Assembly (NCBI GenBank): GCA_011391125.1
Contig: JAABRE010000056.1
Span: forward strand, 1-32,097
Origin: Synechococcales cyanobacterium S06
Lineage (GTDB): Bacteria > Cyanobacteriota > Cyanobacteriia > Cyanobacteriales > JAABRE01
Reading direction: 5' to 3'
Length of the DNA: 32,097 nt
Shown piece after piece: positions 1 through 32,097 of the stretch. The notes beneath the pieces are model-generated. The model was not told the origin of the DNA. It searched no databases and saw nothing but the letters and a program-made list of their open reading frames with translations. The translations under genes and the position numbers were made by a program. The stretch's first letter is position 1, and each line of letters starts with the position of its first letter.

Positions 1-1
1 T

Positions 2-139
2 TATTTAGTTTTACAATTAGTAGAAATTCCACCAGAAATAGGAACTAAAGCATTAGATAAATTGAGATATTTACAAGCATTTATGAATGAAAAAATAAGT
101 TATATCCATTGGTTTAGACGAATCAATCTGTCATGGTGA
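2..139 (+). CDS. 3' end of an unrecognised protein (partial)
   Basis: An open frame runs from the left edge to a TGA at 137-139, giving about 45 residues with a hydrophobic start (LVLQLVEIPPE) and a basic, aromatic end (WFRRINLSW). No start is visible because the gene begins outside the window. I do not recognise the family. It converges on the amidase-like gene, with only 23 bp between the two stop codons. It may be real or a remnant; composition alone does not decide. Confidence 0.3.
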   Translation, partial: YLVLQLVEIPPEIGTKALDKLRYLQAFMNEKISYIHWFRRINLSW

Positions 140-162
140 TTTGAGTTGATTATGGGTTTTTA

Positions 163-627
163 TTACTGTAATTGTAAAGTTTTGTAACGACTTTCACCAT
201 TTCTGCATCCTGATAAACAAATAGCAATATAATGGTTATTCCAATATTGACCAAATTCTAATTTAAAAGAATCTTCTTGATCACGAAAACCGGCATGAAA
301 AGGGGCAATCTTTTCGTCTAAAGCATATTCTATTTCACCTTTACTACTAATAATATAATTGTAACCTCCATGAGTCCATCCCAAAGTATTTACCTGATAA
401 CTAAAAAAACTTTTTGCTTCTCCTGTTGGTTTTCCTATCCAAGAATGAGCTGTCGCTGAATGATGAATCGCTATTCCTTCAATTTTTCCCTGACGTTGCC
501 AATTTTTATATTGTTGATAATTCGGCATTTTTTCTCTTACGTCAATGATGAGAGGTTTTTCGATATCCCTCTTTTGTTTCTTGAGAGTGTTAAGCCATTT
601 TTGAACTTGATTTAATTTATTGCTCAT
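163..627 (-). CDS. N-acetylmuramoyl-L-alanine amidase/PGRP-like protein, C-terminally truncated
   Basis: The 154-residue product looks like the first part of an amidase_2/PGRP domain, which cuts the lactyl-amide bond between MurNAc and the stem peptide using zinc. Visible marks are the first ligand region AIHHSAT (about residues 53-59), the GWTHGGYNYII strand (83-93), FHAG (110-113) and the NHYIAICLSG strand (131-140). The usual last third, with the final zinc ligand (a C, H or D in a GHRD-like motif), is missing: the protein stops 14 residues after ICLSG. The ATG at 627 was chosen because GGGAGGAA lies just upstream; a longer reading to 675 would run through a palindromic repeat and is unlikely. 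No signal peptide is seen. It is probably a decayed or non-catalytic copy. Confidence 0.6.
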   Translation of the reverse strand: MSNKLNQVQKWLNTLKKQKRDIEKPLIIDVREKMPNYQQYKNWQRQGKIEGIAIHHSATAHSWIGKPTGEAKSFFSYQVNTLGWTHGGYNYIISSKGEIEYALDEKIAPFHAGFRDQEDSFKLEFGQYWNNHYIAICLSGCRNGESRYKTLQLQ

Positions 628-651
628 CTTACATTCCTCCCTTGTTGTTTG

Positions 652-668
652 GGTGGGCAATGCCCACC
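652..668. repeat. Small GGTGGGCA palindrome
   Basis: GGTGGGCA and TGCCCACC flank a single A. It lies between the RNB gene stop and the amidase-like start. The ends match the terminal motif of the larger repeats at 14626-14692, 28539-28670 and 29679-29810, so it looks like a minimal member of that family. Confidence 0.6.
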
Positions 669-674
669 AGACCA

Positions 675-2918
675 TTAATCTTCGAGATCTTCGTCTCTTA
701 AATCACTACCTCCGCGTACTGTACCTAAGTCAATCTGTTGTCGATAATAGTCAACACTCTTAATTTCCACTTCTACGGTATCACCTAAACGGTAAGCGAT
801 GCGGTTTTTGCGACCTACTAAGCAACTATGACGGGCGCGATATTCATACCAGTCATCTTTGAGGGAGCTAACATGAACTAAGCCTTCAACAAGCCAGTCT
901 TCAATTTCGACAAAAAAGCCATAGGATTGAACTCCCGTAATTAATCCGTTGAGAATATGACCAGTTCTTGCTTTCATTTTTTCGGCTTTTTTCAATCCTT
1001 GCAGGTCTTTTTCCGCATCGAGGCCGACTTTTTCTCGGTCATTAAGTTGCAAAAGGGCGATCGCAATTTCCTGTTCTAAGTCTTCTTGAATTTCTGGTGG
1101 TAAAACGTTCCATTTAATCTCACCGTGACAGGTATTACTGCCCAAATTTACCCCGATTTTCGTGTTTTTATGACGGCGATCGCGACCATGAATAAATACT
1201 GCATTTAACACTCTTTGAATTAATAAATCGGCGTAACGTTGCCCTGGAGAAATAAAATGGACATAGCCATCTGTGTATGCTAAACCGAAGTGATTTGCGA
1301 TATGTGTGCTGTATTTAATTGGTTTTAGGGTGCTGTACAAAAGGTAGTTCAAAACTTTAGCAAAGGGCGATTTTGTAAAGCTACGGCTTAAATTTTGATA
1401 GTCAATGGGGGTTATTTCTTCTTCTGATTGTAACTGAAATTCTAAGGCTAAGTTATTGGTTAATTTTATGACATCTTCGAGTTCTTCAAAGTCTGGTTCT
1501 GTCTGTGTGCAGTAAATGCTTGGTAATTCTAAGGCCTTTAAATGATCGGCAATTAATTTACCGGTAAAAACGATTAATTCTGTTAATAATGACCGAATGG
1601 GAAGGAAAGAAGAAATGCAAATTGCTCCTAATCTTCCTTCATCTTTAAAGTTAACTTGAGCTTCGGATAAATTAATATCAAAACCCCCTCTTTTTATTCT
1701 TTGTGCCTTTAATAAAGGGCTAACTTCAAAAAATAATTTATTTAATTTGCTCGCAATAACTGCCATTTCGGGATTCGATTGCTTTTCACTTCCTAGTAAG
1801 GTTTGAACTTCAGGATAGGTTAATTGACAGTTCAGATTAATCACGCTGGGTGTCAGCTGATATTCTAACATCTGTCCCTGCTCATTAAAGTTAATTAAAA
1901 TTGACAAAGCGAAACGATCTTCTCCCTCTTTGAAGGAAATGCGATCGAGGAGATTTTCTGGTAATAAAGGTAATAATAAATCACCTAAATAAACTGCGGT
2001 TCCCCTTTTTCTTGCTTCTCTTTCTAGGTGGGATTCTGGTTTAATATAATGGGCGACATCCATAATATGAATCCCAAATTGACTGCCGTTTTCGATCGGT
2101 TCTAAAGTGAAGGCATTTTCTATTACCGAGGGACTACTTTTTTCTGGTTCGATGGCAATAGTTAATAATCCCCTTAAATCCTGTCTATTTTGAATTTCTC
2201 GCTCTGATAAATTTGTATCTAAATTGTTAGCTTCCTTGATAACTTTTTCGGAAAATCCTTGGGGTAAATCATGTTTACAGGAAACTATATCCGTATCGGT
2301 GGCAGCTTCTGCATCACTACCTAATACTTTGGTAACCTTACCAATGGGGGGATTTTGGGCAATGGGATAACGCAATACTGAGACATGAACCAAATGGTCG
2401 ATCGCCTCTTCTAAATTACCGCCATTTTGCTTGAGGCACATTTCAAAAAGCAGGCGATCATCTAAAGGAATGGCCCGATAGCTGTCTTGTTCTTTTTTTA
2501 CGGTGGCTAAAAGTGACGGATTAGCTCTTTCTAAAATGACGCTTACTTCACCCTCCGGCGATCGCCTTCTCGTGCCTTCTTTAATGATTTTTACTAACAC
2601 GCGATCGCCATTCCAAGCATTACTTAAATGACTTTCGCGAATATAAATATCATCGGCTTCTTCCGCATCTTGAATGGCAAAACAAAAACCCTTACTGGAG
2701 CAGCGTAACTTGGCTTCTACTACATCGGTTTCCTGAAGACGACGATATTTGCCACGTTCTTTGACCAATACCCCTACTCGCTCTAAAGCATCAAGAGCAA
2801 TTTCTAATTTGGCCTGAGTTTCGTCATCTTCGCAACCGAGTTTTTTTTCTAAAACCTTAGCAGCTACGAGTTTATCACCACTAAAATGAGAAAGCAGTGT
2901 AGCGATTGAAAAGTCCAT
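675..2918 (-). CDS. RNase R/II-like RNB-domain protein, Zam-like, with degenerate active site
   Basis: The 747-residue product has the RNase R architecture: an N-terminal winged-helix-like segment (1-60), a cold-shock-like region (about 65-130), an RNB domain (about 245-600) and a C-terminal S1 domain (about 658-735, GHILNGLITGVQSYGFFVEI). RNB enzymes degrade RNA 3' to 5' with two metals held by Asp residues in an IDxxDAxDxDDA motif. Here the aligned segment (256-269) reads IEPEKSSPSVIENA: the Asp cluster is gone, leaving E257, E267 and N268. The SPIRRYxDL motif has become SPGQRYADL. The fold is kept (GIHIMDVAHYI, AVYLGDLLLPLLP). It resembles the cyanobacterial Zam group (resistance to acetazolamide) in length and layout; that link is recalled, not tested. 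It may bind RNA rather than cut it. Confidence 0.85.
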   Translation of the reverse strand: MDFSIATLLSHFSGDKLVAAKVLEKKLGCEDDETQAKLEIALDALERVGVLVKERGKYRRLQETDVVEAKLRCSSKGFCFAIQDAEEADDIYIRESHLSNAWNGDRVLVKIIKEGTRRRSPEGEVSVILERANPSLLATVKKEQDSYRAIPLDDRLLFEMCLKQNGGNLEEAIDHLVHVSVLRYPIAQNPPIGKVTKVLGSDAEAATDTDIVSCKHDLPQGFSEKVIKEANNLDTNLSEREIQNRQDLRGLLTIAIEPEKSSPSVIENAFTLEPIENGSQFGIHIMDVAHYIKPESHLEREARKRGTAVYLGDLLLPLLPENLLDRISFKEGEDRFALSILINFNEQGQMLEYQLTPSVINLNCQLTYPEVQTLLGSEKQSNPEMAVIASKLNKLFFEVSPLLKAQRIKRGGFDINLSEAQVNFKDEGRLGAICISSFLPIRSLLTELIVFTGKLIADHLKALELPSIYCTQTEPDFEELEDVIKLTNNLALEFQLQSEEEITPIDYQNLSRSFTKSPFAKVLNYLLYSTLKPIKYSTHIANHFGLAYTDGYVHFISPGQRYADLLIQRVLNAVFIHGRDRRHKNTKIGVNLGSNTCHGEIKWNVLPPEIQEDLEQEIAIALLQLNDREKVGLDAEKDLQGLKKAEKMKARTGHILNGLITGVQSYGFFVEIEDWLVEGLVHVSSLKDDWYEYRARHSCLVGRKNRIAYRLGDTVEVEIKSVDYYRQQIDLGTVRGGSDLRDEDLED

Positions 2919-3862
2919 TGATTATAATCCTTTTAACTTGTGGTTTTTAATTTGGTGTTTAACCATTGTGTTGTTAATTTTCCTAGGATTAAACCTTATT
3001 TTTGCCTAGCAATGTTTAGCAAATATGGTTTAATTTCGGAATCATTGATCTGTAAATTCGAGCCTTGAGGAATCTAAAAATTGTTTTCGAGAATAATTTT
3101 AGGATCTATTACCTAGGGGAATTTAGCGGTCAGATGGTCAGTTTAAGGGTGTTTTTTTTCCCTGCTATGACTAGATACCACTTTTACTGGTAATTTCGGG
3201 TCTTAACTGTCATTCAACGCCAAGATTAAAGGACAGCTAATTACCAATATCCAGTAGGCCCTTATGTATTGGTAGTTGTTATAAAAATAATGGTACCAAA
3301 GCAAAGTTTCGGTACTATTATTTTTAATCTCCGTTCTCACGGGTAATGTTTGCCTCGTCAATGTTAGAAAAGCTTGTCATTCCAAACACACGGCCGTCTA
3401 GTCGGGCTTATTTAATGTTTAAACAGAGAGCCTAGAACTGGCGGTCATTCTCGGGTCTGATGACTTATCTAACGTAGTCCTCGAAAGACTTAGACTGCAA
3501 CTGCTCTTATTTTACAGTTATTACCGGAAAATACTAGATTTACGAGCAGTGTTCTCCAGCTAATTTGCGCTTGGTAGAGATTAGGTCAACAAGGAATGTT
3601 CCTTATTACTGAGTTATCATTTTAAACTAATTTGGTTCAAAATAGATTGTTTTTTGCCGTTAAGTAATCTATTATTTCTTTCCAACCCAGAATTTATCAC
3701 TATATAGCCATCAGTGATCAGCGATTAGCTTTACTAAAAGTAACATCCCTTCTTTTGTTGAGATTAGATCTTGGTTTGCTATTTCTGCCGATAATTTTTA
3801 TTCCTTTTCTAATTTGTGCCAAAATCAAATATATTTGTTTGCTAAATACTAATAAAAAATAA
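2919..3862. other. 944-bp gene-free interval with many hairpins; possible structured RNA
   Basis: No credible ORF is seen on either strand between the divergent RNB gene and the dsRNA-binding-like gene. The part from about 3100 to 3610 is visibly less AT-rich than other spacers here and is full of inverted repeats: 3242-3249/3267-3274 (8 bp), 3283-3300/3307-3325 (about 18 bp), 3501-3506/3544-3549 (CTGCTC/GAGCAG), 3591-3604 (AAGGAA/TTCCTT), and the palindrome TGTTTAAACA at 3416-3425. I looked for signature motifs of RNase P RNA, tmRNA, SRP RNA and group I/II introns and found none. The rest (3640-3862) is plain AT-rich sequence that would hold the promoter of the downstream gene. Confidence 0.4.
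3283..3325. terminator. Strong long hairpin, possible bidirectional terminator
   Basis: AAAAATAATGGTACC at 3283-3297 pairs with GGTACTATTATTTTT at 3311-3325 with one G-U. AAA/TTT extends the stem inward, with a bulged C and a GCAAAG loop. Both arms end in A/T runs, so either strand gives a stem followed by a U-rich tract. The stem is AT-rich, so termination is uncertain; it could be one helix of a longer RNA. Confidence 0.4.
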
Positions 3863-3874
3863 TTGTTGTTGCTT

Positions 3875-4510
3875 ATGTTAAATCAATTTCGTTCTCTTTA
3901 TCCCCAAGGTAGTTTAATTAGTGAATTACTGACCATTGATCATGGTAAATATATTGTTAGGGTTTTGGTGATGATTAATGGTATTACTTTGGCGACGGGG
4001 TTGGCCGCTGCTGAAACGGTGGAGAAAGCCGAAGATCAAGCCAGAAATCGTGCTTTAACCCTTCTTAATCTTAATCCTGAATCTGTTAATAATTCTCAGA
4101 ATCAGACTACTAAAAGTGTTAGCAAAACTACTACTAATTCTGGCCGAAATAAAAAACAAGAACCTACCAATTTGGCGACTACTAATCTTATTACTCCCAT
4201 TTCTAGTTCCCTTCCTGCTTTGGAAAATACTTTTTCCGATACCTCTAATTTAACTTCACCAATGATGGAATTAGAGTCAACCGTTGAGGCTAATTCCCCT
4301 CAAGTTCCCGAAACTACCAATCCCATTCCCCTTTTCTCTGGTGATCTTTCCGAGGCGATCGCCAAAACTCAAGTGGAACTGAAACGACTGGGTTGGACTA
4401 ATGAACAAGGTCGCGACTACTTACTACAAACCTATGGTAAGCGATCGCGTCAGTTACTTTCAGATCAAGAGTTATTGGAGTTTCTCCAGCATCTCGAAAA
4501 TCAACCCTAA
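3875..4510 (+). CDS. dsRNA-binding-motif-like protein of unknown function
   Basis: The 211-residue product has an N-terminal segment (about 18-60) ending VEKAEDQARNRALTLLNL, which fits the strand-strand-strand-helix half of a double-stranded-RNA-binding motif. A low-complexity Ser/Thr/Asn/Pro linker follows (about 65-150). A charged C-terminal helical region (about 155-205) contains LKRLGWTNEQGRDYLLQTYGKRSR. The ATG at 3875 is preferred over an in-frame TTG at 3863. It is divergent from the RNB gene across the 0.94-kb spacer. The family name is unknown to me, and the dsRNA-binding call is an inference from the helix pattern. Confidence 0.65.
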   Translation: MLNQFRSLYPQGSLISELLTIDHGKYIVRVLVMINGITLATGLAAAETVEKAEDQARNRALTLLNLNPESVNNSQNQTTKSVSKTTTNSGRNKKQEPTNLATTNLITPISSSLPALENTFSDTSNLTSPMMELESTVEANSPQVPETTNPIPLFSGDLSEAIAKTQVELKRLGWTNEQGRDYLLQTYGKRSRQLLSDQELLEFLQHLENQP

Positions 4511-4538
4511 CAATTAGACGAATTGCACCAAGTCGCAG

Positions 4539-4593
4539 TAATAGGTAATAGGTTTTTAGGTAATAGGTAATAGGTAATAGGTAATAGGTTTTT
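4539..4593 (+). repeat. Heptanucleotide tandem repeat (TAATAGG)n
   Basis: Two blocks of TAATAGG units (two, then about four) are separated by TTTTTAGG and end in another TTTTT. They are 7-bp short tandem repeats of the kind known in cyanobacteria as STRR. They lie between the dsRNA-binding-like gene and clpP. Confidence 0.75.
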
Positions 4594-4634
4594 AAATAAT
4601 TAAGATAACTATTAACTCACCTGCTTAAAATTTG

Positions 4635-4663
4635 TTAACTGATAACTGATAACTGATAACTGA
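4635..4663 (+). repeat. Heptanucleotide tandem repeat (AACTGAT)n
   Basis: About four units of AACTGAT follow the TAATAGG array after a short spacer. The period is again 7 bp but the sequence differs, so two independent heptamer arrays sit in the same intergenic spacer. Confidence 0.75.
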
Positions 4664-4743
4664 AATGACGCTTGGGGTAGGACAATTGATTTTATTCTTA
4701 GTTTCCCAAGATATCTATTGATAATTGTCAACTATCAATAATT

Positions 4744-4771
4744 GTAAGGGCGAACGGCCGTTCGCCCCTAC
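4744..4771. repeat. 28-bp GGCCG-centred palindrome
   Basis: The arms GTAAGGGCGAACGG and CCGTTCGCCCCTAC are complementary with one mismatch. It lies 6 bp beyond the clpP stop, so it could also act as a strong 3' hairpin for clpP. It shares ends and the CGGCCG core with 23700-23727. Confidence 0.7.
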
Positions 4772-4777
4772 TGTCAA

Positions 4778-5377
4778 CTATTCTGGGGGTTTGGTTGCCG
4801 AAGGACTACGGTTAATTACTTGGTCAATTAAACCATATTCCTTGGCATCTTCAGCAGACATAAAGAAATCCCGATCTGTGTCTTCGGTGATTTTATCTAA
4901 AGGTTGTCCCGTATGATTAGCTAAATGCTGATTTAACAAGTCTTTGAGATATAAAATTTCTTTGGCCTGAATTTCAATATCCGTAGCTTGCCCCTGTGCT
5001 CCACCTAATGGCTGGTGAATCATAATCCGCGAATTCGGCAAACTCATCCGTTTTCCTTTCACACCTGCACTGAGTAAAAATGCTCCCATACTGGCGGCTA
5101 AACCAACACAAATGGTCGAAACATCCGGCCTAATTTGATTCATGGTATCAAATATACCCAAACCTGCGGAGACTGAACCTCCGGGGGAATTGATATATAG
5201 ATAAATGTCTTTTTCCGCGTCCTCAGCTTCTAAAAATAACAATTGCGCCACAATTAAATTAGCTAATTCGTCGGTGACAGGCTGCCCCAAAAAAACAATT
5301 CTTTCGCGCAAGAGTCGGGAGTAAATATCAAAAGCGCGTTCACCACGTCCAGATGATTCAATAACTGTAGGTATCAT
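4778..5377 (-). CDS. clpP: ATP-dependent Clp protease proteolytic subunit
   Basis: The 199-residue serine peptidase subunit forms the barrel that degrades proteins fed by ClpX or ClpC. The triad is visible: Ser96 in GLAASMGAF, His121 in MIHQP and Asp170 in TDRDFF. The INSPGGSV oxyanion-loop motif is at about 62-69. All catalytic residues are present, so this is a ClpP and not the inactive ClpR paralogue. Cyanobacteria carry several ClpP copies, and which one this is cannot be told here. No clpX follows it: the upstream neighbour on the same strand is gmk, 44 bp away. Confidence 0.96.
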
Positions 5378-5421
5378 GTAATCTCAATTTTATTTTGTTC
5401 TAATCTGATTGTAGCTAGGGA

Positions 5422-5979
5422 TTAACCTTTATTGAAAATGATTGCTTCAATGGAGGCTAAACTCTGCTCTAAGTCATCATTAACCAGCTCGTATTCAAAC
5501 TCTTTACTGAGGATAAGTTCATCGATCGCCCGTTCTAAGCGTTTTTTGATGTCCTCCTCATCTTCCGAGCCTCGATTTCTTAAACGTTGTTCTAAGGTCT
5601 TTAAATCCGGGGGCAAAATAAAGATTCTCAACGCTTCGGGAAAAATTTGCTTAACTAAACCAGCCCCAATGACTTCTATTTCTAAAAGTATTGACTTCCC
5701 CTGCTGCAATTGTTCTTGAACCTTTTGCTTGGGAGTACCATAATAATTACCGGCATATTCGGCATATTCTAATAATTCATCATGGGCGATCATCCTTTCA
5801 AATTCAAGGCGATCGAGGAAATAGTAGGATTTCCCCTCAATTTCCCCTGGTCGAGGTTTTCTGGTCGTAGCCGAAATAGACAAATAAAGTTCGGGATACT
5901 TTTTCGTTAATAATCGGACCAAAGTCCCTTTTCCGACACCACTTGGTCCGGTAATAACAATTAATGTTCCTGTATTCAT
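5422..5979 (-). CDS. gmk: Guanylate kinase
   Basis: The 185-residue enzyme phosphorylates GMP to GDP with ATP. The P-loop GPSGVGKGT is at 11-19, and the GMP-binding region includes STTRKPRPGE and GKSYYF (about 37-54). Length fits the family. The start codon directly abuts the stop of the upstream remA-like gene, so the two are almost certainly co-transcribed and perhaps translationally coupled. Confidence 0.96.
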   Translation of the reverse strand: MNTGTLIVITGPSGVGKGTLVRLLTKKYPELYLSISATTRKPRPGEIEGKSYYFLDRLEFERMIAHDELLEYAEYAGNYYGTPKQKVQEQLQQGKSILLEIEVIGAGLVKQIFPEALRIFILPPDLKTLEQRLRNRGSEDEEDIKKRLERAIDELILSKEFEYELVNDDLEQSLASIEAIIFNKG

Positions 5980-6240
5980 TTAGTTACTGTGTGAGTCTTT
6001 GTTGACAACAAATCTGTTGGCCACCGTTTCCGGTTGGATAGCAGATAGGATAACATGACTAGAATCGGTGATAATCACTCCCCTAGTCCGTCTTCCGTAG
6101 GTAGCGTCAATTAAATGCCCTTTTTCTTTGGCTTCTGAAATAATACGCTTAATGGGGGCGGATTCTGGGCTAACTATGGCAATGACCCGATTAGCTGAGA
6201 CAATGTTACCAAAACCGATATTAATAAGTTGTATATCCAT
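5980..6240 (-). CDS. remA: RemA/DUF370 family regulator
   Basis: The 86-residue protein matches the DUF370/RemA family ([23 protein letters not shown], then [19 protein letters not shown]). In Bacillus, RemA is a DNA-binding activator of biofilm-matrix genes; its cyanobacterial role is not established. It forms a two-gene unit with gmk. The order rqcH / remA-gmk recalls the Bacillus yloA-remA-gmk neighbourhood, which supports all three calls. Confidence 0.9.
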
Positions 6241-6709
6241 AGATCTGGTTTATTTAGTGAGTGTAATTCTGTATTATCTAATGTTATAGATTATAATTGC
6301 CCATTTCAAGGCTATTTTCTCATATTTTCGAGATTTTTCCCTTTTTTGCTCTTTTTTTTGATAAATCTATCTCAGGATAGATGACAAATAACCTTGCCTT
6401 TATTATTTTTTTAGTGCAATTTTGCTTGTTGTTTTTGCAAAAAAAGAAATTCAGGCTGATTATTTATTAGTTAATATTTACCCTAAATTTTAGGTACTTT
6501 GATAACAATTATTAATCATAAGTTAGCTCATGGGCAATCTAATTTGTAATTAAATCAAGTTAGGTAAAAACATTTTTTTACGGGCAAATTTTGCCTAAGA
6601 TTTAGATTTGTTTTGCTCAAGAAGCTCTTTTAAATTAGCTATTAGATAAAATAAAGATTAAACCAGACTTTAACTGTTATAATTATCAATAAATGTTTAA
6701 ATAAATACC
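6241..6709. other. Divergent remA/rqcH intergenic region
   Basis: This 469-bp, very AT-rich spacer must hold the promoters of remA-gmk (minus) and the NFACT gene (plus). The one conspicuous element is a perfect inverted repeat ATCTATC-TCAG-GATAGAT at 6365-6382. No further gene or structured RNA is seen. Confidence 0.6.
6365..6382. promoter_or_regulatory. Perfect 7-bp inverted repeat, operator candidate
   Basis: ATCTATC and GATAGAT flank a 4-bp centre. It lies about 125 bp upstream of the remA start and 330 bp upstream of rqcH. No T-run follows, so an operator is more likely than a terminator. The binding protein is unknown. Confidence 0.3.
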
Positions 6710-8425
6710 ATGCAACCTGTTGATTATACTACGATTTCTGCTATTGCTGCTGAGTTAAGGGAATTTTGGCTTCCCGCTAAAATTGAGCAAGTCTTCCAAC
6801 GCGATCGCTTTACCATTTCCCTTGGTTTAAGAACTTTGAAAAAACGAGCTTGGTTAACAGTTTGCTGGCATCCTCAAGCGGCAAGAATTTGTCTGGATTC
6901 TCCTCCTCCTCGTATTCCTGATACTTTCACTTTTAGCGATCAATTACGTCACCAATTAAATGGTTTTGCTTTAATTAATATCAAGGAAATTGCACCCTGG
7001 GAAAGGGTGTTAGATTTACAATTTGCGACTAGGCCGAATGAGTCTCCTGTCTATCATTTATACATAGAAATTATGGGGAAATATAGCAATGTAATTTTAA
7101 CAGATAGTAACCAACAAATTATTACGGTTGGTCATCAGGTAACGTCTTCTCAATCTAGTTTTAGAACTGTACAAACGGGACAAATTTATCAGTTACCTCC
7201 GAATTTAACAGGTAGTATTCCTAAGTTAACTGAGTCTCAAGAAAGTTGGCAGGAAAGAGTTAGTTTAATCCCCGGAAAATTAAGGCTGCAATTATTAAAA
7301 TGTTACCGTGGTTTAAGTCCATATCTGGTTAATTATCTGCTGGAAGCTGCTGGTTTAGATAAGGAGATAAATAACGATAATTTAACGGCTGAAAATTGGC
7401 ATAATTTGTTTACAAAATGGCAGGAATGGTTAACTATTTTAGAGACTAATAATTTTAAAGCAGCTTGGACTAATGTTGGATATACTGTTATTAATTGGGG
7501 TGATATTAAACCAGAAAAAAATGTAAATACTCTGATTAATTTATATTATACTACTCAGTTTAATCAGGAAATATTTAAGCAGTTAAAACATCAATTATCG
7601 CAAAAGCTTGCTAATTTACTAAAGAAATTAAACCTGAAAAAAGACACCTATCAAAACCGTTTAAATGAGTCCAAGGAAGCGGATGAATATAAGTCTTTAG
7701 CTGATTTATTAATGGCTAATTTACATTTATATGAAGTAGGAATAAAGGAGATTATTTTGGCTGATTTTGAGACAGATAAACCAATTAAAATAAAGTTAAA
7801 TCCAGAAAAAAATGCGGTACAAAATGCGCAATTTTTGTATAAACAACATCAGAAATTAAAACGAGCTAAAAAGGCGATCGATCCTTTATTGGCCGAAGTT
7901 GACACAGAAATTCGCTATTTACAACAGATAGAAACTAATTTAAAACAGTTAGAAATTTACCAAAATCAGGAGGATTTACAAACATTAGAAGAAATAAGAG
8001 AGGAGTTAATTTTACAAAAATATATTCAGGAAGAAAAACGCAGTCAAAACGCAAATAATGAGTCAAAACCTCATAATTTTACGACACCTTCTGGTTTTGA
8101 ATTGTTAGTTGGCAGAAATAATAAACAAAATGATTTCCTTACTTTTAAGACTGCAAATGACTACGATTTATGGTTTCATACCCAAGAAATTGCGGGGAGT
8201 CACGTGTTATTAAGATTACCTCCAGGAGAAGTTGCACAGGAAAGCGATTTACAATTTGCTGCTAATATTTCTGCTTATTATAGTCAGGCCAGAGAAAGCG
8301 ATCAAGTACCTGTTATTTATACTAAACCAAAGTATGTTTATAAACCAAAAGGTGCTAAACCCGGAATGACAATTTATAAGCAGGAAACTGTTATTTGGGG
8401 TCGTCCACAACAAGCTTTAATCTGA
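6710..8425 (+). CDS. rqcH: NFACT family protein (RqcH/Rqc2-like ribosome quality control factor)
   Basis: The 571-residue product has an NFACT-N domain (1 to about 230, starting MQPVDYTTISAIAAEL), a long charged coiled-coil section (about 270-455) and a C-terminal NFACT-R domain (about 460-565) containing DYDLWFHTQEIAGSHVLLR. In bacteria RqcH binds obstructed 50S subunits carrying peptidyl-tRNA and directs C-terminal alanine tailing of stalled chains. Older annotations call such proteins fibronectin-binding. Length is typical. It is divergent from remA-gmk. The function is transferred from the family. Confidence 0.9.
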   Translation: MQPVDYTTISAIAAELREFWLPAKIEQVFQRDRFTISLGLRTLKKRAWLTVCWHPQAARICLDSPPPRIPDTFTFSDQLRHQLNGFALINIKEIAPWERVLDLQFATRPNESPVYHLYIEIMGKYSNVILTDSNQQIITVGHQVTSSQSSFRTVQTGQIYQLPPNLTGSIPKLTESQESWQERVSLIPGKLRLQLLKCYRGLSPYLVNYLLEAAGLDKEINNDNLTAENWHNLFTKWQEWLTILETNNFKAAWTNVGYTVINWGDIKPEKNVNTLINLYYTTQFNQEIFKQLKHQLSQKLANLLKKLNLKKDTYQNRLNESKEADEYKSLADLLMANLHLYEVGIKEIILADFETDKPIKIKLNPEKNAVQNAQFLYKQHQKLKRAKKAIDPLLAEVDTEIRYLQQIETNLKQLEIYQNQEDLQTLEEIREELILQKYIQEEKRSQNANNESKPHNFTTPSGFELLVGRNNKQNDFLTFKTANDYDLWFHTQEIAGSHVLLRLPPGEVAQESDLQFAANISAYYSQARESDQVPVIYTKPKYVYKPKGAKPGMTIYKQETVIWGRPQQALI

Positions 8426-8480
8426 TTATATTTTGGTAATGAACTTGTAATTAAATAATTATCAAGAGGGAGTTTAAATT

Positions 8481-9110
8481 ATGAATAATAATCCTAGCAA
8501 AGAACAAAATTATGCGATGTTAAAATGGCTCAATAATAATCGTCAAAAAGTAATAGAATTGTATAAAAATCAATATATTGCTTATAACGAAAAAGGAGTT
8601 ATTTCTCATGGCGAAAATTTGACCGATGTTTTACAATTAACAGAAACATCTGGAGAGACTTTTTCAATCTATTTAGTACCTGCTAAAAGTTACTATGTGC
8701 AAATTTTACCAATCAGATTTCGAGCGATGGTTCGTCACGAATGGCAACCTAATTATTTGCTGAAATTAAAGCATAATCAAAAGGAAATAAATGCGACTAT
8801 GTTAGTAGATTCGGGGGCTGAAATTAGTCTCATTTCTAATAAGTTAGGCCGTGATTTAGATTATAATTTGGCAGATGGAGAATCGATTTTATTCGCAGAA
8901 ACAATTGGCGGAAAAGTTGAGTATGTTTTAAGAAATGTTACCATGACTATTGATGATCATAAGTTAATAGTTCCTGTTGCTTGGCTACAAAATTCAATCG
9001 AGACGGAACAGTTATTGTTAGGTAGAGAAGTAGTTTTCGACAAGTTTAATATTGAGTTTCGACAAGCAGAAGAAAAAATCGTTTTTACTTGGCTCGAACT
9101 TGATTTTTAA
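8481..9110 (+). CDS. Retropepsin-like aspartic protease with DUF5678-like N-terminus
   Basis: The 209-residue product has two parts. Residues about 14-66 (KWLNNN to FSIYLVP) resemble the small DUF5678 module. Residues about 90-209 have a retroviral-type aspartic protease fold: MLVDSGAEISLIS with Asp110-Ser-Gly112, and a late LLLGREVVFDKF motif. Single-domain retropepsin-like proteins act as dimers, so one D-S-G per chain is expected. No signal peptide is seen. GAGGGAG lies 8 bp before the ATG. It follows rqcH by 55 bp in the same direction. The substrate is unknown. Confidence 0.75.
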   Translation: MNNNPSKEQNYAMLKWLNNNRQKVIELYKNQYIAYNEKGVISHGENLTDVLQLTETSGETFSIYLVPAKSYYVQILPIRFRAMVRHEWQPNYLLKLKHNQKEINATMLVDSGAEISLISNKLGRDLDYNLADGESILFAETIGGKVEYVLRNVTMTIDDHKLIVPVAWLQNSIETEQLLLGREVVFDKFNIEFRQAEEKIVFTWLELDF

Positions 9111-9134
9111 CCACGAATAAAAAAATTATTTTTC

Positions 9135-9165
9135 TTTACAAAAAAGTGGTGTCTTCTGTTACAAT
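9135..9165 (+). promoter_or_regulatory. Sigma70-type promoter candidate
   Basis: TTTACA (9135-9140) and TACAAT (9160-9165) are 19 bp apart; reading the -35 as TTACAA makes the gap 18. Transcription would start near 9172 and reach the terminator at 9250-9279. Confidence 0.4.
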
Positions 9166-9171
9166 TCTGAT

Positions 9172-9279
9172 TAAGGAATTTTTCAAACTGTCAAGTGAAA
9201 TTTTTGCAGTTTGGATTTCTCCAGGATTAAACAACAACAACAATTTCAGTACCAGTGAGCACATCGCTGGTATTTTTTT
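9172..9279 (+). ncRNA. Candidate small RNA or attenuated leader ahead of the phosphatase gene
   Basis: A promoter-like pair at 9135-9165 and an intrinsic terminator at 9250-9279 bracket about 110 bp with no ORF. Either a free-standing small RNA ends here, or the phosphatase mRNA has a leader that can terminate before the start codon at 9298. The transcript start is inferred only. No known RNA family was recognised. Confidence 0.35.
9250..9279 (+). terminator. Rho-independent terminator just upstream of the phosphatase start
   Basis: TACCAG (9250-9255) pairs with CTGGTA (9267-9272) around an 11-nt loop, followed directly by seven Ts. It ends only 18 bp before the phosphatase ATG, an odd place for a terminator unless it regulates that gene or ends a small RNA. 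Confidence 0.6.
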
Positions 9280-9297
9280 AATAGGAAATAGCTAAAG

Positions 9298-9768
9298 ATG
9301 GCTTCTAAATTATTATTTGTGTGTTTGGGCAATATTTGTCGTTCTCCTTCGGCTGAAAATATTATGAATCATTTGATTAAAGAAGCAGGCAAAGAAAATG
9401 AGATTATTTGTGACTCGGCGGGAACTTCAAGTTATCACATTGGTTCTCCTCCAGACCGTAGAATGACGGCAGCAGCAGCTAAAAGAGGTATTCAACTTAC
9501 GGGGAGAGCAAGACAATTTGAAGTAGCTGATTTTGAAAATTTTGACCTTATTTTAGCTATGGATAAGGACAATTTTCGCGATATTTTGTATCAGGATAAA
9601 CAGGGAAAATATCAGGATAAAGTGCGTTTAATGTGTGATTTTGCGAGGGAACATTCTGATAGTGAAGTCCCGGATCCTTATTATGGTGGAAGTGATGGTT
9701 TTAATTATGTAATTGATTTACTTTTAGATGCTTGTTCCGGTTTGTTAGAAAGTTTAGAAAATAATTAA
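9298..9768 (+). CDS. Low-molecular-weight protein tyrosine phosphatase
   Basis: The 156-residue cytoplasmic phosphatase has the CLGNICRS signature (nucleophile Cys9, phosphate-binding Arg15) and the general-acid Asp in the VPDPYYGG loop near residue 122. Length is standard for the class, which dephosphorylates protein tyrosines; in bacteria it often acts on exopolysaccharide kinases. GGAAA sits before the ATG, just after the T-run of the upstream terminator. It converges on the carbonic anhydrase gene with a 43-bp gap. No polysaccharide export kinase is nearby, so the target is open. Confidence 0.93.
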   Translation: MASKLLFVCLGNICRSPSAENIMNHLIKEAGKENEIICDSAGTSSYHIGSPPDRRMTAAAAKRGIQLTGRARQFEVADFENFDLILAMDKDNFRDILYQDKQGKYQDKVRLMCDFAREHSDSEVPDPYYGGSDGFNYVIDLLLDACSGLLESLENN

Positions 9769-9811
9769 TATTTAAAAATCAGATTTTTGGCAAAAAATAG
9801 GATTTTTGGTG

Positions 9812-10603
9812 TTAAAAAGAGCGCAATAAAAACCTTTCATTTAATTCTTGAATTGGTCGATTATTGCCCCCTAAAACTTTACTTAAGGTGGCAATTTGTT
9901 GAGAGTCTGCTTGAATTGCTTGCTCAAAAACAATCCACCTTACTCTTTCTGAACAAGGAGGGGTTGTTAATGAACCAAAATAGCGATAAAATCCGTTTAC
10001 AGGTGGTAATAAATTTTTAACATTAATGACAGTTTTAGCAAAGGCTTTTTCCGGACCCGAATTGTTAGGAATTGCTGTTAAAATTGGATCTAAATTATTA
10101 TTATGCTTTCCTGATTCAATAAATATTCCTAATACGGCTAATTTCCCGTATTGATTGCGATGTACTAAATGAATTTCCAGAGGGAAACTATTACCTTCGA
10201 GACGATGTTCACTAGGATTATGAAAATGAAATTGTAATAAATCATAAGTTTCATTATCCACATTAATTGTACTACCAGAACTGTAATTGATCTGAATGGT
10301 ATGACCATTATTGATTATGTTTAAAGGACTGTTTTGATAGTTAATGGCGATCGGTTTTAAGTCGGATTTTAGACTTTCTTTAAGATTAATTGGTGACTGA
10401 TTTAACCCAGTTTTACAGGTTTCAAATTCGGGAGAAAGTTCGCCCCAGTTTTCAGGTCCGGTGTATCCTGTATATGTCCAATGGGGGTGAGTTTCTGTTT
10501 CATTTTTGGGACCGAAGAAAAAAAAGAAAATATTAAGTAAGATACTGATTGATAATAAACCACCGATAAAAAGTGAAGCTAAAATATCATTTTTTTTACT
10601 CAT
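9812..10603 (-). CDS. ecaA: Alpha-type carbonic anhydrase, membrane-anchored or exported
   Basis: The 263-residue protein interconverts CO2 and bicarbonate. Zinc ligands are His126 and His128 (QFHFHNPSEH) and His145 (EIHLVH). LNQSPINL (about 67-74) and SLTTPPCSE are alpha-class signatures. An N-terminal hydrophobic stretch (about 7-31) without a clear cleavage site suggests a signal anchor, placing the domain in the periplasm. Cys63 and the Cys in TTPPCSE could form the usual disulfide. Its start overlaps the end of the response regulator gene by 4 bp (ATGA), so the two are translated from one mRNA. The symbol follows cyanobacterial usage for alpha enzymes. Confidence 0.92.
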   Translation of the reverse strand: MSKKNDILASLFIGGLLSISILLNIFFFFFGPKNETETHPHWTYTGYTGPENWGELSPEFETCKTGLNQSPINLKESLKSDLKPIAINYQNSPLNIINNGHTIQINYSSGSTINVDNETYDLLQFHFHNPSEHRLEGNSFPLEIHLVHRNQYGKLAVLGIFIESGKHNNNLDPILTAIPNNSGPEKAFAKTVINVKNLLPPVNGFYRYFGSLTTPPCSERVRWIVFEQAIQADSQQIATLSKVLGGNNRPIQELNERFLLRSF

Positions 10604-11259
10604 ATTTTCTCGTTAATTAAATTATTTTTAAAGGCGAAACTTACTAATTCTGAGCGCTTATTTGTCTCAGTTTTTCTTAGTAAACTCGTAACATATTTTT
10701 CTACCGTCCGCGGACTTAGATAGAGATTTTCTCCGATTTCAATGTTAGAAAGTCCTTGGGTTAATAAGTGTAATACTTGTTTTTCTCGAAGGGTAAAATC
10801 GAAGGATAAAAACTTAATATTTTGATTGATATTAGCCGGTTTTAAAGCAATTTTTTGCTGAGATAATAATAACTCCGATTGAATTAGATGCGATCGCTCT
10901 AAAAGATTACGAATCACCGCCAATAATTCCACTATTTCAAAAGGTTTAGGGAGATAAACATCACAACCAGCTTCATAACCCATAATTCTTTCTTCTGTGT
11001 TATTTTTATGGGTTAAAAATATCACAGGTAAGAGACGAAATTCAGGTTTTTGACGAACATTTTTAATTAAATCATAACCATCTTTACCCGGCATTTTGAC
11101 ATCAGAAATAAATAAATGGGGATGATAATTTTCCAGTAAATTTAAAGCTTGTTGTGCATTTTCAGCGGTAATAACATCATAGCCGGAAATTTCCAAATAA
11201 TCAGCAACTGCTAAACGTACACCTGGATCATCATCAGCAATTAAAATTAATAAAGACAT
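10600..11259 (-). CDS. NarL/LuxR-type response regulator (Ycf29-like)
   Basis: The 219-residue protein has a receiver domain (1 to about 120) with acidic pocket DDD at 9-11, phospho-acceptor Asp53 in ISDVKMPG and the conserved Lys in YLPKPFE. A LuxR-type helix-turn-helix follows at about 150-215 (TLREKQVLHLLTQGLSN, then SPRTVEKYV). The receiver and the linker resemble plastid/cyanobacterial Ycf29. No histidine kinase is adjacent. It starts 6 bp after the tsaB stop and overlaps the carbonic anhydrase gene by 4 bp. Control of carbon acquisition is a guess from that overlap. Confidence 0.9.
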   Translation of the reverse strand: MSLLILIADDDPGVRLAVADYLEISGYDVITAENAQQALNLLENYHPHLFISDVKMPGKDGYDLIKNVRQKPEFRLLPVIFLTHKNNTEERIMGYEAGCDVYLPKPFEIVELLAVIRNLLERSHLIQSELLLSQQKIALKPANINQNIKFLSFDFTLREKQVLHLLTQGLSNIEIGENLYLSPRTVEKYVTSLLRKTETNKRSELVSFAFKNNLINEKI

Positions 11260-11265
11260 TTTATA

Positions 11266-11880
11266 TCAATTAACGGGTTGTTGACCATAAAAGGGTAAAG
11301 CTGAATACCAAGGAGGATTTTTTCCCTGTTTCCATTGCAGAAAAGCTAATTCTAGCATAGCATTAACACTACCTCCTAATTCTCCAGTTGCTTCAATTAT
11401 CTGATAATTTTTTTGCCTATTTGCTAACATTTTTTCCCAATTTTCTGGTGTTATTATTGTATCAGAAAGTTCAATTTTTAACTCATTTTCTACTTTTTGA
11501 TAAATTCCTACAAAAAATTGTCCCCGTCGGGCTGGCATTTTTACGGCAACTTCGCCCTCAAGTTGCTGTGACCAAGCAATGGTCGCTAATGTTGACATCG
11601 CAAACAGGGGAATATTCAACTGTTGAGCTATAGTTCTAGCCGTCACCATACCGATTCTAGTACCAGTAAAACCTCCCGGACCGGCGGACACAGCTAAAAA
11701 AGCCAAGTCTGACCAAGTTTGTGGTAAGATGAATTTACTTAAATATTCATGCAGACAATTAGATAAATCATAGCCTAATTCCCACACTTGAAAACGGCTA
11801 TCTTTGTCGAAATTACTAATAGCTAATCCCAATTCTCTTGTGGTAGTATGAAGACCTAAACCATACTTTTTTTCGCTCAT
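11266..11880 (-). CDS. tsaB: tRNA threonylcarbamoyladenosine biosynthesis protein TsaB
   Basis: The 204-residue ASKHA-fold protein dimerises with TsaD to make t6A37 in ANN-decoding tRNAs. Signatures are the N-terminal GLGLHTTTRELGLAI and AVSAGPGGFTGTRIGM (about 63-78). It lacks TsaD's metal-binding HxxxH, as expected for TsaB. The C-terminus is slightly short. It is 46 bp downstream of dnaE-N across a small hairpin repeat and leads into the response-regulator/carbonic-anhydrase pair. Confidence 0.9.
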   Translation of the reverse strand: MSEKKYGLGLHTTTRELGLAISNFDKDSRFQVWELGYDLSNCLHEYLSKFILPQTWSDLAFLAVSAGPGGFTGTRIGMVTARTIAQQLNIPLFAMSTLATIAWSQQLEGEVAVKMPARRGQFFVGIYQKVENELKIELSDTIITPENWEKMLANRQKNYQIIEATGELGGSVNAMLELAFLQWKQGKNPPWYSALPFYGQQPVN

Positions 11881-11895
11881 AAAACTCCTGTTTTT

Positions 11896-11919
11896 AGCGC
11901 TAAAGCGCTACTACGAACC
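11896..11919. repeat. AGCGCTAAAGCGCT / CTACGAACC dispersed repeat, copy 1
   Basis: AGCGC-TAAA-GCGCT hairpin followed by ACTACGAACC. The reverse complement recurs at 21753-21776 and 25054-25077. It lies between dnaE-N and tsaB, where it could also act as an mRNA hairpin. Confidence 0.65.
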
Positions 11920-11926
11920 CAATTAA

Positions 11927-14593
11927 CTAAAGATTAATTTCTTTTAATTCTAAACCCTGTTTAAAAATATCACTGATTGGTAACATTTTTCCTTCGGTGG
12001 TCATAAATTTATGGTCGGCCGTTGCTTTAATTTGTTTGCCATTTTCTAACTCATATAAAAATACTTCTTGTTCTCCTCTATTATGCCATTGAGCGATGGA
12101 TTGAGTGTAAATAAATCCATTTTTATCCACACTATAAACCTGACATTCCATCGCTTCTTCTACGATTTTTCCTATCGGTAAAGAACCATATTCTACGGTT
12201 AAAATTTCGGTATCAAAAGTTAAACAATATTCCGCAAAATTAACCATTTGCTCAAACAAATTTTCAGCAATGTGTTGACTTACGCCATTTTTAACTGAAC
12301 CGTCAATGAATTTTTCTTTATGTTTTTCCATTTCTGAAACTTTCTTTTTGCCCATTGCTCTACGCAACAAATCTGCTTCTCCCAATGTATATCCAGCTAA
12401 ATCTTGAGCCATTTTCATAATCTGCTCTTGATAAACCAACACTCCATAAGTTTCATTTAAAATTGGCTCTAATAATGGAGTATCATATTTAATAGCTTCC
12501 CTACCATGTTTTCTATTAATAAAAATCGGAATTAAACCTGCATCCAAAGGACCTGGCCGATATAAAGCTAAAATCGAAGAAATATCTTCTATTCCTGAAG
12601 GTTTTAAATCTTTAACTATCTGTTTCATTCCCTCAGATTCTAACTGAAATATACCTTCTAAATCCCCTTCTTCTAATAAATGATGGGTATTTTGTACATC
12701 ATCAGGAAGTTTTTTCATTGTACCTTTGGCTAATATTTGTAAAGCTCTTTTTTCTCCTAAAGGAAGTTCATCGATATCTATAGTTATGTTTTTATTTTCT
12801 TTAATTAAGTCAGCAGTTTTTTGAAGAGTGGTCAGATTTCTTAATCCTAAAAAGTCCATTTTTAGCAGTCCCAAAGATTCTAAATCTTCCATAAAATATT
12901 GGGTAATAACGGCACCTTCTTTACTCAATTCTAAGGGTACAATTTCATCTAATGGTTGGGAAGAAATGACCACTCCTGCTGCATGAATTCCCGAAGTTTT
13001 ATTAGTACCTTCGATACGAATTGCCATATCAATCCAACGACGTACAGACATACTTCCGACTTCTTCTTTTTTGTCATTATAAACACTAACGACATCATTA
13101 TCATAAGCTTGTTTAAATTCAATATCTGGCGTTTCCTCAGAAATCATGACTTTTAATTTAGCAGGTTTTCCCCTAGAAACAGGAATTAATTTAGCCATTT
13201 TATCCGTATCTTTATAGGAAATTCCTAACACTCTCCCGACATCTTTTAAGACTGCTTTTGAGGTCATTCTATTAAAAGTAATAATTTGAGCAACGTTACT
13301 TTCACCGTATTTTTGCCTCACATATTCAATCATATCATCCCGTCGATCAATACAGAAATCTGTATCAATATCGGGCATAGATTTTCGTTCAGGATTCAAA
13401 AATCGCTCAAATAATAAGCCATGATGGACAGGATCAATATTCGTAATTTTTAAAGCATAAGCTACTAATGAACCCGCAGCCGAACCTCTTCCTGGACCCA
13501 CAGGAATATCATGATCTCTCGCATATTTAATAAAATCCCAAACTACTAAGAAATAGGTAGCAAATCCCATTTGCTGCATCATTTTTATTTCATAATCTAA
13601 CCTTTCTTTATAAACATTTTCTACCTCATCTCGACTACGCACCTTTAACCTTTCTAGTAATCCTTTCCAAGTGACTTCTTCTAAATAACTATCAGGATTA
13701 TGTCCCATTGGTACTTGATAATCTGGTAACCTAGGTTCTCCTAAAATGTCATAAGGATGGATTTTATCTGCTATTTCTAAGGTATTCTTAATCGCTTCCT
13801 CGATAATTTCATCTTCTAAATGATCTCTAAATAATTCTTTCATTTCTGCGGCACTTTTTACATATTCTGTGCCACTATATCTGAGCCTTTTATCTTCTTT
13901 AATTAACTTACCTGTTTGAATACATAATAAGGCATCGTGGGCATCGACATCATTACAAGAAATAAAATGAGAATCATTTGTTGCAATAATTTTTATCTCT
14001 AAACTTTTAGCAATTTTAACTAATTGAACGTTAACTATTCGATCTTCTTTTGAACCATGATCTTGTATTTCTAAATAATAGTCATCACCAAAAACTTTTT
14101 TATACCATTTAGCAAGTTCTTTCGCTTTTTTTGTTTCCCCAGCTAAAATTAATTGGGGAACTTCTCCTCCTAAACAACCACTGGTAACAATTAACCCTTC
14201 TTTATACTCTTTTAATAGTTCTTTATTAATACAAGGCCGGGCAAAAATTCCACTTCCTTGTACACCTTTTAAACTAGAAATTGTGGTTAATTTAACTAAG
14301 TTTTTATAACCTTTAGTATTTTTTGCTAATACTACTTGATGATATTTTTTAATCTTTTTTTGTCTCTCTTTTATGTCACCATTAATAACATACATTTCGT
14401 TACCAATTATCGGTTTTATATTGCGAGTTCGACATACTTTGATTAACTCGATCGCCCCATACATCACTCCATGGTCTGTTAAAGCAACAGCAGGCATTCC
14501 TAATTCCACAACGCGATCGACTAAATCAGGAATTTGTGAAGCTCCATCCAATAAACTATAATCACTATGAATATGAAGACCGACAAAAGACAT
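11927..14593 (-). CDS. dnaE: DNA polymerase III alpha subunit, N-terminal half, fused to N-terminal split intein
   Basis: The 888-residue precursor carries the replicative polymerase N-half. A PHP domain begins at [12 protein letters not shown] (6-17), and catalytic Asp408 and Asp410 lie in MPDIDTDF. The reading continues to NFAEY at residue 789. Residues 790-888 are an N-intein: Cys at +1 ([14 protein letters not shown]), VYSVD, and the block-B motif ATADHKF. The remaining polymerase and C-intein must be encoded elsewhere (dnaE-C), and the halves join by protein trans-splicing, as in other cyanobacteria. The ATG at 14593 was chosen because GGAG precedes it and [13 protein letters not shown] is the usual N-terminus; an in-frame extension to 14638 runs into a repeat. 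Confidence 0.96.
11930..12226 (-). other. Split DnaE intein, N-fragment coding segment (99 codons)
   Basis: Ninety-nine codons from the Cys after NFAEY to the stop encode a fragment colinear with the known fast cyanobacterial DnaE N-inteins (such as that of Nostoc punctiforme, about 102 residues): [58 protein letters not shown]. The Thr and His of TADHKF are in place. The tail after DIF is a few residues shorter than in Nostoc. No homing endonuclease is present. Confidence 0.95.
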
Positions 14594-14625
14594 AAAAAAC
14601 TCCTTTTTTACATAAAATTTATATC

Positions 14626-14692
14626 GTAGGGTGGGCAATTTTTGGCTCGATGAACAAATATAATTTCAAATATTGTAAAAATTGCCCACCTA
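14626..14692. repeat. MITE-like inverted repeat with GGGTGGGCAATTTT ends
   Basis: Left end GTAGGGTGGGCAATTTTT and right end AAAATTGCCCACCTA are inverted copies around about 35 bp of AT-rich centre. It sits 33 bp upstream of the dnaE-N start, so it is probably in the 5' untranslated region or promoter. The same ends occur at 28539-28670 and 29679-29810. Confidence 0.7.
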
Positions 14693-14790
14693 ATTTTTTT
14701 TATAGTTTATCATTTCATGGTAAAATTGTATATGGTTAATAGTTATTAATAAAAACATAAGATATTAAAAATTAATTTAATCACCAAATG

Positions 14791-15015
14791 TTAGAGTAAA
14801 GAAATAAATTCATCTACCGTTAATTCAGCGTCTCTGATAATTTTTCTTAATAAACCTTTGCCTAAATTTTTACTAGAATGAACGGGAATTGTGACTATTC
14901 GGCCGTCTTCATGTTTCATTCTAATGTGACTACCTTTTTGTCTTACCAGTTGAAAATCTATTTTTTGTAACGCATTAATAACCATTTTCCCATTAATAAT
15001 TGGTAATCGAGACAT
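14791..15015 (-). CDS. hicA: HicA family mRNA interferase toxin
   Basis: The 74-residue small basic protein has the dsRBD-like HicA fold. The catalytic His is in RQKGSHIRMKH (about 29-39), followed by TIPVHSSKNLGKGLLRKIIRDA. HicA cuts mRNA when not held by HicB. It starts 2 bp after the hicB stop. It looks intact. The antitoxin-first order and tight spacing are typical of one common HicBA layout. Confidence 0.93.
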   Translation of the reverse strand: MSRLPIINGKMVINALQKIDFQLVRQKGSHIRMKHEDGRIVTIPVHSSKNLGKGLLRKIIRDAELTVDEFISLL

Positions 15016-15017
15016 TA

Positions 15018-15233
15018 TTAAATTACCACCTTTTGAATACCAACAAATTTAGATGTCTGGATTTCTTCCTCTTCTTCCAAACACATTTCGATCACTTCTT
15101 TAATATTAGTTATTAATTCATCAATAGTTTCCCCCTGACTATAACAAGCCGTAAGTTGAGGTACTTCTCCTATAAACAAACCATCTTCATCTTGTTCAAT
15201 AAATACATAAAATTCTCGATTATTTATCCTCAT
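15018..15233 (-). CDS. hicB: HicB family antitoxin
   Basis: The 71-residue protein has the partial RNase-H-like HicB fold (FYVFIEQDEDGLFIGEVPQLTACYSQGETIDELITNIKEVIEMCLE). It neutralises HicA by covering its active site. There is no clear C-terminal DNA-binding domain, so autoregulation may need another surface. It is the first gene of the pair, 48 bp after dtd on the same strand. Confidence 0.92.
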   Translation of the reverse strand: MRINNREFYVFIEQDEDGLFIGEVPQLTACYSQGETIDELITNIKEVIEMCLEEEEEIQTSKFVGIQKVVI

Positions 15234-15281
15234 AATTTAACTCACTTTTCTTAATAATAAATATTTGAAAAATCACCAATT

Positions 15282-15728
15282 CTATTCTTTTTCTAAGATT
15301 AAAGTAACCGGACCATCATTAATAATATTAACCTCCATCATTGCGCCAAATTTACCAGTTTCCACCTTTAAACCGCTATTTTTTAACTTATCTATAAACT
15401 GATTATAAAGTTTTTCGGCCACATTTGGACTAGCGGAATTACTAAACGAAGGGCGACGACCTTTACGGCAATCTCCATACAGGGTAAACTGACTAACAAC
15501 CAATAATTCGCCCTTGATTTCCTGTACCGACTTTTCCCATTTATCCCCGTTTTTTTCACAGGGAAATAAACGCAAATCAAGGATTTTTCTGACCATCCAA
15601 TCAAGTTCCGTTTCGGTATCAGTAGGAGCAATTCCTACCAATAAATTTAAACCTTGTCCAATTTGGGCGACAATTTCGCCATTAATAATAACAGAAGAAG
15701 ATGTCACCCTCTGAATAATAACTCGCAT
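15282..15728 (-). CDS. dtd: D-aminoacyl-tRNA deacylase
   Basis: The 148-residue enzyme hydrolyses D-amino acids, and mischarged glycine, from tRNA. Both family motifs that form the active site across the dimer are present: SQFTLY (about 80-85) and NDGPVT (137-142). Length is standard and the first residues MRVIIQRV are typical. Confidence 0.96.
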
Positions 15729-15825
15729 AATTTTGCTAGGTAAAATATGATAATTAGTATTAGCAATTGAGAGAAAAAAGAGAGAAAAACTAACTAGAAA
15801 TAGTTAAAATTCTGCCATCTTTAAG

Positions 15826-16722
15826 CTAAAATTTAAGTTTATTTTTGAGTTTATTAATAACTCTTTGAAACTGATTTGTTTGGGGAGTAATAACATCAGG
15901 AGGAAGATTATCTTCATTAAGATAACGATAATATTCCCAAATATTCCCATAAGCACCTTTTGGTTCAATTCTGACTCCAGCCCAATGAATAAATTTTAGT
16001 GGTAAATTAGTGTTCGGGTCAATTAAGCGATGATTTTCTTCCTGAAAATGTTTACTTCCGGCCCAGTTTCCAGGCAATTTTGTAGATTGACGACTTAGAT
16101 TTAAGCGTTTTTTAGTCTTGTTCAAAATCAAATAATTAATAATAGTTTGATCTGAATTTAATAAATAAAAATAATCCGGATTCGCACTACAAAAGCTAAA
16201 TAAATCAGATAAATCCTGTTGAGAAATCAGATTTTTTTTTGACCCCCAAAATCCGGTATTAAAAACATCTTTCAAGTCTTCTTCACTATAAATTTCTCTA
16301 ATTTTTTCTTGAAAAACCTGAGTAATTCCACTGCGATACTGATAATCATAACAGAGAAAATCATAATCGGAAAGATGGGTAAGATTAGCGATAATTTTTT
16401 CAAAAACCACAATATCTGTATCAATATATAAAAACTCATCAAAAGGACCAAACCAACAGGCCAATTTACGCAGTAAATTCGGTCGATCAAAAAAATTATT
16501 GCCACAACTTTTCACGAGATTATCAAGATAGTCTAAAAAGGGTAAATCTTCATAAACTGTAACTCCAAATTTACTACTAATAAGTTCGGCAATTTTTTGA
16601 TATTCATTATTGTAAGGAATCATCACAATAGGAGTTTCAGAATCATAATAGCGAATACTATTCAACAGGGCGATCGAATTTTCTGTTACCTTATCATTAG
16701 CTAAAATGTAAATTCCTTGCAT
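15826..16722 (-). CDS. GT-A-type sugar-nucleotide transferase-like protein (Npun_R2821/R2823 family), paralogue 2
   Basis: The 298-residue product starts MQGIYILANDKVTENSIALLNSIR and has a DxD-type metal/nucleotide-sugar motif in LYIDTDIVVFE (about 97-107), then DYDFLCYDYQYRSG. These point to a GT-A nucleotide-diphospho-sugar transferase fold. It starts 7 bp after the stop of a related gene of similar start and motif order, so the pair is a tandem duplication. Sugar donor and acceptor are unknown. No membrane segment is seen. Confidence 0.75.
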   Translation of the reverse strand: MQGIYILANDKVTENSIALLNSIRYYDSETPIVMIPYNNEYQKIAELISSKFGVTVYEDLPFLDYLDNLVKSCGNNFFDRPNLLRKLACWFGPFDEFLYIDTDIVVFEKIIANLTHLSDYDFLCYDYQYRSGITQVFQEKIREIYSEEDLKDVFNTGFWGSKKNLISQQDLSDLFSFCSANPDYFYLLNSDQTIINYLILNKTKKRLNLSRQSTKLPGNWAGSKHFQEENHRLIDPNTNLPLKFIHWAGVRIEPKGAYGNIWEYYRYLNEDNLPPDVITPQTNQFQRVINKLKNKLKF

Positions 16723-16729
16723 AACTTTC

Positions 16730-17731
16730 TTACCTTTTTAAACCTAATTTTTTCATCACTTTTTGCATTACAGTAGGAGGGGGATTATAGGGTTTTGGTT
16801 TACCACTAAATTGGGGCATTTTTTCTGGTTCATGTAAATAGCGATAATGCAAGAAAATATCCCGATAAGGTAACTCTAAATTTTCTCCATTACAAAGTCG
16901 AGTAAAAGCACTGGATGACACACCAATATAATGTAAATAAGTTAATCTTACTCCCTTATCATATAACACATGATCTTTATATTCAAAATGAGGAGATGTG
17001 ACAGAATTTCCTGTTTTTTGATCCGGTGGTAAATTGAGAGCAAAATTATAAACAGGAAGCTTAAGTCTCATTTTCAGATAATTTAAAAGAGACTGATTAG
17101 GAGCAGGAGGAAACAAAATTTCTCCTTCTCCTGAATTTAATTTTTCCACTATATAATCCCTTTCTTCAGGAGAAAATAAACCTCGTTTACCTCCATAAAA
17201 TCCGGCACAAAATATTTCAGATTCGATTCTTTCTTTACTAAAAATTTCTAATAATTTAGGGGATTTTAAATTAAAAATATGAGAGGGATCTTTATACTGA
17301 AAATCATACACAATAAAATCATCAATATCTAACTGTTTAAAAAGATAATCAAGGGAATTGAGGACCAAAATATCCGCATCAAAATAGACAAATTTCTCAA
17401 AAGGACTCTGAGGATCAAAAGCACAATAGCGACGATTCATACCAATACGATTTACGCCCTTGATCCCCTGTTCTTGCCAGCGAGATAAAGCATTAGGATG
17501 ACCTTGCCAACACCGATAGGAAAAATCTTCCCAAGGGCTAAAAATACTAGGATCATCAAGGAAATGGACATTTTTACGTCCAGAAATTTCCGCTTTAACC
17601 TTGTCAATTCGCTGATCATAAGCCATAACACAAACAGGGATTTCTGACCCCACATTGACCTCAATACTATTGAGAAAAGCCACCAGTTGATCGAAAACAA
17701 CATCATTGGCGACTGTATAAATTCCGTTCAT
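16730..17731 (-). CDS. GT-A-type sugar-nucleotide transferase-like protein (Npun_R2821/R2823 family), paralogue 1
   Basis: The 333-residue product starts MNGIYTVANDVVFDQLVAFLNSIE, aligned with the next gene, and has FVYFDADILVLNSLDYLF (about 113-130) with the DxD motif, then DDFIVYDFQYKD and FCAGFYGGKRGLFS. It leads the two-gene unit. It is divergent from the DUF2499 gene with 59 bp between them, which must hold both promoters. The family name is from memory; the fold call rests on the DxD motif. Confidence 0.75.
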   Translation of the reverse strand: MNGIYTVANDVVFDQLVAFLNSIEVNVGSEIPVCVMAYDQRIDKVKAEISGRKNVHFLDDPSIFSPWEDFSYRCWQGHPNALSRWQEQGIKGVNRIGMNRRYCAFDPQSPFEKFVYFDADILVLNSLDYLFKQLDIDDFIVYDFQYKDPSHIFNLKSPKLLEIFSKERIESEIFCAGFYGGKRGLFSPEERDYIVEKLNSGEGEILFPPAPNQSLLNYLKMRLKLPVYNFALNLPPDQKTGNSVTSPHFEYKDHVLYDKGVRLTYLHYIGVSSSAFTRLCNGENLELPYRDIFLHYRYLHEPEKMPQFSGKPKPYNPPPTVMQKVMKKLGLKR

Positions 17732-17790
17732 AATTTAAGCTTATAATTGAAAAATATTTTCGATTCTATCAGTTAAAAATTAAATTTGCT

Positions 17791-18093
17791 ATGCACGCAC
17801 TTTCAATTCCCACTTGGATTATACACATTTCTAGCGTCATCGAATGGATGGCTGCTATTTGGTTAGTTTGGACATACGGTGAAGTCAGCAAAAATTCCGC
17901 TTGGTATGGTTTATCTTTCGCTATGTTACCAGCTTTGGTGAGCGCCATGTGTGCTTGTACATGGCATTTTTTCGACAATTCTAACGCTTTAGAATGGTTG
18001 GTGACGGTGCAAGCATCAATGACCGTGGTTGGCAATTGCACCATGATGATGGCAGGTTGGTGGATTTGGCGACAAGCAAAATCAGAAGTTTAA
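17791..18093 (+). CDS. DUF2499 family membrane protein
   Basis: The 100-residue hydrophobic protein has about three membrane segments (8-28, 39-60, 70-93) and the conserved start HALSIPTWIIHISSVIEWMAA. DUF2499 proteins occur in cyanobacteria and plastids and have no established biochemical function. It is usually close to a DUF3593 gene; here that partner is at 18615, beyond an inserted toxin-antitoxin pair. Confidence 0.9.
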   Translation: MHALSIPTWIIHISSVIEWMAAIWLVWTYGEVSKNSAWYGLSFAMLPALVSAMCACTWHFFDNSNALEWLVTVQASMTVVGNCTMMMAGWWIWRQAKSEV

Positions 18094-18106
18094 GCAAAGA
18101 TAAATT

Positions 18107-18370
18107 ATGAACATTGAAGATGCTCTCAAAGAATTAGAAAATGAAAAAAATGTGAAATTTTCTCGTCTATTGAAAATAGCAGAAAACTTTTTTGGTAGTC
18201 CAAGAAATAAAGGTACAAGTCATTATCCTTTTAAAACTCCTTGACCGGGTGAGCCAAGAATTAATCTACAAAAAGGAGAAGGAGGAAAAGCAAAACCATA
18301 TCAAGTTAAACAAGTAAAAGCTGCTTTAATTAAACTTCAAGATATTAATAAAGGTGATCAAAATGATTAA
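18107..18370 (+). pseudogene. HicA-like toxin inactivated by an in-frame TGA
   Basis: Reading from the ATG at 18107 gives MNIEDALKELENEKNVKFSR and later GTSHYPFKTP, then TGA at 18242-18244 (codon 46). The same frame continues as PGEPRINLQKGEGGKAKPYQVKQVKAALIKLQ to a TAA at 18368-18370. HicA homologues of this type have FKTPWPG here, so a TGG (Trp) to TGA change is the simplest explanation. The conserved His is before the stop, but half the protein is lost. The 3' end overlaps the antitoxin ATG at 18363. Confidence 0.8.
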
Positions 18371-18605
18371 ATCAAAAGAAGAATATATCAAATATTACTC
18401 ATATTTAGTGGAGTATTCCTGGGAAGATGAAGCTTATATTGGGAAATGTCGAGAGTTAGGAATTATGGCCCATGGAGACAGTCAAGAAGAAGCTTTAATA
18501 GAAATTAAGGAAGCAACGAGGGTACATTTATTAATGTTAGAAGAAGATGGTGATGAAATACCAGAACCTTTTAGTTTAAGAAATTTAGTTAATAGTAAAA
18601 TTTAA
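18363..18605 (+). CDS. HicB-like antitoxin (partner toxin broken)
   Basis: The 80-residue acidic protein has a HicB core: YSYLVEYSWEDEAYIGKCRELGIMAHGDSQEEALIEIKEATRV. The ATG at 18363 is preferred to an in-frame GTG at 18354 because AAGGTGA precedes it. It overlaps the end of the ancestral toxin frame by 8 bp, the usual arrangement of toxin-first pairs. It is intact although its toxin carries a nonsense codon. Confidence 0.85.
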   Translation: MIKSKEEYIKYYSYLVEYSWEDEAYIGKCRELGIMAHGDSQEEALIEIKEATRVHLLMLEEDGDEIPEPFSLRNLVNSKI

Positions 18606-18614
18606 TCTAAAAAT

Positions 18615-18908
18615 ATGTCAAAAGAGACTTTATTTGCGTTGTCATTATTTCCTTATCTGGGTTTTTTATGGTTTATGACTAAAACTAAAGAAACCCCCCG
18701 TTTAGCATTAATTGGTTATTACTTATTATTAGTATTTGTAGCGGTGACAATTCCGGCGGGAATTTATGCGAAAATTCACTATAATGAGACTTTAGCTAAT
18801 ATTGATTGGTTACACGGTGGAGCAGAATTATTTTTAACTATTTCTAATGTTTTTGTCGTATTAGGTTTTCGAGAGGCCATTTTACAACAGAAAAAGAATA
18901 ACCAATAA
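18615..18908 (+). CDS. DUF3593 family membrane protein
   Basis: The 97-residue protein has about three hydrophobic segments (8-22, 30-52, 65-86) and a conserved WLHGGAELFLTISNVFVVLGFREA. It is a cyanobacteria/plastid family of unknown role that tends to accompany DUF2499. It starts 9 bp after the HicB stop, so it is now probably translated from a transcript that includes the toxin-antitoxin genes. Confidence 0.88.
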   Translation: MSKETLFALSLFPYLGFLWFMTKTKETPRLALIGYYLLLVFVAVTIPAGIYAKIHYNETLANIDWLHGGAELFLTISNVFVVLGFREAILQQKKNNQ

Positions 18909-18931
18909 TTTTGATAAGGAAAACTAAAAAG

Positions 18932-19192
18932 GTGCAGTTTGAATATGATTTGGTCAAAAATGAAACCAACAAAATTAAACATGGAATTGATTTTAAGGAG
19001 GCTCAAAAATTATGGAATGATCCTTTTAGATTAGAAATAGAGACTAAATCAGATTCTGAATCGAGGTTTATAATTATAGGTAAGATTGAAGATAAATATT
19101 GGTCTGCTATTATTACTTACCGTAATAATGGTATTAGAATTATCTCAGTGAGAAGAGCAAAAAATAAGGAAATAAAATATTATGAAAGCTGA
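18932..19192 (+). CDS. brnT: BrnT family ribonuclease toxin
   Basis: The 86-residue toxin has the BrnT start FEYDLVKNETNKIKHGIDFKEAQKLWND, a central IIGKIEDKYWSAIITYR and the C-terminal RIISVRRAKNKE. BrnT is a RelE-like ribonuclease. The GTG at 18932 was chosen because it gives the standard N-terminus; a TTG at 18911 would add seven residues. AAGGA lies about 11 bp upstream. It overlaps the antitoxin gene by 11 bp. Confidence 0.88.
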   Translation: MQFEYDLVKNETNKIKHGIDFKEAQKLWNDPFRLEIETKSDSESRFIIIGKIEDKYWSAIITYRNNGIRIISVRRAKNKEIKYYES

Positions 19193-19415
19193 AGAGTTAG
19201 ATAAAAAGTTTGATGAAGGTGAGGATATTCTTGATTATTGTGATTTATCTACTGCAAAACGTCCGGGTTTAGAAACTAATAATATTACCATTAATTTACC
19301 TCAATGGTTATTAAGAACTATGGAAAAGGAAGCGCAAAAAATAGGAGTTAATACTGAAACTATCATTAAATTTCGGTTAGCTGAATATTACAATCATCAA
19401 ACAATTAAGGATTAA
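19182..19415 (+). CDS. brnA: BrnA/CopG-like antitoxin
   Basis: The 77-residue protein begins with an acidic segment (EELDKKFDEGEDILDYCDLS) that would cover the toxin, and ends with a ribbon-helix-helix-like part (NNITINLPQWLLRTMEKEAQKIGVNTETIIKFRLAE) for DNA binding. The overlap with brnT and the order toxin-antitoxin fit the BrnTA system. BrnA is inferred from the partner; a generic CopG antitoxin is the alternative name. Confidence 0.82.
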   Translation: MKAEELDKKFDEGEDILDYCDLSTAKRPGLETNNITINLPQWLLRTMEKEAQKIGVNTETIIKFRLAEYYNHQTIKD

Positions 19416-19442
19416 AAAAATGTAAGGTGGACTGTCGTGAAA

Positions 19443-19489
19443 GTAGGGGCACTCCGGCCGTTCGGGGGGCGCACGCAATGCGCCCCTAC
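19443..19489. repeat. GGCCG-type inverted repeat, variant with a second inner hairpin
   Basis: GTAGGGGC (19443-19450) and GCCCCTAC (19482-19489) form the ends. Inside are CCGGCCG and a GGGGCGCA/TGCGCCCC hairpin. It lies between the convergent brnA and ftsH genes, so it may terminate both. It shares ends with 4744-4771 and 23700-23727. Confidence 0.65.
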
Positions 19490-19508
19490 GCGCAACTACA
19501 AACCTTAA

Positions 19509-21395
19509 TTACAGTTGGGGTACAAACTGCTCTTTTTCGGGAACAATCGTATATTCAGCGACAATCTGGCGTAATTCTTCGCCGCCAATGGTCTCTTTTT
19601 CAATTAAGAGGTCAACCAAACGGTCAATTACCTCGCGGTTATCACGAATGATTTTACGAGCAAGTTGGTGCGCTTGTTCGGCGATCACCTTTACTTGGTC
19701 ATCAATACGAGCGGCGACTTTCTCGGAATATTCGGATCGACTCATTAAGCCACCACCGAGGAAAACTTCACCACTTTGGCTTTCCAAAGAAAGCGGACCC
19801 AAATCACTCATTCCAAAACGAGTCACCATTTGACGAGCCATTCCCGAAACCATTTGCAAGTCTCCGCCAGCACCGGTGGTAACTTCATCGTAGCCGAAGA
19901 CTTCTTCTTCGGCGGCACGGCCACCTAAAGCTCCAGAAATGCGCGCCATTAATTGGGATTTACTGGTTAAACCCTGCTCCTCATTAGGTGTAAACCAAGT
20001 CAACCCTTGCGCTTGACCACGGGGAATCAAGGTGACTTTCTGCACAGGATCATGGTCTTTTAATAAAGTACCTACGATCGCATGGCCAACTTCGTGGTAG
20101 GCAATCAAACGCTTGCTCTTGCTATCAACTAAAGGAGTGCCTTCCATACCAGCAATGACGCGATCGACAGCATCATCAACTTCTAACATAGTAATCGCTT
20201 CTTTGCGACGACGAGCGGTTAAAATGGCCGCTTCGTTGAGTAAATTCGCTAAATCAGCACCACTAAAACCGGGGGTACGACGAGCGATGGCTTCTAAGGA
20301 AATTTCAGGAGCTAATTTTTTGTTACGCGCGTGAACTTCCAAAACGCCGATTCTTCCTTTAATATCAGGGGTATCCACCGTTACTTGACGGTCAAAACGA
20401 CCTGGACGCATTAACGCAGAATCAAGGACATCAGGCCGGTTAGTGGCTGCGATAATAATAATACCGGTATTACCTTCAAAACCGTCCATTTCCGTGAGTA
20501 ACTGGTTTAAAGTTTGCTCCCGTTCATCATTTCCGCCACCAATACCAGCGCCACGTTGACGGCCTACCGCATCAATTTCATCAATAAAGATGAGACAGGG
20601 AGCGTTTTCCTTAGCTTTTTTGAATAAATCGCGGACACGGGAAGCACCCACACCGACGAACATTTCCACAAATTCCGAACCAGAAATGCTAAAAAAAGGT
20701 ACACCAGCTTCACCAGCGATCGCCTTTGCCAATAAAGTCTTACCAGTTCCCGGAGGACCGACTAAAAGAACACCTTTAGGAATTTTCGCACCAACTGCGG
20801 TGAATTTTTCAGGCAGTTTCAAGAAAGTGACAACTTCCTGTAACTCCTCCTTCGCTTCCTCAATACCGGCCACATCATCAAACATAACGCCAGTTTTGGC
20901 TTCCATCATAAAACGCGCTTTGGATTTACCAAAATTCATCGCTTGGCCAGGACCCCCGGGCATATTATTAGAACGACGGAATAGGAAAAATAACGCGCCA
21001 ATTAATAAAACTGGGAAAAGCAAATTGCCCAACAAACCCCAAATTAAGCCATTACTTTGCATGGGGTGGGAATCTAAGGCAATATTCGCTTCTCTGAGTT
21101 TCGTGATTAATTCTGGGGAATTACCGGGTAAATCAACGCGTAATTTTTGTAAACGGTTGTCCAAATCAGGGTCGATCGCCTGTACAATGGCTGTGCGTCC
21201 ATTTTCGTAGAGGTCAACACTAGCAACTCTACCTCCTTCGATGTATTCGAGAAAGCGGCCGTAACTCATACGAGTGCTGGCGGTATTATTGCCCATATTT
21301 GCTTCGGTTGTTGAAAAAGTGCCTTGGAATAGGAAAAATCCAATCACCAAAGCTGGCAAAGTCCACAGTAGTAAAGTTCTCCAGGAAAATTTCAT
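19509..21395 (-). CDS. ftsH2: ATP-dependent zinc metalloprotease FtsH (FtsH2/Slr0228 type)
   Basis: The 628-residue hexameric membrane AAA+ protease has two N-terminal membrane segments (about 8-24 and 118-139) flanking a lumenal domain, Walker A GPPGTGKT (213-220), Walker B IFIDEID (269-275), the SRH region [18 protein letters not shown] and the zinc site HEVGH (434-438). The sequence start [11 protein letters not shown] and C-terminus match the Synechocystis Slr0228 type. That protein works with FtsH3 in removing photodamaged D1 during photosystem II repair; the role here is inferred from similarity. Confidence 0.96.
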
Positions 21396-21545
21396 AGTTG
21401 TTCTTTATGGTTATTTTATGTCAGAAGTTGGTTAGCGTTTTTGCTTACCATATTATTGTATGTTTGTCAAGGGTTTAGACGAAATTAAATTAACTTCTTA
21501 ATAAATTGTAATATATTTTCTCAGAAATGTGGCAAGCATTAATGA
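21396..21545. other. ftsH upstream region
   Basis: This AT-rich stretch is upstream of ftsH2 and should hold its promoter. No distinct motif or ORF is visible before the transposase remnant. Confidence 0.4.
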
Positions 21546-21731
21546 ACTACCCCGACTTGCCGAATAATTGCTAAGGCCATTGCAGACCATTTAAACAAAT
21601 ATTACTGGAAACCCGTGTTTTGGACAAAAGCTTATTGCGCAATATCGGCTGGTGGAGCGCCATTAGAAGTTATTAACTCGTATATAGAAGAGCAGAAAAA
21701 AGTCGAGGATGCTTATAGTGATTCCAATTAA
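21546..21731 (+). pseudogene. IS200/IS605-type TnpA, C-terminal remnant
   Basis: The open frame from 21546 to the TAA at 21729-21731 encodes AIADHLNKYYWKPVFWTKAY followed by CAISAGGAPLEVINSYIEEQ, the end of an IS200/IS605 Y1 transposase. The HUH motif and tyrosine, which lie upstream in the intact enzyme, are missing. No start codon, accessory tnpB or recognisable element end is nearby, so this is debris. Confidence 0.7.
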
Positions 21732-21752
21732 GATTAAAACAGTTGAAAAATA

Positions 21753-21793
21753 GGTTCGTAGTTGCGCTTTAGCGCTTTTTAGGACTAAAGTCC
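21753..21793. repeat. GGTTCGTAGTTGCGCTTTAGCGC dispersed repeat, copy 2
   Basis: The copy begins GGTTCGTAGTTGCGC with the hairpin GCGCTTTAGCGC, then a second inverted pair GGACT/AGTCC. Copies are at 25054-25077 (same orientation) and 11896-11919 (inverted). It follows the tnpA remnant directly. Confidence 0.65.
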
Positions 21794-21867
21794 AACAACA
21801 AACTAAAAACTTTTGTTTAATTTTTATTTGGAATTACTATAAATACTGGTTCGACCTAAACAGGCCC

Positions 21868-21975
21868 CTAAAGAGGAGCGGGGAATGCGGTCCTACATTT
21901 TTGTTCAAATTCACTAAAACGAATATTTTTAGGGTTATTTTTGGCTTTCTCAAGCATTTTATTTTTTCTACTCAT
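21868..21975 (-). pseudogene. HicA-like toxin, 5' fragment
   Basis: From the ATG at 21975 the frame encodes MSRKNKMLEKAKNNPKNIRF followed by SEFEQKC, the N-terminus of a second type of HicA-like toxin. It then changes to unrelated sequence (RTAFPAPL) and stops. The change point coincides with a GC-rich hairpin repeat (CCCC/GGGG around 21864-21884), so the rest of the gene was lost or replaced. MITE copy 1 lies 9 bp upstream of the ATG, removing its natural 5' region. No HicB partner remains. The family call rests on 27 residues. Confidence 0.5.
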
Positions 21976-21984
21976 CTTGTAACT

Positions 21985-22186
21985 AGGGTTTACGGAAAAA
22001 AGCTGAAAGCTATGTAGATCAACACTTTTAAGTTGGTTGGACTTGAATTAAGTGCAAGGAGTTCAACAAATAATAGTACAAAACCTTACATTTACGGGGA
22101 TTAATCAAGATTTTTGCTCGTCAAAAGACGCAGTCAAACTATCAACTATCAACTCGCCCTCACCAGCCATTTATTCAACAAACCCT
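21985..22186. mobile_element. MITE copy 1 (202 bp), AGGGTTT/AAACCCT ends, AACT duplication
   Basis: The element begins AGGGTTTACGGAAAAAAG and ends CATTTATTCAACAAACCCT, which are imperfect inverted repeats. It is flanked by AACT at 21981-21984 and 22187-22190. It has no coding capacity. It is closely similar to 27163-27378 along its whole length but has two fewer CAACTAT heptamer units (14 bp shorter). This is a non-autonomous element; the transposase that moves it is not in the window. Confidence 0.88.
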
Positions 22187-22206
22187 AACTAGATACAGTT
22201 ACAAAT

Positions 22207-22243
22207 AAAAAAACCGATTTCCTGTTCTGAAATCGGTTTTTTT
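22207..22243 (-). terminator. Rho-independent terminator of petH
   Basis: The arm ending ACCGATTTC (to 22221) pairs with GAAATCGGT (from 22229), with A-runs and T-runs outside and a 7-nt loop. It lies 39 bp past the petH stop. The symmetric A/T flanks would let it work on both strands, also shielding petH from plus-strand transcription. Confidence 0.85.
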
Positions 22244-22281
22244 TTAAGACATTTAAACTTAGCTAAAAAATTGTTAATTGA

Positions 22282-23970
<1,689 letters not shown>

Positions 23971-24972
23971 ATGAGCAATCAGCTAGACCGTGTGGTTATT
24001 ATTGGTGTGGCCGGTGATTCCGGTTGTGGTAAATCTACTTTTTTACGTCGTCTCATCGATCTATTCGGCGAAGAATTCATGACGGTTATCTGTCTTGATG
24101 ACTATCATAGTCTTGACCGTAAAGGTAGAAAGGAAGCAGGTGTTACTGCACTTGATCCTAGAGCTAACAATTTTGACCTCATGTATGAGCAAATTAAAGC
24201 CCTTAAAAATGGTCAAGCTATTGATAAACCGATCTACAATCACGAAACCGGTATGCTAGATCCAGCCGAAAGGATCGAACCCAATAAGGTGATTGTGGTT
24301 GAAGGCTTACATCCTCTTTTTGATGAAAGAGTTCGTTCTTTGCTCGATTTCAGCGTTTATCTCGATATTTCCGATGAAGTTAAAATTAATTGGAAAATTC
24401 AGCGTGATATGGCCGAAAGAGGTCATACCTATGAGGATGTTCTCGCTTCTATTAATGCTAGAAAACCAGATTTTAGCGCCTACATCGAACCCCAAAGAGA
24501 GTTTGCTGATGTGGTAATTCAGGTTTTACCCACTCAATTAGTCGAAGATAAGCAAAGTCCTCTTTTACGAGTTCGCTTAATTCAAAAAGAAGGTATCGAC
24601 GGTTTCCAACCTGTTTATTTATTCGATGAAGGTTCTACCATTGACTGGAGACCCTGTGGCCGTAAGTTGACCTGTACTTACCCCGGTATCAAAATGTACT
24701 ATGGTCCTGACAACTACTATGGCCATGAAGTCTCCATTTTAGAAATCGACGGTCAATTTGATAACCTCGAAGAAATGATCTATGTTGAAAGTCACCTCAG
24801 TAAAACCGGAACTAAGTTCTATGGTGAAATGACTGAGTTATTACTCAAACATAAGGATTACCCCGGTACAAACAATGGTACTGGTTTATTCCAAGTTTTG
24901 GTCGGCCTCAAAATGCGCGAAAGCTATGAATATATTACTGCTGCAAGCGCTAAAGTAGCTGCTACTGTCTAA
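23971..24972 (+). CDS. prk: Phosphoribulokinase
   Basis: The 333-residue Calvin-cycle enzyme makes ribulose-1,5-bisphosphate from ribulose-5-phosphate and ATP. The P-loop GVAGDSGCGKST (12-23) includes regulatory Cys19; Cys41 in VICLDDYHS is its redox partner, and the pair allows thioredoxin/CP12 control. A further conserved region is VVVEGLHPLFD (about 108-118). The ATG at 23971 with GAGGGAAGCT upstream gives the normal N-terminus; an in-frame extension to 23935 is not supported. A good terminator follows at 24986. Confidence 0.97.
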   Translation: MSNQLDRVVIIGVAGDSGCGKSTFLRRLIDLFGEEFMTVICLDDYHSLDRKGRKEAGVTALDPRANNFDLMYEQIKALKNGQAIDKPIYNHETGMLDPAERIEPNKVIVVEGLHPLFDERVRSLLDFSVYLDISDEVKINWKIQRDMAERGHTYEDVLASINARKPDFSAYIEPQREFADVVIQVLPTQLVEDKQSPLLRVRLIQKEGIDGFQPVYLFDEGSTIDWRPCGRKLTCTYPGIKMYYGPDNYYGHEVSILEIDGQFDNLEEMIYVESHLSKTGTKFYGEMTELLLKHKDYPGTNNGTGLFQVLVGLKMRESYEYITAASAKVAATV

Positions 24973-24985
24973 TTTTTTTCCCCGT

Positions 24986-25012
24986 AGAGTAGGCATTTTG
25001 CCTGCTCTTTTT
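24986..25012 (+). terminator. Rho-independent terminator of prk
   Basis: AGAGTAGGCA (24986-24995) pairs with TGCCTGCTCT (24999-25008) with one G-U and a TTT loop, followed by a T-run to 25012. It starts 13 bp past the prk stop. Confidence 0.9.
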
Positions 25013-25053
25013 CAAGTAAGTAGGTAGTCATAAATAAAAGATCAATGAATAAA

Positions 25054-25077
25054 GGTTCGTAGTTGCGCTTTAGCGCT
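25054..25077. repeat. GGTTCGTAGTTGCGCTTTAGCGC dispersed repeat, copy 3
   Basis: Nearly identical to the start of the copy at 21753 and inverted relative to 11896-11919. It lies between the prk terminator and the small membrane-protein gene. Short TCAACT-type heptamer runs follow near 25155. Confidence 0.65.
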
Positions 25078-25168
25078 CTTAGACTTAATTCCGAAGTCAA
25101 AAGATACTTTTGCATTTTTACGTTTAATTGTAACCACCTACTTAATAACTAATAACTATCAACTAAAT

Positions 25169-25420
25169 ATGAGATTTTGGTTATTAACTGTATTTTTATT
25201 GTTTGCTTTGGTTCAGTTTTTTCAATGGTTAAAGGGTTTTGCTTTGCCTTTTCCTCTTTCTATTTTAGGAGGAGCTTTATTGGCGATCGCCTCTAATTAC
25301 GACAAGGGAATAACTGCTTTTTTAACTGTTAAATCCACCACCGAAAAACCCCTTCATCAAACCGCTATTTTACTTGAGGAAATTCAACTTTTAGAAGGCG
25401 AAAAATCAAATCTTAACTGA
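25169..25420 (+). CDS. Small membrane protein of unknown function
   Basis: The 83-residue product has two hydrophobic segments (about 4-20 and 25-43; MRFWLLTVFLLFALVQFF and LSILGGALLAIASNY) and a polar C-terminus with HQTAILLEEIQLLEGEK that may be helical. No family is recognised. It lies 107 bp upstream of carA on the same strand. It contains a HIP1 octamer. Codon use resembles that of its neighbours, so it is probably real. Confidence 0.65.
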   Translation: MRFWLLTVFLLFALVQFFQWLKGFALPFPLSILGGALLAIASNYDKGITAFLTVKSTTEKPLHQTAILLEEIQLLEGEKSNLN

Positions 25421-25527
25421 TAACTCTCAACTCTCAATTATCAACAAACTTTAACCAAATAACCGTCTTGCCTTAGACAATAACTGCTAAAATCCTATTT
25501 GATAGTTACCATTAAATTGTATTTTTC

Positions 25528-26685
25528 ATGAATATTGATCAACTTTCCCCCGCTCTTTTAATCCTCGAAGATGGAACTTCCTATCAAGGTTGGTCATTTG
25601 GTGCGATCGGTACTACCATTGGTGAGGTAGTCTTTAACACGGGAATGAGTGGTTATCAAGAAGTTTTAACGGACCCTAGTTATTCTGGTCAAATTGTTAT
25701 TTTCACCTATCCCGAATTAGGTAATGTGGGTGTTAATCCTGATGATGATGAATCCGCCTTTCCCCACGTTAAAGGTGTCATTGCGCGCAATATTCCTAAA
25801 AGACCAAGTAATTGGCGTTCTACCCAATCATTACCTGACTATTTGACACAACACAAAATTCCGGGGATTTATGGAATTGATACCAGAGATTTAACCCGCA
25901 AAATTCGGGTTTCTGGTGCGATGAATGGGGCAATTTCCACGGAAATTCTTGAACCAGAACAGTTACTGATGAAGGTGCAAGCTGCTCCCAAAATGGCCGG
26001 TTTAAACTTGGTTAAGGAAGTCACCACGAAAAATGTTTATGAATGGTCCGAAACCACCGATGAACATTGGGAATTTAGCCCCAAAACTGAGCAACTTCAA
26101 GGGGAAAATTTAACCGTCGTGGCGATCGATTTTGGAGTCAAACGCAACATTTTGAAACGTTTGGCCAGTTATGGCTGTAAAGTCATTGTTGTCCCTGCTT
26201 CCACTCCCGCCGAGGAAATTTTAAAGTATAATCCTGATGGTATTTTCCTGTCTAATGGTCCTGGAGATCCAGCAGCGGTGACAGAAGGTATTACCACCAC
26301 TGAAGCTATTTTAAAGGCAAAATTACCCACTTTTGGCATTTGTATGGGACACCAAATTTTAGGTTTGTCTTTAGGTGCGGAAACATTCAAACTAAAATTT
26401 GGACATCGGGGACTCAATCAACCCACTGGTTTAAGCCAACAACAAGTGGAAATTACCAGTCAAAATCACGGTTTTGCCATCACAGAGGAGTCTTTGGGAG
26501 CGGATGTGGAGATAACCCATCTTAACCTAAATGATCGCACTGTCGCAGGTTTAAAACACAAAACTTTACCATTCTTTTCTGTACAATACCACCCCGAAGC
26601 CAGTCCGGGTCCCCACGATGCAGATTATTTATTTGCCAAATTTGTCGAGTCGATGAAGGAACATAAGGAAAAAACAGCGAAATAA
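25528..26685 (+). CDS. carA: Carbamoyl-phosphate synthase small subunit
   Basis: The 385-residue glutamine amidotransferase subunit feeds ammonia to CarB for arginine and pyrimidine synthesis. The N-terminal domain (1 to about 150) begins with [16 protein letters not shown]. The class I GATase domain carries nucleophile Cys272 in FGICMGHQ, then His355 and Glu357 in YHPEASPGP. Length is standard. carB is not adjacent, which is common in cyanobacteria. Confidence 0.97.
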
Positions 26686-26700
26686 ATTTAGGAATTATGG

Positions 26701-26735
26701 ATTATGAAAATTAACTTTTATAATTCATAATTTTT
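26701..26735 (+). terminator. Weak hairpin after carA
   Basis: ATTATGAA (26701-26708) pairs with TTCATAAT (26724-26731), followed by Ts. The stem is AT-only and the loop is 15 nt, so it is a weak terminator candidate for carA. Confidence 0.35.
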
Positions 26736-26789
26736 AATAGCAAATCAAACAATGATTGATTAAGTAGCAGCAATTAACTGATTTAATCT

Positions 26790-27423
26790 TTAATTAAACC
26801 TAGTTAAAAAATCATTCACAGTAATAATCTCGATATTTTTAAAAGGATTTAATACTAATAAATCTTTGTCTCCAGTAATAATAAAATCAGCTTTACCATT
26901 AAAAGCTACTTCAATAAATTTATCATCTTTAGCATCCCGGCACACTTTGACATTTTCAATAATATTAATTAACTTACATTCTAGCTTTATTTTAGTAATA
27001 AATTCAGTACGAGTTATTAGTGATACATATTTATCAAATTTAGGACGATAAAGAATTTCTTGTAATTCTTGAAAAGTGGTTTCTGATAATAAAATATCAC
27101 CTAAACTTCTTGCTTTTTTTAAAGCATAATCTGGTGGAGATGAAGCTATTAGAATACTACTTAGGGTTTACTGAAAAAAGCACAAAGCCATGTATATCAA
27201 TACTTTCAAGTTGGTGGGACTTGATTTAAGTGCAAGGAATTCAACAAATAATAGTAAAAAACCTTACATTTACTGGGATTAATCAAGATTTTTGCTCGTC
27301 AAAAGACCCGGTCAAACTATCAACTATCAACTATCAACTATCAACTCGCCCTCACCAGCCATTTATTCAGCAAACCCTACTTACTAATATATTCGTATCA
27401 ATTACAAATCTTAATTTAACCAT
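26790..27423 (-). pseudogene. PIN-domain ribonuclease toxin, interrupted by MITE copy 2
   Basis: The gene starts at ATG 27421-27423 (inside the antitoxin's last codons) with MVKLRFVIDTNILVS, then is broken at 27382 by the MITE. It resumes at 27158 with SILIASSPPDYALKK and runs to the TAA at 26790-26792. Joining the parts with one ACTT copy gives an unbroken 137-codon frame with the PIN acidic set: VIDTN, LSETTFQEL, CRDAKDDKF and TGDKDLL. PIN toxins (VapC-like) cut tRNA or other RNA. As it stands, the frame ends as an 18-residue peptide at a TGA in the element, and the distal part has no ATG. It is thus a toxin knocked out by transposition. Confidence 0.88.
27163..27378. mobile_element. MITE copy 2 (216 bp) inside the PIN toxin gene, ACTT duplication
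   Basis: Begins AGGGTTTACTGAAAAAAG and ends CATTTATTCAGCAAACCCT, with ACTT at 27159-27162 and 27379-27382. It is colinear with 21985-22186 plus two additional CAACTAT units. The inverted ends match at most positions. It has no ORF of note. The restored host gene on paper proves the boundaries and the 4-bp duplication. Confidence 0.92.
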
Positions 27424-27634
27424 TTTTGATAATATTATCTAATATTTCTTGAGTTAATCCGTTTGCTAAAGCTTCATGTTGCAGATCTGAAATTATTTCA
27501 TCAAGGGAACGTTCTTGAATAATTGTTCTCAACCAATTATTAAATAAATTTTCAATTTGTTGACGTTTTATTGGGGTTACTTTTTGATAAAATTGGGCGA
27601 CTTCGGGATCAACTTTTATGGTGATAGTTTCCAT
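27416..27634 (-). CDS. Antitoxin of the disrupted PIN toxin locus
   Basis: The 72-residue protein begins METITIKVDPEVAQFYQKVT, a strand-helix start like those of small ribbon-type antitoxins, and ends with a charged helical tail (LDEIISDLQHEALANGLTQE) likely to wrap the toxin. AAGGAG lies 7 bp before the ATG. Its last codons overlap the PIN toxin start (ATGGTTAA, 8 bp), the usual coupling in such operons. It remains intact although its toxin is interrupted. The exact family is not recognised. Confidence 0.8.
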   Translation of the reverse strand: METITIKVDPEVAQFYQKVTPIKRQQIENLFNNWLRTIIQERSLDEIISDLQHEALANGLTQEILDNIIKNG

Positions 27635-27838
27635 ATTTAACTCCTTTTTTAGGCAGATTTATATTATAGCGTTTTCTAAAACTTCCCCCCCATCGCGATT
27701 CGGATACATCATTATTAATTGATAAACCCTCCCAAAATCTTAGGTACTTTTTATAGATTAATTAAGAATTTTATCAAAACTTACACAAATAATTATTGAT
27801 TATAATAAAAAGGTAATAAAATTGCCTCAATAAAAATT
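27635..27838. other. Intergenic region between antitoxin and Uma2 genes
   Basis: AT-rich divergent spacer with promoters for both genes. A 23-bp stretch at 27788-27810 is repeated exactly at 29291-29313 upstream of the DUF962 gene, part of a partial duplication of the Uma2 5' region. Confidence 0.5.
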
Positions 27839-28528
27839 ATGACGGCCATTCTTGATTATCAAATAACTTGGGTAAAATTACCCGACGATTTTATCTTACC
27901 TGATGACCCTGTAGATAATATTAATCAACCCCTGTTGGCAGCAGCTTTAAGTGATGGATTAGACGTACCTAACAATTCGCTAATAACCACGAATTACGGG
28001 CTTTGTGCCATGATAAAGGACAAATTTGCGGTAAAAGCTCCCGATTGGGCTTATATAGCGAAAATAACCGTGCCTAGAGAGCAAATAATTCGTAGCTACA
28101 CCCCTAATTTACAAGGTGAAAAACCCTTAATTGTCATGGAATTTCTCTCGGAAACAGAAGGGGGTGAATATTCCATTAAACAAACTTATCCCCCCGGAAA
28201 ATGGTTTTTTTATGAGCAAATTTTGCAAGTTCAAAACTATGTTATATTTGACCCTAATCAAAATATAATCGAAGTTTATCAACTCGATCAAACGGGTAAT
28301 TATCAATTACAAAAACCCGATGAAAATGTCCGTTATTTAATACCTGAACTTAACCTTTATTTAGGAATTTGGGAAGGTACAAGACAACAAAGAAACGGTC
28401 CTTGGTTAAGATGGTGGAATCGTGATCATCAATTGTTATTATGGTTTGCCGAATTAGCCAGTCAAGAAAAGCAACGCGCTGATAAATTAGAAGCACAATT
28501 GCGAGCTTTAGGCTATATTCCAGAATAA
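27839..28528 (+). CDS. Uma2 family (DUF820) putative endonuclease
   Basis: The 229-residue protein belongs to the large cyanobacterial Uma2 group with a PD-(D/E)xK nuclease fold: KAPDWAYIAKI (Asp69), PLIVMEFLSETEGG (Glu101), then KWFFYEQILQVQNYVIFDP with a candidate catalytic Lys121. The C-terminal tail (EKQRADKLEAQLRALGYIP) is the usual helical end. The biological role is not established; such genes are mobile and multi-copy in cyanobacteria. A piece of its 5' end is duplicated near 29291-29350. Confidence 0.85.
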   Translation: MTAILDYQITWVKLPDDFILPDDPVDNINQPLLAAALSDGLDVPNNSLITTNYGLCAMIKDKFAVKAPDWAYIAKITVPREQIIRSYTPNLQGEKPLIVMEFLSETEGGEYSIKQTYPPGKWFFYEQILQVQNYVIFDPNQNIIEVYQLDQTGNYQLQKPDENVRYLIPELNLYLGIWEGTRQQRNGPWLRWWNRDHQLLLWFAELASQEKQRADKLEAQLRALGYIPE

Positions 28529-28538
28529 GATTAATTCG

Positions 28539-28670
28539 GTAGGGTGGGCAATTTTTTCCGATTTAATTTAAACTGAAAAAAGTTAAAATGAATTGCCTAT
28601 CTAATAAAATCACTAAATCTTTTTTCCGATTTAATTTAAACTGAAAAAAGTTAACCTAAATTGCCCACCT
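28539..28670. repeat. Double GGTGGGCAA MITE-like repeat between Uma2 and psbV
   Basis: Starts GTAGGGTGGGCAATTTTTTC and ends AAATTGCCCACCT. Inside, a unit TTCCGATTTAATTTAAACTG with AAAAAAGTTAA occurs twice. The first unit ends in a decayed AATTGCCTATCT. It is a tandem pair of about 65-75 bp between convergent genes, 10 bp after the Uma2 stop and 13 bp before the psbV stop. Confidence 0.8.
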
Positions 28671-28683
28671 CTAATGTAAAAGG

Positions 28684-29175
28684 TTAATAATAAATCTTAC
28701 CACCACCCCATCTAGCACCCTGAATTTTAGGCTGTAGAAGAATATGTCCAGCGATCGCCTGCAAATCATCCTCCGTCAGGTTTCTCATTTGCGTGAAAAT
28801 ATCTGCACTCTTAATGCTGGGGTGTATTTCAGATATGTCCGTTTCACCATCATAGGTAGTAGGATTTTTCATATAGTCCACTAATCCTTCAATACTATCT
28901 CGGGGAGGAGTGGCCCCTGCTAACACTTCTGGTTCAAGTCCAACGTTTTGGTTAGTTTTAGTCACTCCACCAGCATGACATTGAGCACAAGCGTAATTAA
29001 ATAAGCGCTTACCTTGTTGCACTTGTTGTAAGCTAAGGACTATAGTATCACCTTGGCTATTTAATTTTACTGTTCGGATAGCTTCATCCAACTCCAGTGC
29101 TTTTGTGCTACCAATAAAAACTTGAACTATCAGCAAAATAGTACCGAAAATAACGCCAATTAATGTTTTAGACAT
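28684..29175 (-). CDS. psbV: Photosystem II cytochrome c550
   Basis: The 163-residue extrinsic PSII protein on the lumenal side stabilises the Mn4CaO5 cluster. The signal peptide is 1-26 (hydrophobic 6-21, cleavage in STKA|LELDE). The haem c motif is CAQCH (Cys63, Cys66, His67), and the second axial ligand is His118 in EIHPSI, position 92 of the mature chain as in other PsbV. The C-terminus WGGGKIYY is typical. Confidence 0.97.
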   Translation of the reverse strand: MSKTLIGVIFGTILLIVQVFIGSTKALELDEAIRTVKLNSQGDTIVLSLQQVQQGKRLFNYACAQCHAGGVTKTNQNVGLEPEVLAGATPPRDSIEGLVDYMKNPTTYDGETDISEIHPSIKSADIFTQMRNLTEDDLQAIAGHILLQPKIQGARWGGGKIYY

Positions 29176-29290
29176 ATTTTTTTTAACATTTTAATGTTCA
29201 CTCGCAATTATACAAAAAAACATCGGATTGTCATAATATTAAGAAATATTGAGCCGAGTCAAAAAATTTAACCCTTTTATCTGACTACAA

Positions 29291-29350
29291 AATAATTATT
29301 GATTATAATAAAATCGTCTCAATCAAAACACGGTAATTCTTGATTATCAA
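29291..29350 (+). pseudogene. Duplicated 5' scrap of the Uma2 gene
   Basis: 29291-29313 equals 27788-27810 exactly, and 29336-29350 equals 27848-27862. A 15-bp shortening and a lost start codon separate the two. In frame it would read VILDYQLK, against AILDYQIT of the intact gene. The scrap lies directly upstream of the DUF962 gene and may now supply its leader or promoter. Confidence 0.65.
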
Positions 29351-29367
29351 CTTAAAACTCAGCAATT

Positions 29368-29682
29368 ATGGACAACTTTAACACCTATTTTCACGAAGCA
29401 AAAGCACATTTTATCGCTTCTCATCAACACCCCATTAACGTCATGTTGCACCATTTAACCGTAGTTATTGGCATTACTGGCCTATTTTTGTTATTCTATG
29501 ATTGGCGTTTAAGTGCGATTTGTCTCTTTTTAACCCTAACTGTTCCCGTCAGTGGTCATTTAATCTGGGAAAAAAATGAACCAGCTTTCAAAAAATATCC
29601 CAGTGGGATTATGATTTTAGCTTCATTGTCCTGGTCTTTTGAAAATTGGCTCGGTTTCCGTCAATTATGGCAAGCTAAGTAG
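29368..29682 (+). CDS. Mpo1-like/DUF962 family membrane protein
   Basis: The 104-residue protein has a His-rich start typical of DUF962 (YFHEAKAHFIASHQHPINVMLHHLT), two hydrophobic segments (about 31-43 and 48-66), a GHLIWEKNEPAFKKYP motif and a further hydrophobic stretch. Yeast Mpo1 of this family is an Fe-dependent dioxygenase for 2-hydroxy fatty acid alpha-oxidation; the bacterial substrate is not known. The stop codon TAG is the first part of the repeat that begins at 29679. Confidence 0.85.
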   Translation: MDNFNTYFHEAKAHFIASHQHPINVMLHHLTVVIGITGLFLLFYDWRLSAICLFLTLTVPVSGHLIWEKNEPAFKKYPSGIMILASLSWSFENWLGFRQLWQAK

Positions 29683-29810
29683 GGTGGGCAATTTTCTCAC
29701 ATTTAATTTAAACTGAGAAAAGTTAACCTAAATTGCCCACCTTATAAAATCACGACATCTTTTTTCAGATTTAATTTAAACTGAGAAAAGTTAAAATGAA
29801 TTGCCCACCT
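29679..29810. repeat. Double GGTGGGCAA MITE-like repeat after the DUF962 gene
   Basis: Starts GTAGGGTGGGCAATTTTCTC and has two units, each with ATTTAATTTAAACTGAGAAA and ending AAATTGCCCACC or GAATTGCCCACC. The internal spacer TTATAAAATCAC follows both units, so this is a tandem duplication of about 75 bp. It is the sister of 28539-28670 with base differences (GAGAAA for GAAAAA). Confidence 0.8.
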
Positions 29811-29896
29811 TATAAAATCACTAAATCATTTAATCGTTAACAAGTAATTTTGCCAAAAATTTGCTACACTTTCTATCAAAATAAACAGGAGTAATA

Positions 29897-31294
29897 ATGT
29901 ATCAAGGTTTAAAAGTTATTGATGCTGATGCCCATAAATTGGAAAATCCCCTTATTTTACGGGATTATCTTGAACCCGAATATCGCGATCGCCTTGGTTT
30001 AGTGATCGACAGTTTAGGAGATCAACGTGCAAAAGTAATTGATTTTAACCCCGCTACCGGTAAAAATGACTTTTTGCGGATGTTTCCCCAACCCCAAGGT
30101 TTAGGTAAAGGTGGTTTCCGTAACCTTCATCCTGATACAACTCTGGGTGCAATGTTCAACAAAGTGCGTATTGAACACATGGATCAAGAAGGTGTTGACG
30201 TTCACACTATTTACGGTACTTTAAATTTAATCTTCTCTAGTATTTTAGACAAAGACTTCGCAGTTGCGCTCTGTAAAGCTTATAACAATTACATGGCCGA
30301 CGATTGCAAAGGTTATGATAACCGTTTAAAACCCATTGGTGTTATTCCTTTACAGGATGTGGAAGAAGCTGTCAAAGAAATGTATCGCTGTGTGAACGAA
30401 TTAGGTATGATTAGTGTGGCAGTTGCTCCTAATTTACCAGTTCCTCACCCTGCAGCACCTGACGCATTCCCCGAAATCCGCACCTGTAAAGCGATTTCTC
30501 ACCCTGATTTTCGCCCCATTTTAAAAGCTGCTGTTGACCTCAATATTGGTTTAGGTATTCATGGTGGTCCTGGTTCAGGTATGGTGGGTGGAATTTCCGA
30601 TCACATGGAAACCTTTGTTTTAACCCACATTTTCGTTCAACGTAATCAACAACAGTTGGCGATGGCCCGCATGGTTTTTGATGGCGCATTCGAGGAATTC
30701 CCCACTTTAAGAGTCGGTTTCCTCGAAGGTGGTTGCGGTTGGGTTCCTGATTTAGCTCACGCTTTCCATGAACATTGGGAAAAACGCGTTCGTGACTTTG
30801 ATCCGAAAAACCCCTACCGTCCTTCTTTGATGGAATTCACTAAATTGATGATTCAAGAAAGAGGCGGTCAGGATAATCTCAACATCATCGGTAAAGCGAA
30901 AAATATGTTTGACTTGCTTTGGAATGCCAAACATGATCCCGCCAAAATTGATGATGCAACCCTGTATGAACATTATAACCTCCGTCACCGCGATCCCTTA
31001 GAATACTTTGAACGTGGTCAAATTTTCGTTTCCTTTGAATCCGATGATCCAGGTCCTGGTTATATGCACACGGCCATGGGCGAAGTCGGCAAACGTTTGG
31101 CTTGTTTCTCCGGTGACTATGGCCACTGGGATGGTGTTTTAAAAGGTTGCGTCAAAGATGCAGCTACCGTCATTGATTATGATCGCGAACATTTAGACTT
31201 GTTATTAAGTGGAAATGCTTTGGCGTTGTATGGCGATCGCCTCCGCAACTCCTTACCTGATTATCTCAAACAACAAACCGCTACTCCTGTTTAA
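29897..31294 (+). CDS. Amidohydrolase superfamily protein (amidohydrolase_2/ACMSD-like)
   Basis: The 465-residue TIM-barrel protein begins YQGLKVIDADAHKLENP, with the metal-binding D-x-D-x-H form (Asp9, Asp11, His13) used in place of HxH by decarboxylase-like members. Later motifs are NIGLGIHGGPGSG, GFLEGGCGWVPDLAHAFHEHW and CFSGDYGHWDGV, with likely metal or catalytic His and Asp. AGGAG precedes the ATG. Codon use is that of a well-expressed gene. The reaction (decarboxylation or hydrolysis) and substrate cannot be told; it has no pathway neighbours. Confidence 0.85.
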   Translation: MYQGLKVIDADAHKLENPLILRDYLEPEYRDRLGLVIDSLGDQRAKVIDFNPATGKNDFLRMFPQPQGLGKGGFRNLHPDTTLGAMFNKVRIEHMDQEGVDVHTIYGTLNLIFSSILDKDFAVALCKAYNNYMADDCKGYDNRLKPIGVIPLQDVEEAVKEMYRCVNELGMISVAVAPNLPVPHPAAPDAFPEIRTCKAISHPDFRPILKAAVDLNIGLGIHGGPGSGMVGGISDHMETFVLTHIFVQRNQQQLAMARMVFDGAFEEFPTLRVGFLEGGCGWVPDLAHAFHEHWEKRVRDFDPKNPYRPSLMEFTKLMIQERGGQDNLNIIGKAKNMFDLLWNAKHDPAKIDDATLYEHYNLRHRDPLEYFERGQIFVSFESDDPGPGYMHTAMGEVGKRLACFSGDYGHWDGVLKGCVKDAATVIDYDREHLDLLLSGNALALYGDRLRNSLPDYLKQQTATPV

Positions 31295-31301
31295 TTAATA
31301 G

Positions 31302-31421
31302 TTGGTAGGGTGGGCAATGTCCACCTTACTGTTAGATACCCTCACCCCCCAACCCCCCTCTTCCCAAAGGGAGAGGGGGAAAAAAGAGGCAAAATATCAA
31401 CTAAAAAGGCTATCATAACTA
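31302..31421. repeat. Repeat-rich spacer (GGGTGGGCAA hairpin and CCCCC/GGGGG block)
   Basis: GGTGGGCAATGTCCACC near 31308-31325 is another short member of the GGTGGGCAA family. A C-rich then G-rich block (31337-31380, CCCCCCAACCCCCC then GGGAGAGGGGG) follows and can form a hairpin. A short ORF through this block is not considered real. Confidence 0.6.
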
Positions 31422-31877
31422 ATGAAACTAGCAGAAGCTTTAATTTTACGAGCAGATTGTCAGAAAAAAATCGAGCAATTAAGATTAAGATTAATTAGAA
31501 ATGCCCAGGTCCAAGAAGGAGAAACTCCCGACGAAAAACCGGAGCAACTTTTAGGAGAATTAGAGACAACAATTAATGAACTTACTAATTTAATTAAACA
31601 AATTAATAAGACAAATTCCCTAACCAATTTAGACGAAAATATGACCATTGCTGATGCTTTGGCTTTAAAAGATGGTCTTTTACTCAGAAAAAGTGTCTAT
31701 AATTCTTTAATCGAAAATGCCTCCCTTCGAAGCGATCGATATAGTCGTACAGAAATTAAATCTTTTAGCACAGTTAATATTAGTGAATTACAAAGTCAAA
31801 TAGATAGAATGGCCAGAGATTACCGCTTATTAGACACCAAAATCCAACAATCAAATTGGAACATTGATTTAATATGA
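31422..31877 (+). CDS. DIP1984 family (septicolysin-like) protein
   Basis: The 151-residue, highly helical, charged protein begins MKLAEALILRADCQKKIEQL and has two coiled-coil-like segments (about 3-68 and 115-150) around TIADALALKDGLLLRKSVYN. The pattern fits the DIP1984 family. Some members are called septicolysin, but no function is established. No signal peptide is seen. Confidence 0.8.
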   Translation: MKLAEALILRADCQKKIEQLRLRLIRNAQVQEGETPDEKPEQLLGELETTINELTNLIKQINKTNSLTNLDENMTIADALALKDGLLLRKSVYNSLIENASLRSDRYSRTEIKSFSTVNISELQSQIDRMARDYRLLDTKIQQSNWNIDLI

Positions 31878-31893
31878 CAATCATATATAGTTG

Positions 31894-31923
31894 TGTAGAG
31901 ACGTTGCATGCAACGTCTCTACA
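31894..31923. repeat. Perfect 30-bp palindrome (TGTAGAGACGTTGCA arms)
   Basis: TGTAGAGACGTTGCA is followed directly by its exact reverse complement. It lies 17 bp past the DIP1984-family gene stop. It has the same size and perfect symmetry as 23700-23727, and also GTAG/CTAC near the ends, but a different core (TTGCATGCAA). Confidence 0.8.
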
Positions 31924-32001
31924 GTAAGGGTTTCGTGAAAACAATTTTTTACAACTAATTTAGGATCGCTATAAATGATAATTAATTATCGCATTTTCAT
32001 T

Positions 32002-32097
32002 AGACCTCTTGCGAAACTGTGAGAGAAAAAATGATATAATGTCAAAAAACGTAATTATTTATCGAAAATAATGAAATATCAAGAACTAAAGAATAAA
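32002..32097 (+). mobile_element. Left end of an IS5-like insertion sequence (partial)
   Basis: AGACCTCTTGCGAAACTGTG near 32002 matches the terminal repeat style of cyanobacterial IS5-family elements (GAGACCTCTTGC). A -10-like TATAAT at 32035-32040 and an ATG at 32071 follow. The element continues past the window, so the right end and target duplication cannot be seen. Confidence 0.6.
32071..32097 (+). CDS. IS5-family transposase, N-terminus only
   Basis: ATG at 32071 opens MKYQELKNK, cut by the window edge. Cyanobacterial IS5-family transposases commonly begin MKYxxIKxL. The call depends mainly on the terminal-repeat-like sequence 69 bp upstream. Nine residues alone are not diagnostic. Confidence 0.5.

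Follow-up and report, generated by a model that had tools for sequence, protein, structure and literature searches.

IscB, or ISC, elements were reportedly assigned to the IS200/IS605 superfamily by Kapitonov and colleagues, as cited in PMC9755519. This group is moved by a Y1 TnpA-type transposase, which uses a fixed short target and creates no duplication. To our knowledge, inverted-repeat-like ends are not typical of Y1 elements. The guide RNA is encoded in the 5' region of the nuclease and is required for activity, according to PMC9755519, which also states that the 5' untranslated region hits HEARO (RF02033) in 65% of these nucleases and that just a few of them were found with TnpA. In PMC9640706, the IscB guide is about 16-17 nt long and lies 5' of the scaffold, a change in the pseudoknot loop of the omega RNA abolished editing, and IscB is described as the likely ancestor of CRISPR-Cas9. 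Two further papers describe TnpB, which with a flank-derived guide cuts the excision junction, after which repair copies the element back (PMC11870625), and standalone omega RNAs that can function with IscB (PMC9581776, citing Altae-Tran and colleagues).

The window, meaning the whole stretch of DNA analyzed, comprises 32,097 nucleotides from Synechococcales cyanobacterium S06. An initial annotation had described its positions 3100-3610 as a hairpin-rich block with no ORF, less AT-rich than other spacers, which might encode a new large structured RNA handled by its two RNA-related neighbor genes. The description of the block held. It contains 0 ORFs of at least 60 aa, the longest ATG-started stretch inside it being 29 aa, and its GC content is 39.3%, compared to 19.7-33.4% in the 13 other window gaps >150 bp, which were taken from a gene list made by hand. 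The block also folds more stably than its shuffles (z = -4.39 for the plus and -4.26 for the minus strand); for each strand, 0 of 100 shuffles reached the stability of the real sequence. The ~18-bp stem noted earlier corresponds to 3282-3300 pairing with 3308-3326 (19 nt, 89% complementary). The features of the locus are collected in Table 1.

Table 1. Features of the HEARO locus and its neighbors, in window positions.
Feature	Position	Strand	Basis or remark
Host neighbor, RNase R-like, outside the element	675..2918	-	RNB, OB, CSD2 and S1 domains
ORF-less IscB-group (HEARO) element, 390 bp	3162..3551	- (omega RNA orientation)	Repeated in the genome
Subterminal inverted repeat, opposite side	3187..3210	.	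79% complementary to 3514-3537
Terminator-like long stem and T tract (~18-bp stem noted earlier)	3282..3326	-	Predicted stem
Small hairpin directly 3' of the scaffold	3331..3342	-	Before the iscB start in IscB-linked copies
Omega RNA scaffold (HEARO, RF02033)	3343..3551	-	Full-length covariance match
Presumed pseudoknot, nexus loop side GCC	3440..3442; partner GGC 3352-3354	-	Modeled on PMC9640706
Subterminal inverted repeat, omega RNA side	3514..3537	.	79% complementary to 3187-3210
Presumed guide, 16 nt, from the host flank	3552..3567	-	Inferred from known anatomy
Host neighbor, slr1353-family, outside the element	3896..4510	+	NCBIfam NF058667, 200.2 bits against 100

An Rfam scan of the whole window gave a single match, RF02033, on the minus strand at 3343-3551 (97.1 bits, with the cut-off at 83; E 5.8e-19), and the alignment was complete, covering model positions 1-211 of 211. 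It is nearly certain that the block carries, in a repeated ORF-less element, an omega RNA of the HEARO family, which serves as the guide RNA for IscB, a Cas9-like nuclease directed by RNA. RNase P RNA, tmRNA, SRP RNA and a self-splicing intron had been reported as absent, and Rfam and ARAGORN agree on this, but a different known family matches; an Rfam match to a known RNA was the very outcome that the annotation had named as counting against a new RNA. Taken by itself, the omega RNA has an unremarkable folding energy (z = -1.21, with 19 of 200 shuffles equally stable) and, therefore, the excess stability of the block comes largely from stems outside the omega RNA.

The genome (4.81 Mb in 168 contigs) contains 16 HEARO matches, 11 of which are above the cut-off. 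Compensatory changes, proposed earlier as a check on the RNA, were found across these copies: RNAalifold predicted 24 pairs from the 16-copy alignment, and double-sided changes occur in 15 of them, a count reached by 0 of 500 shuffles. Double-changed cells numbered 54, compared to 16.0 in shuffles. Paired cells made up 95.1%, compared to 81.1% in shuffles and at most 44.0% for slid structures, although the slid control is biased in favor of the structure since this was derived from the same alignment on which it was scored. The "further pair types" measure was equaled by 26 of 500 shuffles. These comparative data support the predicted fold through compensatory changes across the 16 genomic copies. 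For the presumed GCC-GGC pseudoknot, 47 of 48 cells over the 16 copies can pair, and one of its pairs is compensated, in two related copies; helix 4 of RNAalifold takes the same 3' bases, and the alignment favors neither pairing over the other.

Within the block, the repeated unit is 3162-3551, and 3100-3161 and 3552-3610 are flanks, for which the genome comparison gave no second match. A plasmid search with 3080-3640 as the query gave no match. The left end (window position 3551) was located in 12 copies, just before CACTGCTCG or variants of it on the minus strand, and the sequence directly outside this end differs among the 12. The other end (..ATAGCAG or variants, window position 3162) is present in most of the 11 copies listed, being missing from C9 and C81 and differing in its last bases in C5. 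A repeated unit, fixed ends and unrelated flanks were taken as the marks of a mobile element, and all three are seen for 3162-3551. No empty site was found for the element and, thus, bases 3162-3164 could instead belong to the target site; no clear target or target-adjacent motif was seen in the flanks of the copies. When the two ends of a copy were aligned locally, their similarity exceeded that of all 1000 shuffles in four of eight copies (C120, C105a, C107 and C151b), and in the others the similarity was reached by 1 (C78a), 2 (C151a), 6 (C91) and 58 (C5) of 1000 shuffles.

PF14239 matches were found for six copies (C105, C130, C78, C151, C29 and C66), each 3' of a HEARO match at a distance of 35-40 nt in five copies and 171 nt in C105. 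The 10 other HEARO copies, including that of the window, have no IscB-type gene just downstream. RRXRR and HNH domains are present in three IscB proteins (C78, C151 and C105), and the C78 protein scored 451.6 bits against the NCBIfam IscB model, for which the cut-off is 175. Long open iscB frames are found in C78 and C151, the frames of C130 and C66 are shortened, and that of C29 ends at the contig end. The two IscB-encoding copies C78 and C151 have both ends in common with the window element, in which the iscB position is occupied by a hairpin stretch of ~120 bp. With both ends shared, the window element resembles a version of an IscB element that has these ~120 bp in place of iscB. Since iscB is missing, it is classed as a non-autonomous relative of C78 and C151 and not as an IscB element proper. 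It resembles IscB/ISC elements in these shared ends and in containing no transposase gene, but it differs from them in being 390 bp long, in lacking iscB and in having ends with inverted similarity. Compared to RF02033, the likeness lies in the full-length match over the cut-off, the covarying stems and the position beside IscB in six genomic copies, whereas the window copy has the hairpin stretch instead of a following IscB gene. No nuclease ORF follows the omega RNA in the block, and the Rfam model itself needs no ORF.

Other insertions and fragments were seen among the sister copies. In the own genome (G000), right-end pieces from the ORF-less family stand alone, with no omega RNA, at C86:36885-37048 and C153:17659-17736. 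An insert of ~120 bp breaks the omega RNA of C81 (L079, about 15550-15670), and one like it interrupts the iscB start in C105 (L084). The ends of this insert are inverted-repeat-like (TAGTAATTCCAA.. / ..TTGGAATCACTA), and it is probably another miniature element. A C/G-rich hairpin insert (GGATGTACCCCCC..) is present in the first omega RNA stem-loop of four copies, C78 (L078), C151 (L076), C107 (L082) and C111 (L093), and a similar one lies at a different place in the omega RNA of C130 (L089).

We favor the reading that the block is a 390-bp non-autonomous IscB (ISC/HEARO) insertion between host genes with an RNA usable by IscB in trans, and we give it a probability of roughly 0.65, a figure that covers the trans step too. 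A Y1 TnpA-type transposase acting in trans would have moved the element between the two host genes. Transcription from the flank would give an RNA that starts with the host-derived guide (3552-3567), and this RNA would fold into the scaffold and end near the hairpin at 3282-3326. IscB from another locus would then bind the window omega RNA, and the bound nuclease may cut the empty site after excision, leading to the element being copied back. The statement on standalone omega RNAs in PMC9581776, together with the long iscB frames of C78 and C151, makes action in trans plausible. The window copy is like those standalone omega RNAs in having no adjacent nuclease gene and IscB elsewhere in the genome and, by analogy, it may be used by IscB in trans. 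Seven Y1_Tnp matches were found in the genome, those of C80 and C8 being full-length transposases, and none of these loci convincingly shares the element ends (best E 0.032). The only place in the genome that matches the 16-nt guide perfectly is its own site, and one further place matches with a single mismatch. Allowing as many as 3 mismatches gave 193 places compared to 87 for the reversed pattern; this excess is probably an effect of composition, and no second target is claimed.

The strongest alternative is that the insertion is the same but its RNA is unmade or unused, leaving a dead miniature element that is decaying as a transposon remnant. We regard this as possible, at odds well below even. 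The omega RNA shows no excess conservation compared to the rest of the element: divergence over seven copies is 14.0% and 13.9%, respectively, although a gap in the alignment outside the RNA probably inflates the C5 row. No selection on the RNA is, therefore, seen, and a dead element is possible. The same reading would fit the promoter-like matches, which are at chance level (4 found and 3.4 expected), the mid-range score of the window copy among the 16 HEARO matches, and the sister copies that are truncated, interrupted or end as fragments (C81, C9, C86 and C153). However, the scaffold of the window copy is complete and over the Rfam cut-off, its pseudoknot bases are intact, and the genome has long-frame IscB genes, all of which argue against a dead element.

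Far less probable is that the element has been domesticated to regulate the RNase R-like gene, either as its leader or from an upstream position. This gene does lie downstream of the element on the same strand, with the terminator-like hairpin between it and the RNA, but the hairpin is also found in other members of the ORF-less family at unrelated loci, a promoter-like match lies directly before the gene (2950-2921), and the RNA is missing from the spacers of relatives. When 40 relatives from this order were compared, 10 had matches to both neighbor genes on a single contig. In those 10, the gene pair is divergent with a spacing of about 340-2430 bp, and no spacer has an Rfam match at the gathering threshold. 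Conservation in relatives, which the annotation had named as a further check, was thus not seen for the insertion, which is local and appears to have no special tie to its neighbors. The named cyanobacterial record L075 has an RNase R-like protein that is 49% identical and no Rfam match there; since the second neighbor was not found in it, L075 provides no synteny evidence.

The earlier idea was that the RNase R-like and double-strand-RNA-binding-like neighbors process a new large structured RNA. In its favor, both flanking genes were linked to RNA by their annotation (for the RNase R-like gene, by domain matches), but the idea is hardly credible given the match to a known family, the 15 further copies elsewhere in the genome, the gene pair without the RNA in 10 relatives and a second neighbor that belongs to the slr1353 family and has no Pfam match. 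Of the earlier reading, the presence of a large structured RNA stands, while no support was found for tying it to the genes on either side. The RNase R-like protein itself scored 467.9 bits against the RNase_R model, under the cut-off of 597.85. An RNB domain usually has a run of acidic residues. When the RNB stretch of 675-2918 was viewed by eye, this run was not evident, which seems to fit the label "pseudo" that the gene had been given.

Most ORF-less copies of this genome carry a terminator-like hairpin, located where iscB starts in the IscB-linked copies. A terminator criterion, by which the hairpin is followed by a T-rich tail, was passed by nine of the 10 ORF-less copies compared to 0 of the six IscB-linked ones; C151b is the ORF-less copy that fails it, yet it folds a strong hairpin. 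Eight of the ORF-less copies (C120, C5, C91, C105a, C107, C81, C9 and C151b) form one family with one common hairpin, and the hairpins of C78b and C90 are unrelated. Since eight of the 10 hairpin copies come from one family, the pattern amounts to about three independent cases. That the ORF-less elements of this genome are self-contained guide-RNA genes, with iscB swapped for an intrinsic terminator and a few IscB proteins serving a set of short guide RNAs that act in trans, each with its guide taken from the host, is a doubtful proposal.

The criterion, which as run also demanded two G-C pairs, was written after the own-genome pattern had been seen and before the HEARO loci of relatives were tested. 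Among the best-scoring matches listed for the relatives, it was passed by 17 of 68 ORF-less loci, each with at least 200 nt downstream, compared to 3 of 48 IscB-linked loci. Two loci short of downstream sequence and two with IscB >250 nt away fell outside both classes. Dinucleotide shuffles passed at 9.4% for the ORF-less and 5.6% for the IscB-linked loci of the relatives, and a control stretch 300-500 nt downstream passed in 6 of 68 and 1 of 47, respectively. Stems of at least 12 pairs were not found in the tested loci of the relatives, whereas most copies of the own genome have such stems. A terminator as a general trait of ORF-less copies was dropped, the relatives showing some enrichment in a weak pattern.

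In a set of 60 relatives, HEARO was matched in 31 and PF14239 in 32. HEARO matches far outnumber PF14239 matches in several genomes (21 vs 4 in G031, 28 vs 8 in G002 and 31 vs 10 in G005) and are fewer in others (4 vs 13 in G050, 5 vs 9 in G037 and 6 vs 8 in G008). In 120 loci taken from the best-scoring HEARO matches listed, which are not a random sample and leave out 26 of 31 entries for G043 as well as three for G051 and one for G003 at contig ends, IscB lies within 250 nt in 48, farther away in two and is absent in 70. "ORF-less" here means that there was no tblastn match (E 1e-3) to the three own-genome IscB proteins, which a very divergent nuclease could escape. With 70 such loci, ORF-less omega RNAs are common in the order. 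Both the RNA family and the kind of element are known, and the window holds a new copy. Because this family is already described and is frequent here, most of the finding is ordinary; a candidate "new large RNA" is removed and is explained as a guide RNA that is mobile. Should the ORF-less copies be expressed, many guides would be available to a few IscB proteins, and nuclease and guides would be encoded apart, as in CRISPR-Cas9. With 10 ORF-less and six IscB-linked copies, this genome is a convenient place to test separate nuclease and guides.

Several other features of the window were recorded. A piece of a Y1 transposase at 21555-21695 on the plus strand (PF01797 positions 76-121) sits in an 886-bp gap downstream of an ftsH-like gene (19509-21395) and, judged by that match, is a remnant of an IS200/IS605-type element. 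A DNA polymerase III alpha fragment at 11927-14638 on the minus strand has an intein-like end that matches Intein_splicing at E 1e-5, under the cut-off of Pfam; such an end would fit the split DnaE inteins known from cyanobacteria. Two toxin-antitoxin-like pairs are also present, one of the BrnT/CopG type at 18911-19415 on the plus strand, with the CopG match just under the cut-off, and a HicA/HicB pair at 14791-15233 on the minus strand.
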